From the NCBI RefSeq assembly GCF_020172665.1, contig NZ_CP083985.1, positions 3,042,832 to 3,106,831 on the forward strand: 64,000 nt of DNA. Direction: 5' to 3'. Source of the stretch: [Mycobacterium] zoologicum. Its GTDB lineage: Bacteria > Actinomycetota > Actinomycetes > Mycobacteriales > Mycobacteriaceae. Under the pieces are notes generated by a model. The model saw nothing but the letters and a program-made list of their open reading frames with translations. It ran no database searches and had not been told where the DNA came from. The translations under genes and the position numbers were made by a program. Positions 1 through 64,000 of the stretch are shown here, in pieces (positions within the stretch are counted from its first letter, which is position 1; every line of letters starts with the position of its first letter).

Positions 1-1
1 C

Positions 2-499
2 GGCGCGGCGACAGCCCGCACCGGCGCCGCCGACGACGTGCTTGCCAGGTTCGCCGAGAAGGCCGATGCCACCGGCGAGTCCAGTGACGCCACGCACTTC
101 CAGGCGTCGGTGGTTCAGCTGACCGACGACGGCGTGCGTGTCTACGGGGCGGCGAACTTCGCCGCCAGCGTGCTCAAGGCCGTCGGTGTCGACCGGCCGG
201 CGGCGCAGCGGTTCACCGACCAGCCCTACATCGAGATCCCGGCGGGCGAGTCCGCCCTGGCCGGTCGGGGCGACTTCTCGGCGGCCGACGGCGACATCCT
301 CTACGTGTCGTTCGCCTCACCGGCGGCAAAGGCGCGGGCGGCCGCCGTGTTCGACAGCGTGGCCTGGCGGCGCCTGTCCGCCAACCGCGACAGCCGGGTG
401 TTCGTGGTCAACAACGAGATATGGCAGACCGGGCAGGGCCCGATCGCCGCGACCGGCGTGGTCGAAGACCTGGTCTGGCTGAGCGCACCGATCAACTGA
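2..499 (+). CDS. fecB: FecB-like iron-siderophore ABC transporter substrate-binding lipoprotein (3' end only)
   Basis: The gene enters from the left edge, so its start, signal peptide and lipobox are not visible. The 165 visible residues are the C-terminal lobe of a periplasmic-binding-protein fold of the FecB/FepB type: a segment predicting helices around KAVGVDRP, the stretch YVSFASP, and a closing WQTGQGPIAATGVVEDL. Such proteins sit on the outer face of the membrane and hand ferric-siderophore or haem-type ligands to an ABC permease. The naming rests mostly on context: in M. tuberculosis fecB (Rv3044) lies immediately before adhC, which is found here at 5.3 kb. Four genes separate the two in this window. 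The family is well supported; the exact ligand is not. Confidence 0.75.
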   Translation, partial: GAATARTGAADDVLARFAEKADATGESSDATHFQASVVQLTDDGVRVYGAANFAASVLKAVGVDRPAAQRFTDQPYIEIPAGESALAGRGDFSAADGDILYVSFASPAAKARAAAVFDSVAWRRLSANRDSRVFVVNNEIWQTGQGPIAATGVVEDLVWLSAPIN

Positions 500-504
500 G
501 CTCC

Positions 505-2361
505 TCACTCCCCCGCGGCGATCAACCGTTGAAGCTCCGCCGAGGCCTGCTGCTGCGCGGCGTCGGCCTCGTCCCGCAGCCGGCGCACCTCGGCGTCCAG
601 ACCGTTGACCCGATCCTGCAGGGTTTCCAGTTCGCCCACCTGCCGCGCCCGCAGCTGCCCCTCGGCGCCCTCGGTGCCCAGCACCCGCAGCTGCTCGGCG
701 ATGCGGCCCTGCGCGGCGTAAGCCTCGTCGCGCTGCTCTCGGGCCCTCTCGCGCTCCTGCTCCAGCCGGCGAGCCGTGTTCTGGTGCGCCAGCACCTGCC
801 CGAGGGCCTTGAAGGTCGCCGCGTCCAGTGAGCGGTCCGCCAGCCACTCCTCGAGCTGGCCGGGTTCCAGTTCGTCGTAAGCGATTTCGGAGTAGACCGG
901 CCAGGTCTCCAGGACCGTCGCCTCGGCTGTCTGATGACCCGGCACCGCAACACTGAACCGGTGCCAGACCCCGTCGTGACCGGCCTCGGTGGCGCCGTGC
1001 CGCGCTACGGCGGTGTGGCCCCGGGCCACCGGCAACTCGAAGACGACGTCGACCGGGCCGTCGTGATCGTTCTCCGCCCGCAGGGTGTGGCGCCGTTCGC
1101 AGCGCTGCTCCTCGATGACGGCGTCGGCGGCCAGCCGGATCCGGGTGGTGACGCTCTGGGTTGACGCGTAGCCCTCGCAGCGCACCGCGAGATCCTTGGC
1201 GAAGGCCAGCCGCACCTCGGCGCCGCGGGAGGTGAAGTCCAGCATGGCTTCTCCGGCATAGCCGCCCTGTTCGTAGACGACCACCGGGCCCTCTTCGAGC
1301 ACCACGCCGGTATTGTTGGCGAACGCCAGCACGATGTCGGGCGCCGCTCCGCGATCCTCGCGCCACACCACTTCGCGGCGCACCGCGCCCACGGGCGACA
1401 CCACCAGTGGGACCATGGCCGCCCCGCCCCGCTTCAGCGATACCGGACTGGCCAACCGATACTCGAAATACTCACCGCGGTCAGCGGTTTCGACGTCGGC
1501 GACGGACGCTTCGTACGCATCGACGCTGAACGCCGCACTGGCCGGCGCCGCCATGATCGCGTTGCCGAGCCGCCGCGGCGCCGCGACGCGCTCGCTCTCC
1601 TCCACGACCACGCGCTGCACCTGCCGGCTGTGGTAGAGGTCGATGTCGAACGAGATCGGTTGGCCGGTGGTCAATGTCACCTCGACGTCGGCGAGATCCT
1701 CATCGACCGGGTTGTGGATGATGCCCGTCGCGATCAGTGTCACCGCATCACCGTCGCGGATCGCCCGATACGACACCCGCCACATCGGCGCGGCGATGAT
1801 GTAGGACACCCGCACGTCGTCGGCCGCGCCGCGGATCTGCACCGTGACATCGCAGTTGCGACCGGCAGTCGCGGCACGCGACCGGTCGATCAGGTAATCC
1901 AGGTCTTCCTGCGACGGGGTTTCCAGCACATCGAGGCGCCGGGCATCGACAAGGTCGACCAGCGCGACCGCGCCGGATTCCGCCCGCAGCACCAAGAGCC
2001 GGGCGCGCTCGCCCGAATCATCCACTCCGATCACCTCGCCCCGATGCACCTCGGTGGCGCCGTGCACCGCCACGGCGCGGCCGCGTAGCGCGTCGAACAG
2101 CCCGACGAGTGCCTCGCCGGAGTTCAGCAGCAGGTTGCGCTCGGCCAACTCGGTGCGTGGATCGGCCGGGGTGTCGAAGGAGACCGCACCCACCGATGCG
2201 GTTCCGCCGGCCGCCTCGACCGTCAACGACTTGAGCACGTCCTTCATATCGTCACGGCGGAACGTCAGGCCGAAGTCGCCGTCCACCGGCCCGCGGCGGC
2301 CCACGAAGGCGATGGCGTGCTTGTAGAGGACGAGACGATCGACTTTGGGGCTTTTGGTCAT
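505..2361 (-). CDS. DUF4139 domain-containing protein with C-terminal coiled coil
   Basis: This protein has about 618 residues. The middle part carries the DUF4139 signature: a block reading RVSYIIAAPMWRVSYRA followed by VTLIATGIIHNPVDEDL and VTLTTGQP, a beta-rich repeat fold known from mucoidy-inhibitor-A-like proteins of unknown biochemical role. The last 90 residues are rich in Glu, Arg, Gln and Leu and predict a long coiled coil. There is no signal peptide or membrane segment, so it is probably cytosolic. The start chosen is the ATG giving MTKSPKVDRL. An in-frame ATG 63 bases further upstream (2424) has a better Shine-Dalgarno-like GGAAAGG and would add 21 residues. It faces fecB tail to tail with a 5-base gap. 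Function unknown. Confidence 0.8.
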   Translation of the reverse strand: MTKSPKVDRLVLYKHAIAFVGRRGPVDGDFGLTFRRDDMKDVLKSLTVEAAGGTASVGAVSFDTPADPRTELAERNLLLNSGEALVGLFDALRGRAVAVHGATEVHRGEVIGVDDSGERARLLVLRAESGAVALVDLVDARRLDVLETPSQEDLDYLIDRSRAATAGRNCDVTVQIRGAADDVRVSYIIAAPMWRVSYRAIRDGDAVTLIATGIIHNPVDEDLADVEVTLTTGQPISFDIDLYHSRQVQRVVVEESERVAAPRRLGNAIMAAPASAAFSVDAYEASVADVETADRGEYFEYRLASPVSLKRGGAAMVPLVVSPVGAVRREVVWREDRGAAPDIVLAFANNTGVVLEEGPVVVYEQGGYAGEAMLDFTSRGAEVRLAFAKDLAVRCEGYASTQSVTTRIRLAADAVIEEQRCERRHTLRAENDHDGPVDVVFELPVARGHTAVARHGATEAGHDGVWHRFSVAVPGHQTAEATVLETWPVYSEIAYDELEPGQLEEWLADRSLDAATFKALGQVLAHQNTARRLEQERERAREQRDEAYAAQGRIAEQLRVLGTEGAEGQLRARQVGELETLQDRVNGLDAEVRRLRDEADAAQQQASAELQRLIAAGE

Positions 2362-2645
2362 TTGGGCACGATAGCGTGCGGCACAGACAAGGTTTTGTCC
2401 TCGGCCACGCGCATTCGACGACATTCAAGCCTTTCCGACGGTGCGGAATGAAATTTTGCTGCACCGTGGAGGCTTTCATCCGGCCGACTTTTCCCATTGC
2501 CGGCTGGTGACTAATGGGCTGATCGGCGTGACGTCTGACCACGCCGTTTCCGGCGACGACAAAACTCCGGCCGCAGTACGCTCATGCGATTGAACCGCCC
2601 TGGGTTTCGTGTACACCGGAGCGAGGCCCCAGCCCCCCATACCGT

Positions 2646-3110
2646 CTAGGAAAGCGAGCGCAGGGCCGACAGGTTGTCACAGAGGACAACATCCGGGCTG
2701 CCGGTGGACCGAGTTGCGTTCTTCATCATCTCGTTTCCGTCACCGTTGTCAGACTGCATAAGCTTGACATTGTAGCTAAGCCCGTTGACATCGCTCAGAG
2801 AGCTCGCCACGTTGCTAAGACTTGCATCGTAAGCATCCCAGTCTGCACCACTCGAACGAGCAACGGCGCAAGCGATTACAGAAGCCCCGTAAATGGACTC
2901 TTTTGAATTCGTAACCGAGTTCTGGACACTCGCAGCCAGCTTGTCCAGCTGGGCCGAATTCAACCCGCTAGGGATGTCCTTGGCCTCGCTAGAAATACTG
3001 ATCGAGCCTGCGTCTGACGAGCTAATTGAGCTACAGGCACTCATGGTCAGAGCGACAGCTGTACCCGCTACGACGGCAGAGGCGAACCTGGTGAAATTGA
3101 TGTGCGACAT
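2646..3110 (-). CDS. small exported lipoprotein in an AT-rich islet
   Basis: This is a 154-residue protein. It starts with a short charged segment, a hydrophobic stretch (about residues 9-23) and a lipobox ending MSAC, with Cys26 as the probable lipidation site. The mature part is rich in Ser, Asn and Asp, with two further cysteines (about residues 82 and 144) that could form a disulphide. An AAAGG-type ribosome site precedes the ATG. Base composition is clearly lower in GC than all neighbours (AAT, AAG and TCA codons are common), which points to acquisition by transfer. I recognise no family. It is probably attached to the outer face of the plasma membrane; its role is unknown. Confidence 0.7.
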   Translation of the reverse strand: MSHINFTRFASAVVAGTAVALTMSACSSISSSDAGSISISSEAKDIPSGLNSAQLDKLAASVQNSVTNSKESIYGASVIACAVARSSGADWDAYDASLSNVASSLSDVNGLSYNVKLMQSDNGDGNEMMKNATRSTGSPDVVLCDNLSALRSLS

Positions 3111-3182
3111 TGATAGCCTTTTCGTAGAGTCTAATGCATCAATTATATGTTACACAATCATAATAATTTGTCAATTCAAAAA

Positions 3183-3200
3183 GACCGCTCAATGGCGGTC
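3183..3200 (-). terminator. intrinsic-terminator-like hairpin
   Basis: GACCGC and GCGGTC form a 6-bp stem around a 6-base loop. On the minus strand the hairpin runs into TTTTTG, and on the plus strand into CTTTTGG, so it could act in both directions. It lies in the AT-rich gap upstream of the lipoprotein gene, where it would stop minus-strand transcription arriving from the right. Confidence 0.55.
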
Positions 3201-3313
3201 CTTTTGGGGCACGACAAGCTTGCTTTTCGACAATAAAAATCAGCGCTTTACCACGTCTGGGTCTGCCCCCGTCGATCGAGCAGCTCGCCCGTTTCCAGCA
3301 AGCCGGCCGCACG

Positions 3314-4333
3314 GTGCGATCCGGGTGGGGCAACGGTGAGACAGCCAGCATCCGTGCTCCGTCGGTCCGGTCCCTACGCCAGCTCGCGATGTGTGAACGT
3401 ATGTGCGCGAGCCCGGGAATGGCGCGGGCATCATTTGAAGCGGCGTTCTTGATGGACGTGCGGCCGATACTGCCGACGCTCACCGCACCCACCCTGGTAA
3501 TCCATGCCCGCGAGGATCACGCGGTTCCGGTGCAGGGCGGCCGGTATATCGCCGACCACATCCCCGGCGCGCGGTACCTGGAAGTCGAGGGTATCGACCA
3601 CGCGCCCTTTCTGACCGAGCCGGACAAAATCCTGACGGAGGTCGAGGAGTTCCTCACCGGCAGCCACGCGGCGCCGGCGCAGTCGCATCGGGCCCTGCGC
3701 ACCGTGTTGTTCACCGACATCGTCGCCTCGACGCAGCACGCCGCGGCGAGCGGCGACGAGCGGTGGCGCGCGGTGCTGCACCGCTTCGGCGAAGTCACCG
3801 CCGAACTCACGGAGCGATTCAGCGGCGCGGTGGTGAAGAACACCGGCGACGGCCACCTCGCCACGTTCGACGGCCCGACGCAGGCAATCCGCTGCGCCGA
3901 GGCATTGCAGAACGACGCCGACACCCTGGGCATCGAGATTCGAATAGGCATCCACACCGGTGAGTGCGAACTGATCGACAACGACATCACCGGAATGGCG
4001 GTGCACACCGCAGCCCGGATCGTCGGGCAGGCCGGCGCCGGCGAAATTCTCGTCTCGCGCACGGTGCGCGATCTGGTCGTCGGCTCGGGCACGGGCTTCG
4101 AAGACCGCGGCAGCGTCGAGCTGCGCGGCGTTCCCGGCACCTGGCAACTGCTGGCCGTCGATCGCAACGGCCCGCCCGCCGGATCTGCCGAGGCCGAACT
4201 GGCGTCGACGCCCACCCCCGGTCCCCAGGCCACGATGCGCCCCGCCGATCGCGCCGTAGCAGTGCTGGCACGGCGGACACCATGGATCCTTCGTGGGGCG
4301 GCCCGCATCGCGCTGGCCACCCGCAGCAAATAA
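3314..4333 (+). CDS. alpha/beta hydrolase-class III adenylate cyclase fusion, 5'-truncated
   Basis: The C-terminal 190 residues are a class III nucleotide cyclase: FTDIVAST (first metal Asp), VVKNTGDGHLATF (second metal Asp), IGIHTGE and VHTAARI are all present. It would make cAMP from ATP. The first about 115 residues match only the back end of the alpha/beta-hydrolase module usually fused in front: PTLVIHAREDHAVP with the triad Asp and GIDHAPF with the triad His. The nucleophile-elbow half of the hydrolase, about 150-200 residues, is missing. In-frame sequence stays open upstream only to a stop at 3164, inside the AT-rich islet, and the first standard start is the GTG at 3314. The gene therefore looks like a remnant cut by the event that brought in the islet. 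The cyclase domain itself is complete. Confidence 0.7.
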   Translation: MRSGWGNGETASIRAPSVRSLRQLAMCERMCASPGMARASFEAAFLMDVRPILPTLTAPTLVIHAREDHAVPVQGGRYIADHIPGARYLEVEGIDHAPFLTEPDKILTEVEEFLTGSHAAPAQSHRALRTVLFTDIVASTQHAAASGDERWRAVLHRFGEVTAELTERFSGAVVKNTGDGHLATFDGPTQAIRCAEALQNDADTLGIEIRIGIHTGECELIDNDITGMAVHTAARIVGQAGAGEILVSRTVRDLVVGSGTGFEDRGSVELRGVPGTWQLLAVDRNGPPAGSAEAELASTPTPGPQATMRPADRAVAVLARRTPWILRGAARIALATRSK

Positions 4334-4343
4334 CCTTCAGCCG

Positions 4344-5123
4344 CTACGCCGACGTGGCGGCAGCGGATTCGGCGAGGCCGGCCCGTTCAACACTCAGCAG
4401 GCTTTCCGCCCGGTGTTCTCGGTAGTACGCGCGGGCGCCGCCGTTGATGCCGAAGAGTCGTTTGCTCCACAGCAGCCACCCGACCGCCACGACATTGACC
4501 GCCAAGGCCGCCACCCGCAGCATCGTCACCTTCTCGGTGAGCTCGTAGATTTCGAACGGCAGAAACACGCTGGTCGCGATCACCGCGAAGTACTCGCCCC
4601 ACCGGCGCACCAACCACAGGCCGACGGCCTCGATCAGTTCGATCGCGGCATAGGCGATGAGTCCCGTCGCGATCAACAGGAACGTCGATGACGACCAGCT
4701 CAGCGCTTGGCCGATGTGGTGCAGGACCTTCGAGTCGTCGGGGTTCCACCCGATCTGTTCGGCCAACGGCCGCAGCAACGGAATGTCGTGTTCGAAGGCC
4801 TGCTGTAACTGCTCCCGCGAGCCGCGGACCTTGAGCACGCCGGTGGCCAGCAGCAGGAGCAGGGCGCCTCTGACGGCACGTTCCACCGCGAGTACCCGCA
4901 TCAGAGTCCGGTCCCGCAGCAACCGGCCACGAGGAATCTCCGGCGCGGTGTCGGCCGGACCTCGACTACGCGGCGGGCCGACGACGAATGTCTCGCACCG
5001 CAGGCAGCGCCACGCCTCCCCGACCGGGGTGTCAACCCGCAGCCGCTCCCGCAGCTCGGGCTCGTCGGGCGCGAAGGTGGCATGCCCACGCAGACCGCAC
5101 GATCGCAGCGCGAAATTCACCAT
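4344..5123 (-). CDS. DUF2127 family membrane protein
   Basis: A 259-residue protein. Residues 1-60 form a polar N-terminal segment with two CxxC-like cysteine pairs (CLRC near residue 39 and an earlier Cys), possibly a small metal site. The rest is a DUF2127 membrane domain: about four hydrophobic segments, beginning with ALLLLLATGVLKV and including ATGLIAYAAIELIEAVGLW, RWGEYFAVIATSVFLPFEIYEL and LAVNVVAVGWLLW. The family is conserved and has no known activity. It sits tail to tail with the truncated cyclase, 10 bases apart, and divergent from adhC. Membrane location is well supported; the role is unknown. Confidence 0.8.
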   Translation of the reverse strand: MVNFALRSCGLRGHATFAPDEPELRERLRVDTPVGEAWRCLRCETFVVGPPRSRGPADTAPEIPRGRLLRDRTLMRVLAVERAVRGALLLLLATGVLKVRGSREQLQQAFEHDIPLLRPLAEQIGWNPDDSKVLHHIGQALSWSSSTFLLIATGLIAYAAIELIEAVGLWLVRRWGEYFAVIATSVFLPFEIYELTEKVTMLRVAALAVNVVAVGWLLWSKRLFGINGGARAYYREHRAESLLSVERAGLAESAAATSA

Positions 5124-5289
5124 GGGAGACAGTGTGTCAAGGATTACGTCACCACGGTCGCACCAGCACCACGCTGGGAAAACGCGCCTGGATATCGCGC
5201 CTACGCTGGATCGCGGACAGCCAGCCGAAAATTACTTTGCTAAGCTATGTTTTTACGCTTCGACGCATCTCTGAAGAGGAATCTCGACT

Positions 5290-6342
5290 ATGACCACCGT
5301 TTCCGCTTACGCCGCCACCTCGGCCACCGACCCGCTGAGCCGAACCACCATCACCCGCCGGGACCCCGGCCCGCACGACGTGGCGTTCGACATCGCCTTC
5401 GCCGGCATCTGCCACTCCGACATCCACACCGTCAAAGCCGAGTGGGGCCGACCGACCTATCCCCTGGTTCCCGGCCACGAGATCGCCGGCGTGGTGACCG
5501 CGGTCGGGTCCGAGGTCACCAAGTACAAGGTCGGTGACCGCGTCGGCGTCGGCTGCTTCGTCGACTCCTGCCGCGAGTGCCCCAGCTGCCTGGCCAGCAA
5601 TGAGCAGTACTGCACCGGCGGCGGCATGGTCGGCACCTACGCGGGCGTCGGCCGCGACGGCCAGCCGACCCAGGGCGGCTACAGCGGCGCGATCGTCGTC
5701 GACGAGAACTATGTGCTGGCCATCCCCGACGAGATCCCCCTGGACGCCGCAGCTCCCCTGCTGTGCGCGGGCGTCACCACCTATTCGCCGCTGCGGCACT
5801 GGAATGTCGGTCCCGGCAAGCAGATTGCGGTCGTCGGCCTGGGCGGGCTGGGCCACATGGCCGTCAAACTCGGGACCGCGATGGGCGCCGAGGTCACCGT
5901 GCTGTCGCAGTCGCTGAAGAAGATGGAGGACGGGCTGCGCCTGGGTGCGCAGCACTACTACGCCACCAGCGACCCAGCCACCTTCAAGAAGCTGCGCAAC
6001 GGTTTCGACGTCATCCTCAACACCGTCTCGGCCAGCCTGGACCTGGGTGCGTATCTGAACCTGCTCACCCTGGACGGCACGTTGGTGGAGTTGGGCATGC
6101 CGGAGAGCGCGCTGGCGGTGCCGCCGGGGCCGCTGGTCCGGATGCGGCGCAGCGTGTCGGGTTCGTTGATCGGCGGGATCGCCGAGACCCAGGAGATGCT
6201 GGACTTCTGCGCCGAGCACGATGTGCGGCCCGAGATCGAGATCATCGAGCCGGACTACATCAACACCGCCTACGAGCGGGTGCTCGCCTCCGACGTGCGC
6301 TACCGGTTCGTCATCGACACCGAGTCGCTGCGGACCCCGTAG
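5290..6342 (+). CDS. adhC: NADP-dependent zinc alcohol dehydrogenase AdhC
   Basis: A 350-residue medium-chain dehydrogenase of the cinnamyl-alcohol-dehydrogenase subfamily. Visible marks are the catalytic zinc region [15 protein letters not shown] and [10 protein letters not shown], the structural-zinc cysteines [15 protein letters not shown] (about residues 97-111), and the Rossmann motif [13 protein letters not shown] near residue 183. It reduces aldehydes or oxidises primary alcohols with NADP(H). A GAAGAGGAAT ribosome site sits about 8 bases before the ATG, and the upstream gap is AT-rich (TAAGCTATG) and may hold the promoter. Length and order fit M. tuberculosis adhC (Rv3045). Confidence 0.93.
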
Positions 6343-6351
6343 TGTCCCGTT

Positions 6352-6414
6352 CGCTGAGCGTGTACTGAGGGGCGAAAAATTCGCGAAATCCTCGCGCTCA
6401 GTGCACGTTCGGCG
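6352..6414. repeat. imperfect 63-base palindromic intergenic element
   Basis: Arms at 6352-6369 and 6397-6414 pair 15 of 18 positions, and the centre contains a second small palindrome (CGAAAAATTCG). It fills the space between the convergent adhC and vapC genes, so it could act as a transcription stop for both or be a copy of a dispersed mycobacterial intergenic repeat. I see no second copy in the window. Confidence 0.6.
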
Positions 6415-6425
6415 TGGGCTGGGAA

Positions 6426-6842
6426 TCAGCTCAGCGCGCCGGGCGGCACCAGCCACCGCATCGGCTGTTTGGTCACCGCGGCGATGGCATCGTAGTCATG
6501 GTCGTAGTGCAGCACCGTCGCCTCGTGGCGACGCGCAACCGCCGCAATGATCAGATCCGGCAGCTTTACCGCTCGATGCAGCGATTCCCTGACCAGCGCC
6601 AGCTGGGTGGCAAGTACGTCATCCCAGATCTCGTCCGGGCTGGGCAACCAGCGCAGGGCGCGGCGCTCCTCCGCCATCTCGATGGCCTCGCGCTCACTTC
6701 GCGCCGAGACGGTCAACTCGGCATCAATGATCGCGCAGGTCGCGACCGTGCCGCGATCAAGTTCGTCCTGCAGCGCCGCGCGGGCGACGGAGTGACGCGC
6801 CCAGTGCCAGACAGTTGTGTCGGCCAGATAAACCTGGCTCAT
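6426..6842 (-). CDS. vapC: VapC-family PIN-domain ribonuclease toxin
   Basis: A 138-residue PIN-domain protein. The acidic metal-binding residues of the family are in place: Asp in LADTTVWHW (about residue 8), Glu in IDAELTV (about 41), Asp in LPDLIIAAVA (about 96) and Asp in YDHDYDAI (about 114-117). VapC toxins cut specific tRNA or rRNA sites with Mg2+ and stop growth until neutralised. Its start overlaps the stop of the upstream vapB by four bases (ATGA), the normal coupled arrangement. The target RNA cannot be told from sequence. Confidence 0.9.
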   Translation of the reverse strand: MSQVYLADTTVWHWARHSVARAALQDELDRGTVATCAIIDAELTVSARSEREAIEMAEERRALRWLPSPDEIWDDVLATQLALVRESLHRAVKLPDLIIAAVARRHEATVLHYDHDYDAIAAVTKQPMRWLVPPGALS

Positions 6843-7057
6843 TCGGGGTCACGGCGCCATGCCCGCTCGCGGGCCTGTTGCTGCTGCTCCCAGTACTGGG
6901 GATCGTCGGCGAAGCGATCCAGCATCCGTGCACGGACCTCGCGCGCCGCGACTTCCCGCAACGCGGTGTTGATGGTGTCCTTCTTGGTCGAGGTGTTCAG
7001 TACCTTGGCCGCCGCGACGAGCGCATCATCATCGATATCCACAAGCGTTTTGGCCAT
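6839..7057 (-). CDS. vapB: VapB-family antitoxin
   Basis: This 72-residue protein begins with a short segment typical of ribbon-helix-helix VapB antitoxins (TLVDIDDDALVAAAKVL) followed by a polar C-terminal arm rich in Arg, Glu and Gln (about residues 40-72) that would wrap around VapC. It binds the toxin and represses the operon. It is the first gene of the pair, overlapping vapC by 4 bases. Two short palindromes just upstream are candidate operators. Confidence 0.88.
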   Translation of the reverse strand: MAKTLVDIDDDALVAAAKVLNTSTKKDTINTALREVAAREVRARMLDRFADDPQYWEQQQQARERAWRRDPE

Positions 7058-7084
7058 GTATACAACAGTAACACCAGATATATC
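7057..7084. promoter_or_regulatory. candidate vapBC operator/promoter
   Basis: Two perfect 8-base palindromes, TGTATACA (7057-7064, touching the vapB start codon) and GATATATC (7077-7084), lie 20 bases apart in an otherwise short gap. Type II antitoxins usually repress their own operon by binding such sites. Assignment is by position and symmetry only. Confidence 0.4.
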
Positions 7085-7109
7085 TTCGGCTACCGGTTCG
7101 CCGGCACGC

Positions 7110-8384
7110 TCACACGTAGCGGTTGCGCCCGGCCAGGGCGCCCGAGACCGTCTGCACCAGGTAGACGGCCAGCATCATCAGCCACGGCACCGTCCATCCG
7201 CCGCTGACCTGATGCAACAGGCCGAACAGGAACGGACCGACGCCGGCCAGCAGATACCCGAAGCCCTGCGCCATCCCGGACAGGCTCACGGTGTCCTGCG
7301 CGTCGCGGGCTCGCAGTGCGATCACGGTGAGCGCCAACGAGAAAACGCTCATCCCCAGACCCACCAGCACGCTCCACAGCAGCGGGGCGGCCGCCGGCGC
7401 GATCAGCAGACCGAGCATGCCGGTGATGCCGAGCACCCCCAGCCCGACGATCCAGCCGCTCTGGCTCTCGCTGCGGGCAGCCAGCGGGGAGACCACCAGG
7501 CTGATCGGCACCGCGATCAGCGAGATCAGGCCGAGCAACAGGCCGGCGCGCGCGTCGCTCATGCCGGTCTCGATCAGCACCTCGGGCAGCCAGCCCAACA
7601 CCACGTAGGCCAGAAACGACTGGGTGCCGAAGAACAGCGTGACCGTCCAGGCCAGCCTGCTGTCCAGCAGTGACCGACCCTTGGTCGCGCTGGCCGGTGA
7701 ACTCGTTGCGCCCCTGTCGAATCCGCGAGAACCCACCACCCAGGCCGCGAAGGCCAGAAGGGCGAGCGCACTCCAGGTACCCAGCGCCGATCGCCAGCCA
7801 CCCAGGACGTCGTCGAGCAGCGGGGTGAGCGCCGAGCCCAATGCCCCGCCGCCCTGCAGTGCCGCGGTGTACACGCCGGTCATCAGGCCCACCTGCGCCG
7901 GGAAGGAACCCCTGATGACGACCGGGATCAGCACGTTGATCAGCGCGATGCCGGCGGTGGCGACCAGGGTTCCGCCGAGCACGACCAACGGCCCGTCGCA
8001 GACCCTGATCAGCAGTCCCGCAACGAGGGTGAGCAGCGCGGCAGAGATGGTGCGGCCCAATCCGATCCGCCGCGACAGCCACGGCGCCGCGAGCCCGGCT
8101 CCGGCGAAGCACAGGCCCGGCAGGGTGGTCAGCACGCCGGCCCAGGTGTCCGAGGCGCCCAGTGCGCCGCGCATCTCCGGCAGCAGCGGCCCGACGCTGG
8201 TGATCGCCGGGCGCAGGTTCACTGCGGTCAACACCACCGCGACGGTCAGCAGTGCGCCGCCGGCCGCCATCGCCGCGGGCTGGATCTCGGTGGCGCCGTC
8301 GAGTTCCAGTTCAAGGTCATGCTCGTACCGACCAAGCGTTTCGTTGCGCGGGCGGCGGGTCACCTGAAGTAGGGTCGCATACAT
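7110..8384 (-). CDS. CynX/NimT-family MFS transporter
   Basis: This 424-residue membrane protein has about 12 hydrophobic segments and the CynX/NimT opening LTAVNLRPAITSVGPLLPEMR around residue 55. That subfamily exports or imports small anions and drug-like compounds (cyanate, nitroimidazole); the substrate here is unknown. The first about 38 residues are polar and may be over-annotated, since the ATG at 8384 lacks a clear ribosome site and MAAGG near residue 39 is an alternative start. It is divergent from a GntR regulator only 27 bases away, which probably controls it. Confidence 0.85.
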   Translation of the reverse strand: MYATLLQVTRRPRNETLGRYEHDLELELDGATEIQPAAMAAGGALLTVAVVLTAVNLRPAITSVGPLLPEMRGALGASDTWAGVLTTLPGLCFAGAGLAAPWLSRRIGLGRTISAALLTLVAGLLIRVCDGPLVVLGGTLVATAGIALINVLIPVVIRGSFPAQVGLMTGVYTAALQGGGALGSALTPLLDDVLGGWRSALGTWSALALLAFAAWVVGSRGFDRGATSSPASATKGRSLLDSRLAWTVTLFFGTQSFLAYVVLGWLPEVLIETGMSDARAGLLLGLISLIAVPISLVVSPLAARSESQSGWIVGLGVLGITGMLGLLIAPAAAPLLWSVLVGLGMSVFSLALTVIALRARDAQDTVSLSGMAQGFGYLLAGVGPFLFGLLHQVSGGWTVPWLMMLAVYLVQTVSGALAGRNRYV

Positions 8385-8411
8385 CCGATGATTGGGTGAA
8401 GGGAGGATATT

Positions 8412-9086
8412 GTGCCGTTGGTCACCACCCGCCGCACCGGTTTGGTAGATCAGGTGATCGACCAGCTCCGAGCGTCGGTGACGGCCGGAGAATGGCCGGT
8501 CGATTCACGCATCCCCCCCGAGCCGGACCTCGCCGAAGCCTTCGGCGTCGGCCGCAACACCGTGCGCGAGGCGGTCCGGGCGCTGGCCCACGGCGGCATC
8601 CTGGAGGTCCGTCAGGGTGACGGGACCTACGTGCGCGCCACCAGCGAGGTGTCCGGCGCCGTACGACGGCTGTGCGGACCTGAGTTGCGCGACGTGCTGC
8701 AGGTCCGACGGTGCCTGGAGGTGGAGGGGGCGCGGCTGGCCGCAGCCGCCCGCACCGACGAGGACCTGGCACGGTTGCGCGCTCTGTTGGATCGACGCGA
8801 CTCTCACCAGGAGCTGGGCCAACACCAGGACTTCGTCCGGTCCGACACCGATTTCCATCTCGCGGTGGTCGCCTGCTCCCACAATCCGGTGCTGACCGAG
8901 CTGTACTGCGGACTCACCGAGGTGCTGATGGCCAGTGTGGCCAGCACCAGCGCGAAGCCGGCGCACGAGGACCAGATCCGGCACCGCGGCCTGGTGGAGG
9001 CGATAGCCGCCGGCGACGTCGAGGCGGCCGGGCGCGAAGCGGGCGGCTTTCTCGACGAGCTGCTGGACGGCCTGCCTACCTGCTGA
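8412..9086 (+). CDS. GntR (FadR-subfamily) transcriptional regulator
   Basis: A 224-residue regulator. The N-terminal winged helix (about residues 8-70) reads VIDQLRASVTAGEW, then PPEPDLAEAFGVGRNTVREAVRAL and GILEVRQGDGTYV, which is typical GntR. The C-terminal FCD ligand domain carries the metal-binding His and Asp residues (DTDFHLAVVACSHNPVL; the final HRGLVEAI). The GTG start is well supported by GGGAGG seven bases upstream. Its position back to back with the CynX-type transporter suggests it represses that gene and itself, with a small carboxylate as likely ligand class. Confidence 0.88.
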   Translation: MPLVTTRRTGLVDQVIDQLRASVTAGEWPVDSRIPPEPDLAEAFGVGRNTVREAVRALAHGGILEVRQGDGTYVRATSEVSGAVRRLCGPELRDVLQVRRCLEVEGARLAAAARTDEDLARLRALLDRRDSHQELGQHQDFVRSDTDFHLAVVACSHNPVLTELYCGLTEVLMASVASTSAKPAHEDQIRHRGLVEAIAAGDVEAAGREAGGFLDELLDGLPTC

Positions 9087-9091
9087 GCCGG

Positions 9092-9496
9092 TCAGTCGCG
9101 CCGAAGTCCCAACACCCGCAACAGTTCCGGCCGGCGAAGGATCAGCGCGATCCACAGCAGCACACCGACATACACCCCCGACAACACAAAGCCGGCCAGC
9201 GGCTTGTCGGCATGCAGGTTCGTGGTCACCGCGCCACCCAGGTAGGCGGTCAGGCCGAGCGCACCCAGCACCGCGGTGCGCGGAATCAGGAAAACCACCA
9301 CGCACACCAACAGCACCCAGCCGATCACCGCGGTCTTGTCCGGCGAAAAGCCCAGCGCCTCAGTGCCTTCGCGGGCGAACGACACACCGAGGATCTTAGG
9401 GATGGCATCGAACGCGAAGAACAGTGCGAGCACGGCCGTGATCACCGCGCCGGCGATCCAAGCCTTGGAGCGTTGTGTCTCGGTGTTGTCCGTCAT
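9092..9496 (-). CDS. DoxX-family membrane protein
   Basis: A 134-residue protein with four hydrophobic helices (AWIAGAVITAVLALFF, AVIGWVLLVCVVVFLI, AVLGALGLTAYLGGAV, AGFVLSGVYVGVLLWIALI), the standard DoxX/DUF417-like layout. FDAIPKILG and the acidic residue in the first helix pair fit the family. DoxX proteins associate with respiratory or redox systems in the membrane; no precise reaction can be given. The start is MTDNTETQ; the longer open frame upstream runs into the adjacent transporter. It is 11 bases downstream of that transporter and probably co-transcribed. Confidence 0.82.
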   Translation of the reverse strand: MTDNTETQRSKAWIAGAVITAVLALFFAFDAIPKILGVSFAREGTEALGFSPDKTAVIGWVLLVCVVVFLIPRTAVLGALGLTAYLGGAVTTNLHADKPLAGFVLSGVYVGVLLWIALILRRPELLRVLGLRRD

Positions 9497-9507
9497 GGCA
9501 CCACTCC

Positions 9508-10725
9508 CTATGTCGACGTTGCCGGTGCGCGCTCGCGGGCGGGCAGAAACATCACGGTATACCCGAAGAGCAGCACCGCGGTGATCACCAGCAGCACCAG
9601 CGCGACGGTGTAATTGTTGTGCACCGGATCGTATGTCGCGCCCATCACCAGCGGCGGGAAGTAGCCGCCCAGGCCGCCGACCGCCGCCACGATCCCGGTG
9701 ACCGAGCCCATCGACCCCGACGGGGCGCGTCGTGACACCCACGCGAACACCCCGCCCGTGCCGATGCCGAGCGCCACCGCCAGCGGAATGAACGTCAACC
9801 CCGTCCACAGGTCCGCCGGCGGGTGGAACACGGCAATGAGCGCCTGCACGGCGACGCCGGCAAGTGCCGCCAGCACAACGTATTTCGGTGCGATGTGGTC
9901 GGCCAATGTGCCGCCGAGCAGGCGGGCGAACACCGCCGCCATGGCGAACGCCGCGGTACGTTCACCCGCGCCGACCGCGGAAAAATCGTAGATCGTCTTG
10001 ATGTAGATCGGTAGGTAGTTGCAGAACGCCACGAACCCGCCGAACACCAGCGCGTACAGAATCGACATCTCCCAGGTGACCCGCAACTTCGCGGCGGCCT
10101 TGAGCTTCGGCAACACACTGGCGGTGTTCGGCACGAATCGCGGGCCGTTGCGCAACACCGCGAAGCACAGCAGTGCGGTCGCCGCAAGCGCCACCGCCAC
10201 GATCACGTGGGTGGCGAACAGGCCGAACCACTTCACGAACCGCGGGGTGAAGAACGCCGACGCCGCGGTGCCGGCCATCCCCATCCCGAACACCCCGGTT
10301 GCGAAGCCGCGGCGTTCCGGCGCAAACCAGTTGTTGGCGAACGGGATTCCGATGGCGAACACGGTGCCGGCCACGCCCAGGAAGAACCCGGCACCCACCA
10401 TCAGCGGGTAAGAACCGATCTGCGCGGCGTAACCCACGACGAGCACCGGGATGATCGAGGCCAGCGAGACTCCGATGAACATGGTGCGGCCCCCGAAACG
10501 GTCGGTCATCAGCCCGCTGGCGATCCGACCCAAGGCCCCCACCAGGATCGGGGTGGCCACCATCAGCGCCTGCTGGTTGGAGCTCAGCGACATCTGGGCG
10601 GCGTACTGCGTCGACAGCGGACCGACCAGATTCCACGCCCAGAAACAGATCACCGAGGCCCAGGTGGCCAGCAGCAGCTGCACCGTCTGCTGCGTTCCGG
10701 TGCCCAGTTCTTCAGTGCTCGTCAC
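9508..10725 (-). CDS. NarK/NasA-type nitrate/nitrite MFS transporter
   Basis: A protein of about 405 residues with twelve membrane segments. The nitrate/nitrite-porter features are GALGRIASGLMTDRFGGR between helices 2 and 3 and the Gly-rich helix GVFGMGMAGTAASAF near residue 135, plus a second Gly-rich stretch GSVTGIVAAVGGLGGYFPP near residue 340. It would import nitrate or export nitrite across the plasma membrane. The start is uncertain: I use the GTG giving VTSTEELGTGTQ, whereas the open frame reaches 10848 with an Arg/Ser-rich extension unlike the family. No nitrate-reductase genes are nearby. Confidence 0.85.
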   Translation of the reverse strand: MTSTEELGTGTQQTVQLLLATWASVICFWAWNLVGPLSTQYAAQMSLSSNQQALMVATPILVGALGRIASGLMTDRFGGRTMFIGVSLASIIPVLVVGYAAQIGSYPLMVGAGFFLGVAGTVFAIGIPFANNWFAPERRGFATGVFGMGMAGTAASAFFTPRFVKWFGLFATHVIVAVALAATALLCFAVLRNGPRFVPNTASVLPKLKAAAKLRVTWEMSILYALVFGGFVAFCNYLPIYIKTIYDFSAVGAGERTAAFAMAAVFARLLGGTLADHIAPKYVVLAALAGVAVQALIAVFHPPADLWTGLTFIPLAVALGIGTGGVFAWVSRRAPSGSMGSVTGIVAAVGGLGGYFPPLVMGATYDPVHNNYTVALVLLVITAVLLFGYTVMFLPARERAPATST

Positions 10726-10932
10726 GAGACGATCCAACCACTGCGAAGCGCTCGTGGACCGGAAATCCGAAACGGTGGCTTCCGCCGGGGGACGGGAGGA
10801 CAGACTAGGGCGAAGGCGAGGAATCCACGACCTAGTCCTTGACCACACCGCCTCGCCAGAGATCGTCTATATTGGCGAACCTTGGCGACTCCAAAAAAAG
10901 GGGTCGTATCGAGATGTTCGGAATATTCTCCG

Positions 10933-13900
10933 TCAAAGCTCCTTTTGGTTGGTTATTCTGCCATCAAAATTCGCAATATTTGCGAATGATTCAGATTCTG
11001 CCGATCCTTTAACTGAGCTTTCAAAGTCATCGATCATTTCTTGATAATTGGAATGATAGTGGATTCCCTCGGGAAGCAATAGGGGATTGAAATGAGTGTC
11101 TCCGGTGTACACCAGCTTGCCGTCGCTTGATGTGGATACCTGCCACATGGATGGCCCGCCAATATTTACCATCACTCCTGGCACGGGATCATTCTTATCC
11201 ATGAAGTAGAGAGCAGGTATGTCGTCCAGGCCGTCTCTGCGCATGGCCGATCCGAATGTCACGATCTGCTGAATGTTTGTGAAATACCCGGTTGCAGCAA
11301 TGTTTTGCACATCCATTCCGCCCTGACTGTATCCCACGAGCATGATGGGCGCGTCACTTGGGAGCAGCGCTTTCAACGCCGAAAATTGTGTCTCATCGGG
11401 AACTCCACTCGCTCCTGTTACATTCCCAGTCCAGCTCTGCGTTTCAGTGTTGAAACTAAAAATATCAGCAGGGTTGGTTCCCCCGATATAAACAATGTAT
11501 CTAAAGGTCCCATCGGCGCCAAGGATTTCTTGCACACCGTATCCAGAACCATAATCTGAATCAGGAACGCTCCGGACACTTTCCCAAAAATTTAACGCAC
11601 TTTGCGGAGCAGAACCCAGGTCGAGCCCCATATGCTCCCCAGAGCCGTCACTTCCGTCAGAGCCGCTGTGGGCACCGGTGGTGCCGCCGCCTGCGCCAGC
11701 GTCCCCACCGATGGCCTTACCAGTCCACCAGGCCTGGGCGGCACCGCCGTTGCCGCCAGTGCCGCCGTCGGTGACACCGTTGCCGCCGTTGCCGCCTTTA
11801 CCGCCGACCGCATCCGCCGCCGAAGCAGATTTGTAGATCCACGCTACGCCGCCGTTACCGCCGTCGCCGCCACGGCCGGTGCCGCCGTTGCCACCGGCCG
11901 CCCCATCGCCACCGATGGTCTGACCCATCCCTTCGTTAGTGGCGAAGCCGCCGTTGCCGCCGTTGCCGCCGTCGGTGGCGCCGGCGCCGCCATCGCCACC
12001 TTTACCGCCGACCGCATCCGCCGCCGAAGCAGAGTATTGGAAGCCCATGGACGCGCCACCGCCGTTGCCGCCGTTGCCGCCGCGGCCGGTGCCGCCATGG
12101 CCGCCGTTGCCGCCGTCGCCGCCGATGATTTTACCTGTCCCCTCGGCGTAGGCGGTGCCTCCGTTGCCGCCGTTGCCGCCGTCGGTGGCACCAGCACCGG
12201 CCGCCCCCGCCTTACCGCCGACCGCATCCGCCGCCGAAGTGGGGGTGTAGATGGTCGCGTTGCCGCCGTTGCCGCCGTCGCCGCCGCGGCCGGTGCCGCC
12301 ATTGCCACCGGCCGCCCCATCAGCTGCGATGACCTTACCGAACCCATGGGTGGTGGCGCTGCCGCCGTTGCCGCCGTTGCCGCCGTCGGTGGCACCAGTA
12401 CCGGCCGCACCCGCCTTACCGCCGACCGCATCCGCCGCCGAAGAATAGTTGTCGTTGGTCGCGTTGCCGCCGTTGCCGCCGTCGCCGCCACGGCCGGTGC
12501 CGCCGTTGCCACCGGCCGCCCCATCAGCCGCGATGACCTTACCTATCCCCTGGGTGTTGGCGCTGCCGCCGTTGCCGCCGTTGCCGCCGTCGGTGGCACC
12601 AGTACCGGCCGCACCCGCCTTACCGCCGACCGCATCCACCGCCGAAGCGAAGTTGCCGATGGCCGCGTTGCCGCCGTTGCCGCCGTTGCCGCCGCGGCCG
12701 GTGCCGCCATTGCCACCGGCCGCCCCATCAGCCGCGATGACCTTACCCATCCCATAGTTGGTGGCGTTGCCGCCGTTGCCGCCGTTGCCGCCGTCGGTGG
12801 CACCGGCGCCGCCGCTGCCACCTTTACCGCCGACCGCATCCGCCGCCGAAGCAGAGTTGTCGTTGCCCGCGTTGCCGCCGTTGCCGCCGTTGCCGCCGCG
12901 GCCGGTGCCGCCATTGCCACCAGCCGCCCCATCAGCCGCGATGAACTTACCCGTCCCCCTTGTGAAGGCGTCGCCGCCGTTGCCGCCGCTACCGCCGTCG
13001 GTGGCACCAGCACCGGCCGCCCCGGCCTTACCGCCGACCGCATCCGCCACCGAAGCAGAGTTGAGGCTTTCCGCGGAGCCGCCGTTACCGCCGTTACCGC
13101 CGCGGCCGGTGCCGCCATTGCCGCCGGCCGCCCCATCGCCCCCGACGGTCTTACCCATCCCCTGGGTGCCGCCGTAGCCGCCGTTGCCGCCGTTGCCGCC
13201 GTCGGTGCCACCAGTACCGGCCGCACCCGCCTTACCGCCAACCACGTCCGCCGCCGAAAGAAAGTTGTTGCTGACCGCGGAGCCGCCGTCGCCGCCGTTG
13301 CCGCCACGACCGGTGCCGCCATTGCCACCGGCCGCCCCATCGCCACCGATGGCCTTACCCGTCCCCCAGGTGAAGGCGTTGCCGCCGTTGCCGCCGTTGC
13401 CGCCGTCGGTCGCACCAGTACCGGCCGCACCCGCCTTACCGCCAACCGCATCCGCCATCGATGCATAGTCGTAGTCCATGATCGCGTTGCCGCCGTTGCC
13501 GCCGTTGCCGCCGCGGCCGGTGCCGCCATTGCCACCGTCGCCGCCGTTGCCACCGACCGCATCCGCCGCCGAAGCGGAGTTGTCTGTGGCCGCGTCGCCG
13601 CCGTTGCCGCCGTTGCCGCCGTTGCCGGTGCCGCCGTTGCCCACGCTGACGGCATCGCCGCCACGTCCGCCGGCACCTCCGGACAGATGGCCTGCGTATC
13701 CCGCGCCACCATCACCGCCACGACCACCGTCACCCTGGTGCAACCCGCCGATACCTCCGGCACCACCATCAGCTCCGGCGCCACCGTGGCCCCCGTGGCC
13801 ACCATCGCCGATGAAGTAGGCGCTGCCGCCAGCGCCGCCCGCCACACCCTCTTCGGTGCTGTCCCAGCCAGCACCGCCGTTGCCGTAGACGAACCCGCCC

Positions 13901-15348
13901 ACACTGCCGTCAGGGTGCAGCTCGGTGCCGGTAGCACCATTGCAGACGTAGCCACAAGTCGCACCGCTGGCTTGCAGCCCCGCCACGTAGTTGTCCATGT
14001 ACTGGTCGAGGGTTTGCGGGTTGGCGCTGGTCCAGCCCGTGGCCTGGGCATACTCGTTGAGCGCGGCGATCTGCGCGGTGGTCAGGTCGTTGCCACCCAG
14101 GGCGCGGATCTGCTGATTGAACTCAGCGATGTGGGCTGCACTGAACGCGCCCGCGCCGCCGTCACCGCCACCCGGGTTGTCGCTACCGCCCGGATGGTCG
14201 CCGCCGCTGGCCGTGGCGCCCGCGCCTCCCGCACCTCCCGATGCGCCGATAGGTCCCTGGTGCTGGACACCAACGGCACCAGAGGCGCCAGGCAGAGTTC
14301 CGGCATACCCACCTGCACCACCATGCCCGCCGTCGCCGCCGGCGCCGTTGACGCCGCCGTCGCCGCCTGCACCACCGGAACCACCGGTGCCGCCCGCGCC
14401 GATGGCACCCGCCGTCGCGAAGGTGCCGCCCGCACCGCCGGCGCCGGCATTGCCTCCATTGCCACCGTTGGCGCCGTTGGCGCCGTTGCCGTTGTCGGTG
14501 GTGGTGCTGGCGCCGGTTCCGCCGACACCACCGGTGCCGCCGATCCCGCCAGTACCGCCAGCACCGGCCAGCGAGCTGCTGGCACCGCCGGCCCCGCCGT
14601 TGCCACCATTGCCGCCGCTGCCGCCGATTTGGCCTTCGCCGACCGGCGACAGGCCCGCACCGCCGCGGCCTCCGGCGCCGCCGACACCGCCATTGCCGAA
14701 CATCACGCCCGTGCCGGCGCCGCCGACACCGCCGTTGCCACCGTCAAGTCCCGATGCTCCCACGCCGCCCGCGCCACCGTCGCCGCCGATGCCCATCAGC
14801 GTGCCGCCGGCGCCACCGGCACCACCGTCGCCGCCATATTGGCCGGCGCCGCCCGCACCGCCATTGCCGAACATGCCCAACGCCGAACCGCCCGCGCCGC
14901 CGAACCCGTCGGCGCTGGTACCTCCGGCCCCGCCGTCGCCGAACCAGAGGCCGCCGTTGCCGCCGGCAGCCTCCGCCAGGGTGCCACCGCTGATACCGGC
15001 CGCGCCGTTGCCGATCAAATCCAGGCCGAACAGCGACTGCGATAACGGGTTGAGCAGGTTGTCGTCGACCCACGATCCGAAGTCGCTGCTGATCCAGTCC
15101 TGCTGCATGTCATGGATCGGCAGGTAGATCAACGAGCCAAACAGACCAGCCCAGGAATCGGGGTTCGTCTCTACCGCGCTCGCTGACGCCTCGGCCAGGC
15201 CGAGCAGGTCGAACCAGCCGAAATCCTCGGCTTGGGCAGCCGGTGCGACTGCGACCGGTGCAACCCCGAACGCCAGGAACGCACCCAGTGCACCAACGGC
15301 ACCCGACGTGCGTGAACCAGACTTACCTATCCCGTGACGACGACTCAT
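10933..15348 (-). CDS. exported PGRS-repeat giant protein with C-terminal alpha/beta-hydrolase domain, no PE domain
   Basis: This 1471-residue protein is in four parts. (1) Residues 1-40 are a Sec-type signal: Arg/Lys start, hydrophobic [18 protein letters not shown], cleavage after AQA. (2) Residues 41 to about 105 (FGWFDLLGL to [16 protein letters not shown]) resemble the linker that follows the PE domain in PE_PGRS proteins. (3) From about 105 to 1240 is a Gly/Asn/Ala-rich PGRS array, GGxGG triplets with a 68-residue higher-order repeat. (4) From about 1245 to the end is a globular domain with a serine-hydrolase elbow GYSQGG (near 1340), a likely acidic residue in DKNDPVPG and a His in GIHYH. 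The ATG is preceded by GAGGGGG. Such proteins sit at the cell surface; the tail may be an esterase or lipase. The DNA for the tail is less GC-rich than the array. Confidence 0.88.
11700..13620. repeat. PGRS tandem array with 204-base period
   Basis: The block encoding AADAVGGK recurs at 11806, 12011, 12221, 12425, 12629, 12833, 13037, 13241, 13445 and 13556. Six successive steps from 12221 to 13445 are exactly 204 bases (68 residues); earlier steps are 205 and 210, and the last is 111. Each unit reads roughly [18 protein letters not shown], a short variable segment, Gx[24 protein letters not shown], and a second variable segment. Exact periodicity implies recent expansion by unequal recombination or slippage. 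Confidence 0.9.
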
Positions 15349-15636
15349 CGGAACGGCCCCCTCAAGAATCCCTAGCGTTAGCTGTGACAGACCTGGGCAT
15401 ACTCCCCCGGCCCTGCTGAAATGTAGCACCACAGGGGATTTAAATTGACTATTGACCCGTGATCAGGCTTCATGCCTATGAATTCGGACATGTTCATCAT
15501 GCGCAGACCGCTGCAGCGGAGGCCCGGAGTTACCCACAACGTCCTGATCGACGTCGAACGCGGCCCACGCAGTCTGCGTACAACTACCTCACCGAAGCGC
15601 GATGCAAGACCCGTAGTAGCGGCCTTCCGGCCGAGT
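15349..15636. other. intergenic region upstream of the PGRS gene
   Basis: Together with the hairpin that follows, this gives over 320 bases without a convincing gene. The left part must hold the PGRS promoter (minus strand) and its Shine-Dalgarno GAGGGGG near 15360. A lower-GC patch (ATTTAAATTGACTATTGAC near 15440) could include a promoter. Two overlapping short open frames on the plus strand show no start signal or family resemblance. I see nothing else. Confidence 0.5.
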
Positions 15637-15670
15637 CGCTATCCCTCAGTGGCTATAGCGAGGGATAGCG
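15637..15670 (-). terminator. hairpin directly after nrdF
   Basis: A perfect 11-bp stem (CGCTATCCCTC with GAGGGATAGCG) and a 12-base loop begins one base after the nrdF stop codon on the minus strand. No U-tract follows, so it is a mycobacterial-type stem-only terminator or an mRNA 3'-end protector. Confidence 0.65.
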
Positions 15671-15671
15671 A

Positions 15672-16733
<1,062 letters not shown>

Positions 16734-16745
16734 CTTCGTGTCGCC

Positions 16746-18212
16746 TCAGCGCACTCCGGAAAAGCGGTACTCGCCCGCCCGCAACGAGCGGGTCGACTGC
16801 CAGTACTGCCAGGTCATCCCGCTCCACAGGGTCCGGTTGACGCCGTGCTCGTCGAGGTACCAGCTGTTGCAGCCGCCGGTGATCCACACCGTGCCGGCGA
16901 GCTTGTCCTGAAGCTCGGCGTTGTAGCGGTCCTGGGCGGCGCGGCTGGGCGCCAGCGCCTGCGCGCCGGCCTTGTCGGCGGCGGCGATCGCCTGGGCGAC
17001 GTAGCGGATCTGCGACTCGATCATGAACACCACCGAGGTGTGCCCCAGCGCGGTGTTGGGACCGAGCAGGAAGAACAGGTTGGGCATGTCGGCCACGGCA
17101 ATGCCGCGGTGCGCCTGCACCCCTTCACGGCTCCAGCGCTGCACCAGGTCCTCACCGTCGGGCCCGGTGACACCGACATAGGTGTAGGAGTCGGTCACGT
17201 GGAATCCGGTCGCGTAGACGATGACGTCGACGGCGTGTTCGACGTTGTCGGCGGTGACGATGCCGTCCGGGGTGATGCGGGAGATCCGCTCGGTGATCAG
17301 CGTCGTCGTCGGCTCGGCGACCGCGCCATAGTAGTTCTTGCCCGAGTAGAGGATTCGCTTGCACCCGGCCCGATACCGCGGAGTCAGTCTGCGGCGCAGG
17401 TCTTTGTCGCGGACCTGGCGACGGATGTTGAGCTTGCCGGCCGCCTCGACCAGACGCAGCAGCCCGGGCCGCTTGGTCATCGCGAATCCAACTGCTTCCA
17501 GCGCCCAGTAGGTGGCAACCCGCACCGCGTAGCGCAGCCCGGGCACCACCGCGAAGGCCTGTCGCACGACATTAGGAAGCCGGTTATGTGGCACCGGCAA
17601 CACCCAGGGTGGGGTGCGTTGGTAGAGCTGGAGTTCGGCAACCCGGTCGACGATCGCGGGCACGATCTGGATCGCGCTGGCCCCGGTCCCGATGACCGCG
17701 ACCCGCTTGCCGGCCAGGTCCACGGTGTGGTCCCACTGCGCGGAATGGAATGCGGCGCCGGTGAATTCGTCGATCCCGTCGATGTCGGGCAGCCGCGGGA
17801 TGTGCAGGCCGCCGACACCAGAGACCACGAACTGGGCCACATACTCCTTGCCGTCTTCGGTGAACACATGCCAGCGGAACTCGTCGTCGTCCCACACCGC
17901 GCGGGTCACCATCGAACCGAACCGGATGTGACGGCGTAGCCCGTACTTGTCCGTCACGTTCTTGAGGTAGTCCAGGATCTCGGGCTGCGGGGAGAACAGC
18001 CGGCTCCAGGTGGCCTTCGGCTCAAACGAGAACGAGTAGAGATGCGACGGCACGTCGCACGCACAACCGGGATAGGTGTTGTCCCGCCAGGTCCCGCCGA
18101 TCTCGTCAGCCTTCTCCAGGATCAGGAATTCCACACCCCGCTTCTGCAGCACGATGGCCATGCCCAGGCCGGAGAAACCGGTCCCGATGATGAGTGTGCG
18201 GGTGCGTATCAT
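16746..18212 (-). CDS. flavin-containing (Baeyer-Villiger-type) monooxygenase
   Basis: This protein has about 488 residues. The FAD-binding motif GTGFSGLGMAI is at residues 9-19, the BVMO-like fingerprint is represented by FTGAAFHSAQWDH (about 148-160), and a second Rossmann motif GTGASAIQIVP for NADPH lies near 175. It uses NADPH and O2 to oxygenate a ketone or a soft heteroatom; the substrate is unknown. It occupies the position of Rv3049c next to nrdF in M. tuberculosis. A GGAAGGA ribosome site fits either the ATG used here or the GTG three bases earlier. Confidence 0.88.
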   Translation of the reverse strand: MIRTRTLIIGTGFSGLGMAIVLQKRGVEFLILEKADEIGGTWRDNTYPGCACDVPSHLYSFSFEPKATWSRLFSPQPEILDYLKNVTDKYGLRRHIRFGSMVTRAVWDDDEFRWHVFTEDGKEYVAQFVVSGVGGLHIPRLPDIDGIDEFTGAAFHSAQWDHTVDLAGKRVAVIGTGASAIQIVPAIVDRVAELQLYQRTPPWVLPVPHNRLPNVVRQAFAVVPGLRYAVRVATYWALEAVGFAMTKRPGLLRLVEAAGKLNIRRQVRDKDLRRRLTPRYRAGCKRILYSGKNYYGAVAEPTTTLITERISRITPDGIVTADNVEHAVDVIVYATGFHVTDSYTYVGVTGPDGEDLVQRWSREGVQAHRGIAVADMPNLFFLLGPNTALGHTSVVFMIESQIRYVAQAIAAADKAGAQALAPSRAAQDRYNAELQDKLAGTVWITGGCNSWYLDEHGVNRTLWSGMTWQYWQSTRSLRAGEYRFSGVR

Positions 18213-18309
18213 CACGCGTCCTTCCCCTGTCGGGTATCGAAATTCATTCCAACGCCCATGCCGCCTTCCCGCAAGGTCCGGCGGGAAGGCGGCACAGCGA
18301 CTGCCAGGA

Positions 18310-20262
18310 TCAGCCCTGCAGGGCGGCCATCACTTGGTGATTGAGGTCGGTCAACGAATCCATCAGCGGCGAGTACGCACTCAGGTCGAAAGTGTCGCCG
18401 GCGCGCAGGATTCCGGTCGCCATGTCGTCACGGGCGTTGAGCATGCCTGCGATCAAGCTGGTGGTCGGGTCGGTGAACGCGTCGTCGAAGAGCGTCCCCA
18501 TGCCCTGCATTCCGCCGGTCAGATCCGTCCAGACGTGCGCCAAGTCGCCGGTACTGAAGTCGCCCTCCACGGCTTGCGCGGTCTGGTCCATGACAGCCTT
18601 CATGCTCAGCATGCTCAGCATCATCGGCAGCTCAATGTCCTTGAACGCCAACGGCAGATTGCCAATGAACGCCGCCATGGCACCGGCCGGATTGGTCAGG
18701 AACTCCGACGCGACAGCGTTCAGGTTCGGCGTCAGCGCAGCGTCGGACATCCGGTCCCAGACCGTCGGCACGCCGACCTGTCCGCCGAAGATCTGGTTGA
18801 ACGCGTCGTGGCCGATCGCCGCCTCGACCTGGCTCTGCAACAGGTTTGCCCCCAGCCAGTTGATGTTGTGGTCCTGGTCCTGGGTGTAGTTCCAGTTGAA
18901 CAGGCGGTCGTGCAGCATCGCCGCCTGCTCCGAGGGGGTGACCACCGGCGTGTCCGCCGGGAGATGGCTCTTGACGTCGGCGATGTTGACCACCTCGGCG
19001 TGGACGGCGTTGCTCGTCGGAGCGGTCGCCACGTCCTGCCAGCGCACTCCGAGCATTCCGTTGGCCAACCCGCCGTCGTTGATCCAGTTGGCGACGCCGG
19101 GGTCCTTACTGCTGACGACGTAGTAGATGTAGCCGTCGGAGGACTCGAAGGTGTCGGTGTTGTTGAGACTGCCCTGCGCGGTGACGATCGGAACGTTCTG
19201 CCCCCATGCGTTGGCGAGTTCGAGGCCGTAGTAGCCGGCATCGATTTCGGGCACCTTGATGATCAGCGCCTGATCGGCGTCCAGTTGGAAGTGGCCGAAG
19301 GTGCTCAGCTGGCCGGGCATGAGGCCGTTGATCGAGGAGGTGGAAGATGCGATGGGCGTCATCCAGTTGGGCGGCAACGAATCAGGAATCGCCGTTTGGT
19401 CGTAGTAGACGCCGTCAGCGTTGATGGTCGGAATGTCCTTGACGACAATGTTCAGCAACTCCGACAGTTGACTGTCCGAGAGGAACGTCAGCGGACTCTG
19501 CGGCACGCCGTCCTGCCGCAGCGAGAAGGAGTCGTGCGGCAATCCCCCGTTACCGATGGTGTCGCGGATAAGCACGTTGTCGGCGCCGGCCGTGTTGATC
19601 CAGTTCCCTTCGTGCGGTGTGGAACTGAAGATGATCGTGTAGCTTCCATCGGCATTGGGTGTTGCATCCGATAGGCCGAGGACGTGACCGGTCGGCTCGA
19701 ATCCCTGAACCGAACCGATCGTTCCGGACAGCGACGTGAACGTGACGTCGATGCTGCCGGGCCCGGGATGGACCGTCATCGTGTAGGTGCCGTCCTCGCT
19801 GACCGGGATGACGCCGTACTGATTGTCGGGGTTCACCAGGATGTAGAAGGCCGACGGGTCGGCGGAGTTGGCATCCCACGGCTGCCCGAGCATCCAGGGA
19901 ACGCCGCCGCTGGGGCTGTAGAGCTGGGCATACTCCAAAGCCAGCGAGGTGGAGGCGACGCTCTGGACATACTGCTGCAGGGACGTCAGGTCCGACGGGA
20001 CGATGAACGGGTAGTTGCTGTTGGTCTCGGTGACCTGCTGCTGGGCGTCCAGCAGCTGGTCGATGATCGACTGCGTGGCTGCGGTCGGCGCCACTTCGGC
20101 GATCGCATGCGGGGTTGCCAGCGTCATCGCCAGCGCCCCGGCCACCGCTCCCGGTGCGGTGGTGGCGACGACACGCAGCCGCTGCCGCACTCGGCGCCGT
20201 TGAACGGCCTTGCGGTTGGATTGTTCGACGGCTGCGCGTTGTGCGGATCCGATGCGCGACAT
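18310..20262 (-). CDS. exported DUF1254/DUF1214-like protein
   Basis: A 650-residue protein with an N-terminal Arg-rich segment and hydrophobic stretch (APGAVAGALAMTLATPHAIA, about residues 35-54) ending in a signal-peptidase-like AIA. The mature part has the DUF1214 hallmark of a Tyr/Gly-rich strand followed by a Trp: DGSYTIIFSSTPHEGNW (about 225-241), and a second copy-like region DGYIYYVVSSKDPGVANW (about 400). The family is common in actinobacteria and its activity is not established. The start is set by a perfect GGAGG seven bases upstream. It is divergent from a PucR regulator, which probably controls it. Confidence 0.75.
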   Translation of the reverse strand: MSRIGSAQRAAVEQSNRKAVQRRRVRQRLRVVATTAPGAVAGALAMTLATPHAIAEVAPTAATQSIIDQLLDAQQQVTETNSNYPFIVPSDLTSLQQYVQSVASTSLALEYAQLYSPSGGVPWMLGQPWDANSADPSAFYILVNPDNQYGVIPVSEDGTYTMTVHPGPGSIDVTFTSLSGTIGSVQGFEPTGHVLGLSDATPNADGSYTIIFSSTPHEGNWINTAGADNVLIRDTIGNGGLPHDSFSLRQDGVPQSPLTFLSDSQLSELLNIVVKDIPTINADGVYYDQTAIPDSLPPNWMTPIASSTSSINGLMPGQLSTFGHFQLDADQALIIKVPEIDAGYYGLELANAWGQNVPIVTAQGSLNNTDTFESSDGYIYYVVSSKDPGVANWINDGGLANGMLGVRWQDVATAPTSNAVHAEVVNIADVKSHLPADTPVVTPSEQAAMLHDRLFNWNYTQDQDHNINWLGANLLQSQVEAAIGHDAFNQIFGGQVGVPTVWDRMSDAALTPNLNAVASEFLTNPAGAMAAFIGNLPLAFKDIELPMMLSMLSMKAVMDQTAQAVEGDFSTGDLAHVWTDLTGGMQGMGTLFDDAFTDPTTSLIAGMLNARDDMATGILRAGDTFDLSAYSPLMDSLTDLNHQVMAALQG

Positions 20263-20413
20263 GTGGTCCTCCGTGTGGTCAGAGCGCTCTGTGACGACTG
20301 TCACCTGATAGCCGCCTGATTGTTCGTCGCGCCAATCCGCGGCCGAAAGAGCAATCCGCACCGGATCGAACAATCCGCCGATGCAGAATGCACCACCCAG
20401 TTATGCTCGGCCG

Positions 20414-21643
20414 ATGGACTGGGAGCGACCGTCCGAGCGGGTGTGCGAGCTGATCCGGCAGACCGCCCAGGTCATGGTGAGCGCTCCCCCGGAGTCACTC
20501 GACGAGCTCCACGAAGCCACCCTGTCAGCGGTTTACACGCAAGCCATCGCCTCCGATCCGGTCCTCGCCGAAGGCATCCGCCGCAGCAATCGGTCCAATC
20601 TGATGCACTGGACCGCAGCCAATCTCAGCCATCCCGGCGAGCCGGTGGCGGCCAACCTCTCAGCAGAGGCACTGCTCATCGTCCGCGACGGGTTCCGCCG
20701 CGGTATGGACGAATCGGCGGTACTGGACGCCTATCGGGTCGGTACGAACGTGGCGTGGCGGTCGTGGATGCAGACCGCATTCACCCTCACCCGTGACCAC
20801 GACCAGCTGTGCGAGCTGCTCGACGTCACATCACGATCGCTGACGTCGTTCATCGATGCCACCATCGCCGGTATCGGCCATCAGATGCAGATGGAACGCG
20901 AGGCACTCACCCGCGGGACCCATGCCGAACGCCGCGAGACCGTCGCGCTGATCCTGGACGGCGCAACCATCTCTCGGCAGCGCGCCGAGAGCCGGCTCGG
21001 CTACCGGCTCGAACAGAGCCATACCGCCGCCGTCGTCTGGGGCGACGAGGCGACCATCGACCTGTCCGATCTGGACGCTGCGGCCGAAACGCTGACCCGC
21101 ACCGAGGGCGGTCCGCGCGCGCTGTCGGTGCTGGCCAGCGCCGCCACCCGATGGGTATGGGTTCCCGGTCCCACCGGGCCGGATCTGACAGGTGTGGTTG
21201 ACGCGGTTGACGGCCTGCCGGGCGTGCAGATCGCGGTGGGGACCACCACCGGTGGCGTCGACGGGTTCCGGCGCAGCCACCTCGACGCCGTCACCACGCA
21301 ACGCATGATGATGCGGCTGGGTTCCACCCAGCGCGTCGCCCGATTCACCGACATCGAGTTGGTGGCGCTGATCAGCGCCGAACCCGAGCAGGCCGACCGG
21401 TTCATCACCCATACGCTCGGCGACTTCGCCTTCGCCGACGCCGAACTACAACAGACGGTGCTGACGTTCATCCATCAACAGTGCAACACCTCACGCACCG
21501 CCGAACACATGTATCTGCACCGAAATACATTGCTGCGCAGGATTACTCGTGCCGATCGGCTGTTGCCCGCACCCGTCGTCGACAACAGCGTGCGAGTGGC
21601 GGTCGCATTGGAGGCACTGCGCTGGCGCGGCGTCGTCGGCTGA
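20414..21643 (+). CDS. PucR-family transcriptional regulator
   Basis: This protein has about 409 residues. An N-terminal helical sensor-like region (PVLAEGIRRSNRSNLMHW, GMDESAVLDAYRVG) precedes a central GGDEF-like domain. The C-terminal PucR helix-turn-helix reads FIHQQCNTSRTAEHMYLHRNTLLRRITRADRLL. The start is a choice: MDWERPSE at 20414 has a -10-like TATGCT ending 6 bases upstream, consistent with a leaderless mRNA. An in-frame ATG at 20381 adds 11 residues. It sits back to back with the DUF1214-like exported protein, so local regulation of that gene is likely. Confidence 0.85.
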   Translation: MDWERPSERVCELIRQTAQVMVSAPPESLDELHEATLSAVYTQAIASDPVLAEGIRRSNRSNLMHWTAANLSHPGEPVAANLSAEALLIVRDGFRRGMDESAVLDAYRVGTNVAWRSWMQTAFTLTRDHDQLCELLDVTSRSLTSFIDATIAGIGHQMQMEREALTRGTHAERRETVALILDGATISRQRAESRLGYRLEQSHTAAVVWGDEATIDLSDLDAAAETLTRTEGGPRALSVLASAATRWVWVPGPTGPDLTGVVDAVDGLPGVQIAVGTTTGGVDGFRRSHLDAVTTQRMMMRLGSTQRVARFTDIELVALISAEPEQADRFITHTLGDFAFADAELQQTVLTFIHQQCNTSRTAEHMYLHRNTLLRRITRADRLLPAPVVDNSVRVAVALEALRWRGVVG

Positions 21644-21676
21644 CAATGCCCCTTCGCTCGCGTGTCGCCCCGCCCG

Positions 21677-21916
21677 TCAGCCGAACAGGCCCGCCCATTC
21701 CGCCTGTATCTGGGACACCGCGTGCATGATCCCGACCAACTCGAAACCCGCCGCCAGCGACCCCAGCCCGGTGGCCGCGGCCAGTACAAGACCGAACGCG
21801 TCGAGGAGGTCAACGCCGTCGGTGTGACCGCCAGCGGCGTGGTTACTTCCGCCGCGGCCCGTCCCCGGCACGAGCAGTGCTGCTGTGCCGACCACCGATA
21901 GCAGCCCCGAACCCAT
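21677..21916 (-). CDS. small hydrophobic exported protein (tentative)
   Basis: A 79-residue frame with a hydrophobic N-terminus (LLSVVGTAALLVPG), a Gly/Ser patch, a second hydrophobic segment (FGLVLAAATGLGSLAAGFELVG) and the ending QIQAEWAGLFG. The closing W/LAGLF is a habit of small mycobacterial exported proteins and is nearly shared by the protein encoded at 26653-27318 (SELAGLF). No strong ribosome site is visible. It may be real but could be chance. Confidence 0.4.
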   Translation of the reverse strand: MGSGLLSVVGTAALLVPGTGRGGSNHAAGGHTDGVDLLDAFGLVLAAATGLGSLAAGFELVGIMHAVSQIQAEWAGLFG

Positions 21917-21997
21917 CTGCCAAGCATTGCTGTGTGTAATTCAGCCTTTTATACGGCATTTATCAGGTTCTGGGGATTGATACAACCAGGTGGCTGA

Positions 21998-22735
21998 TCA
22001 GGCAACAGGTCGACGCTGGACTGCCTCGCGGATCGGCCGGTCGGGGTCCATCGCGATGCCGAGATTCTCGGCGGTGCCGCCCACGACGCTGACCATGATG
22101 GTCGTCAGATACGACACGAACGTCTCGTGGGGCATTCTGCGCGGGCTGTCCAGTTCCGGGCCGAGCCACCAGTCGGTGGCCGAGGTCGCCGTGCCGAAAG
22201 CCGCGAACGCCGCCAGGTCCATTGCGCCGCGGTCAAGGTCGAGCTCGCGGAGTTCGTTGCTGAACATGTCGGCGATGGCCAGCGTGATCGTCCGGCCCTC
22301 GTTGAGAGTCCGCAGTGTCGACTCCGACCGGGCGCGCACCCGCCCCTGGATGAAGAACCTCACCACGTTGGGATGTGCGTCGACCAGGCTCACGTACTCC
22401 TCGACGCTGCGCCGCACGATGTCGCGCAGCGAATTGGTGGCGACGTCGATGGAGGCGAAGATCGCCGACCACAGGTCGTCACGTAACCGGGTGCCGACGG
22501 CCTCGAACAGGTCGTCCTTGTCGGTGAAGTGCCGGTAGATCTTGGGCTTGGCGGTGCCGGCCTCCGCGGCGATCTCGCGGACACTGACGTCGGGTCCGAG
22601 CCGGTCGATGGCCCGGAACGCTGCGTCGACGATCTCCCTGCGGACCTTCTTACGGTGTTCGCGCCAACGTTCGCTGCGCGCGTCGACCTTCTGCCCGCCG
22701 TTGTCGGCCGGGGTGGGTCTGCTGGTTCCGCGCAC
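21998..22735 (-). CDS. TetR-family transcriptional regulator
   Basis: This protein has about 245 residues. The N-terminal DNA-binding domain is clear: RREIVDAAFRAIDRLGPDVSV, REIAAEAGTAKPKIYRHF, DKDDLFEAVGTRLRDDLW (about residues 35-95). The C-terminal half is helical and ligand-binding, with the family-typical SNELRELDLDRGAMDLAAFA. The GTG start (VRGTSRPT) is chosen because longer extension runs back across the divergent flavoprotein gene. It is divergent from the geranylgeranyl-reductase-type gene 66 bases away and may regulate it. Confidence 0.85.
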   Translation of the reverse strand: MRGTSRPTPADNGGQKVDARSERWREHRKKVRREIVDAAFRAIDRLGPDVSVREIAAEAGTAKPKIYRHFTDKDDLFEAVGTRLRDDLWSAIFASIDVATNSLRDIVRRSVEEYVSLVDAHPNVVRFFIQGRVRARSESTLRTLNEGRTITLAIADMFSNELRELDLDRGAMDLAAFAAFGTATSATDWWLGPELDSPRRMPHETFVSYLTTIMVSVVGGTAENLGIAMDPDRPIREAVQRRPVA

Positions 22736-22801
22736 GTCAAGCACCTTACCGCGTTGCCGCCGCTGACCTGGGGAGACCGGCCGTCGGCTAACATCGCCGC
22801 T

Positions 22802-23983
22802 GTGGTGCAGCGATTCGACCTTGCGATTGTCGGCGGAGGTCCAGCAGGGTCGGCGGCCGCCTGGCAGGCCAGGCAGGCCGGTGCGAGCGTGGTTCTGCTG
22901 GATAAGGCCGAGTTTCCCCGCGACAAGCCCTGCGGTGACGGCCTGACCGCGCGCGCGGTGAGCTACCTGCAGAAAATGGGTCTGGCCGAGCAGGTCGACA
23001 AGTTTCACCGGGTCAACCGGGTGAAGGTGTTCAGCCCCGGCGAATGGGAGCTGTCGTTTCCGCGCCGGCCCGGGATGCCCGACCACGGATACGTGGCGCG
23101 CCGCCCGGAGCTGGACACCCTGTTGCTCAAGCACGCCGAGTCGGCCGGGGCGGAGGTTCGCCAATCCGCCGAGGCCGCGGGTCCGGTGCTCGACGACGCC
23201 GGCCGGGTCATCGGGGTGCTGCTCAAGAGCGGCGAGCAGGTGCTGGCCGACGCGGTGATCGCCGCCGACGGCGCCTACTCCCCGATCAAACGGGCACTGA
23301 AGCTGGACTCGGACTACAACGGCTACTCGGCGATCGCCATCCGCGCCGAGATGCCCGCGGTGCGGCCCGACGTCGACTCACTCGACATCTACATGAAGCT
23401 GGTGTTCCAGGGCGATCAGCTGCCCGGCTACGGCTGGGTGTTCCCGCTCGGTGACGGCCGGGTCAACATCGGCTTGGGCTATGTCAACAGCTACAAGAAC
23501 TGGCAGGCCATCAACGCCACGCAGTTCCTCGGCGACTTCCTGGAGACGCTGCCGCGGGACTGGGAACTGCCGTCGATCACCGAACTGAAGAAATCCAAGA
23601 CGGTGCGAGCCTGGCGGCTGCCGATGGGCTTCACCGCGTGGCCGCCGTGGCGGCCCGGGGTGCTGTTCGCCGGGGACTCCCTCGGAGCTGGCCGGCCGAC
23701 CTCGGGCGCGGGTATCTCCAAGGCGCTGGAGTCCGGGCTGGCGGCCGGTGAGTGCGCAGTCGCGGCGCTGACCAACGGTGGGCCGGACGACTTCACCAAC
23801 TATGCGCAACGCATGGAAGCGGCGTGGGGCCGGGAATACCGGCGCGGCAGGTACTTTCACAAGTTGGCCGGTACGCCGAAGCTCGCGAACGCCGGTCTGA
23901 AGCTGCTCGACAACGCGCGCTTCCGCGACGTGATGCTGGCCCGGTTGTACAAGGGGCAACAGGGTCCGACGCACACCTACTAA
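22802..23983 (+). CDS. geranylgeranyl reductase-family FAD oxidoreductase
   Basis: A 393-residue flavoprotein. The FAD motif GGGPAGSAAAWQARQAG begins at residue 10. It is followed by PCGDGLTARAV (the CGDGL signature of the reductase family), DGAYSPIKRAL, and GDSLGAGRPTSGAGISKALESG (about residue 285) binding the flavin phosphate. The family reduces isoprenoid double bonds; in mycobacteria MenJ saturates one isoprene unit of menaquinone, but several paralogues exist and the substrate here is unknown. Tandem GTG codons at 22802/22805 form the start. It faces a P450 tail to tail. Confidence 0.88.
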   Translation: MVQRFDLAIVGGGPAGSAAAWQARQAGASVVLLDKAEFPRDKPCGDGLTARAVSYLQKMGLAEQVDKFHRVNRVKVFSPGEWELSFPRRPGMPDHGYVARRPELDTLLLKHAESAGAEVRQSAEAAGPVLDDAGRVIGVLLKSGEQVLADAVIAADGAYSPIKRALKLDSDYNGYSAIAIRAEMPAVRPDVDSLDIYMKLVFQGDQLPGYGWVFPLGDGRVNIGLGYVNSYKNWQAINATQFLGDFLETLPRDWELPSITELKKSKTVRAWRLPMGFTAWPPWRPGVLFAGDSLGAGRPTSGAGISKALESGLAAGECAVAALTNGGPDDFTNYAQRMEAAWGREYRRGRYFHKLAGTPKLANAGLKLLDNARFRDVMLARLYKGQQGPTHTY

Positions 23984-24004
23984 CGGGCGCCGCTGGCTGC
24001 GCCG

Positions 24005-25375
24005 TCACAGCAGCGCGCCCGCCCGCTGCGTGACACGCGCGTAGATCGGCTCGGCCGCGACGGTGGTGAATGGCACCGCCAGCGGAAATTCAGTGCTCAG
24101 CGAGCTGAATTCGCAGTGCCGCACACACGTCGCCAGCGCCAGGGTGGCTTCCAGCATGGCGAAGTGGTCGCCGACGCATTTGCGCGGTCCGGCCCCGAAC
24201 GGCACATACTGCCACCGGCTGCGGCCCGCGGAGTTCTCTGGGCTGAACCGGTCCGGGTCGAACTCCTCGGGGCGCTCCCAGAGTGCGGGGTCGCGGTGCA
24301 GCGCATAGACCCCGACGCCAACCAGCGAGCCGGCCTGTACGCGGAAGCCGTCGACGGCGATGTCGCGCAACACCGTTCGGCCGTTCAGGGCACCGGGTGG
24401 GCACAACCGCAGTGCTTCGTGGAGCACCTGGACGGTGTACGGCAGCCGGGCCACGTCGTCGGGGGTCAGTTCGGCCCCGGCCGCGGCCACCTCGGCGGCA
24501 ACCCTGCGTTGAATGTCGGAGTTGTTGCCCAGCGCCCACAGCGCGTAAGCCAAAGTGGTCGCGGTGGTGTCGTGGCCGGCCAGCATGAACACGATCAACT
24601 CATCGCAGATCTCGCGGTCCGTCAGCCCGCGGCCGGTTTCGGGGTCAGTGGCGGCCATCAGCCCGCGCACCAGGGGCGCGTCCCTGTCGGGGTCGTTGCG
24701 ACAGGCCCGCAGGATGTCCGCGGCAACCCTATGCAGCGTGGCGCTGGCGGCCCGGGCGCGACGGCGCGCCGGGGTCGGCAGCCAGCGCGGGGCGCGCACC
24801 GGAGCAAACGCCCGATCCGAAACATATTCCAGCGCGACGCGCATCGGCTCGGTCAGGTCCGCAGCGCGTTCGTCGAGGTCGACGCCGAGCACCGAGCGTC
24901 CGAGTGCCCGCAGCGTCAGCCGGCGGCATTCGGCGTCCAGATCAACCGTTGCGCCGTCGCCCCAGTCGGCGGCGACCACCTCGGCGGCCTGCGCCATATG
25001 TCCGCCAAAATCGCGGACATGATGCTTGGTGAACAACGGCTGTAACGTGCGCCGCCGGGGCAGCCACGCTTCATTGCGCAGATCGAACAGGTTCGGACCG
25101 AGCAGGTGGCGAATCTCATCGTGCGCCGGGGACCGATCGACGTCGCCGCTACTCAGCACATCGTGGACCCCCTGCGGCGAAGTCACCAGCACCATCGGCG
25201 GCGCGAGTCGGCGCGGTGCCAGCACCAGTCGGGTCACCGGCCCGCCGGCATCCCGCAATTTCTCGACACCGGTGTGCATCTGCCGCACCTCCCGCACCTG
25301 CTGCCGGTACGGCAGCGGGTTCTTCGGCGCCAGCGGCAGCGCCCGAACATCGACGCCGGCATCTCCTACTGTCAT
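24005..25375 (-). CDS. cytochrome P450
   Basis: A 456-residue soluble P450. The I-helix oxygen-activation motif AGHDTTAT (about residue 272), the K-helix ExxR (EALR, about 324) and the haem loop FGAGPRKCVGDHFA (Cys about 400) are all intact. The N-terminal region PLPYRQQVREVRQMHTGVEKLR and the length fit the long mycobacterial P450 type. It needs ferredoxin and reductase partners, none encoded next to it. Substrate unknown; the adjacent prenyl-reductase-like flavoprotein makes a lipid substrate possible. Confidence 0.93.
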   Translation of the reverse strand: MTVGDAGVDVRALPLAPKNPLPYRQQVREVRQMHTGVEKLRDAGGPVTRLVLAPRRLAPPMVLVTSPQGVHDVLSSGDVDRSPAHDEIRHLLGPNLFDLRNEAWLPRRRTLQPLFTKHHVRDFGGHMAQAAEVVAADWGDGATVDLDAECRRLTLRALGRSVLGVDLDERAADLTEPMRVALEYVSDRAFAPVRAPRWLPTPARRRARAASATLHRVAADILRACRNDPDRDAPLVRGLMAATDPETGRGLTDREICDELIVFMLAGHDTTATTLAYALWALGNNSDIQRRVAAEVAAAGAELTPDDVARLPYTVQVLHEALRLCPPGALNGRTVLRDIAVDGFRVQAGSLVGVGVYALHRDPALWERPEEFDPDRFSPENSAGRSRWQYVPFGAGPRKCVGDHFAMLEATLALATCVRHCEFSSLSTEFPLAVPFTTVAAEPIYARVTQRAGALL

Positions 25376-25526
25376 GGCAGTCAGCCAACCAGGCCCGATC
25401 CACCCCGCGCCTCATCCGAACGGTTGAAATTTTTCCCGGAATTCGCAGAGCAACGGCCGACCACGCGGCGCAGAATGTGCGATATCGGACGCTACGTCCG
25501 CTGAGCGAAAGACCTGGGATGCGGCG

Positions 25527-26618
25527 ATGGCGACCCTGGATGACTTCTCCCGCATAGTCGCGACGGTATACAGCTCGGTGCTTACACCCGAGAACTGGAC
25601 CGCGGCACTCGGCGATCTTCGGCACACCCTCGACGTACAAAGTTGCGCGCTGATACGGGCGGACGGCAACGGCCGATCGGTACAGGCAGCACACCTGGCC
25701 CCGCAGGTGCGCTGCGACTACGAGCAGCACTACCACCGGATCGACTACGTGCTCGAAGCCGTGGAACAGGGCCCGGTCGGCGTGCTGCGTGGCGGGCAGT
25801 CCCTGGTGGAACTGCAGAGCGACTCGGAGTTCCATCTCGACTGGCTGCGCCCCCTGGAGATGACGGACGGGTTGTTCGTACGGCTCACCGACGGCCCCGC
25901 GCCGCTGATGTTCCTTGCCGCCGGGCCACGTCCGCCAACGCCGTTCGTCCCGCTGGTCAGCGCCTTGGTACCGCACCTGCAACAGGCCTTGCGCAGCCAA
26001 GCACACCTGGACAACTTGCGCCGTCGCGCCGGTGACCTGAGTGCAGTCACCGGTGCGTTGCGCCTGGCCATCATCGTGGTGACCGCCGGCGCCCATCTCG
26101 TCTACGCCAACCGTGCCGCCGAGGAAGTGCTGCGGGCAGCCGATGGACTGCGCATCCGCGCCGGCCGGCTCGAAGCGACTTTCGCCACCACCGACACCAC
26201 ACTGCAGCACAGTATTCGCGCCGCGCTGACGCACCGGGATGCGCCACCGTCGGGGAGTTCCCTGCTGTGTGAGCGCGGCTGTAACGCGCAGCCCTACCTC
26301 GTCGAAGTGCTGCCCATCGATCCGGCCGATTCCTCCGGGCCCACCCGGCGAGCCATGGTGGCCATCGACCCGGGCAGCGAATCACGAACGGCTGCAACGC
26401 TGTTGAATCGCCATTATGGACTCACGGCCAGCGAAACCCGGATCGCCCTCATGGTGCTCAACGGCCATGACATCAAGGACACGGCCGAACGCATGTCGCT
26501 GTCCCAAGCCACCGTCAAAACGCATCTGCAGCATGTGTTCGACAAGACTGGAACTCATCGCCAGGCCGACATCGTGCGACTGCTGGCCGCCCTGCGCTCG
26601 CCCTGTCGCGGAGACTGA
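25527..26618 (+). CDS. LuxR-family helix-turn-helix regulator
   Basis: A 363-residue protein. Residues 1-150 form a PAS/GAF-like sensory region (VLTPENWTAALGDL; DYEQHYHRIDYVLEAV). Residues 165-200 hold a PAS-like segment (LRLAIIVVTAGAHLVYANRAAEEVLR), and the last 65 residues are the LuxR/GerE DNA-binding domain (YGLTASETRIALMVLNGHDIKDTAERM, SLSQATVKTHLQHVF). There is no phosphoacceptor receiver domain, so it probably responds to a ligand. It is divergent from the P450 by 151 bases, which is therefore a possible target. Confidence 0.87.
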   Translation: MATLDDFSRIVATVYSSVLTPENWTAALGDLRHTLDVQSCALIRADGNGRSVQAAHLAPQVRCDYEQHYHRIDYVLEAVEQGPVGVLRGGQSLVELQSDSEFHLDWLRPLEMTDGLFVRLTDGPAPLMFLAAGPRPPTPFVPLVSALVPHLQQALRSQAHLDNLRRRAGDLSAVTGALRLAIIVVTAGAHLVYANRAAEEVLRAADGLRIRAGRLEATFATTDTTLQHSIRAALTHRDAPPSGSSLLCERGCNAQPYLVEVLPIDPADSSGPTRRAMVAIDPGSESRTAATLLNRHYGLTASETRIALMVLNGHDIKDTAERMSLSQATVKTHLQHVFDKTGTHRQADIVRLLAALRSPCRGD

Positions 26619-26652
26619 CCGCCCCGGTCAGCGCCGACGCCGCACGGCTGAT

Positions 26653-27318
26653 TCAGAACAGACCGGCCAGTTCGGACCACAACGCGGTGGCGTCGCCCGG
26701 ATCGAAAGTCGCCGCCATGGAGTCGGCCCCGGGGATGTCGATAATCGGGATGCGCACCCCGCCGGGGAACAACCACTCGTCGAGTATTCCGTCCGGACCG
26801 TTGGAGTAATAGTTGGCGAAGACCGGGTTGGTGAGAAAGTCGATCTGGAACAGGTCTTGCGTCGATCCCGTCGGGTCGCTGGTGTAGAAATTTTCGAAGA
26901 AGTTGACTCGCGAGATCCCGAACTGCAGCCCCGCCGAGGTCTGCTCCCACACCGTCCCGTCGGCGGGAGCGGCACCCGAACTGTTGAACGCCTGCTGCAG
27001 GTTGTTCTCGAAGATCGGGCCGACGCCGCCCAGGGCCTCGTAATCCCGCGCCACCTCGTAATTGCCAATGACGTTCACGCCGCCAGGCTGGTAGATGGAG
27101 TAGGGGATGTTCTCCTTAATGCTGGTGTACAGCCCACCGGTGATCTCGTCGACATCGGTCGGCGTACCCGGTCCGCCGGGCGGGAAGAAAATGTCGTTGC
27201 TCGACGGCACGGATGGCTCCGCGTGTGCAACTGGGCTGGTCAGCAGCGCTCCCCCGAGGACTGCCCCGGCGACCGCACCAGTGATGAAGGCGAATCTCGC
27301 GATGTTTTGACGACCCAT
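26653..27318 (-). CDS. exported mycobacterial protein of unknown function
   Basis: A 221-residue protein with a typical signal peptide: MGRQNIARF, a hydrophobic core (about residues 11-26) and cleavage after AHA at about 32. The mature part is acidic and rich in Gly, Asn, Phe and Pro, with DIFFPPGGPGTPTDVDEITGGLY near the start and the ending ATALWSELAGLF. No enzyme motif is visible. It is probably secreted or cell-wall associated. It is convergent with the LuxR gene, 35 bases apart. Confidence 0.8.
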   Translation of the reverse strand: MGRQNIARFAFITGAVAGAVLGGALLTSPVAHAEPSVPSSNDIFFPPGGPGTPTDVDEITGGLYTSIKENIPYSIYQPGGVNVIGNYEVARDYEALGGVGPIFENNLQQAFNSSGAAPADGTVWEQTSAGLQFGISRVNFFENFYTSDPTGSTQDLFQIDFLTNPVFANYYSNGPDGILDEWLFPGGVRIPIIDIPGADSMAATFDPGDATALWSELAGLF

Positions 27319-27462
27319 GGCTAGCCCCCCAGCTAGTGTTCCGCTGGCCGAACAGCTTAGCTGAAATTTAACTGAAGGTACATGAAAATTCTCAAGTCTC
27401 TACGCCAACGTTAATACTTTCTATGCGCTCGCGCGGCACGCGGCGCCCCGGACCTCGACGGG

Positions 27463-28176
27463 TCAACGCCGACCGCGCTCGGCACGGCCGGGCTTGCGGG
27501 CGACCTTGCCCGCAGCGGCTCGGGCGGCCTGCTTGGCCAGGGTCTTCTCCCGAGCGGTGCGCTTGGGTGCCGACTGCGCCTGCCCCCGCGACGAGCCCGC
27601 TGTGCGGCCCCGCACGATCCCGACGAACTCCTCGACCAGTTCCGATTGGGGACCCTCCGGAAAAGCCAGCGCCACCGGGCAACTCGGCGCGTCGATGATC
27701 GGCCGGTAGGTCAGGTCCTTGCGGTGATGCAGCCGCGCCAGCGACTGCGGAACGACGAGCACACCGAGACCGGCGGCGACCAGTTCTATTGCGTCCTTGG
27801 TGGTTTCGGGACGGTGATCGATCCGGGCACCGGGAGCCTGCACCCATTCGACGACGTCGTCGAGCGGCAGCAGTGTCGGCTCGCCATCGAGGTCCGCGGC
27901 GCGGATCTCATCGGCGGCCGTCAGGACGTGATCGACCGGCACCACGGCCACCGTCGTCTCCTCGTAGAGCGGGATGACCGACAGCCCCGAGGTGTCGCCC
28001 CGCGGCCGCAGTAACGCGACGTCGACCGCGCCGGCCCGCACGGCGTCCGCCGCGGCTGCCGCAGCAACCGAACGCAACTCCAGCGGGACTCCCCCGTGAC
28101 GTTCGGTCCAGATCCGGGCCCACTTCGCGGGCGTCGCACCGGGGACATACCCGAGGGTCAGCGAGAGCGGCGCCAC
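27463..28176 (-). CDS. LysR-type substrate-binding domain protein lacking DNA-binding domain
   Basis: This 237-residue protein starts directly with LTLGYVPGATPAKWARIW, the first strand of a LysR effector domain. It continues with VDVALLRPRGDTSGLSVIPLYEE, DHVLTAADEI, ELVAAGLGVLVVPQSLAR and ALAFPEGPQSELVEEFVGIVRG, the whole periplasmic-binding-like fold, but has no N-terminal helix-turn-helix. The last 45 residues are Lys/Arg/Ala-rich and could contact nucleic acid. It is divergent from a DUF5997 gene 28 bases away; from memory this pairing recurs in actinobacteria. Its mode of action is unknown. Confidence 0.82.
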   Translation of the reverse strand: MAPLSLTLGYVPGATPAKWARIWTERHGGVPLELRSVAAAAAADAVRAGAVDVALLRPRGDTSGLSVIPLYEETTVAVVPVDHVLTAADEIRAADLDGEPTLLPLDDVVEWVQAPGARIDHRPETTKDAIELVAAGLGVLVVPQSLARLHHRKDLTYRPIIDAPSCPVALAFPEGPQSELVEEFVGIVRGRTAGSSRGQAQSAPKRTAREKTLAKQAARAAAGKVARKPGRAERGRR

Positions 28177-28204
28177 CGGATCAGGCTACCGATAGGCTGC
28201 TGCC

Positions 28205-28591
28205 ATGAGCAGGCCGAACGCACAGTCCATGAAACCCGCCACGGCGGCGAAGAAGCTGGACGTGTATCTGCCCGCGACACCGGTGGAGTTCCAGGAGAAC
28301 CCAATCACCCGAAGCGAGCTCACTGCCCTGCAGGCGGACCCGCCGCAGTGGCTCAAGGACCTCCGCAAGAACGGGCCGCACCCGAAGAACCTGGTGGCGG
28401 CCAAGCTCGGCGTCTCGATCGCAGCTCTCGCGCGCGGCGGCGTCGGCAATGCACTCACCACCGAACAGATCGATGCACTGCTGGCCGAGAAGCCGGACTG
28501 GCTGGTCGCCGAACGCGAGGGCTACCAGGAGGTGTTGCGCGAACAACGTCGCCTCAAAGCACTGCAGGCAGACCAGGCTCGCGGGAACTGA
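28205..28591 (+). CDS. DUF5997 family protein
   Basis: A 128-residue soluble protein reading KKLDVYLPATPVEFQE, ITRSELTALQADPPQWL, KNGPHPKNLVAAKLGVSIAALARGG, LTTEQIDALLAEKPDWL, which is the DUF5997 pattern. The middle part resembles a helix-turn-helix (VAAKLGVSIAALARGG), so it may supply the DNA-binding function missing from the divergent LysR-like effector domain; that link is inference. Its last 38 bases overlap the 3' end of the convergent PucR gene. Confidence 0.8.
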   Translation: MSRPNAQSMKPATAAKKLDVYLPATPVEFQENPITRSELTALQADPPQWLKDLRKNGPHPKNLVAAKLGVSIAALARGGVGNALTTEQIDALLAEKPDWLVAEREGYQEVLREQRRLKALQADQARGN

Positions 28592-29846
28592 TACCGGACA
28601 GCGCCCGCGGGCCCACATAGTGGGCGATCTCCAACGCAGTCATCACCGCCAGCCGGCGCTGGCCGGGCGGGTATCCCAACAGCTCGGTCGCACTGGCGAC
28701 GCGCTGCAGCACGGTGTTGCGATGCGTGTGTAGCCGCGCGGCGGCCGCCGAGGCGCTGTCGGCTTCGGCGAGGAAGGTCCGCAACGTGTGACGAAGCCGC
28801 GCGCCGCGCTCGTCGTCGACGGCAAGCCGGCCGAGGGTCTCGGCGACGAATCGCGCGGCTTCCCGTTCGTCGCCGGCAATGGCCCGGATCGGCTCCAGGT
28901 CAGTGGAGGTGACCAGACGATCCCCGCCAGGGTTGTCGCCGACGATCTGCGCAGCGGCCATCGCCGCGGCGTGAGAGGCGCGAAAGCCCGCCTGCCCGGC
29001 CAGTGTCGGCCCTGCCGCGGCACGCATTCCGGCGGGTGCGCTTCGCATCACCTTCCCGAGAGCACTCGGTGCAGGCACCCCGTCCGAGCCGATCCACGCC
29101 CACAGTGTCCGCACGCCTGCGGCAATCGTCAACGGCTTCCCGGAACGCACGGAGCGCGCGAGTTCGGTTGCCACCGTTTCCAATTCGCCGTTGTCGACAG
29201 CAGAGCCGTCCAGCCACAACACCAACGCGGTGTGGCGGCGCGTCAGCTCATAGCCCAGCCGGCCGGCCGCGACGCGTTCATCGATCGGCGCGCCGTCGAG
29301 GATCAGCCGAACCGTCTCCATCCGCCGGGCGAGTGCGCCGCCGGCCGTCTCCTCGTGCAGGCGCTGAGCCTCGGCGACGAGCGCCAGCAGCACCGTGTCC
29401 ACGTAGGCGAACAGCACCGTGGCGAAGCGGTCGATCATCTCGACGAGCTGCGGGCCGGACGGAGCCACCAGGGGGGCGAGCTGCATGAAGCGCTGCCAGA
29501 CCGCCATCTGCCCGCGCCGATACGCCTGGAAGATCACGTCCAGGTCCAGGCCCCGGCGCACCACGGTCTGGACGACGTCGTAGGCCTCACGCGGCGGGTC
29601 GGGCAGCGTCACATTCGTCGGGTCCGCGAGCACCGAGTGCAGCACCTGCGCCACGTTCGCCCGGTTGCTGGCGGCCATCTCCTCGGTGATGGCGCGGTCG
29701 GCGGCCAGACCCGGAGCGATCTCGAGCTCGGCGGCGTTCATGGTGGCGACCAGGTCGTCGAGTTCGGCAAGCATGCGGCTGGCGAGCTCGGCCAGCTGTC
29801 GGGAGGAGTCGTCGACCACCGAGTCAGGATATGTCATTTCATACAT
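28554..29846 (-). CDS. PucR-family transcriptional regulator
   Basis: A 430-residue protein. A helical N-terminal domain (SNRANVAQVLHSVLADP, DLDVIFQAYRRGQMAVWQRFM, about residues 80-130) comes first. The central GGDEF-like region includes METVRLILDGAPIDERVAAGRLGYEL. The C-terminal helix-turn-helix is FLAEADSASAAAARLHTHRNTVLQRVASATELL. It is divergent from the EthA-like monooxygenase, and an inverted repeat overlaps its own start codon, so autoregulation and control of that enzyme are likely. Confidence 0.87.
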   Translation of the reverse strand: MYEMTYPDSVVDDSSRQLAELASRMLAELDDLVATMNAAELEIAPGLAADRAITEEMAASNRANVAQVLHSVLADPTNVTLPDPPREAYDVVQTVVRRGLDLDVIFQAYRRGQMAVWQRFMQLAPLVAPSGPQLVEMIDRFATVLFAYVDTVLLALVAEAQRLHEETAGGALARRMETVRLILDGAPIDERVAAGRLGYELTRRHTALVLWLDGSAVDNGELETVATELARSVRSGKPLTIAAGVRTLWAWIGSDGVPAPSALGKVMRSAPAGMRAAAGPTLAGQAGFRASHAAAMAAAQIVGDNPGGDRLVTSTDLEPIRAIAGDEREAARFVAETLGRLAVDDERGARLRHTLRTFLAEADSASAAAARLHTHRNTVLQRVASATELLGYPPGQRRLAVMTALEIAHYVGPRALSGISSREPGLPAVL

Positions 29847-29866
29847 TCAATGCGACCAATAATGTA
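29842..29866. promoter_or_regulatory. candidate operator between PucR gene and monooxygenase
   Basis: TACATT (29842-29847) and AATGTA (29861-29866) form an inverted repeat with 13 bases between the arms. It overlaps the PucR start codon and lies in a 95-base AT-rich gap that must hold both divergent promoters. The assignment rests on symmetry and place only. Confidence 0.35.
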
Positions 29867-29941
29867 GATGACGCCATATCCAAGCGAGTAATTAATCCAT
29901 AATGTGATTGCTGTCACCAGCCTGGATCACTAGGAGTCCCG

Positions 29942-31432
29942 ATGGCCACCAACAGCACGACGCAAACCGACTTCGATGTCGTCATCATCGGCGCCGGCAT
30001 CTCCGGGATCGGCGCCGCCTACCACTTGAAGACGCATCGCCCTGCGACGTCGTTCGCGATCCTGGATGGCCGATCAGACATCGGGGGAACCTGGAGCCTG
30101 TTCAAATACCCCGGAATTCGCTCCGACTCGGATATGCCCACGTTCGGCTTCGGGTTCAAGCCGTGGACCCACAAGCAGTCGATCGCCGACGCCCACGTCA
30201 TCCTCGACTACCTCAACGAAGCGGTCACCGAGAACGGGATCGATGAACACATCCGCTTCGACACCAAGGTGGTCTCGGCCGACTTCGACACCCGCACCGG
30301 CCGCTGGAGCATCCACACCGTCACCGGTGGCCAATCCGCCACCTACACAGCCAAATTCGTCTACTCGGGTACCGGCTACTACAACTACGAAGCCGGATAC
30401 ACCCCGGAGTTCCCCGGGATCGAGGACTTCGGCGGCCAGGTGATCCACCCGCAGCACTGGCCCGAAGACCTCGACTACCACGGCAAGAAGGTCGTGGTGA
30501 TCGGCAGCGGCGCCACCGCCGTAACCCTGATCCCGGCGATGGCCGGCACGGCCGCCCACGTCACGATGCTGCAGCGCTCACCGAGCTATGTGTTTTCCCT
30601 GCCCGGCGAGGACGCGATCGCCAACACCCTGAAAAAGGTGATGGGCCCGCACCGCGCCTACGCCATCACCCGGCGCAAGAACATCGCACTCAACCGGGGC
30701 CTGTTCAAGGCCTGCATGCGGGCCCCATCGCTGATGCGCCGGCTGCTGATGGCCAACGTGCGCTGGCGGCTGCCGAAGGGCTTCGATGTGGACACCCACT
30801 TCGGCCCGAAGTACGACCCGTGGGATCAGCGGCTGTGCATGGTGCCCAACGGTGATCTGTTCAAAGCGATCTCGTCGGGGCGGGCCTCGGTGGCCACCGA
30901 CCAGATCGACACCTTCACCGAAACCGGCATCGCACTGAAGTCGGGCCAGCACCTCGACGCCGACATCGTGGTCACCGCGACGGGGCTTGACCTGCTGCCG
31001 CTGGGCGGCATCGAACTGAGCATCGACGGGGCTCCGGTCGACATCGCCGACACCGTCGCCTACAAGGCGATGATGCTCAGCGGGGTACCGAATTTCGTCT
31101 TCGCGTTCGGCTACACCAACCTCGCGTGGACGCTCAAGGTGGACCTGGTGTGCGCGCACATGATCCGGCTGCTCGACCACATGGACGCGCATGGCCACAC
31201 GGTCGTCACCCCGGTCCTGCCCGGGTCCGGTGTGGAGCGCGTCCCCATGCTGGAGATGAGTTCCGGCTACATCCAGCGCAAGATCGCCGCGTTCCCCAAG
31301 GCCGGCACCACCGGACCGTGGACGATCAAGATGGCCTACGAGGACGACATCGCGCGTCTGAAGCACGGCCCGGTCACCGATCCGGCCCTGCGGTTCTCCT
31401 CGCCGTCCGCGACCAGGCTCGTGGCGTCATGA
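29942..31432 (+). CDS. EthA-like Baeyer-Villiger flavin monooxygenase
   Basis: A 496-residue flavoprotein. FAD motif GAGISGIGAAYHL at about residue 18, then GGTWSLFKYPGIRSDSDM (characteristic of EthA-type enzymes), BVMO fingerprint FGGQVIHPQHWPED (about 163-176), and NADPH motif GSGATAVTLIP at about 188. It inserts oxygen next to ketones and may oxidise thioamides, as EthA does for ethionamide. Layout with a divergent regulator recalls ethA-ethR, but here the regulator is PucR, not TetR. Confidence 0.9.
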   Translation: MATNSTTQTDFDVVIIGAGISGIGAAYHLKTHRPATSFAILDGRSDIGGTWSLFKYPGIRSDSDMPTFGFGFKPWTHKQSIADAHVILDYLNEAVTENGIDEHIRFDTKVVSADFDTRTGRWSIHTVTGGQSATYTAKFVYSGTGYYNYEAGYTPEFPGIEDFGGQVIHPQHWPEDLDYHGKKVVVIGSGATAVTLIPAMAGTAAHVTMLQRSPSYVFSLPGEDAIANTLKKVMGPHRAYAITRRKNIALNRGLFKACMRAPSLMRRLLMANVRWRLPKGFDVDTHFGPKYDPWDQRLCMVPNGDLFKAISSGRASVATDQIDTFTETGIALKSGQHLDADIVVTATGLDLLPLGGIELSIDGAPVDIADTVAYKAMMLSGVPNFVFAFGYTNLAWTLKVDLVCAHMIRLLDHMDAHGHTVVTPVLPGSGVERVPMLEMSSGYIQRKIAAFPKAGTTGPWTIKMAYEDDIARLKHGPVTDPALRFSSPSATRLVAS

Positions 31433-31507
31433 TGGCCACTTAGAGCGCCCAAATTCCGGTTTCGGGTAACCTGGCGGCCAATCCCCCTAACCAGAGGAAG
31501 GTATGCC

Positions 31508-31912
31508 ATGCCCGGCAAACGCCGCGTAACACTGCTACTGGCTGCGGTCGCCACCGCGGGCGCAGCCCTGGCCGTCGTACCCACTGCGGTGGCGCCGCAG
31601 GCGCACGCCGGGATCTGCCCAGGCGTCCTGGGCCCGGTCTTCGTGCCCGGCCCCTGCGGTCCGGGCCTGCTGGGCGCACTGGTGAATGACGCTGTCGTAG
31701 GCGCCACTGCCGGTGCCGTCGGCGGTGCGATCGACGCGCCACGCGGCACCCGGCACGCGCAGACCGATGACATCGCCGCACAGCAGAGCGCCGGCCTGCC
31801 ACCCTGCTACACCCCGTCGGGTCAGCCGTTCTACACCGCCGCCGGCGAACCGTGCCCCGCGGGGATGGATCACCCCCCGGCCGGAAAATCGGAACCTGCG
31901 CCTAAGACCTAG
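31508..31912 (+). CDS. small exported protein of unknown function
   Basis: A 134-residue protein. Signal peptide MPGKRRVTLLLAAVATAGAA with likely cleavage after AHA (about residue 34). The mature part has paired cysteines (CPGVLGPVFVPGPC) and a second Cys pair near the C-terminus (PPCYTPSGQPFYTAAGEPC), suggesting disulphides in a secreted product, joined by a Gly/Ala-rich segment resembling a glycine-zipper (AVVGATAGAVGGAI). GGAAGG lies about 8 bases before the ATG. No family recognised. Confidence 0.75.
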   Translation: MPGKRRVTLLLAAVATAGAALAVVPTAVAPQAHAGICPGVLGPVFVPGPCGPGLLGALVNDAVVGATAGAVGGAIDAPRGTRHAQTDDIAAQQSAGLPPCYTPSGQPFYTAAGEPCPAGMDHPPAGKSEPAPKT

Positions 31913-31990
31913 CCAGCAGCCGCCGGAGCCAGGCCTGGTAAGCAGGAAATTTTCGGCGGCCACCGGATCCGCGCCGTCAGCGACCAGCCA

Positions 31991-34162
31991 TCACAACATG
32001 CAGCTGACGCAGTTCTCCACCTGCGTGCCCTCCAGCGCCATCTGCCGCAACCGGATGTAGTAGAGCGTCTTGATTCCCTTGCGCCAGGCGTAGATCTGCG
32101 CCTTGTTCACATCACGGGTGCTGGCGGTGTCCTTGAAGAACAACGTCAGCGAAAGCCCCTGGTCCACGTGCTGGGTGGCCGCGGCGTAGGTGTCGATGAT
32201 CTTCTCGTAGCCGATCTCATAGGCGTCCTGGTAGTACTCCAGGTTGTCGTTGGTCATGTAGGGCGCCGGATAGTAGACCCGGCCGATCTTGCCTTCCTTG
32301 CGGATCTCCACCCGCGCCACGATCGGGTGGATCGACGACGTCGAGTGGTTGATGTAGGAGATCGATCCGGTCGGCGGAACGGCCTGCAGGTTCTGGTTGT
32401 AGATCCCATGAGCCTGCACGGCATCCTTCAATCGGAGCCAGTCGTTCTGGTCGGGGATCCGGATGCCCGCGTCGGCGAACAGCTCACGCACGCGTGCCGT
32501 CTTGGGCTCCCAGATCTGCTCGGTGTACTTGTCGAAGAACTCACCCGAGGCGTACTTGGACTTCTCGAAGCCCTTGAACGTCTGACCCCGTTCCAGGGCA
32601 AGACGATTCGAGGCCCGCAGTGCGTGATAGAGCACCGTGTAGAAGTAGATGTTGGTGAAGTCGATGCCCTCTTCCGAGCCGTAGAAGATGCGCTCCCGGG
32701 CCAGGTACCCGTGCAGGTTCATCTGGCCCAACCCGATAGCGTGCGAGTCGTTGTTGCCCTGCTCGATCGACGGCACCGACCAGATGTGGGTCTGATCCGA
32801 CACCGCGGTCAGCGCGCGGATCGCGACCTCGATGGTCTGACCGAAGTCCGGCGAGTCCATCGCCTTGGCGATATTCAGCGAGCCGAGGTTGCAGGAGATG
32901 TCCTTGCCCACCTTGGCGTAGGACAGGTCCTCGTTGAACACCGACGGCGTGGAGACCTGCAGGATCTCCGAGCACAGGTTCGAATGGGTGATCTTGCCTT
33001 CGATCGGGTTCGCCCGGTTCACCGTGTCCTCGAACATGATGTAGGGGTAGCCCGACTCGAACTGCAACTCGGCCAAGGTCTGGAAGAACTCGCGCGCCTT
33101 GATCTTGGTCTTGCGGATCGCCGAGTTGTCCACCATCTCGTAGTACTTCTCGCTGACCGAGACGTCGGCGAACGGCACGCCATAGACCTTCTCCACGTCA
33201 TACGGCGAGAACAGGTACATGTCCTCGTTCTTCTTGGCCAGCTCGAAGGTGATGTCGGGAATCACCACGCCCAGGCTCAGCGTCTTGATCCGGATCTTCT
33301 CGTCGGCGTTCTCCCGCTTGGTGTCCAGGAACCGATAGATGTCGGGATGGTGGGCGTGCAGGTACACCGCGCCCGCACCCTGGCGGGCACCGAGCTGGTT
33401 GGCGTAGGAGAACGAGTCCTCCAGCAGCTTCATGATCGGGATGACGCCCGAGGACTGGTTCTCGATGTTCTTGATCGGCGCGCCGTGCTCACGAATGTTG
33501 CTCAGCAGCAACGCCACTCCCCCGCCGCGCTTGGACAGCTGCAGCGCGGAGTTGATCGACCGGCCGATCGACTCCATGTTGTCCTCAATGCGCAGCAGGA
33601 AGCAGCTGACCGCCTCGCCGCGCTGCTTCTTGCCGGAGTTCAAAAACGTCGGCGTGGCCGGCTGGAAGCGGCCGTCGATGATCTCCTCGACCAGTTGCTC
33701 GGCCAGCTTGGTGTCACCGGCGGCCAAGGTCAACGCAACCATGCACACCCGGTCTTCGAACCGCTCCAGATAACGCTTGCCGTCAAAGGTTTTCAGCGTG
33801 TAGGAGGTGTAGTACTTGAACGCCCCCAGGAACGTCGGGAACCGGAACTTCTTGGCGTAGGCCCGGTCCAGCAGCGACTTGACGAAGTTTCGCGAGTACT
33901 GGTCAAGCACCTCGCGCTCGTAGTAGTCCTTCTGAACGAGGTAGTCCAGCTTCTCGTCCTGATTGTGGAAGAACACCGTGTTCTGGTTGACGTGCTCCAG
34001 GAAGTACTGGCGGGCAGCCAGCACATCCTTGTCGAACTGGATCCTGCCGTCGCCGTCGTACAGGTTGAGCATCGCGTTGAGCGCGTGGTAATCCAGCTCT
34101 CCCACCGCAGCACCGTGATTGGTTTCGGTTACCTGCTCTGCAGTTGCAACGGTTGGTGGCAT
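31991..34162 (-). CDS. nrdE: class Ib ribonucleotide reductase alpha subunit NrdE
   Basis: A 723-residue catalytic subunit that reduces ribonucleoside diphosphates at the 2' carbon. Visible landmarks: [19 protein letters not shown] with the first redox cysteine (near residue 200), NLCSEIL with the thiyl-radical cysteine, [13 protein letters not shown] with the second redox cysteine, and the C-terminal CVSC tail that is re-reduced by NrdH. The ATG at 34162 is set by GGACGAGGA just upstream. It overlaps the end of nrdI by 34 bases, indicating translational coupling in an nrdH-nrdI-nrdE operon. Confidence 0.97.
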
Positions 34163-34587
34163 TCCTCGTCCTTCCAGAATTCGGCCAAGCCCGCGCGGAC
34201 GGTTTGGACGTCCTCGTCGGTTCCCATCAATTCGAATCGGTACAGATACGGCACTCCGCACTTGCGGGCGACGACGTCGCCGGCGTAGCAGAACTCGGTG
34301 CCGAAGTTGTTGTTGCCGGCGGCGATCACCCCGCGCAGCAGCGACCGGTTGTGTTCGTTGTTCAAAAACGCGATGACCTGTTTGGGCACATACCTGGCAT
34401 CGCTGATGTCGGGCCGCTTGTGGCCGCCGCCGTAGGTGGGTAGAACCAGCACGAACGGCTGGTCAACCTCGATGTTGCCGTGCAGCGGAATCCGGATGGC
34501 CGGCAGGTTCAGCTTCTGCACAAAGCGGTGAGTGTTCTCCGAGACCGAGGAGAAGTACACCAGGTTGCATTGCGGATCGGCAGCCAC
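34129..34587 (-). CDS. nrdI: NrdI flavodoxin-like activator of NrdF
   Basis: A 152-residue flavodoxin-like protein: [19 protein letters not shown] (FMN phosphate loop), [15 protein letters not shown], and [17 protein letters not shown]. NrdI supplies the oxidant that assembles the dimanganese-tyrosyl cofactor of NrdF. The GTG start has GGAGG eight bases before it. Middle gene of the nrdHIE operon, overlapping nrdE. Confidence 0.96.
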
Positions 34588-34641
34588 GGCGACCTCCTTC
34601 AGCTCTCAGAAAGACTCCACCCGCACCCGACCGGCGGCCAG

Positions 34642-34881
34642 TTATGCGCTGAGTGCGGTCTGGGCCAGCGACTTGATGCGGTCCGGCCGGAATCCCGACC
34701 AGTGCTCGTCGCCGGCGACGACCACCGGGGCCTGCAGGTAGCCCAGCGCCATCACGTAGTCACGCGCCTCGGAGTCCATCGAGATGTCGACGACCTCGTA
34801 GGCGATGCCCTGGTTGTCCAACGCTTTGTAGGTGGCGTTGCACTGCACGCAGGCGGGCTTGGTGTAGACGGTGATGCTCAT
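34642..34881 (-). CDS. nrdH: NrdH glutaredoxin-like redoxin
   Basis: A 79-residue thioredoxin-fold protein with the redox motif CVQC at residues 11-14 and the NrdH C-terminal pattern WSGFRPDRIKSL. It passes electrons from thioredoxin reductase to NrdE. First gene of nrdHIE; GAGGAG precedes the ATG. Spacing to nrdI is 54 bases. Confidence 0.96.
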   Translation of the reverse strand: MSITVYTKPACVQCNATYKALDNQGIAYEVVDISMDSEARDYVMALGYLQAPVVVAGDEHWSGFRPDRIKSLAQTALSA

Positions 34882-35277
34882 GCGGCAGACTCCTCAGCGA
34901 ATCCTGGACAACGAACGGACGATGGATCGGTACTAGGTTCAACAGGCCGCCAAGACTTCGATTCTCCAGCTCCCCCAGCCGTGGCAGGGCACCAGATCGA
35001 TGCCGGTTGCCGCGGCCCGGATGGCCGGAAAATCCCGGGCCTGTCGGTTTCACGAACACTACACCTAGTGGTCGGGTGGCGGTACAGATACCAGATGTTC
35101 TGAACAACATTCTTGAAATTCGCTGGTTGTGACCATGTGGCGCGCAGGCCGTCGGCGTGTCGCATCTCACAATCAGGCCATCTGCCGCTCATAACACGCA
35201 GGTCTACCACCTGCCACCGACAACGCCGGCGGTGACCGGCCGGCCGTCGCGCCCCAGCAAAGCCCGCGCGGCAGCGG
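34882..35277. other. 396-base intergenic region upstream of nrdHIE
   Basis: No gene is visible. The stretch must contain the nrdHIE promoter and a long 5' leader (the NrdR-like boxes lie about 175-220 bases before nrdH). Beyond the boxes I see no further structure. The right end is the 3' flank of the DedA gene, which is transcribed in the same direction. Confidence 0.6.
35056..35103. promoter_or_regulatory. tandem NrdR-box-like sites upstream of nrdHIE
   Basis: 35056-35071 (ACACTACACCTAGTGG) matches the NrdR consensus at 12 of 16 positions with the symmetric core CACTA-N4-TAGTG. A degenerate second site at 35088-35103 matches 10 of 16. The 32-base offset equals that of the pair in front of nrdF, which strengthens both calls. 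Confidence 0.6.
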
Positions 35278-35937
35278 TCAGCGGCTGCCGGCCAGCACCG
35301 GTTCCGCGAGCTCGGCGGCCTCGGCCGGGACCTCGGGGCACTTGCGGCGCAGGCGTCCACCGAGAACGCCCAGCACCACCGGCACCACCGACACCACAAC
35401 GACCGTCAACAGGATCAGGTCGATGTGGCCCTGGACGAACGCGATTCCCCCCAGCAGGTATCCCAGCAAAGGGACTCCGGCGCCCCACAGCACCGATCCG
35501 GCGACGCTGTAGGCGGTGAAGGTTCGGTGCGGCATCCCGGATGCGCCCGCCATCACCGGGGTCAGCGTGCGCACCACGGCCACAAAGCGCGCCAGCAGCA
35601 CCGTCAGCGCGCCGCGAGTCTCGAAGTAGTTCCGGGCCCGGGCGATGTACTGCCGGCCGAGTCGTCGGACACCGGGGCGTTCCAGCACCGCTGGTCCGGC
35701 CTTGGCCCCGATGAGATATCCGCACTGGTCGCCGGCTACCGCGGCCAGCGGGATGGTGAGCAGTAGCAGCCACAGCGGGACGGCGGAGTGCGGTTGAGCG
35801 GCGAGGACGCCGGCGGTGAACAGCAGCGAGTCGCCGGGTAGGAAGAACCCCACCAGCAGCCCGGTTTCGATGAACACCACGGCCAGCACCCCCAGCAGCC
35901 CGAACGTGGCGATCAGGATGTCCGGGTTGGTGGTCAT
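35278..35937 (-). CDS. DedA-family membrane protein
   Basis: A 219-residue protein with the DedA/SNARE-associated fold: LLVGFFLPGDSLLFTAGVLA (about residues 28-47), GDQCGYLIGAKAG, ARARNYFETRGALTVLLARFVAVVRTLTPVMAGASGMPHRTF (the G-[FY]-R-motif region) and GSVLWGAGVPLLGYLLG. Family members flip undecaprenyl phosphate or other lipids across the membrane and affect envelope integrity. Divergent from the response regulator, 81 bases apart. Confidence 0.92.
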   Translation of the reverse strand: MTTNPDILIATFGLLGVLAVVFIETGLLVGFFLPGDSLLFTAGVLAAQPHSAVPLWLLLLTIPLAAVAGDQCGYLIGAKAGPAVLERPGVRRLGRQYIARARNYFETRGALTVLLARFVAVVRTLTPVMAGASGMPHRTFTAYSVAGSVLWGAGVPLLGYLLGGIAFVQGHIDLILLTVVVVSVVPVVLGVLGGRLRRKCPEVPAEAAELAEPVLAGSR

Positions 35938-36018
35938 GTCGCCAGCTTGTCGGGCGGGCGCTGTGGTGGCGCTGAGAACGCGGCGAACCCGCTGGTCGGG
36001 CTCTGCTGTACTGGTGTC

Positions 36019-36699
36019 GTGCGGATACTGCTGGTCGAAGACGAGACCCGGCTGGCCGAGACGGTGCGCCGGGGGCTGGTCAGCGAGGGATTCGTCGTCG
36101 ATGTCGAACACGACGGCGCCGAGGGCCTGGAGGCCGCCCTCGCCGGCGAGTACGACGTGATCGTGCTCGACATCATGCTGCCCGGCCTCAGCGGCTACCA
36201 GGTGCTCCGCGAGCTGCGGGAGCAGCAGGTCTGGACGCCGGTGCTGATGCTGTCTGCCAAGGACGGCGAATACGACCTGGCCGACGCCTTCGACATCGGT
36301 GCCGACGACTACCTGACCAAGCCGTTCTCGTTCGTGGTCCTGGTGGCGCGGTTGCGCGCGTTGATGCGCCGCGGCGCCCCGGAGCGTCCGACGGTGCTCA
36401 CCGCGGGAACACTCACGCTGGATCCGGCGCGGCGCCGGGTGACCCGGGGCGACACCGTGCTCAGCCTGACACCGCGGGAGTTCGGCGTGCTGCACTTCCT
36501 GCTGCGGCATCGCGGTGACGTCGTCACCAAGTCCGAGATCCTGCGGTCGGTGTGGGATACGAACTACTCCGGCGACGACAACGTCGTCGAGGTCTACATC
36601 GGCTACCTGCGCCGCAAGATCGACGCGCCGTTCGGGCTGGCCACCATCGAGACGGTGCGCGGCGCCGGCTACCGGCTGTGCTCCGACACCGACGGCTGA
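36019..36699 (+). CDS. OmpR/PhoB-family response regulator
   Basis: A 226-residue protein. Receiver domain residues 1-120: acidic pocket VEDE, phosphoacceptor Asp in VLDIMLPG (about 51), conserved Lys in LTKPF (about 101). The C-terminal winged helix contains LSLTPREFGVLHFLLRHRGDVVTKSEIL and VVEVYIGYLRRKI. The start is GTG (VRILLVEDE). The cognate kinase is very probably the gene converging on it from the right, with which it overlaps by 31 bases tail to tail. Confidence 0.95.
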   Translation: MRILLVEDETRLAETVRRGLVSEGFVVDVEHDGAEGLEAALAGEYDVIVLDIMLPGLSGYQVLRELREQQVWTPVLMLSAKDGEYDLADAFDIGADDYLTKPFSFVVLVARLRALMRRGAPERPTVLTAGTLTLDPARRRVTRGDTVLSLTPREFGVLHFLLRHRGDVVTKSEILRSVWDTNYSGDDNVVEVYIGYLRRKIDAPFGLATIETVRGAGYRLCSDTDG

Positions 36700-38078
36700 T
36701 CGGGCGGATCCTGTTGCGGCAGTGCGACGGTGAACACCGCCCCGCCGCCGGGCGCGTCGCCGACGGTGACGGTGCCGTGGTGGGAACGCACCACTTCGTC
36801 GACGATCGCCAGACCGAGCCCGGTTCCGCCGGACGCCCTGGTCCGGGCGGCGTCGAGCCGGACGAACCGTTCGAAGACCCGGCTCCGGTCGTCGACCGGG
36901 ATTCCGGGGCCGTCATCGGCCACCGTGACGAGGACACGCCCCGGCTCGGTACGGCAGGTCAGCGTCACCGTGGTGCGGGCGTAGCGGGCCGCATTGTCGA
37001 CCAGGTTGCGGATCACCCGGGACAGGGCCGCGGTGTCCCCCACCACCCGGCACGCCCGGATATCGGTCACCACCTCGACTTCGCCGTCCAGCCGGCTCGC
37101 CTCGGCCGCCAGCAGATCGTCGATGTCGACGTCGACGCGACGCAACCCGAGGGCGCCCTCGTCGGAACGGGCCAGCAGCAGTAGGTCTTCGATCAGCTCA
37201 TTCATCCGGCGCGACTCCGGCAGCGCCGATTCTTCGATCAGCTCGCGATCCATCAGCTCCGGCCGGCCGGCCGCCAGCTCGAGGGCGGTGGTGATAGTCG
37301 CCAGCGGACTGCGCAGCTCGTGCGAGACATCGCTGACCAGACGCAGCTGGGCTGCCCGGCCGTGTTCGAGCCGGGCCAGCATGGCGTTCATCGTCGTCGC
37401 CAATTCGGCGATCTCGTCACCGGTTCGCGGAACGGGTACCCGCTCGGTGAGGTCGGCACTCGAGATCGAGGCGACCCGGGTGCGGATGGCTTCCACCGGC
37501 CGCAGCGCCGCGCCCATCAGCCGGTAGGTGCCCACCGCCACCAGGGCGATCAGCAACGGCGCGCCGAGTGCGAGCAGGGCACCCACCTTGGCCACGATCG
37601 ACTCGACCGGTTCGCGGTTCACCGCCACCAGAATGGTGACCGGTTCCCGGTCGGCGGCAGCGCCGCGGGCCGACACCCAGTACTCCACGCCGGCAGGCGT
37701 TTCGACGCGACCCAGGTATCGCGCCTGGCCGTCGTCGGGGTGCACCGCGGCCAGCGGCGACCGGGGAGCGCCGTTGGAGGCGGCCAAGATCCGCCCATCC
37801 GTCCCGACCACCTGCACGGCGCCGATCTGCCCGTCGGTGGCCAGCAACGTCGAATCCAGGTCGTCGATGTCGTCGGAGGCCAACGCGGCGGCCATGCGTT
37901 CGGCACGCAGTCCGGCGGCGGTCTCGGCGGTGGATTCCAGCGACCGGTAGAGCACCACCAGCAGGACGGCGCCGGCGATCGCCAGGCACAGGGTCATCAC
38001 CGCCGCGGCGGCCAGCGCCGACCGACTCCGGACGCTGGCACGCACCGACCACACCCGACCCAGCATGCCTGCCATCAT
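36669..38078 (-). CDS. membrane sensor histidine kinase
   Basis: This protein has about 469 residues. Two membrane helices (ALAAAAVMTLCLAIAGAVLLVVLY near residue 20 and LLALGAPLLIALVAVGTY near 170) flank an extracytoplasmic sensor of about 120 residues. Then come a HAMP linker, the phosphoacceptor SDVSHELRSPL (His about 250), and the ATPase boxes NLVDNAARYA, DDGPGIP and GGTGLGLAIV. The start is one of several Met codons (38078, 38075, 38066). It is transcribed toward the response regulator, with the two stop codons overlapping, instead of forming the usual operon. Confidence 0.92.
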   Translation of the reverse strand: MMAGMLGRVWSVRASVRSRSALAAAAVMTLCLAIAGAVLLVVLYRSLESTAETAAGLRAERMAAALASDDIDDLDSTLLATDGQIGAVQVVGTDGRILAASNGAPRSPLAAVHPDDGQARYLGRVETPAGVEYWVSARGAAADREPVTILVAVNREPVESIVAKVGALLALGAPLLIALVAVGTYRLMGAALRPVEAIRTRVASISSADLTERVPVPRTGDEIAELATTMNAMLARLEHGRAAQLRLVSDVSHELRSPLATITTALELAAGRPELMDRELIEESALPESRRMNELIEDLLLLARSDEGALGLRRVDVDIDDLLAAEASRLDGEVEVVTDIRACRVVGDTAALSRVIRNLVDNAARYARTTVTLTCRTEPGRVLVTVADDGPGIPVDDRSRVFERFVRLDAARTRASGGTGLGLAIVDEVVRSHHGTVTVGDAPGGGAVFTVALPQQDPPDQPSVSEHSR

Positions 38079-38122
38079 GGCCCGCCGCCGTTGTGTCACC
38101 GCTGAGAGATAGCCTGCCGGGC

Positions 38123-39274
38123 ATGTTGTCGACGCTGGCCGTGCGGGGCTATCGCTCACTGCGCGACCTGGTGTTGCCGTTGAGCCCGCTGACCGTGGTG
38201 ACCGGCGCCAACGGCACCGGCAAGTCGTCGCTGTATCGGGCGCTGCGGCTCTTGGCGGACTGCGGCCGCGGTGAGGTGATCGGTTCACTGGCGCGTGAGG
38301 GCGGCCTGGAGTCGGTGCTGTGGGCGGGCCCGGAGCAACTCGGCGAGGCACGACGCAGCGGAACCACCCAGGGCACCGTCCGTAGCAGGCCGGTCTCCCT
38401 GGACATGGGCTTCGCCTCCGACGACTTCGGCTACCTGGTCGATCTGGGTCTGCCGCAGGATCCCGGACACGCCTCGGCCTTCGCCCATGACCCGGAGATC
38501 AAGCGGGAGACCGTGTTCGCCGGACCGGTGCCGCGGCCGGCCGCGACTCTGGTGCGTCGCACCCGCGGCCTGGCCGAGGCCAACGGCGGTGACGGCTTCG
38601 AGGAGCTGTCCCGGAGCCTGCCGACCTATCGCAGTGTACTGGCCGAATTCGCCCACTCCGGCACGCATCCCGAACTCTCGGCGGTCCGGGATCGCTTGCG
38701 CGGCTGGCGTTTCTACGACGGATTTCGGGTCGATGCGAGCGCGCCGGCCCGCCGTCGGCACGTCGGAACCCGTACCCCGGTGCTCGGCGACGACGGCGCC
38801 GACCTGGCCGCGGCGGTGCAGACCATCATCGAGTCAGGCAGCGAGGACCTGCCCCGCGCGGTGGCCGCCGCGTTCGACGGCGCCACCGTGTCCGTCGCGG
38901 TGCACGACGGGCTGTTCGATCTACAGCTGCATCAACGCGGCATGCTGCGGCCGCTGCGGGCGGCGGAGTTGTCCGACGGCACCCTGCGGTTCCTGCTGTG
39001 GGCCGCGGCGCTGACCAGCCCGCAGCCACCATCGCTGATGGTGCTCAACGAGCCCGAGACGTCCCTGCATCCCGAGCTGGTCGCCCCGTTGGCCGGGTTG
39101 ATCCACTCGGCCGCACAACGGACCCAGGTCGTCGTCATCACCCATGCGCCGACGCTGCGCGACGGCTTGGACACCGACGGCGGCGCGATCGAACTCGTGC
39201 GGGACTTCGGCGAGACCCGCGTCAACGGCCAGGGCCTGCTCGACGCCCCGGCCTGGCACTGGGGCAGCCGATAG
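38123..39274 (+). CDS. AAA family ATPase (AAA_21/OLD-like)
   Basis: A 383-residue protein. Walker A GANGTGKSS is at about residue 28. The late signature/Walker B pair is ELSDGTLRFLLWAAAL and SLMVLNEPETSLHP (about 290-325), followed by the switch-like VVVITHAP. This SMC/RecF-like arrangement within one chain is typical of OLD/AAA_21 ATPases. No nuclease partner lies beside it. The start uses ATG at 38123 (MLSTLAVRGYRSL), 44 bases from the divergent kinase gene. Cellular role unknown. Confidence 0.87.
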   Translation: MLSTLAVRGYRSLRDLVLPLSPLTVVTGANGTGKSSLYRALRLLADCGRGEVIGSLAREGGLESVLWAGPEQLGEARRSGTTQGTVRSRPVSLDMGFASDDFGYLVDLGLPQDPGHASAFAHDPEIKRETVFAGPVPRPAATLVRRTRGLAEANGGDGFEELSRSLPTYRSVLAEFAHSGTHPELSAVRDRLRGWRFYDGFRVDASAPARRRHVGTRTPVLGDDGADLAAAVQTIIESGSEDLPRAVAAAFDGATVSVAVHDGLFDLQLHQRGMLRPLRAAELSDGTLRFLLWAAALTSPQPPSLMVLNEPETSLHPELVAPLAGLIHSAAQRTQVVVITHAPTLRDGLDTDGGAIELVRDFGETRVNGQGLLDAPAWHWGSR

Positions 39275-39280
39275 GAGCCC

Positions 39281-40144
39281 TCAGGCGTCGCTTCGCGGCC
39301 GAAGCGCCCGGCTGAACACCACGTTGGCCTGACGCATGATCGCGCTGTAGGGCAGCCAGGCCAGCCGTTTGAAGGCATACAGCGCCCGGATGTCACCGGA
39401 GGTGTAGACCAGATATCGGTTGCGGGCCACCCCGGCCAGGATCTTGTCGGCCGCCTTCTCCGGCGACACGGCGTGGCCGGCGAAACGGCCCACCCATTTC
39501 TCCACCTGCGGGTCCTCGCGGTCCACGCCGGCGATCTCGACGGTGTGGACCAGTCCGGTCTTGACCGCTCCCGGCACCACCACTGATACCCCGATCTTGT
39601 GCCGGGCCAGGTCGAACCGCAGCACTTCGGAGACGCCGCGCAGGCCGTACTTGCTGGCGGAGTAGGCGGCGTGCCAGGGCAGGGCGACGATTCCGGCGGC
39701 CGAGGAGACGTTGACCAGGCGCCCGCCCCGCCCCGCGGCGATCATCTGCGGCAGGAACGATTCGATGACGTGGATCGGCCCCATCAGGTTGATGTCGACC
39801 ATCTTGCGCCACTGCTCGTGGCTCAACCGGTCGACAGTCCCCCACGCCGACACCCCGGCGATGTTCATCACGACGTCCATCGCGCCGTGGCGGGCGTGGA
39901 TGTCGGCGCCGAAAGCGGCGACCTCGTCGTAGTCGGCGATGTTGAGGCTGCGGTGCTCGGGCACCGCAGCACCCAGGGCGCGTGTGTCGGCGACGGTTTC
40001 GGCCAGCCCCATTTCATTGCGGTCGGTCAGGTAGAGCTCCGCCCCCAGCTCGGCCAGCCGCAATGCGGTGGCCCGGCCGATCCCGCTGGCCGCTCCGGTG
40101 ATGAAGCATCGCTTTCCCTGGTAGTACTGCGCTACACGTGTCAT
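39281..40144 (-). CDS. short-chain dehydrogenase/reductase (Rv3057c-like)
   Basis: A 287-residue SDR. The cofactor motif TGAASGIG is at residues 16-23, NIAGVSAWG near 92, catalytic Ser in VNVSSAAG and catalytic YSASK (Tyr about 162). The C-terminal extension (DIRALYAFKRLAWLPYSAIMRQ) is hydrophobic and may sit on the membrane. It matches the gene next to cyp136 and its TetR in M. tuberculosis. It is convergent with the ATPase, 6 bases apart, and probably in an operon behind the TetR gene. Substrate unknown. Confidence 0.9.
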   Translation of the reverse strand: MTRVAQYYQGKRCFITGAASGIGRATALRLAELGAELYLTDRNEMGLAETVADTRALGAAVPEHRSLNIADYDEVAAFGADIHARHGAMDVVMNIAGVSAWGTVDRLSHEQWRKMVDINLMGPIHVIESFLPQMIAAGRGGRLVNVSSAAGIVALPWHAAYSASKYGLRGVSEVLRFDLARHKIGVSVVVPGAVKTGLVHTVEIAGVDREDPQVEKWVGRFAGHAVSPEKAADKILAGVARNRYLVYTSGDIRALYAFKRLAWLPYSAIMRQANVVFSRALRPRSDA

Positions 40145-40182
40145 GGCTGCAGACGATACCGCCGGTACCGCCGACCGGTGAT

Positions 40183-40833
40183 TCAGTCGCGCGCGCCGCC
40201 CCACAGCGCATTGCGCCACAACGCTTCGAGCACCCGAACGCCGCGGGACACGTCCCCGTCGGGCCTCACGTAGGCGGTCTCGCCGGCGAGCATGAACGCG
40301 GTGGTCGCGGCAAGGGTTCGGACCAAAGTCGTAATGTCGTCGCTGATCGGGTGCGCGGTGCCCGCAGCGATCTCGTCGTTGACCACACCGACGATCTGGT
40401 TGATCACCGCGTCGATCTGGGCGTCGAGTAGCTCCCGGATCTCGGCGTCGCTGTTGCGGGCGGCGTTGCACGCCGACATCACCGGATCGTTGTGGGCGTA
40501 GACCGCGGCGGCACTGCCGACCATGCGCTCGGCGAACGCCGCGGGTGACTCGTCGGCGCCGCGTGGCGCGAAGTAGTGGGTGAGCTCTTCGAGCTCGCGG
40601 TTCGCCTCGGCCATGATCTGGGCCAGGACGGCGAATTTGGAGTCGAAGTAGAAGTAGAACCCCGAGCGCGCCACACCGGCCCGGTCGCTAATGGTGCTGA
40701 CCGACAGTTCCGCGAACGGCTTTTCCTCCAGCAGATCCCGCACTGCCTGCACAATCGCCTGACGCTGCTTGTCGCCGCGCCGGACGGGGAGGCCACCGGA
40801 AGCCTGCTCCTCCGCGTCGTGCTCGTTGGTCAC
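40183..40833 (-). CDS. TetR-family regulator (Rv3058c-like)
   Basis: This protein has about 216 residues. DNA-binding domain: RQAIVQAVRDLLEEKPFAELSV, STISDRAGVARSGFYFYFDSKFAVL, the EthR-type helix-turn-helix. The GTG giving VTNEHDAEE is used; the open frame extends 17 residues further upstream into a symmetric site that is more likely its operator. It is divergent from cyp136 by 131 bases and upstream of the SDR, so it probably controls both. Confidence 0.88.
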   Translation of the reverse strand: MTNEHDAEEQASGGLPVRRGDKQRQAIVQAVRDLLEEKPFAELSVSTISDRAGVARSGFYFYFDSKFAVLAQIMAEANRELEELTHYFAPRGADESPAAFAERMVGSAAAVYAHNDPVMSACNAARNSDAEIRELLDAQIDAVINQIVGVVNDEIAAGTAHPISDDITTLVRTLAATTAFMLAGETAYVRPDGDVSRGVRVLEALWRNALWGGARD

Positions 40834-40870
40834 CCGAAGAACCTTGCACCACGCCGCGCCGGATTCAAAC

Positions 40871-40884
40871 TTGACACGCGTCAA
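40871..40884. promoter_or_regulatory. candidate TetR operator between the regulator and cyp136
   Basis: TTGACACGCGTCAA has 5-base inverted arms (TTGAC / GTCAA) around four bases. It is centred in the divergent gap between the TetR gene and cyp136, the usual place for such an operator. TTGACA could also serve as a -35 element for the rightward promoter. Confidence 0.5.
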
Positions 40885-40964
40885 CTTTCATCTGAGGATA
40901 GGGGCGGCGTGACTCTCGCCACAGTCACCCGCCGTGATGCCGAACACGAGAGGCCGTCCAGAAG

Positions 40965-42440
40965 ATGACCACGATCAGCACCCCGCACTACCTCCTCGAC
41001 CAGGCCCGGCGCCGGTTCGTCCCGACGCTGAACACCATCCCCGGCCTGGGCCGGATCGAAAAGCGGTTGCTGAACGTGGATTGGCCGCAGAAGACGCTGG
41101 CCGACCCACCACCGGGCAGCGGCCTCAAGCCGGTGATGGGCGATTCGGGCCTTCCATTGCTGGGCCACATCATCGAGATGTTCCGGGGTGGACCGGACTT
41201 CTGCCTGCACCTCTACGAGAAGTACGGCCCGGTCTACCTGGCCGAGTCACCGATCCTGAGCTCGATCGTCGCGCTCGGGCCCGACGCCACCCAGACCATC
41301 TTCGCCAACAGGAACAAGGACTACTCCACCACCGGCTGGATCCCGGTCATCGGGCCGTTCTTCAACCGCGGGCTGATGCTGCTCGACTTCGAGGAGCACC
41401 TGGGGCACAAGCGGATTCTGCAGGGCGCGTTCACCCGGCCGCGTTTGGCCAGCTACGTCGAGGACATGGACAAGGTGGCCACCGCGCTGGTGGCCGACTG
41501 GCCCACCGACGACGCCCGATTCCTGTTCCATCCGGCAGCCAAGGAACTGACGCTGGACGTGGCCTCGGTGGTCTTCATGGGCCACGACCTGGGCGCCGAC
41601 CACCGCCAGCTGGCCAAGGTCAACCACGCCTTCGAGCAGACCATCCGCGCCGGCGGCGCACTGGTGCGGACCGCGTTGCCGCCGTTCAAGTGGTGGCAGG
41701 GCATGCAGGGCCGCAAGGTGCTCGAGGAGTACTTCTACGCCCGCGTCGCCGAACGCCGCAAGGTCGAGGGCACCGACATGCTGACGGTGTTGTGCCACAC
41801 CGCCGACGAGGACGGCAACACCTTCAGCGACGAAGACATCGTCAACCACATGATCTTCTTGATGATGGCCGCGCACGACACCACGACGTCAACGTTGACC
41901 AGCATGGTGTACAACCTGGCCGCCAACCCGCTTTGGCAGGACCGGGCCCGCGAAGAATCGGATCGGCACGGCGACGGGCCGCTGGACATCGAGTCGCTGG
42001 AGAAGCTGGAAACCCTGGACCTGGTGATGGACGAGTCCCTGCGACTGGTCACCCCGCTGGGTTTCAACATGCGTCAAGCCGTGCGTGACACCGACCTGCT
42101 GGGGCATTACATTCCGGCCGAAAGCTACGTGATCACCTGGCCGGGCATGAACCACTGGCTGCCGGAGATCTACACCAATCCAAGGCAATTCGACCCGGAA
42201 CGCTTCCTGGAGCCGCGTGCCGAACACAAGAAGCACCGCTACGCGTTCGCGCCGTTCGGCGGCGGCGCGCACAAGTGCATCGGGATGAACTACGGCCGCC
42301 TCGAGGTCAAAACCGTCCTGCACCGGATGCTGCGCAGCTACCGCTTCGAACTGGCCCACCCGGGCTACCAGCCCCGGTGGGACTACGCCGGCATGCCGAT
42401 CCCGATGGACGGCATGCCGATCGTGCTGCGCCGGCTGTAA
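40965..42440 (+). CDS. cyp136: cytochrome P450 CYP136
   Basis: A 491-residue P450. The I-helix is AAHDTTTST (about 303), ExxR is DESLRL (about 352) and the haem loop is FGGGAHKCIG (Cys about 433). The N-terminal region LLDQARRRFVPTLNTIPGLG and the total length are those of mycobacterial CYP136, and the neighbouring SDR and TetR genes are the same as around M. tuberculosis cyp136 (Rv3059). Natural substrate unknown; sterol-like or terpenoid compounds are likely for this long class. Confidence 0.93.
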   Translation: MTTISTPHYLLDQARRRFVPTLNTIPGLGRIEKRLLNVDWPQKTLADPPPGSGLKPVMGDSGLPLLGHIIEMFRGGPDFCLHLYEKYGPVYLAESPILSSIVALGPDATQTIFANRNKDYSTTGWIPVIGPFFNRGLMLLDFEEHLGHKRILQGAFTRPRLASYVEDMDKVATALVADWPTDDARFLFHPAAKELTLDVASVVFMGHDLGADHRQLAKVNHAFEQTIRAGGALVRTALPPFKWWQGMQGRKVLEEYFYARVAERRKVEGTDMLTVLCHTADEDGNTFSDEDIVNHMIFLMMAAHDTTTSTLTSMVYNLAANPLWQDRAREESDRHGDGPLDIESLEKLETLDLVMDESLRLVTPLGFNMRQAVRDTDLLGHYIPAESYVITWPGMNHWLPEIYTNPRQFDPERFLEPRAEHKKHRYAFAPFGGGAHKCIGMNYGRLEVKTVLHRMLRSYRFELAHPGYQPRWDYAGMPIPMDGMPIVLRRL

Positions 42441-42488
42441 GACCCCTACCGCGCCAACCCCACCCGGCCTCCTGCGCGGTGGAAAAGG

Positions 42489-42956
42489 TCACACCGCCGT
42501 CAGCAGCCGATTCACACAGGTGACGACGGCATCCACGGCCGACGCCCCGGCGTCGGGCGCGAAACCCACCGCCCAGGCCGTAGAGCGACCATTGGAACCG
42601 TGGATGAATGTCGCTGTCTCGGCGCCACAGGCAAGCTGGTGAAATCCTAGGATTTCCAACCTGATTCCACGTTCGTACAGCATCGCGGTGAGTGCGCCCA
42701 GCGGGCCGTGCGCCGCTGCCGTGCAGGTACCGGTTCGGTCTCCGATGGAGATCGTCGCCTGATAGGTGCGGCCCTGTATCCCCAGCCGGGCAGCGGGCCG
42801 GTCGGAATCCAGGCAGCGCCACCGACCCAGCCGCAACGGACCGGAGCAGCGACCGTAGGTGGCCACGAAGCCTTCCCGGGTGAGCTGGGCGGCTGGGTCG
42901 CGCAGCTCACGCGGGAGTCGGGTGTCGAATTGGTCTGCGAAGGATGTACTGGTCAT
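42489..42956 (-). CDS. stand-alone LeuA (2-isopropylmalate synthase) regulatory-domain protein
   Basis: A 155-residue soluble protein with no catalytic TIM barrel. Residues 70-155 follow the allosteric domain of LeuA-type synthases: GDRTGTCTAAAHGPLGALTAML, GIRLEILGFHQLACGAETATF, STAWAVGFAPDAGASAVDAVVTCVNRLL; compare the LeuA ending in which a WGVG-type strand is followed by a helix and a final VNRA-like segment. That domain binds leucine. Here it could bind a branched-chain amino acid and act in trans on LeuA, or dimerise alone. A valine-rich leader peptide and foldable RNA precede it. Family identity is by pattern only. Confidence 0.65.
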   Translation of the reverse strand: MTSTSFADQFDTRLPRELRDPAAQLTREGFVATYGRCSGPLRLGRWRCLDSDRPAARLGIQGRTYQATISIGDRTGTCTAAAHGPLGALTAMLYERGIRLEILGFHQLACGAETATFIHGSNGRSTAWAVGFAPDAGASAVDAVVTCVNRLLTAV

Positions 42957-42993
42957 GTTGCGGTCTTTTCTGCTCGAAGAGAGCGACCGACGG

Positions 42994-43061
42994 GTAGTAG
43001 CCTCCGACCCACAGCGGGGGGTCGGTCTGGATCAGACCCCGCTGCGGGTGCCGGCTACTAC
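42994..43061 (-). promoter_or_regulatory. candidate amino-acid attenuator RNA
   Basis: On the minus-strand transcript GTAGTAGCC (43061-43053, inside the leader's Val codons) pairs perfectly with GGCTACTAC (43002-42994). Between them CAGCGGGG (43044-43037) pairs with CCCCGCTG (43019-43012), GGTCTG/CAGACC form a small hairpin around the leader stop codon, and CCGACCC/GGGTCGG (43025-43004) form an alternative stem. Some of these pairings exclude each other, the hallmark of ribosome-dependent attenuation. No U-tract is seen, so the outcome may be translational or a Rho-type stop. Confidence 0.6.
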
Positions 43062-43076
43062 GACTAGGTGACGCAT
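43032..43076 (-). CDS. valine-rich leader peptide of the attenuator
   Basis: A 14-codon open frame, MRHLVVVAGTRSGV then TGA. Leu-Val-Val-Val are consecutive (CTA GTC GTA GTA), and these codons lie in the outer strand of the RNA structure. The Leu codon is the rare CTA. Leader peptides with runs of Leu/Val/Ile codons precede branched-chain biosynthesis genes (ilvB, leuA) in actinobacteria. The ribosome site is weak. Confidence 0.65.
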   Translation of the reverse strand: MRHLVVVAGTRSGV

Positions 43077-43120
43077 GATGTCACCCAGGCTAGTGACGTG
43101 TCCGCCGGAGGTGCAAGCCA

Positions 43121-43150
43121 TTTATGCACTGGTATCGAGATCGATATCAA
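43121..43150 (-). promoter_or_regulatory. candidate promoter for the attenuator transcript
   Basis: On the minus strand TTGATA (43150-43145) and CATAAA (43126-43121) are separated by 18 bases and resemble SigA -35 and -10 boxes. A start about 7 bases downstream would put the leader peptide AUG some 35-40 bases into the RNA. The -35 box overlaps the last codons of the ThDP-enzyme gene. Confidence 0.5.
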
Positions 43151-44883
43151 TTCAAGATGCGCCGGGCCACATTGGTGGTCACCAGGTCGAGCAACTCGTC
43201 GGCGCGGCCGGCCAGGATGGTCCGGATCGCATAGAGCGAGAATCCCTTGGCCTGCTCGGCGGTGATCGCCGGCGGGATCGACAGTTCCTGGCGGGCGGTG
43301 ACGACGTCGACGACGGCCGGGCCATCGTAGGCGAACGCCTCGGTGAGGGCCGCTTCCAAATCGGCGGGCTGTTCCACCCGTCTCCCGAACATGCCCAGCG
43401 CTGTCGCTACCGCGCCGAAGTCGGGGTTGTCCAGCTCGGTGCCGAAATTGACGATGCCGGCGGCCTTCATCTCCAGTTCGACGAAGTTCAGCGACGAGTT
43501 GTTGAACACGATCATCTTGACCGGCAGCCGGTTCTGCCTCAGCGTGAGCAGCTCCCCGAACATCATCGCCAGCCCGCCGTCGCCGGCCAGCCCGATCACC
43601 TGCCGGCCCCGATCGGCGGTCTGCGCGCCGATCGCATGCGGCAGTGCGCACGCCATGGTGCCGTGGTTGAACGAGCCGATCAGCCGCCGTCGTCCGTTCA
43701 TGGTCACATACCGTGCCGCCCACACCACCGGGGAACCGACGTCGACGGTGAACACCGCATCGTCATCGGCCAGTCGATTAGCCACCGCGGCAACATATTC
43801 CGGCCGGATCGGGGTCCGGTCCCGGTCGTTGGCCGCCAACGAGTCCAGCCGTCGTCGGGTCTTGGCGTAGTGCCGCAGCGACCGCTCCAGATGGGTGCGG
43901 TCGGTCTTGGGCGCCAACAGCGGCCGCAGTGCGGCGACGGTGTCGGCCACCGTGCCGCGCAGCCCCAGATCGATCGGGGTGCGCCGACCCAGGTTTCGGC
44001 CGCGGATGTCGACCTGGATGATCTGCGCGCGATCGGGATAGAACTGCTGGTAGGGAAAGTCAGTGCCCAGCATCAGGAGCAGGTCGGCTTCGGCGATCGC
44101 CTTGTAGCCGGACGCGAATCCGAGCAGTCCCGTCATGCCCACGTCGTGAGGATTGTTGTACTCGATGTATTCCTTGCCGCGTAACGCGTGCACGACCGGT
44201 GCCTGCAGGGCGCGCGCCAAGTCCATCACCTGGTCGTGGGCGCCGGCCACCCCGGCACCGGCCAGGATGGTGACCCTGTCCGCGGTATTGAGCATGCCCG
44301 CCGCCGCAGCCAGCCCGCGCTCGTCGGGGCGGCACACCGAGGCGGTCGGCCGCACCGGACGCTGCCCCCAACCGGTGGCATCCAGGCGGTGGCTGAAGAT
44401 CTCACCGGGCACCACCACCACAGCGACGCCGCTCTCCTCCACCGCCGCGCGCATCGCCATCTCCAGGATTCGTGGCGCCTGTTCGGGAGTGCTGATCAGC
44501 TCGCAGTAGACGCTGCACTCGCGAAACAGGTTCTGCGGGTGGGTTTCCTGGAAGTAGTCCGAGCCGATCTCGGCCAGCGGGATATGGGCGGCGATCGCCA
44601 GCACCGGCACCCGGCTTCGGTGCGCGTCGAACAGCCCGTTGATCAGGTGCAGGTTGCCAGGACCGCAACTGCCGGCACACACCGCCAGCCCGCCGGTCAG
44701 GGCGGCATCAGCGGCAGCGGCGAATGCTGCGGTCTCCTCGTGGCGAACCTGTTCCCAGCTGAAATCGCCGGCCCGGCGGATCGCATCGGTGAAGCCGTTG
44801 AGACTGTCCCCCGGGATGCCGTACACGCGGTGCACCCCGCTGCTCTGCAGGGTGGCGATGACGTGGTCTGCGACGGTTGCCAT
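43147..44883 (-). CDS. ThDP-dependent pyruvate oxidase/dehydrogenase (PoxB-like)
   Basis: A 578-residue enzyme. N-terminal ThDP domain: VYGIPGDSLNGFTDAIRR with the catalytic Glu in RHEETAAFAAAADA (about 50) and GPGNLHLINGLFDAH. Central FAD/Rossmann domain: ILAGAGVAGAHDQV. C-terminal ThDP-Mg motif GDGGLAMMFGELLTL followed by VFNNSSLNFVELEM. PoxB enzymes decarboxylate pyruvate to acetate and pass electrons to quinone, binding the membrane through the C-terminus. Acetolactate synthase is a relative, but the GIPGDS start and FNNSSL favour PoxB. GGAGG precedes the ATG. Confidence 0.87.
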   Translation of the reverse strand: MATVADHVIATLQSSGVHRVYGIPGDSLNGFTDAIRRAGDFSWEQVRHEETAAFAAAADAALTGGLAVCAGSCGPGNLHLINGLFDAHRSRVPVLAIAAHIPLAEIGSDYFQETHPQNLFRECSVYCELISTPEQAPRILEMAMRAAVEESGVAVVVVPGEIFSHRLDATGWGQRPVRPTASVCRPDERGLAAAAGMLNTADRVTILAGAGVAGAHDQVMDLARALQAPVVHALRGKEYIEYNNPHDVGMTGLLGFASGYKAIAEADLLLMLGTDFPYQQFYPDRAQIIQVDIRGRNLGRRTPIDLGLRGTVADTVAALRPLLAPKTDRTHLERSLRHYAKTRRRLDSLAANDRDRTPIRPEYVAAVANRLADDDAVFTVDVGSPVVWAARYVTMNGRRRLIGSFNHGTMACALPHAIGAQTADRGRQVIGLAGDGGLAMMFGELLTLRQNRLPVKMIVFNNSSLNFVELEMKAAGIVNFGTELDNPDFGAVATALGMFGRRVEQPADLEAALTEAFAYDGPAVVDVVTARQELSIPPAITAEQAKGFSLYAIRTILAGRADELLDLVTTNVARRILN

Positions 44884-44905
44884 CCAGCGCCTCCTAACTG
44901 GCGAC

Positions 44906-44956
44906 CGTGCAGAAAAGTTCGCCGCCACCAGGGACTTTGACGGACTCTTCTGCACG
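44906..44956. repeat. inverted repeat between fadE22 and the ThDP-enzyme gene
   Basis: CGTGCAGAAAAGT (44906-44918) and ACTCTTCTGCACG (44944-44956) pair at 12 of 13 positions with a 25-base spacer. It fills most of the 100-base gap between two genes transcribed in the same direction. It could be the fadE22 terminator, an operator for the downstream gene, or a dispersed element. Confidence 0.5.
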
Positions 44957-44983
44957 CTCGCGGAGGGGTTTACCCCCGAAACG

Positions 44984-47152
44984 CTACTTGATCAGCGGGT
45001 CGCGGGGCATCCCCAGAATCCGCTCGGCGATCTGGTTGCGGGTCACCTCCGAGGTCCCGCCGGCGATCGCGATGCCGCGCGCGCCCATCACCATCCGGGC
45101 CGCCATCGCACCCGGCCCGTCATCCAGCGCGACGTCGGACCCCAGCAACGCCGCCCCGATGGCCGCGCCGTCGCCCATGTGCTCGGCGAGCTTGAGTTTG
45201 GTGACGTTGCCCTCCGGGCCGGGACCCGCGCCGGCGATGCTGCGCGCCGCACGGCGCAGGTTCAGCAGGCGCAGCGCGTGCTCGTCGGCGACGAAGCGGC
45301 CGACCCGGACCTCGGCGTCGGCCACCGAATTCCGGTGCTGCTGCGCCAGCGCGATCAGCCGCTGGTCGACGCCGGCGGTGTAGGAGCCGCCGCCGCCGAT
45401 GCTGACCCGCTCATTGCCCAGGGTGGCGCGGGCCACCTTCCAGCCGCCGTTGATCTCGCCGACGACGTCCTCGTCAGGGATGAAGACGTCGTTGAAGAAC
45501 ACCTCGTTGAACTCCGAACCACCGGTGATCTGGCGCAGCGGCCGCACCTCGACGCCGGGCGCCTCCATATCGACGATCACCATGGTGATGCCGGCGTGCT
45601 TGGGCACCTCGAAGTCGGTGCGCACGGTGGCCAGCCCACGCCGGCACAGCTGTGCACCAGAAGTCCACACCTTCTGGCCGGTGATCTTCCAACCACCGTC
45701 AACCCGCACCGCCTTGGTCTTCACCGCTGCCGCATCCGAGCCGGCACCCGGCTCGGAGAACAGCTGGCACCAGATCTCCTCCTGGCGCAGTGCCTTCTCC
45801 ACGAACCGCTCGATCTGCGACGCGGTGCCTTCCTGGATCAGGGTCAGGATCACCCAGCCGGTGATCGAGTACTCGGGCCGCTGCACGCCGGCAGCGGTGA
45901 ACTCCTGCTCGATCACGACCTGCTCGACGGCGTCGGCGGCCCGGCCCCACGGCTTGGGCCAGTGCGGCATCACGTAGCCGGTCGCGATCAGCTGGTCGCG
46001 CTGCGCGTCGGGCGCCAGTGCGGCGATCTCCACGGCATCGGCGTGGATGCGGGTACGCATCTCCTCGGCCTCGGGCGGCAGGTCGAGGCTGTTGGCCCGG
46101 GTGATGCCGGCCGCGGCGCTCTCGAACACCGCCAGGGCCGGCGCGTCGCCGCCGAACAGCGCCTGCACCGCCAGGGCGCGACGCAGGTGCAGGTGCGCGT
46201 CGTGCTCCCAGGTGTAGCCGATGCCCCCGTGCACCTGAATGTTCAGCTCCGCGTTGCGCACGTAGGCGGGGAACGCCAGGGTGGCGGCGACCGCGGCGGC
46301 CAGGCGGAAGGCGAACTCGTCCTCGCCGTCGGCGCGCGCGGCGTCCCAGACCGCGGCGGTGGCAGCCTCTGCGCCCACCAGCATGTTCGCGCAGTGATGC
46401 TTGATCGCCTGGAACGTCGCGATGGTCCGGCCGAACTGTTCGCGCACCTTGGCGTACTCGACGGCCGCATCCGTGCAGTCGGCCGCGCCGCCGACGGCTT
46501 CGGCCGCCAGCAATACCCGCGCGCGCGCCAGCGCCGACTCGCGCGCGCCGGCCAGCACGTCGTCGGCGCTGACTCCCACGCCGGTCAGCGTGACCCGCCC
46601 GGAGCGCCGGGTCCGATCCACGTTTCCAGGCACGTCGACGTTCACCCCGGCCCGGTCGCGCTCCAGGATCAGCACATCCTCACCGGCGGCGACCAGCAAC
46701 AGGTCAGCCAGCCCCGCGCCGAGCACGATCCCGGCGTCCCCGGAGGCCACCCCGCCGTCGAGGGCGACGTCGCCGGCGAAGCCCACCCCAGCCGTCACCG
46801 AACCGTCGATCAGGCCGGGCAGCAACCGGGCCTGCTGCTCGGCGGTGCCGGCAGCGGCGATCACGGCCGAGGCGATGACGGTCGGCACGAAAGGTCCCGG
46901 CGCCACGGCCCGGCCCAGTTCCTCGATCACCACCACCAGCTCCGGCAGCCCGAAGCCCGAACCGCCGTACTGCTCGTCGATGTGCAGGCCCAGCCAGCCC
47001 AGCGAGGCCAGCTCGTCCCAGAACGGCGGCCGGGTCTCTTCGGCGCTGTCGTCCAGCAGGGCACGCGCCGCGGACCGGGCCTGCTGCGCGTTCAGGAATC
47101 CGCGGGCCACCTCGGCCAGTTCGCGGTGGTCTTCGGTTACTGCGATGCCCAT
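44984..47152 (-). CDS. fadE22: double-domain acyl-CoA dehydrogenase FadE22
   Basis: This 722-residue protein is made of two acyl-CoA dehydrogenase modules in tandem. The first (1-370) has GWLGLHIDEQYGGSGFGLPELVVVIEELGR and QVHGGIGYTWEHDAHLHLRR. The second (about 380-722) has CQLFSEPGAGSD (FAD contact), KITGQKVWTSGAQ, and a C-terminal GIAIAGGTSEVTRNQIAERILG. The usual FadE length is about 390, so this is a fusion of what are heterodimer partners in other FadE pairs. It dehydrogenates an acyl-CoA, possibly a sterol-derived one. Position matches Rv3061c. The SDR gene lies 21 bases upstream in the same operon. Confidence 0.93.
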   Translation of the reverse strand: MGIAVTEDHRELAEVARGFLNAQQARSAARALLDDSAEETRPPFWDELASLGWLGLHIDEQYGGSGFGLPELVVVIEELGRAVAPGPFVPTVIASAVIAAAGTAEQQARLLPGLIDGSVTAGVGFAGDVALDGGVASGDAGIVLGAGLADLLLVAAGEDVLILERDRAGVNVDVPGNVDRTRRSGRVTLTGVGVSADDVLAGARESALARARVLLAAEAVGGAADCTDAAVEYAKVREQFGRTIATFQAIKHHCANMLVGAEAATAAVWDAARADGEDEFAFRLAAAVAATLAFPAYVRNAELNIQVHGGIGYTWEHDAHLHLRRALAVQALFGGDAPALAVFESAAAGITRANSLDLPPEAEEMRTRIHADAVEIAALAPDAQRDQLIATGYVMPHWPKPWGRAADAVEQVVIEQEFTAAGVQRPEYSITGWVILTLIQEGTASQIERFVEKALRQEEIWCQLFSEPGAGSDAAAVKTKAVRVDGGWKITGQKVWTSGAQLCRRGLATVRTDFEVPKHAGITMVIVDMEAPGVEVRPLRQITGGSEFNEVFFNDVFIPDEDVVGEINGGWKVARATLGNERVSIGGGGSYTAGVDQRLIALAQQHRNSVADAEVRVGRFVADEHALRLLNLRRAARSIAGAGPGPEGNVTKLKLAEHMGDGAAIGAALLGSDVALDDGPGAMAARMVMGARGIAIAGGTSEVTRNQIAERILGMPRDPLIK

Positions 47153-47173
47153 GGGAGGCCTCCTGGGTTGTAT

Positions 47174-47932
47174 TTACTTGGGAGCGAAGCGTTGTCCGGC
47201 GTCCAGCCGCAGGCATTGGCCGTTGAGCATCGGGTTGTCGATGACGGCGGCGGCCAGCTTGGCGAATTCCTCGGGCCGGCCGAGACGCTTGGGGAACGCC
47301 GCGTCTTTGGTCAGGGCGCTGGCGAATTCCTCCGGGATGCCCTTGGTCAGGCCGGTGGCGAACAGGCTCGGAGCGATCGCCAGCACCCGGATGCCCACCG
47401 AGCCCAGGTCGCGGGCCATGGTCAGGGCCATGCCGGCGATGCCCGCCTTGGCCGCGGTGTAGGCGACCTGACCGATCTGGCCCTCGAACGCCGCGATCGA
47501 CGCGGTGTTGATGATGACCCCGCGTTCGTCATCTTCGGGCTCGTTGGTGCTCATGTGCGCCGCGGCCAGCCGGTTGAGGTTGAAGGTGGCGACCAGGTTC
47601 AGGTCGATCACCGACCGGAACGACTCCAGATCGTGCGGGCCGGACTTGGACAGGGTGCGCTTGGCGATTCCGCCACCCGCGGTGGTGACGATGACGTGCA
47701 GGCCGCCCAGGCCGGCAACCGCGGCGGCCAGGGTCTTCTCCGCAGCGTCGAAGTCGGTGATGTCCACCGGCAGGAAGGCGCCACCGAATCCGGCCGCCAC
47801 CTCTTTGCCCTCCGAGCCTTCGCGGTCGAGCACAGCGACGTCCGCGCCGCGTGAAGCCAACAGTTCCGCGGTTGCGCGGCCCATTCCGGAGGCGCCGCCG
47901 ACGATAACGACCTTCTTACCGCTGATCTCCAC
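47174..47932 (-). CDS. SDR-family 3-hydroxyacyl-CoA dehydrogenase-like enzyme
   Basis: A 252-residue SDR. GGASGMGRATAELLASRGADVAVLDRE near the start binds NAD; TTAGGG near 83, catalytic Ser in NTASIAAFEG, YTAAK (Tyr about 157) and the ending GQCLRLDAGQRFAPK resemble type-II 3-hydroxyacyl-CoA dehydrogenases. It would follow the FadE22 step in a beta-oxidation sequence. The GTG start is supported by AGGAGTT eight bases upstream. Co-transcribed with fadE22. Confidence 0.88.
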   Translation of the reverse strand: MEISGKKVVIVGGASGMGRATAELLASRGADVAVLDREGSEGKEVAAGFGGAFLPVDITDFDAAEKTLAAAVAGLGGLHVIVTTAGGGIAKRTLSKSGPHDLESFRSVIDLNLVATFNLNRLAAAHMSTNEPEDDERGVIINTASIAAFEGQIGQVAYTAAKAGIAGMALTMARDLGSVGIRVLAIAPSLFATGLTKGIPEEFASALTKDAAFPKRLGRPEEFAKLAAAVIDNPMLNGQCLRLDAGQRFAPK

Positions 47933-48036
47933 GCGAACTCCTAACAACCCGGTACTTGAGTATTGAGAACAAGTTATCGTTCCGCTCGGAATCCGCTGCC
48001 ACTCGGGCATCCGGCGGGCCCCTGAGGGAGGTAACC

Positions 48037-50304
48037 GTGGCCGCACCGACCGCTCCGGAAGTGCTCGAGAGACGCGACGGCTCGGTGAGGTATCTGCACA
48101 CCGATGCCGAGCTGCCCGCCGTGGCCGTCAGCGATCGTTCGCCTATCTCCGCGCGCCACAAGCTGGCCTTCGGCGCGCTTGCCGTCGCCGGCGCACTGGC
48201 GTGGGCGGTGATCGCGTTCGCCCGTGGAGAGTCGGTGAACGCGGTGTGGTTCGTGGTGGCAGCCCTGTGCAGCTACATCATCGGATTCCGTTGCTACGCA
48301 AGGTTCATCGAGCGGAAGCTTGTTCGGCCGCGCGATGAGTACGCCACCCCCGCGGAGATCTTCGAGGACGGCACCGACTACCTGCCCACCGATCGGCGGG
48401 TGTTGTTCGGCCACCATTTCGCCGCGATCGCCGGCGCCGGACCGCTGGTCGGCCCGGTGCTGGCCACCCAGATGGGCTACCTGCCCGGCACCATCTGGAT
48501 CGTCATCGGCGCGGTGGTCGCCGGCGGCGTGCAGGACTACCTGGTGCTGTGGTGCTCGACGCGACGGCGGGGCCGCTCACTGGGGCAGATGGCCCGCGAG
48601 GAGCTCGGACCGATCGGCGGGGCCGCAGCCATCATCGGGGTGCTGTTCATCATGGTGATGCTGATCGCGGTGCTGGCACTGATCGTGGTGCGTGCGCTGG
48701 CGGTCAGTCCGTGGGGCGTGTTCTCGATCGCGATGACGATCCCGATCGCGCTGTTCATGGGCGTCTACCTGAGGTTCCTGCGGCCCGGCCGGGTGTCGGA
48801 GGTGTCGCTGATCGGCGTCGTGCTGCTGCTTCTCGCCGTCGCCTCCGGCCGGTGGGTCGCCGAAACATCATGGGGTGCGGCGTGGTTCACCCTGTCTCCG
48901 GTAGCCCTGTCGTGGTGGGTGATCGGCTACGGCTTCGCTGCCTCGGTGCTGCCGGTCTGGCTGCTGCTGGCGCCGCGCGACTACCTGTCGACGTTCATGA
49001 AGGTCGGCACCATCGCACTGCTGGCGATCGGCATCCTGATCGCCCGGCCGGTGATGTCCGCCCCTGCGATCTCGCAGTTCGCCCACTCCAGCGACGGACC
49101 GGTGTTCGCCGGATCGCTGTTCCCCTTCCTGTTCATCACGATCGCGTGCGGCGCGCTGTCGGGATTCCACTCTCTGATCGCCTCCGGAACCACGCCGAAG
49201 CTGCTGGAAAAAGAGAGCCAGATGCGCCTGATCGGCTACGGCGGCATGCTCACCGAATCCTTCGTGGCGGTGATGGCGCTGATCACCGCGTCGATCCTGG
49301 ACCAGCACCTGTTCTTCACCCTCAACGCCCCGGTGGCCGCGACCGGGGGCACCGCCGCCAGCGCCGCCGAGTACGTCAACGGGCTCGGCCTGGGTGGCGC
49401 CCCGATCACCGCCGAGCAGATCACCGAAGCGGCCACCGCCGTCGGCGAGCAGTCGGTCGTCTCCCGCACCGGTGGGGCGCCGACGCTGGCGCTGGGGATG
49501 GCCGACGTGCTGGGCCGGGTGTTCGGCGGGCCGGGGCTGAAGGGTTTCTGGTACCACTTCGCGATCATGTTCGAGGCACTGTTCATCCTGACCACCATCG
49601 ACGCCGGAACCCGGGTGGCGCGGTTCATGCTCTCCGACGCGCTGAGCAACCTCGGTGGGCCGCTGCGCCGGCTGTCTGAGCCGAGTTGGCGGATCGGCGC
49701 GTGGGCGGCCAGCCTGGCCGTGGTCGCCGGGTGGGGGTCGATCCTGCTGATGGGGATCACCGATCCGCTCGGCGGGATCAACACCCTCTACCCACTGTTC
49801 GGCATCGCCAACCAGTTGCTGGCCGCTATCGCGCTGACCGTGGTGACCGTGATCGTGATCAAGGGCGCCCGAGGAAGGTCAGACCTGAAATGGGCTCTGA
49901 TACCGGGCCTTCCGCTGTTGTGGGATCTGGCCGTCACGATGACGGCCTCGTGGCAGAAGATCTTCTCCGGCGATCCGCGACTGGGGTACTGGACGCAGCA
50001 CTTCGCCTACCGGGCCGCCGAACGAGCCGGTGAGACGTCGTACGGCTCGGCGACCACGCGTGCGCAGTTGCACGACGTCGTGCGCAACACGTTCATCCAG
50101 GGCAGCCTGTCGGTGATCTTCGCCAGCGTCGTCGCCGTGGTGTTCGTGACCGCGGTCGTGGTGTCGCTGCGCTCGATCCGCGGCAGCACACCGACCACCG
50201 AAGCCGCACCGGTGCTGTCCCGGCGGTTCGCGCCGTCCGGACTGATCCCGTCGGCGGCCGAACGAAAGGTCCAGGCACAGTGGGACGCCCACCGATACGG
50301 TTAG
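48037..50304 (+). CDS. cstA: carbon starvation/peptide-pyruvate transporter CstA
   Basis: A 755-residue membrane protein with about 16-18 helices. CstA signatures: FGHHFAAIAGAGPLVGPVLA (about residue 125), GVQDYLVLWCSTRRRGRSLG, CGALSGFHSLIASGTTPKLL, FEALFILTTIDAGTRVARFML and GIANQLLAAIALTVVTVIV. It imports pyruvate or small peptides under carbon limitation. The GTG start is fixed by GAGGGAGG. It overlaps the small ybdD-like gene downstream by 25 bases. Confidence 0.95.
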   Translation: MAAPTAPEVLERRDGSVRYLHTDAELPAVAVSDRSPISARHKLAFGALAVAGALAWAVIAFARGESVNAVWFVVAALCSYIIGFRCYARFIERKLVRPRDEYATPAEIFEDGTDYLPTDRRVLFGHHFAAIAGAGPLVGPVLATQMGYLPGTIWIVIGAVVAGGVQDYLVLWCSTRRRGRSLGQMAREELGPIGGAAAIIGVLFIMVMLIAVLALIVVRALAVSPWGVFSIAMTIPIALFMGVYLRFLRPGRVSEVSLIGVVLLLLAVASGRWVAETSWGAAWFTLSPVALSWWVIGYGFAASVLPVWLLLAPRDYLSTFMKVGTIALLAIGILIARPVMSAPAISQFAHSSDGPVFAGSLFPFLFITIACGALSGFHSLIASGTTPKLLEKESQMRLIGYGGMLTESFVAVMALITASILDQHLFFTLNAPVAATGGTAASAAEYVNGLGLGGAPITAEQITEAATAVGEQSVVSRTGGAPTLALGMADVLGRVFGGPGLKGFWYHFAIMFEALFILTTIDAGTRVARFMLSDALSNLGGPLRRLSEPSWRIGAWAASLAVVAGWGSILLMGITDPLGGINTLYPLFGIANQLLAAIALTVVTVIVIKGARGRSDLKWALIPGLPLLWDLAVTMTASWQKIFSGDPRLGYWTQHFAYRAAERAGETSYGSATTRAQLHDVVRNTFIQGSLSVIFASVVAVVFVTAVVVSLRSIRGSTPTTEAAPVLSRRFAPSGLIPSAAERKVQAQWDAHRYG

Positions 50305-50477
50305 CGCAGGCTGCCGTCCGTCAGGTTCGCTGGTATTGGGCGAGCCTGCTCGGCGACAACCACTATCAGCGGTACCTGGACTACCGCCGCCGTGCGCACC
50401 CCGGCGAACCGGTGCTCTCCGAACGCGACTACTGGCGGCGGCGTCACGACGCCGACCCCGGCGCGCGGTGCTGTTGA
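50280..50477 (+). CDS. YbdD/YjiX-family small CstA-associated protein
   Basis: This 65-residue protein has the family pattern VRWYWASLLGDNHYQRYLDYRRRAHPGEPVLSERDYWRRRHD. YbdD/YjiX proteins are found almost only beside cstA-type genes and are needed for pyruvate uptake by BtsT/CstA in E. coli. The GTG start lies inside the end of cstA, so translation is coupled. The C-terminus ends Cys-Cys. Confidence 0.9.
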   Translation: MGRPPIRLAQAAVRQVRWYWASLLGDNHYQRYLDYRRRAHPGEPVLSERDYWRRRHDADPGARCC

Positions 50478-50618
50478 CTCTTCCCGGCTCGGGCGCGTGA
50501 TCAAACCTTGATGAAGACTTGACCGAGTCGTGGTCGTCGACAAGGCGTTTTGCGCTATGCGGCTACCTACCATCAACGGCGTCGAACAAAGTAATTAGTC
50601 GGGGAAGGTACGCCGGAG

Positions 50619-51416
50619 ATGTGGACATCGGTGCGTTCTGCAGTAGTGATGGTCGCGGTCTCAGCCGCAGCGGTTGTGATGCCTCCCGGATCGAGTTCGG
50701 CTGCAGCAAGCCAACTCCCGACCGAGACCATCACATCGATCCTGCCCGCTGCGGGCACGACGGTCGGAGTGGCGCATCCGGTGGTGGTGACGTTCAGCAG
50801 CGCGGTGGCCGATCGGCACATCGCCGAGCGGCGCATCGCAGTGCGCACCAACCCACCCATGACCGGGACCTTCGATTGGGTCGACGACCATGAGGTGCAG
50901 TGGATTCCGGACCACTACTGGCCGGCGCACAGCGCCGTCAAGTTGTCGGTGGGCAAGCTCTCCGCCGACTTCAGCACCGGCGCCAAGGTACTGGGGGTGG
51001 CCAGCATCTCCGCCCACACCTTCACCGTGTCGGTCGACGACGAAGCGGCCGGACCGCTGCCGACTCCGCACCACCGCCCGCATTGGGGCGAGGACGGAGT
51101 CCTGCCGGCCACCATGGGCAAGGAGGAATTCGCCACGCCGAAAGGCAATTACACCGTGCTGGCCAAGGACCGCAAGGTGCTGATGGACTCCAGCAGCGTC
51201 GGCATCCCGATCGACGACCCCGAGGGCTACCGCTTCGAGGTCGAGCAGGCGGTGCGCATCACCAAGCGCGGACTCTATATCCACTCCGCGCCCTGGGCGC
51301 TGCATTCGATGGGCCTGGAGAATGTCAGCCACGGCTGCGTCGGCCTGAGCCCCACCGACGCCGAGTGGTACTTCGACCGGGTCGGCGTCGGCGACCCGGT
51401 GATCATCAAGGAGTAG
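50619..51416 (+). CDS. L,D-transpeptidase with Ig-like domain
   Basis: A 265-residue protein. Hydrophobic N-terminus (SAVVMVAVSAAAVVM) acts as signal peptide or anchor. Residues 40-140 form an Ig-like domain (PAAGTTVGVAHPVVVTFSSAV). The YkuD catalytic domain ends with HSMGLENVSHGCVGLSP, giving the His and the Cys (about 242) in the SHGC motif. It makes 3-3 cross-links in peptidoglycan outside the membrane and is inhibited by carbapenems. It is shorter than typical mycobacterial Ldts (about 400), having one Ig domain; the second Ig domain and the long C-terminal subdomain are absent. Confidence 0.9.
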   Translation: MWTSVRSAVVMVAVSAAAVVMPPGSSSAAASQLPTETITSILPAAGTTVGVAHPVVVTFSSAVADRHIAERRIAVRTNPPMTGTFDWVDDHEVQWIPDHYWPAHSAVKLSVGKLSADFSTGAKVLGVASISAHTFTVSVDDEAAGPLPTPHHRPHWGEDGVLPATMGKEEFATPKGNYTVLAKDRKVLMDSSSVGIPIDDPEGYRFEVEQAVRITKRGLYIHSAPWALHSMGLENVSHGCVGLSPTDAEWYFDRVGVGDPVIIKE

Positions 51417-52655
51417 CGCCGAACTCGACCGGCATGGCGTCGATCCCGTTGATCCACGGCAGCACCGACCGCGTGGCCTCGGCCAGCCTACGGATGTCGG
51501 GGGTGATGTCGGCCAGTGCGCCGAACACCAGATTGATCTGCATGCGGGCGAGATTGGCTCCGATGCAGTAGTGCGCGCCCGGCGCCCCGAAACCCAGATG
51601 GGGGTTGGGGCTGCGCAGGATGTCGAACGTGAACGGATCGTCGAAGACCTCTTCGTCGTAGTTGGCCGAGCCGTAGAACATTCCGACCCGATCCCCCTTG
51701 GCGATCGCAACTCCACCGAGTTCGACGTCGCGCATGGCAGTGCGCTGGAAGGAGATCACTGGCGTGGCCCAGCGGACCACCTCGTCGGCCATGGTCGGCG
51801 GCCGGTCGGCTACGTAGCGCTGCCACTGCTCGGGGTGATCGATGAACGCCAGCATCCCGTGCGACGTGGCGTTGCGGGTGGTTTCGTTGCCGGCGACCAT
51901 CAGCATCATCACGTAGTAGCCGAACTCCAGTGGGGTCAGCGCCTCCCCGTCGATCGACGCGGTGACCAGTGCGGTGGCGATGTCCTCACGCGGTTTGCTC
52001 TTGCGGTCTTCGGCCAATTGGTAGGCGTAGCCCAGCAGTTCGGCGGAGGCCTGCATCCCGTCGGCGACCGCCGCCGGTTCCCCGTGCCGCCGCCGACCAG
52101 CCGGTTGCTCCAGTCGAAGACCTTCTGGCGCTCGTCCGCCGGCACCCCGATCAGCTCGCAGATGGTCGTCAACGGCAGCTGGGTGGCCACCTCGGTGACG
52201 AAGTCGCCGGTGTTGTGTTCGACGGCGGCCGCGACGATCTCCCTTGCTCTGCGGTCGAGTGAATCCCGCATGCCGGCTACGACTCGGGGCGTGAATCCAC
52301 GTGACACGATCCGGCGCAGCTTGGCATGTTTGGGGCCGTCGAGGAACAGCATCACGTTCTCGCGGCTGGCTTCGTGGACATCCGGGTTGCTGGTGGTGTT
52401 CGTTCGGATCAGCGAGGTGTTCTCATGCGAGGAGAACACCTCGTCGTGCAGCGAGACCTCCTTCACGTCAGCGTGTTTGGTGACCACCCAATAGCCCTCG
52501 TCCGGGTAACCCGAGGCGCCCAGGGGCTGGGTGTTCCACCAGATCGGTTCGGTCTTGCGCAGCAGCGCGAACTCCTCATGCGGAATCCGCTGTGCGATGA
52601 GCGCAGGATCGGTGAAGTCGAACCCCTCCGGCAACAGCCGCTCGGTGTGCGTCAT
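51406..52655 (-). pseudogene. CYP125-like cytochrome P450, frameshifted
   Basis: Two reading frames together make one P450. The 52655 frame gives LPEGFDFTDPALIAQRIP, EPIWWNTQPLG, WVVTKHADVKEVS and ISRGFTP-like VSRGFTPRVVAGMRD, then runs out of homology after DWSNRLVGGG. The other frame (from about 52080) carries AGNETTRNATSHG (I-helix), DEVVRW (ExxR) and the haem loop GFGAPGAHYCIG, ending at 51406. The join is at about 52083-52095, in a G/C-rich run, and the whole span is one base short of a multiple of three, so one lost base explains it; the expected length is then about 416. It may be a true mutation or a sequencing error. Its relatives CYP125/CYP142 oxidise the cholesterol side chain. Confidence 0.85.
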
Positions 52656-53497
52656 CGTGCTCCCTCTCGGTCAGCCATCGGTTGCCAGCTCATGCGACCT
52701 GCGCCGCGATCGACGAATCCGCCTGACGGCGCGGTGAAATGCGATCCGAGCAGCAGCGCCCGCTCGTCGGCGACGCGGCGCAGCAGCATCTCCCGGCTTG
52801 CGCGGGCCGCGGCGGGGTCGGCGTCGGGCACGGCGGTGATCTCGGGGTCGCCGATCTGAATCGGATGGTGCACGGTATCGCCGCTGATGTAGGCGATGTC
52901 GCCATTGGACTCGACGCGCACCGCGACGTGGCCGGGGGTGTGCCCGGCCGCCGGCACCAGCTGCACCGTGTCGTTCAGGCGATGGTCTGGTTCGACCCGG
53001 CGCAGCTTGCCGTGTTGTTCCAGCGGTACAACACATTCCGCCGGCGCCCGGTCCTCACCGGCGAACCCGCACCAGTGGTCGTATTCGGCCGCGGTCAGCA
53101 GGTAGTCGGCGTTGGGATAGGTCGGCACCCAGCGCCCGTCACGCTCGGTGGTGTTGCGTCCGGCGTGGTCGCGGTGCAGATGTGTGCACACCACCGCGGT
53201 GATGTCCTCGGCCCCGAATCCGGTGGCGGCCAACGATTCCTCGTGCCGGTCGGGTATGCCGCGAGATCGCAGGAACTCCGCGCCGAAGCAGGTATCGACG
53301 AGCACCCGTTCCGCAGCGGACTCGATCAGATAGGACTGGATCGCGATCAGGATGTTGCCCGACGCGTCGACGTAGTCGGGTGTCAGGTCCGCCGGAAGCG
53401 GCGACGGCGCACCGGTGAACAGCCGCGACGGCGGGATCGGGATAACTGCCTGCGGGACCGCGTGGATCCGTATGTCGCCGACAGTCCAGTTCTGCAC
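52652..53497 (-). CDS. metallo-beta-lactamase-fold hydrolase
   Basis: This protein has about 281 residues. The metal motif THLHRDHAGRN (the HxHxDH signature, about residue 105) is present, with later ligands His in AAGHTPGHVAVRV, Asp in ISGDTVHHP and His in GSHFTAP, giving a dinuclear-zinc site of the lactonase/glyoxalase type. It could open a lactone or hydrolyse a thioester. The GTG start (VQNWTV) has AAGGGG upstream; the frame could extend to 53566. Its stop overlaps the P450 start (ATGA), so the two are co-translated. Confidence 0.88.
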   Translation of the reverse strand: MQNWTVGDIRIHAVPQAVIPIPPSRLFTGAPSPLPADLTPDYVDASGNILIAIQSYLIESAAERVLVDTCFGAEFLRSRGIPDRHEESLAATGFGAEDITAVVCTHLHRDHAGRNTTERDGRWVPTYPNADYLLTAAEYDHWCGFAGEDRAPAECVVPLEQHGKLRRVEPDHRLNDTVQLVPAAGHTPGHVAVRVESNGDIAYISGDTVHHPIQIGDPEITAVPDADPAAARASREMLLRRVADERALLLGSHFTAPSGGFVDRGAGRMSWQPMADREGAR

Positions 53498-53575
53498 GCC
53501 ATAGTCCCCTTCTCGCACGGCGATCGTATGGCACAAATCATTTGGATTCAACGGTTCATCTGGCACACTCGACCC

Positions 53576-54340
53576 GTGTCAGCGCCCACCGTCCGGTTCC
53601 GGCGGCTCGCCGAACAGGTGGCCGACGAGCTACGACGGCGCATCCTCGCCGGAGAGCTCACCGACGATCACGTGCTGCCCAAAGAGGACGAGCTTCTGGT
53701 GGAGTTCGCCATCAGCAAGCCGTCGCTGCGCGAGGCGATGCGCATCCTGGAGGCCGAGGGCCTGCTCACCGTACGCCGCGGAAAGCACGGCGGCGCCCTG
53801 ATCCACCGCCCCACTCCGGCAAACGTCGCCTACACAATGGGTCTGGTGCTGGGCTCCCAACAGGTCAGCCTTGCCGACGTGGGCACCGCACTGCTGCAGG
53901 TCGAACCGGCCTGCGCGGCGCTGTGTGCGGGGCGCCCAGATCGCAAGAGCACCGTGGTGCCGATTCTTCGCCGGCTGCATGAGGAATCGGTGGCCTCCGT
54001 CGACGATCTGCAGCAGGCCACCTCGGCCAGCCGCCGCTATCACGAAGCCCTCGTCACGCACTGCGGCAACACCACCATGCTGGTCATGGCCGGCGCACTG
54101 GAGACCCTGTGGTCGGCCCACGAGCAAAGCTGGTCGAGCCAGGTCACCGACCACTCGACGGTGCCGGTGGCCGAGCGGCGCGCCGTGCTCGAAGATCACC
54201 GTCAGGTGATCGACGCGATCGACGTGGGCGATGCCCAACGGGCCCGCGAGTTGGCGGCGGCGCACCTGCTGCACGTTCAGCACTACCCCGGCCGGTCGGG
54301 AGTCGTCGACCCGGCGATGATCCGCGAATTCCGCGCATGA
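53576..54340 (+). CDS. GntR (FadR-subfamily) transcriptional regulator
   Basis: A protein of about 254 residues. Winged helix: RRLAEQVADELRRRILAGEL, LPKEDELLVEFAISKPSLREAMRIL, GLLTVRRGKHGGALI. The FCD domain follows, with His residues in SRRYHEALVTHCGN and LEDHRQVIDAI. The GTG (VSAPTVRF) starts the conserved region. It is divergent from the MBL/P450 operon and precedes the aldolase operon by 53 bases, in the right place to control the whole cluster. Confidence 0.88.
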   Translation: MSAPTVRFRRLAEQVADELRRRILAGELTDDHVLPKEDELLVEFAISKPSLREAMRILEAEGLLTVRRGKHGGALIHRPTPANVAYTMGLVLGSQQVSLADVGTALLQVEPACAALCAGRPDRKSTVVPILRRLHEESVASVDDLQQATSASRRYHEALVTHCGNTTMLVMAGALETLWSAHEQSWSSQVTDHSTVPVAERRAVLEDHRQVIDAIDVGDAQRARELAAAHLLHVQHYPGRSGVVDPAMIREFRA

Positions 54341-54393
54341 CGACCGATTGCAGGCGGCATTGACCTTCGGGCTTATTTCCATATGATTTGGTC

Positions 54394-55155
54394 ATGGACA
54401 GACCCGGTGGTACGGCCGTCTGGTCGCCCTCGATCACCCCGCCGATAGGTGTCGAACTCAGCCCCGAGCAGGCCATGGCCGTGGCATTCCGGCACCTGGC
54501 CGAGATCGGCTTCGCCGAGAACATGGCCGGTCACATCACCTGGCAGGTCGACGGTCGGACCGACATGCTGGTCAACCCGTGGGGGCTGTGGTGGGCCGAG
54601 CTGACCGCGTCCGACATCTGCACCGTCGACGCCGACGCCCGGGTGATCCGCGGCCGCTGGGATGTCACCCCGGCCATCCACATCCACACCGAACTGCACC
54701 GGGCCCGCTCCGATGCGCGGGTCGTCGTGCACAACCACCCTTACTACGTCAGCCTGATGGCGTCCCTGCACAGCCCACCGGAACTGCTCCACCAGACCGG
54801 TGCACTGTTCCTGGACGACCTGTGTTTCGTGGACACCTATGACGGCGAGATAGACAGTGCCGCCCGCGCCGCCGAACTCGCCTCGCGGATCGGTGACGCG
54901 AATGTGGCCATCCTGGCGTCGCACGGGGTGATCGCCATGGGGCGAACGCTGGCGGAGGCGGTCTACCGGTCGGCGACCATCGAACGGGTATGCAAGCTGG
55001 CGTATCACGTGCTGCTCACCGGCCGCACTCCCCCGCCGATGAGGCGTTCCGACATGGCCGGCATGCAGGCGTCCTTGATCGAACGCGCCGCCGACGTGTA
55101 TTGGGCGGGCGCAGCGCGCATGACCATCAAGTCCGACCGCCATGTACTGGATTGA
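54394..55155 (+). CDS. class II aldolase/adducin-family protein
   Basis: A 253-residue protein. AFRHLAEIGFAENMAGHITW, LVNPWGLWWAELTASDI, IHTELHRARSDARVVVHNHPYYVSLMA (zinc-binding HxH region, about 110) and ILASHGVIAMGRTLAEAVYR (third zinc His) are all typical. Family members split or decarboxylate hydroxy-carbonyl compounds using Zn2+. It sits 12 bases before the amidohydrolase gene, in one operon. Substrate unknown. Confidence 0.88.
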   Translation: MDRPGGTAVWSPSITPPIGVELSPEQAMAVAFRHLAEIGFAENMAGHITWQVDGRTDMLVNPWGLWWAELTASDICTVDADARVIRGRWDVTPAIHIHTELHRARSDARVVVHNHPYYVSLMASLHSPPELLHQTGALFLDDLCFVDTYDGEIDSAARAAELASRIGDANVAILASHGVIAMGRTLAEAVYRSATIERVCKLAYHVLLTGRTPPPMRRSDMAGMQASLIERAADVYWAGAARMTIKSDRHVLD

Positions 55156-55167
55156 GGAGGACCGTCG

Positions 55168-56436
55168 GTGAAATCACTCGACGATCTCAGCGCCGACCTG
55201 AAGTTCACCACGGCCAAGGCCGGCGCCGAGCGCACGGTGACCTTCCTACCGGAACCGCCACGTGCACAACGGCATTACACGGTGATCTCGGTTGACGACC
55301 ACATCGTCGAACCCCCGGACACCTTCGAGGGCCGTGTCCCGCACAAGCTGGCCGACCGGGCCCCGAAGGTGGTGGAGACCGACGACGGCGGCCAGACGTG
55401 GATCTATGACGGCCAGTCCCTGCCCAACGTCGGGTTCAACGCCGTCGTCGGCCGGCCGGTGTCGGAGTACGGTTTCGAGCCCGCCCGCTTCGACGAGATG
55501 CGCCGGGGCGCCTGGGATATCCACGAGCGCATCAAGGACATGGACCTCAACGGCATCTACGCGTCGCTGAATTTTCCGTCGTTCCTGCCCGGATTCGCCG
55601 GCCAGCGCCTGCAATTGGCCACCAAGGATCGCGAGCTGGCGCTCGCCTCGGTGCGCGCCTGGAACGACTGGCACCACGAGGTGTGGGCCGGCACCTACCC
55701 GGATCGCATCATCGGCTGCCAGCTGCCGTGGCTGCTGGATCCGGAGCTGGGCGCGGCCATGATCCGCGAGAATGCCGAAAGAGGCTTCCGCGCGGTCACT
55801 TTCAGCGAGAACCCGGCCATGCTGGGGTTGCCCACCATTCATTCCGGATACTGGGAGCCGATGGTCGCCGCGTGCGCCGAGACCGGCACGGTGATCAATC
55901 TGCACATCGGATCGTCGGGCTCGGCGCCGTCGACCACCGACGATGCACCGCCGGATGTACAGGGCGTGCTGTTCTTCGCCTACGCCATCTCCGCAGCGGT
56001 GGACTGGCTGTACTCGGGCTTACCCACTCGCCACCCCGAGTTGAAGATCTGCCTGTCCGAAGGTGGAATCGGCTGGGTCGCAGGGCTGTTGGATCGGCTC
56101 GACCACATGCTGAGCTATCACCAGATGTACGGCACCTGGAATGCGCTCGGCGAGACGCTGTCGCCCTCGGAAGTTCTGCAGCGCAACTTCTGGTTCTGCG
56201 CAGTCGAAGACCAGTCGTCGTTCTGCCAGCATGAACGGATCGGCACCGATCACATCCTGCTCGAAGCCGACTACCCGCACTGCGACTCCACCTGGCCGAA
56301 CACCCAGCGGGTGATCCACGAGGAGATCGGACACCTGCCACCCGAGGTGATCCGAAAGTTCACCTGGGAGAACGCCTCGCGTCTATACGGGCATCCGGTT
56401 CCCGAGAACGTCCAGCGCGATCCGGATGCGTTCTGA
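55168..56436 (+). CDS. amidohydrolase (amidohydro_2 / ACMSD-like TIM-barrel hydrolase)
   Basis: A 422-residue protein. YTVISVDDHIVEPPDTFEGRVP has the metal-binding DxH (Asp-Asp-His) of the family near residue 44; NLHIGSSG supplies a further His and LLEADYPHCDSTWP the late Asp. It is about 100 residues longer than bacterial ACMSD, in the class common in mycobacterial steroid and aromatic catabolic clusters. It decarboxylates or hydrolyses a C-C or C-N bond. GAGGAGG precedes the GTG. It overlaps the next gene by one base (TGATG). Confidence 0.9.
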   Translation: MKSLDDLSADLKFTTAKAGAERTVTFLPEPPRAQRHYTVISVDDHIVEPPDTFEGRVPHKLADRAPKVVETDDGGQTWIYDGQSLPNVGFNAVVGRPVSEYGFEPARFDEMRRGAWDIHERIKDMDLNGIYASLNFPSFLPGFAGQRLQLATKDRELALASVRAWNDWHHEVWAGTYPDRIIGCQLPWLLDPELGAAMIRENAERGFRAVTFSENPAMLGLPTIHSGYWEPMVAACAETGTVINLHIGSSGSAPSTTDDAPPDVQGVLFFAYAISAAVDWLYSGLPTRHPELKICLSEGGIGWVAGLLDRLDHMLSYHQMYGTWNALGETLSPSEVLQRNFWFCAVEDQSSFCQHERIGTDHILLEADYPHCDSTWPNTQRVIHEEIGHLPPEVIRKFTWENASRLYGHPVPENVQRDPDAF

Positions 56437-57401
56437 TGGTGGCCCCAATGCCGCTGCGTATAGCGGTGCTCGACGACTATCAGGGCATAGCCGAAACCGT
56501 GGACTGGTCGCCGATCCCGCGGCCCGTCGAGCTGCTGGCGATCCGCGAGCACGTCGCACCCGGAGATGAGCTGATCGCCCGCCTGGCCGAGCGCGAAGTG
56601 GTGGTCGCGATGCGGGAACGCACCCCGATCGACGCCGATCTCCTGGCCCGGCTGCCCGCGCTGAAGCTGTTGGTGACCACCGGACCGTTCAACGCGGCGA
56701 TCGACGTTGCGGCCGCGCACCGGCTGGGCATCACGGTGTGCGGGACCGGCGGGACCATCACGCCGACCGTCGAGCTCACCTGGGCGCTGATCCACGCCGT
56801 GGGGCGCCACCTGATCACCGAGGATGCCGAGCTGCGCGCCGGGCGTTGGCAGACCACCGTCGGGGCGGACCTGGCCGGGGCCACCCTGGGCCTGGTCGGG
56901 CTGGGCCGCATCGGCAAACTGGTTGCCGCGGTGGGGCACGCATTCGGTATGCGGGTCGCGGCGTGGAGCCCGAACCTCACCGCGGAACGGGCCGCCGAAG
57001 CCGGGGCCGAACTGCTCGACCGCCGCGCGCTGTTCGCGACCGCGGACGTGGTCTCGCTTCATCTGGTGCTCTCCGAGACGACCCGGGGCGTGGTCGGACG
57101 CGACGAGCTTGCGGCGATGAAACCGAGCGCCATCCTGGTCAACACTGCCCGCGGCGGGCTGGTCGACGAGCAGGCTCTGCTCGAGGCGCTGGCATCGGGG
57201 CGGATCCGCGGTGCGGGGCTCGACGTCTACGGCGAGGAACCACTGCCGGCCGGGCATCCGCTGACCGCGCTGCCCAACACCGTGCTCACCCCGCACCTGG
57301 GCTATGTCACGCAGGGGTGCATGGGTAAGTTCTACCGGGATATCGTCGACGATATCGTCGCCTACTGCGAGGGAACTCCGCGGCGGCTTGTTTCGGGCTG
57401 A
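56436..57401 (+). CDS. D-2-hydroxyacid dehydrogenase
   Basis: A 321-residue NAD(P)-dependent oxidoreductase. The nucleotide-binding motif GLVGLGRIGKLVAAVGHAFGM is near residue 155. The active-site Arg lies in LVNTARGGLVDEQAL (about 235) and the His in LTPHLGYVT (about 291). It interconverts a 2-oxo acid and a D-2-hydroxy acid, fitting a last step after the aldolase and amidohydrolase. Last gene of the operon, followed by a terminator. Confidence 0.9.
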   Translation: MVAPMPLRIAVLDDYQGIAETVDWSPIPRPVELLAIREHVAPGDELIARLAEREVVVAMRERTPIDADLLARLPALKLLVTTGPFNAAIDVAAAHRLGITVCGTGGTITPTVELTWALIHAVGRHLITEDAELRAGRWQTTVGADLAGATLGLVGLGRIGKLVAAVGHAFGMRVAAWSPNLTAERAAEAGAELLDRRALFATADVVSLHLVLSETTRGVVGRDELAAMKPSAILVNTARGGLVDEQALLEALASGRIRGAGLDVYGEEPLPAGHPLTALPNTVLTPHLGYVTQGCMGKFYRDIVDDIVAYCEGTPRRLVSG

Positions 57402-57447
57402 TCAAGCTATTTCTGATAACAATTCGGGAACGAATTCACGGCACAAT

Positions 57448-57483
57448 AAAAAGGCCCGCAGACAACCGTCTGCGAGCCTTTTT
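57448..57483. terminator. bidirectional intrinsic terminator
   Basis: A-tract, GGCCCGCAGAC, loop AACC, GTCTGCGAGCC, T-tract: a 10-bp stem with one mismatch and A5/T5 flanks. It lies between the rightward catabolic operon and the leftward exported-protein gene and can stop both. Such U-tract terminators are uncommon in this GC-rich window. Confidence 0.9.
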
Positions 57484-57494
57484 ACGAGCAAACT

Positions 57495-57983
57495 CTATTT
57501 CGTGCCGCCGGCCAATCCGACGGGAGCGCCGATCACATCGGTCAGCACGCCGGCCACCGGGCTCGCCGCAGCGGCACCGGCCGGCCCGGGGGCCACCATC
57601 GGCACCGGCGGAAGCCCACCGGGAGCCGGTGGAATGGGGGCGATCGGCACCGGGGGCACCGGGCCAGGCAGGCCCATCGGCACCACCGGACCGGCAAGAG
57701 TTGTCAGGTCAGCGACGGCAGGACCGCAGGGAGCGGCTCCGCCGGCGGTGGTTACATCGACCAGCGTCGCTTCGGCGGCCACTGGCGCGCCGGCGATCGC
57801 GGGGGCACCGGCATCTGCTGGACCGACGAACGAGGTCAGTCCCCCGTTGCAGATCGGGCCGCCGGTCGGCAGCGGCACCACCGAAAACGGTGTAGCAGCT
57901 GCGGCGGCACTGCACACCAATGCAGCGGCACACAAGCCGATACCGGTAATTGTTGCGATACCGGGTCTCCCGAGGCTCTTCAA
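57495..57983 (-). CDS. proline-rich exported protein of unknown function
   Basis: This protein has about 162 residues. With the TTG start chosen (preceded by GGAG at a good distance) it begins MKSLGRPGIATITGIGLCAAALVCSAAAAA, a signal peptide. The mature part has paired Cys (PICNGG; PCGPA) and a repetitive Pro/Gly/Ala/Val region (GLPGPVPPVPIAPIPPAPG). A TTG four codons earlier has no ribosome site. Probably a secreted wall-associated protein; no family recognised. Confidence 0.65.
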   Translation of the reverse strand: MKSLGRPGIATITGIGLCAAALVCSAAAAATPFSVVPLPTGGPICNGGLTSFVGPADAGAPAIAGAPVAAEATLVDVTTAGGAAPCGPAVADLTTLAGPVVPMGLPGPVPPVPIAPIPPAPGGLPPVPMVAPGPAGAAAASPVAGVLTDVIGAPVGLAGGTK

Positions 57984-58135
57984 CGCACACTCCAATTACT
58001 AGTATCCAGCCCCCCGGACACGCAGTTTTTGAACTGCGGAATGAACCGTATCACAAGGTTGTAAGTCACCCGGACCGCAAATTGATCCGTTATCGGACTG
58101 ATGCGAATCAGCCACGTTCACTCAAAAAAACGAAG

Positions 58136-58208
58136 TGGAGCTAAGGGGACTCGAACCCCTGACCCCCACACTGCCAGTGTGGTGCGCTACCAGCTGCGCC
58201 ATAGCCCC
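58136..58208 (-). tRNA. tRNA-Ala (anticodon GGC)
   Basis: 73 nt with full cloverleaf: acceptor GGGGCTA with TAGCTCC, D-arm GCGCAGCTGGTAGCGC, anticodon stem CCACA/TGTGG around CTGGCAG, T-arm with GGTTCGAGTCCC. The acceptor contains the G3-U70 wobble pair that defines alanine tRNAs. The discriminator is A; CCA is not encoded. Confidence 0.97.
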
Positions 58209-58280
58209 GCGATGTCGTGCTCATCGAAGCTACACCACCGCCATACCCGCGCTCAAAACGCCTGGTCGGTCATTCGCCAC

Positions 58281-58730
58281 TCAGGCGGGATTCTGGGTCT
58301 GATGCCGCCCGTACGGCACCGCGTCGAGCAGGGTGACCGTCACGCTGGCCCCGCTGGGCACCTGGTAGCTGCGCTGCTCACCAGGACGGGCACCGGTGAG
58401 TGCCTTGCCGAGCGGCGACTGCGGCGAGTACACCTCCATGCCGCTCTGGTCGTCGTCACGAACCCCGAGCAGGAAGGTCTCGGTGTCGCCGTCCTCGTAG
58501 CGGATCGTGAGCACCATTCCGGGCTCGGCCACGCCGTCGTCCGGCGGGTCCTCTCCGACCACCGCGACCGCCAGCAGGTCGTGGATCTGGTGAATCCGGG
58601 CTTGCCGGGACTGCTGCTCGCTGAGGTCCTCAGTGCCGGAGCCACCAACCGGCTCGGACAACTCCTCCAACTCGGCCAGCAGCCGGTCCTTGGCCTGCTG
58701 TGTCATCCAGACACCCTGCGAATCAGACAC
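58281..58730 (-). CDS. GreA/GreB-family transcription factor-like protein
   Basis: A 149-residue protein. An N-terminal helical part (MTQQAKDRLLAELEELSE...ARIHQIHDLLAVA) makes a short coiled coil. The C-terminal FKBP-like domain has GMVLTIRYEDGDTETFLLG, YSPQSPLGKALTGARPGEQRSYQVPSG, as in GreA. The acidic tip residues are present but the coiled coil is shorter than in true GreA (about 158), so it is more like the mycobacterial GreA-like proteins that bind RNA polymerase in another way. GTG start with GGAG upstream. Confidence 0.83.
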   Translation of the reverse strand: MSDSQGVWMTQQAKDRLLAELEELSEPVGGSGTEDLSEQQSRQARIHQIHDLLAVAVVGEDPPDDGVAEPGMVLTIRYEDGDTETFLLGVRDDDQSGMEVYSPQSPLGKALTGARPGEQRSYQVPSGASVTVTLLDAVPYGRHQTQNPA

Positions 58731-58775
58731 CGCCCACTCTCCTTTACCCCAACATCTGCATCGCGTCGCCCCGTG

Positions 58776-60032
58776 TCAACGCAATGGATCAAGCTCACGC
58801 AGCACGGCCGACTGTTTGCCAGTGGTGATCTGCTCAGCCAACAGCCGACCCGTCACCGGACCGTGTGTCATGCCCCACATACCGTGCCCACCCGCGACAT
58901 AGACCGTACGCGGACACACTTCGCCCACCACGGGCCGCCCGTCCGGACTGACCGGGCGCGGGCCCACCCACACGTCGGTGCGCTCTTCCCAGCGCACGCC
59001 ATCCAGCAGCGGACGGGTCGACGCCACGATCGCCTCGACGCGCGCTCCGACGACCTGCGCGTCCGGGTCGCCGAACTCCATGGTTCCGGCGACCCGCAGT
59101 CGGCCGCCCAGCGGAGTGCAGGCGACCCGGGCATCCGGCAGGTAGATCGGGCCGGTGACAGCCTCGTCCACCGGAACGGTGAACGAGTAGCCGCGCCCCG
59201 CCCGAACCGGCACCCGCACCCAGCGCCGAGCCAGTCGCGACATCCAGGCGCCGGTGGCGATCACCGCGGCCGCCGCGGTCAGCGTCGTACCGTCGGCTCC
59301 CGTCACCGCCACACCGTCGCCTGTCGGCGCCACGTCGATCACGTCCACGGTCTGCATTACGGCCCCGCGCTGCACCACCGCGGCCCCGAGCGCGCTCACG
59401 AACCGTCCGGGGTCGAGGAACCGCTGGCCGTCGATCCGAACGGCCGCAGCCACCTGGGCCGAGGCGAGCGGAACCCGTTGGCGCAGGCCGGTTGCGGTCA
59501 GCTCGGTGCCGAACACCGCCCCGCCGGCCTCGGCGAAGCGGGACAGTTCGTCGAGGAGCCGCTGTGCGTCGGCCATTGTGCGAAAGATCGCGGTGATCGG
59601 CGCCTCGGTGAGCGGGGCGTCGATTCCATTGGCTGCCAGCACGTCGTAGGCCTCGATGCACTCGGCGCTCAGGGGCGCGTTGGCCCGTATCGCGCGGCGC
59701 CACGCCGACGGGCGGCTGTTGACGGCGAACCGCGCCAGAAACGACCACAGTGCCGGGCCCGCTCCGAACGGAACCTGCAGCGGCGCAGTGCGGCTCAGCA
59801 GCGAACGCAGGCCGAATCGCAGGTTCGCGGGCTCGTTGAGCGGGATGGCCAGCGCCGGGGAGATCCAGCCGGCATTGCCCCACGACGAGCCGGCGGCCAC
59901 TCCGGTGCGGTCGACCACGGTGACGTCAACGCCGCGCTCCTGCAGGAACCACGCAGTCGAGAGCCCGACGATGCCGGCGCCCACCACGATCACCGATCGT
60001 GGCGCACCGTCGAAGCCGTAGGCCGCACCCAT
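58776..60032 (-). CDS. FAD-dependent D-amino-acid dehydrogenase (DadA-like)
   Basis: This protein has about 418 residues. FAD motif VIVVGAGIVGLSTAWFLQERGVDVTVVDR is at about residues 13-41 (written here in part), then GSSWGNAGWISPALAIPL (the DadA-type ASWANAG region). The C-terminal VAGGHGMWGMTHGPVTGRLLAEQI is the substrate/FAD ADP end. It deaminates a D-amino acid or similar secondary amine at the membrane. The start is uncertain; I use the ATG at 60032, which has GGAGGA but very close. Divergent context is absent; the MFS gene upstream points the same way. Confidence 0.85.
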   Translation of the reverse strand: MGAAYGFDGAPRSVIVVGAGIVGLSTAWFLQERGVDVTVVDRTGVAAGSSWGNAGWISPALAIPLNEPANLRFGLRSLLSRTAPLQVPFGAGPALWSFLARFAVNSRPSAWRRAIRANAPLSAECIEAYDVLAANGIDAPLTEAPITAIFRTMADAQRLLDELSRFAEAGGAVFGTELTATGLRQRVPLASAQVAAAVRIDGQRFLDPGRFVSALGAAVVQRGAVMQTVDVIDVAPTGDGVAVTGADGTTLTAAAAVIATGAWMSRLARRWVRVPVRAGRGYSFTVPVDEAVTGPIYLPDARVACTPLGGRLRVAGTMEFGDPDAQVVGARVEAIVASTRPLLDGVRWEERTDVWVGPRPVSPDGRPVVGEVCPRTVYVAGGHGMWGMTHGPVTGRLLAEQITTGKQSAVLRELDPLR

Positions 60033-60107
60033 TCCTCCATGATGCGGCCACCGGCGGCGTTGTGCACGACGATCATTCAAACGACCCCGGCCGCGGGTTC
60101 AAATCCG

Positions 60108-61337
60108 CTAGAGTACCTCGGTTTTCGGAGTGTCTCCGCCGATCGGGCTGCGCCCCTGGGTCTCCGGTGCCATCACCCAGGCCGCCGCCGCCACCAGCAG
60201 CACGACGCCGCTGATCGCAAATCCCCACTCGAACGACAGGCGCTGGGCGATCTGGCCCACCACCAGCGACCCGAAGATCGAGCCGAGATCGGCCATCATC
60301 TGATAGGTCGCCACCGCGGTACCGGCCCGGGCCTGATTTCCGACCAGGTCGGCGATCACGGCCTGTTGCGGCGACCCGTACATGCCGGTGGCCAATCCGC
60401 TCAGATATGCCGCGATCAAGAACACCACCAGCGACGAGCTGGCCGCGAGCAGGATGGTCGCCCCGCCGGCCACCACCAGCCCGGCGATCAGCGGGCCGCG
60501 CCGGCCGATCCGGTCGGAGAGCTGACCGCTGGGCATCACCGCACAGACGTTGCCGATGCCGATGGTCGCCAGCGCCAGGCCGGCAAACGAGGGCCCGCGG
60601 TCTAGGACCTCGGTGACGAACAGCGGCACCAGCGCGACCCGCAAACCGAACACCGACCAGCCGGTGGCGAAGTTCGACAACAGCGCCGAACGATAGGCGC
60701 GGTGCGTCAGGGCCTGCCGCACCGTGACGGAGGTCCCAGTAGATTCGGCCGGCTCGGCCAGGTGCGAGTGTCGCAGGCTGACGAAGACTACGGTGGCCGC
60801 GACCAACAGCACTGAACCGTAGAAGAGGAACGGCGCGCGCAGCCCGAAACCCGCTGTCAGACTGCCTAATACCGGCCCACCGACGGTGCCCAGCAGGAAC
60901 GCGGTGGCGAACATGCCGGCGACGCGCCCACGCGCGTCCGTCGGGCTGACCCGGATCATCAGACCCACCGCGGCAATGAAGAACATCGTCGAGCCGACCC
61001 CGCCCAGTGCCCGGAATATCAGCAACTGCCAGTAGGTCTGAACGAACGCACACGCCATCGTGGACACCGAGACGATCACCAGACCGCTCACATAGACCCG
61101 ACGCTCCCCCACCCGCTGCACCAGTACGCCGCTGACCGGCGCGAAGCACAAGCGGGTCAGCGCGAATGCCGTGATGAGGAAGGTGGTCGCTGAGATGCTC
61201 ACACCGAAATGGCGGGCGTAGACCGGCAATACCGGCGAGACCACCCCGTAGCCGAGTGCAATCAGAAAGTTGGCACCGAGCAGAACCCAGATCTCCCGCG
61301 GCAGCCGCAATCCGGCGGCCGAAGAGTCAGAGGTCAC
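60108..61337 (-). CDS. MFS multidrug-type exporter
   Basis: A 409-residue protein with twelve membrane helices. Motif A-like [19 protein letters not shown] lies between helices 2 and 3 and [17 protein letters not shown] between 8 and 9, and there is a motif C-like [15 protein letters not shown] in helix 5, which marks drug/proton antiporters. Substrate unknown. It begins with a GTG (MTSDSS) and is divergent from crcB1 by 35 bases. Confidence 0.9.
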
Positions 61338-61372
61338 TGGTTAACCTTAGTCGTGGAAGGAGACACCACGAC

Positions 61373-61771
61373 ATGGCAGCACCCGACGGCCGCGAACTCG
61401 CGGCGATCTTCGTCGGTGGCGCGCTGGGCGGGCTGGCCCGTGCGGTGTTGGAGACCGTCGCAGCGGCGGGTCCGGGGCAGTGGCCGTGGGCGACGTTCGG
61501 CGCCAACGTCGTCGGGGCATTCCTGTTGGGCTACTTCACCACTCGCCTACTGGAGCGGCTGCCGGTGTCGAGTTATCGCCGTCCGCTGCTCGGCACCGGA
61601 CTGTGTGGCGCGCTGACCACCTTCTCCACCCTGCAGGTCGCGATTCTGCGGATGTTCGAGCACGGGCAGCCGGGCCTGGCACTGGGATACCTGTCCGCCA
61701 GTGTGGTGGCCGGCTTGGCCGCGATCCACCTGGCCACCGGCCTGGTGCGACGGGTTCGGGCCCGCGGGTGA
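61373..61771 (+). CDS. crcB: fluoride channel subunit CrcB1 (Fluc)
   Basis: A 132-residue protein with four membrane helices. [13 protein letters not shown], the central [19 protein letters not shown] (conserved Asn) and [12 protein letters not shown] (TTFST motif) are Fluc signatures. Together with the next gene it probably forms a heterodimeric channel that lets fluoride leave the cell. GGAAGGAGA precedes the ATG. Four-base overlap (GTGA) with crcB2. Confidence 0.94.
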
Positions 61772-62133
61772 GTCCGCTGGTGTGGGTGTGGGCGGGCCTG
61801 GCCGGAGGCCTGGGCGCGGTGCTGCGCTTTCTGGTGGATCGCACCGTGGCGCGTCGCGCCGCGTCGGCGTTTCCTTCGGGCACGCTCGTGGTGAACCTCA
61901 GCGGCACCGCCGTACTGGGCCTGATGAGCGGGCTGGTTTTGCCGGCCGAGGTGACTTTGCTGGTCGGTACCGCGCTGATCGGCTCCTACACCACTTTTTC
62001 CACCTGGATGCTCGAGACGCACCGACTGGCCGAGGAACGCCAATTCGGCACGGCGGCGGCCAATATCGTCGCCGGAATCGTACTGGGGCTGACGGCCACC
62101 GAGTTCGGACGCTGGGCCGCCGGGCTGCTGTGA
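61768..62133 (+). CDS. crcB: fluoride channel subunit CrcB2 (Fluc)
   Basis: A 121-residue Fluc protein: [35 protein letters not shown] (conserved Asn), [15 protein letters not shown] (the TTFSTW pore motif). The GTG start overlaps the crcB1 stop. It corresponds to the paired crcB genes Rv3069-Rv3070 of M. tuberculosis. Confidence 0.94.
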
Positions 62134-62180
62134 GCCTGATCATTGCGCCGCCCCGGTAATCTCATCACGGAGGTCTGATC

Positions 62181-62690
62181 ATGATGGGTGACCGCGACGA
62201 CGCTCAGTTGCGTCCTGCGCTGTTGCGGCTGTGGGATCGGCGAGACGCGTTCAAACCGTTTGCTGTGGCCGGCGTCGGCGCGATCGTGGGCGGGGGCGTC
62301 CTGGCGTCCGCCATCGCCGCACCCGCTCCCACCCGTCACGGTGTATGGGCGGTCGCCTACCTGGTCCTGGTGCTCGGGGTGGGCCAGTTGCTGATCGGTG
62401 CCGGACGGGTGCTGCTGGCGGCCGAGTCGCCGACGCCGAACCGAATGAGGATCGCCGCCACGGCTTTCAACATCTCCGGAGCGGCGATCGTGCTCGGTGT
62501 CGTCACCGACCACGTCGTGGTGTTCCAGTTGGGATCCGCACTGCTGTTCGGCGTGCTGGTCGAGTCGTTGTACGGCGTGCGGCACAGTGCGCGGCGTGGC
62601 TGGCCGCTGGTGGCCTACCGACTGGTCATCGTGGTACTGATCGTCAGCATCCCGATCGGAATGCTGATCACCACCGCCGGCCGCGGCTAG
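62181..62690 (+). CDS. four-helix membrane protein of unknown function
   Basis: A 169-residue protein with a polar start (MMGDRDDAQLRPALLRLW) and four hydrophobic segments (PFAVAGVGAIVGGGVLAS, GVWAVAYLVLVLGVGQLLIGA, NISGAAIVLGVVTDHVVVFQLGSALLFGVLV, LVIVVLIVSIPIGMLI). GGAGGTCT lies before tandem ATG codons. 47 bases after crcB2 and probably co-transcribed. No family recognised. Confidence 0.75.
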   Translation: MMGDRDDAQLRPALLRLWDRRDAFKPFAVAGVGAIVGGGVLASAIAAPAPTRHGVWAVAYLVLVLGVGQLLIGAGRVLLAAESPTPNRMRIAATAFNISGAAIVLGVVTDHVVVFQLGSALLFGVLVESLYGVRHSARRGWPLVAYRLVIVVLIVSIPIGMLITTAGRG

Positions 62691-63058
62691 GACGCGCCGG
62701 ACAGCAGCTTGGCCAGTACCGCGGCCTGACTGCCATCTACGGCGCGGGTCGCGGTCAACAGGGTGACTGTCTTGTGGCCCTTGGCCAAAGCGCGTAGGGC
62801 CTCAAATGCCGCCGCGCCGTCAGGGGTTCGCAGTTCAGCTTCGTAGCGGGTGACGAATTCGTCGAAGCGTTCCGGTTGGTGGTTGTACCAACTGCGCAGT
62901 TCCCGCGACGGCGACGCGTCCTTGAACCACTGGCCCACCCGCGGATCGTCCTTGTGGAATCCCCGCGGCCACACCCTGTCTACGAGTATCCGTTCACCGT
63001 CGGCAGGGCTGGGCTCGTCGTAGACGCGGGCCACCCGGAACGTCGTTTTAGCGCTCAT
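62687..63058 (-). CDS. DUF488 family protein
   Basis: A 123-residue soluble protein with the DUF488 signature: VARVYDEPSPADGERILVDRVWPRGFHKDD and DASPSRELRSWYNHQPERFDEFVTRYEAEL (quoted in short parts elsewhere: RVWPRG, SRELRSWY). The family is widespread and has no firm function. It matches Rv3073c-type proteins. Its end overlaps the convergent membrane-protein gene by four bases. Confidence 0.88.
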   Translation of the reverse strand: MSAKTTFRVARVYDEPSPADGERILVDRVWPRGFHKDDPRVGQWFKDASPSRELRSWYNHQPERFDEFVTRYEAELRTPDGAAAFEALRALAKGHKTVTLLTATRAVDGSQAAVLAKLLSGAS

Positions 63059-63145
63059 AACTCAGGATAGCGTCGCGCGCACGTCTCGCGATGTGGTGGA
63101 GGCGATCACGGGCCCGCTGCCACCCCGCCTCGACCCGCTCAAAAG

Positions 63146-63164
63146 TTAGCTTAGGCAATGCTAT
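63146..63164. promoter_or_regulatory. IdeR-like iron box upstream of the PPE gene
   Basis: This 19-mer (TTAGCTTAGGCAATGCTAT) matches the consensus TTAGGTTAGGCTAACCTAA at 14 of 19 positions, best in the left half. A -10-like TATCTT (63162-63167) overlaps its right edge, so a bound repressor would block transcription. It lies 83 bases before the PPE start. Confidence 0.55.
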
Positions 63165-63246
63165 CTTGAAGACATGTGTCGAGTCGCGTTTTGCGGACTA
63201 CAGCGCCGTTTTGCGGACGGCGACGGGTAGGCGGCTGTCGGCGCTC

Positions 63247-63882
63247 ATGGCCACGATCTGGATCGCGTCTCCACCGGAGGCGCACTCCGCCCTGCTGGGT
63301 AATGGTCCCGGCCCGGGGGCACTGCTGAGCGCCGCGAGTGCCTGGTCGGCGCTGAGCGCCGAATACGCCGCGGTGGCGGGCGAACTCGTCACCGTGCTCG
63401 GGGCCACCCGGGCGGCGGTCTGGGGCGGCCCCGGTGCGGACAGTTACGTCGCCGCGCACACGCCGTATCTGGGCTGGCTGACCCGGGCCGGCGCGGACAG
63501 CGCGCGCACCGCCGCGCAGCACGAAGTCGCGGCTGCCGCCTACAGCTCCGCCCTGGCCGCCATGCCGACGCTGGCGGAGCTGGCCCGCAACCACACCGTC
63601 CACGCTGTCCTGACCGCGACGAACTTCTTCGGCATCAACACCATCCCGATCGCGCTCAACGAGGCCGATTACGCGCGCATGTGGATCCAGGCGGCCACCG
63701 TGATGACGACGTACGACGCGGTGTCCGGGGCCGCATTGGCCTCGCTGCCCGGCACCGACCCGGCACCGCCGATACTGGCCGCGGACACCGGCACCGGCGG
63801 CGACGACGGCTCGACGGACCCCGCCGACGAAGCGAACCGCTGGTTCTGGTTCTGGTTCTGGAACATCGTCTTCGAGCAATGA
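63247..63882 (+). CDS. short PPE family protein, PPE37-like
   Basis: This protein has about 211 residues. [17 protein letters not shown] gives the PPE hallmark at residues 9-11, WGGPGADSY (about 60) is the conserved WxG-like region, and [30 protein letters not shown] (here in part: [12 protein letters not shown]) is a segment strongly recalled from PPE36/PPE37, proteins for haem-iron use exported by ESX-type systems. After about 175 residues the protein ends with an acidic Gly/Asp linker and an unusual WFWFWFW stretch made by CTGGTT repeats, with no long C-terminal domain. No PE partner is beside it in the visible sequence. Confidence 0.85.
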
Positions 63883-63903
63883 TCAGAACCTGTGGATCCC
63901 GGG

Positions 63904-63990
63904 CGGGCGTGCCTTCCCGGAAGATGATCTGCAAGGAATCCGAATTCTGATCAAGACCAGCGTTGGCGCGCTGGCGGGAAGGCACGCCCG
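63904..63990. repeat. 16-bp perfect inverted repeat after the PPE gene
   Basis: CGGGCGTGCCTTCCCG (63904-63919) and CGGGAAGGCACGCCCG (63975-63990) are perfect inverses with a 55-base spacer. Inside and around them GATCAGAA (63881-63888) and TTCTGATC (63945-63952) form a second inverted pair. It could be a long terminator stem or the end of a mobile or palindromic element; the window ends before the context can be seen. Confidence 0.6.
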
Positions 63991-64000
63991 TGCTCACGGT

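Follow-up and report, generated by a model that had tools for sequence, protein, structure and literature searches.

The 64,000-nucleotide stretch of [Mycobacterium] zoologicum DNA analyzed here (the window) carries an orphan gene whose product is the counterpart of subdomain II and the regulatory (allosteric, dimerization) domain of LeuA, 2-isopropylmalate synthase. Together with the RNA leader ahead of it, this unit almost certainly descends from leuA itself, as an old paralog that lost the catalytic barrel and kept subdomain II, the regulatory domain and the leader switch known as the LEU element. Computation establishes the anatomy of the unit, its conservation, its promoter box and a swap of codons in the leader peptide. 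Taken as a whole, the reading that explains these features best, and to which we give slightly better than even chances, is a paralog under a valine-retuned switch, which under valyl-tRNA shortage would induce a protein that restrains LeuA. The features of the unit are as follows.

43111..43116, minus strand: likely -35 box TTGCAC, 18 nt from the -10 box, seen by eye in the window and 15 Mycolicibacter loci
43087..43092, minus strand: -10 box TAGCCT (TANNNT), ending 10 nt before the leader ATG
43032..43076, minus strand: leader peptide MRHLVVVAGTRSGV, 14 residues, ATG at 43076-43074 and stop TGA at 43034-43032
43061-43056, minus strand: tandem GTA Val codons of the leader
43053..43061, minus strand: 5' arm of stem P1, GTAGTAGCC, mostly Val codons
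43037..43049, minus strand: 5' arm of stem P2, ACCCGCAGCGGGG
43021..43027, minus strand: pseudoknot strand GACCGAC, in the loop of P2, four bases downstream of the leader stop
43007..43019, minus strand: 3' arm of stem P2, CCCCGCTGTGGGT
42994..43002, minus strand: 3' arm of stem P1, GGCTACTAC, perfectly complementary to GTAGTAGCC, which lies about 50 bases upstream
42985..42991, minus strand: pseudoknot strand GTCGGTC, present in all 108 loci, alternative partner of GACCG at the ribosome site
42961..42965, minus strand: GACCG at the ribosome-binding site, which competes for GTCGGTC
42489..42956, minus strand: gene of the orphan LeuA-type protein, an ORF of 155 codons

At 155 residues, and with a predicted structure that aligns to residues 435-643 of LeuA, the orphan has no catalytic TIM barrel. 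The label "homocitrate synthase" that many database copies bear is for that reason misleading. BLASTP against the LeuA of its own genome gives an E value of 1e-10, profile-profile comparison a probability of 96.6%, and TIGR00970 matches residues 56-151 at 2e-6, far under the cut-off of this full-length model. The orphan is like the Pfam LeuA_dimer domain (PF08502) in fold and sequence, subdomain II included, but it is a stand-alone gene, and the window copy scores 16.9 bits, under the gathering cut-off of 24.9; PF08502 matches 22 of 35 orphan relatives at E ≤ 0.01 (best 1.8e-5). Among solved structures LeuA was found by a profile search (2.6e-4) and was not found by a single-sequence search. 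When the predicted model was used as query, the best eight matches from Foldseek and the best four from VIA were M. tuberculosis LeuA; as modeled, the orphan has the LeuA regulatory fold. An initial annotation of this DNA had described a 155-residue ORF as a detached allosteric module. That ORF is present at 42489-42956 on the minus strand, the TIGR00970 and profile-profile matches uphold its kinship with the LeuA regulatory domain, and the module comprises this domain and subdomain II without the barrel.

Two features of the protein bear on its ligand. LeuA Y554, which we take to be a residue of the leucine pocket, corresponds to F105 of the orphan, and this position is F in 35 of 35 orphan members. 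A loop caps the leucine pocket in LeuA, according to the available part of a published description (PMC11057210), and it falls in a stretch where the orphan, aligned to the LeuA of its own genome, is four residues shorter (two gaps of two around orphan residues 106, 107 and 109). The shortened stretch and the exchange of Y554 suggest that the ligand of the orphan may differ from leucine. Both would also suit a free-standing sensor or buffer of an amino acid or its precursor (leucine, valine or a keto acid), governed by the same RNA switch and acting on a target other than LeuA, such as an enzyme or a regulator. The genomic surroundings can be read in the same way, since the gene that recurs beside the orphan is a P450 gene rather than leuA: the orphan lies far from leuA in the genome, and 80 of 80 loci have a homolog of the window P450 downstream, on the opposite strand, counted as a homolog within the DNA of each locus and not necessarily as the immediate next gene. 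However, the orphan keeps subdomain II, which links the regulatory domain to the barrel in LeuA, and its RNA switch is of the leuA type, and we consider a sensor with another target unlikely. The constant P450 neighbor fits inheritance of the orphan at one place. In the window this gene (40965-42440, plus strand), presumably CYP136, is convergent with the orphan. An upstream pyruvate-oxidase-like gene was considered as part of the unit and set aside, as a homolog occurs in only 21 of 80 loci (at most 3 kb upstream per locus).

We lean toward LeuA as the target of the orphan. The 14-residue leader peptide of the initial annotation is present at 43076-43032, and the RNA element accompanies the orphan in 110 of 110 loci, a count that includes the window itself (L002) and in which not all loci are separate species (L001 and L032 look alike). 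A leader pattern captured 108 of the 110, and L003 and L011 were read by eye. The leader peptide proves conserved, branched-chain codons included: tandem valines occur in 106 of the 108 leaders, and of the 230 Val codons that lie after the start and before the last three codons, 214 are GTA, a codon otherwise rare (five of 223 Val codons in five window genes). At least one Leu codon is found in 103 of 108 leaders, at variable positions. The initial annotation had named valine and leucine together as the signal; judged by the codons, valine (GTA) is the constant signal of the orphan leader, and leucine may contribute to its control. Start codons are GTG in 89 leaders and ATG in 19; lengths are 13 codons in 56 of 108, 14 in 24, 15 in five, 16 in 22 and 18 in one, under a rule that takes the first ATG or GTG at 13, 14, 15, 16 or 18 codons and on which both the length counts and the promoter-box counts below depend. 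The leaders of leuA are built differently at one point. All 37 that were recovered from 44 leuA loci have Leu at codons 5-7 of 13, with VQRVLLLGRRDGV as a typical peptide (L127, L141, L145, with a 100-base dummy, L147, L149, L158 and L163 were missed). Set side by side, the two groups of leaders show that the Leu run of the leuA leader has been replaced by Val (GTA) codons in the copy belonging to the orphan.

A TANNNT box ends 6-10 nt 5' of the leader start in 108 of 108 loci (6 nt in two loci, 7 in 64, 8 in 25, 9 in nine and 10 in eight), indicating that the leader is leaderless or nearly so; the likely transcription start is the leader start codon itself or a position immediately ahead of it. 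The pair TTGATA-18-CATAAA, proposed earlier as the promoter, can be read at 43150-43121, but the box that is conserved at a fixed distance is TANNNT, and we do not retain that pair.

The window leader RNA folds far better than shuffled versions of itself (z -4.41; 0 of 200 as good). As had been proposed from the single sequence, the Val codons pair with a site about 50 bases on, GTAGTAGCC being the exact complement of GGCTACTAC, and the RNA has rival stems. The pseudoknot GACCGAC:GTCGGTC and the leaderless or nearly leaderless start were not part of that proposal. Across 43 orphan leaders, the window plus 42 of the 44 deduplicated loci (a misplaced gene start excluded L048 and L076), the proposed pairing is present in 95.5% of alignment cells. 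P2 is paired in 98.9% and the pseudoknot GACCGAC:GTCGGTC in 97.0%, and the rival pairing GTCGGTC:GACCG holds in 95.3% (43 loci). P1 is the least well kept, at 90.2% for its inner eight pairs and 72.2% for its outer pair. In L054 and L056 one GTA is kept and one Val codon is lost with the stem core retained, suggesting that pairing may matter more than the codons; in L054 a matching change in the 3' arm accompanies the codon change and preserves the pairing. The RNA core, from the Val codons through GTCGGTC, has a nucleotide identity of 92.8% in 20 loci, against 75.5% for the gene and 72.5% for the DNA further upstream.

Covariation, which the initial annotation had named as a check, is present in part. 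Within the orphan family it does not rise above shuffles (the score was reached by 377 of 500; 43 leaders), because the RNA varies too little. When leuA leaders are included (30 orphan rows with 15 from leuA), pairing holds in 96.8% of cells, and four pairs carry changes in both partners, amounting to 44 cells. None of 500 shuffles equals the values for cells, score or percentage paired, though 188 and 187 of them equal the counts of pairs and of types. Of the four pairs, three (two in P2, one in the pseudoknot) split the two paralogs as a block, implying few events; a pseudoknot pair that is A-U in orphan leaders is G-C in leuA leaders. The outermost P2 pair fails in 15 rows.

A core this close to invariance, with no excess covariation inside the family, is what one might also see if the RNA were a protein- or ligand-binding element and the leader ORF merely loaded ribosomes. 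The available text of Seliverstov et al. (PMC1262725) leans this way for LEU elements: it cites mutations in the S. coelicolor leuA leader that do not fit classical attenuation and proposes a bound protein instead. The same codons that a ribosome would read speak against this alternative. Tandem valines persist in nearly every leader, a Leu run has become a Val run in the copy, and the codon used is one that is rare elsewhere. We therefore regard a binding element as improbable.

That the element before the orphan is a copy of the one before leuA is evident within the genome itself. A search of it with the 124-base leader returned the leader itself first; the next match, G000:C1:4108123-4108163 (E 3.8e-5), is the leuA leader. 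Trained on orphan leaders alone and run on 30 of the 44 leuA loci, the covariance model R2 recognized 28 of the 30 at E < 1e-6; scores were weak for L147 and L149, both from other families. With a joint model (R1), 54 genomes with the orphan have two elements in 48 cases, three in four and one in two (the drafts G048 and G052), and six genomes without it have one element in four cases, none in G003 and two in G025, where both precede leuA copies and there is no orphan. A second set comprised 15 genomes, of which 11 were new: each of the 10 that carry the orphan has two elements, and each of the five that lack it has one. On these comparisons of sequence and structure, orphan leaders are homologous to leuA leaders.

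Among 12 further elements examined, 11 stand before leuA or a second leuA-like gene; the remaining one is decayed. The decayed element (L175:2084-2172; G002:C1:964383-964471, minus strand) is a third copy of the Val type with GCG for its start codon, and in the short ORF after it no LeuA-type protein was recognized. The second leuA-like gene has its own LEU element in L176, L177 and L178 (genomes G021, G024 and G049), with the leaders MTRTLLLSRRGGA, MTCALVLSRRGGA and MTRVLLLSRRGGA; the frame in L177 is shorter. In L186 (G029), a one-contig genome with one LEU element and no orphan match, LeuA contains an internal repeat in its regulatory domain. The orphan leader RNA reaches the gathering score of no Rfam family; the one candidate, a microRNA family matched only weakly (18.6 of 90 bits, E 0.31), was rejected. 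The leuA leader of the same genome (L111:1098-1184) likewise matches no Rfam family, though the LEU element was described in 2005.

The orphan is present in 54 of 60 genomes of the genus, its own included; G003, G015, G025, G029, G032 and G044 have no match, G003 and G025 being incomplete (72 and 80%). At E ≤ 0.001 it was found in 0 of 40 genomes from other families of the order, where four matches are frames of 591-625 residues, that is, LeuA itself. A scan of named genomes retained 80 of 137 loci, all titled mycobacteria or Mycobacteriaceae. The saprophyte M. vaccae carries the locus (L070). Among 396 genomes taken from a larger set of the genus, a 61-residue piece of M. tuberculosis LeuA is matched at 93% at best, indicating that the M. 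tuberculosis complex is not among the genomes drawn; the genome that scores best for this piece, G145, does not have the orphan. As judged from codon positions, differences of 0.132, 0.103 and 0.383 at positions 1, 2 and 3 (14 orthologs) show selection on the orphan at the protein level. That it is a functionless, decaying leftover of a leuA duplication is very hard to credit, for although six of 60 same-genus genomes have no match and one extra element has decayed, third-codon differences stand apart from those at the other two positions and 27 columns are invariant across 35 diverse members. Present in most of the genus genomes sampled, the unit is better explained as a duplicated, retuned leuA switch and regulatory domain.

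Expression of the orphan is very probably controlled by its leader, and the arrangement of the pairings suggests how. A ribosome would load at once on a transcript starting at or just before the leader start codon. When the leader is untranslated, P1 would stack on P2 to give a rod about 20 pairs long that carries GTCGGTC at the foot and GACCGAC at the tip; the pseudoknot should then not close, and GTCGGTC would pair with GACCG at the ribosome site, leaving the gene off. When valyl-tRNA is plentiful, the ribosome would reach the stop codon in the P2 loop and cover GACCGAC, so that GTCGGTC would again mask the ribosome site. When valyl-tRNA is short, the ribosome would stall on GTA-GTA and block only P1; P2 and the pseudoknot GACCGAC:GTCGGTC would form, the ribosome site would be freed and the protein made. 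This three-state mechanism would account for the keeping of four pairings, the position of the stop codon and the Val codons, and it predicts expression under valine shortage; from the geometry, induction by valine shortage is probable.

Folding calculations bear on the masking step. With a ribosome at the stop codon, GTCGGTC pairs with the ribosome site at a probability exceeding 0.5 in 70 of 80 loci; for free RNA the figure is 49 of 80. The ribosome site is more open in 67 of 80 loci with GTCGGTC sequestered than with a ribosome at the stop, and the computed masking is mild, the unpaired value over 80 loci being 0.39 with the ribosome at the stop, 0.48 with GTCGGTC sequestered and 0.42 for a random-segment control, from a program that cannot compute pseudoknots. 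A consensus scan of the leader region found no intrinsic terminator, making control at translation likelier than classical transcription attenuation. The attenuation of a regulator that the initial annotation envisaged stands as regards the Val leader and the rival stems, and is less likely in its classical form. Its remark that attenuation normally controls enzymes is answered by descent, since the RNA derives from the LEU element that precedes leuA.

The immediate precursor of valine is 2-ketoisovalerate. We speculate that the orphan protein would pair with LeuA through their shared dimerization fold and restrain it, sparing 2-ketoisovalerate for valine. According to the available part of PMC10464499, LeuA condenses 2-ketoisovalerate with acetyl-CoA. 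Because LeuA thus consumes what valine synthesis also requires, a brake on it under valine shortage would fit. That the protein acts on LeuA at all we put at a little below even chances, and the complete proposal, a detached allosteric LeuA subunit whose switch was retuned from leucine to valine so that valine shortage yields a LeuA brake and directs 2-ketoisovalerate to valine, is tentative.

Among known systems, the LEU element of actinobacterial leuA comes closest (Seliverstov et al. 2005; PMC1262725). Going by the available text of that paper, the orphan leader shares with it a short leader peptide, a stop codon in the P2 loop, a pseudoknot between the loop and downstream sequence and the lack of a terminator; in both, the start codon adjoins a TANNNT box (for leuA, by eye). 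The pseudoknot predicted for the orphan leader corresponds to that of the LEU element. That text speaks of Leu codons and leuA and uses the word "valine" once, for ilvB, whereas the orphan leader has a Val run. It also has the codons of the LEU element pairing with the Shine-Dalgarno sequence of the gene, whereas those of the orphan pair with GGCTACTAC, 37 nt before the gene start. The orphan element precedes a barrel-less LeuA paralog; the LEU element precedes leuA. The lack of a terminator is in line with the S. lividans leuA leader, described in the accessible portion of PMC8079986 as a leaderless transcript without a typical terminator. In M. tuberculosis, as far as the available part of a 2026 study goes (PMC13236596), the ilvB1 leader contains "LVVI", its regulatory codon is GUA, and ilvB1NC goes up in response to an IlvB1 inhibitor. 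That attenuator likewise has a uORF whose GUA Val codons respond to branched-chain amino acids, but it ends in a transcription terminator and controls biosynthetic enzymes, whereas no terminator was found at the orphan.

Regulation from a separate gene also has precedents for the protein. IlvN/IlvH and HisZ are regulatory modules encoded apart from the catalytic enzyme, and HisZ derives from an enzyme. We know of no separate regulatory subunit of isopropylmalate synthase. The orphan is like these modules in being separate from the enzyme, and its interaction with LeuA is hypothetical. HisZ is also treated in PMC9734150, in the part available. Our literature search, with most subscription journals outside its scope, recognized no stand-alone LeuA domain or Val-type LEU element. 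The individual parts of the unit are all of known kinds; in the literature searched we found neither their combination nor the retuning of the codons.

A Val-coded switch before a cut-down copy of LeuA suggests a control that balances valine against leucine production. If this is true, a leader switch would have changed its amino acid specificity by codon replacement after gene duplication, with both versions of the switch persisting in one genome for comparison, and the orphan would be, to our knowledge, the first regulatory subunit of isopropylmalate synthase encoded apart from the enzyme. The division of 2-ketoisovalerate among valine, leucine and pantothenate becomes testable, and the LEU element gains a natural mutant pair in which the architecture is shared and the codons differ.
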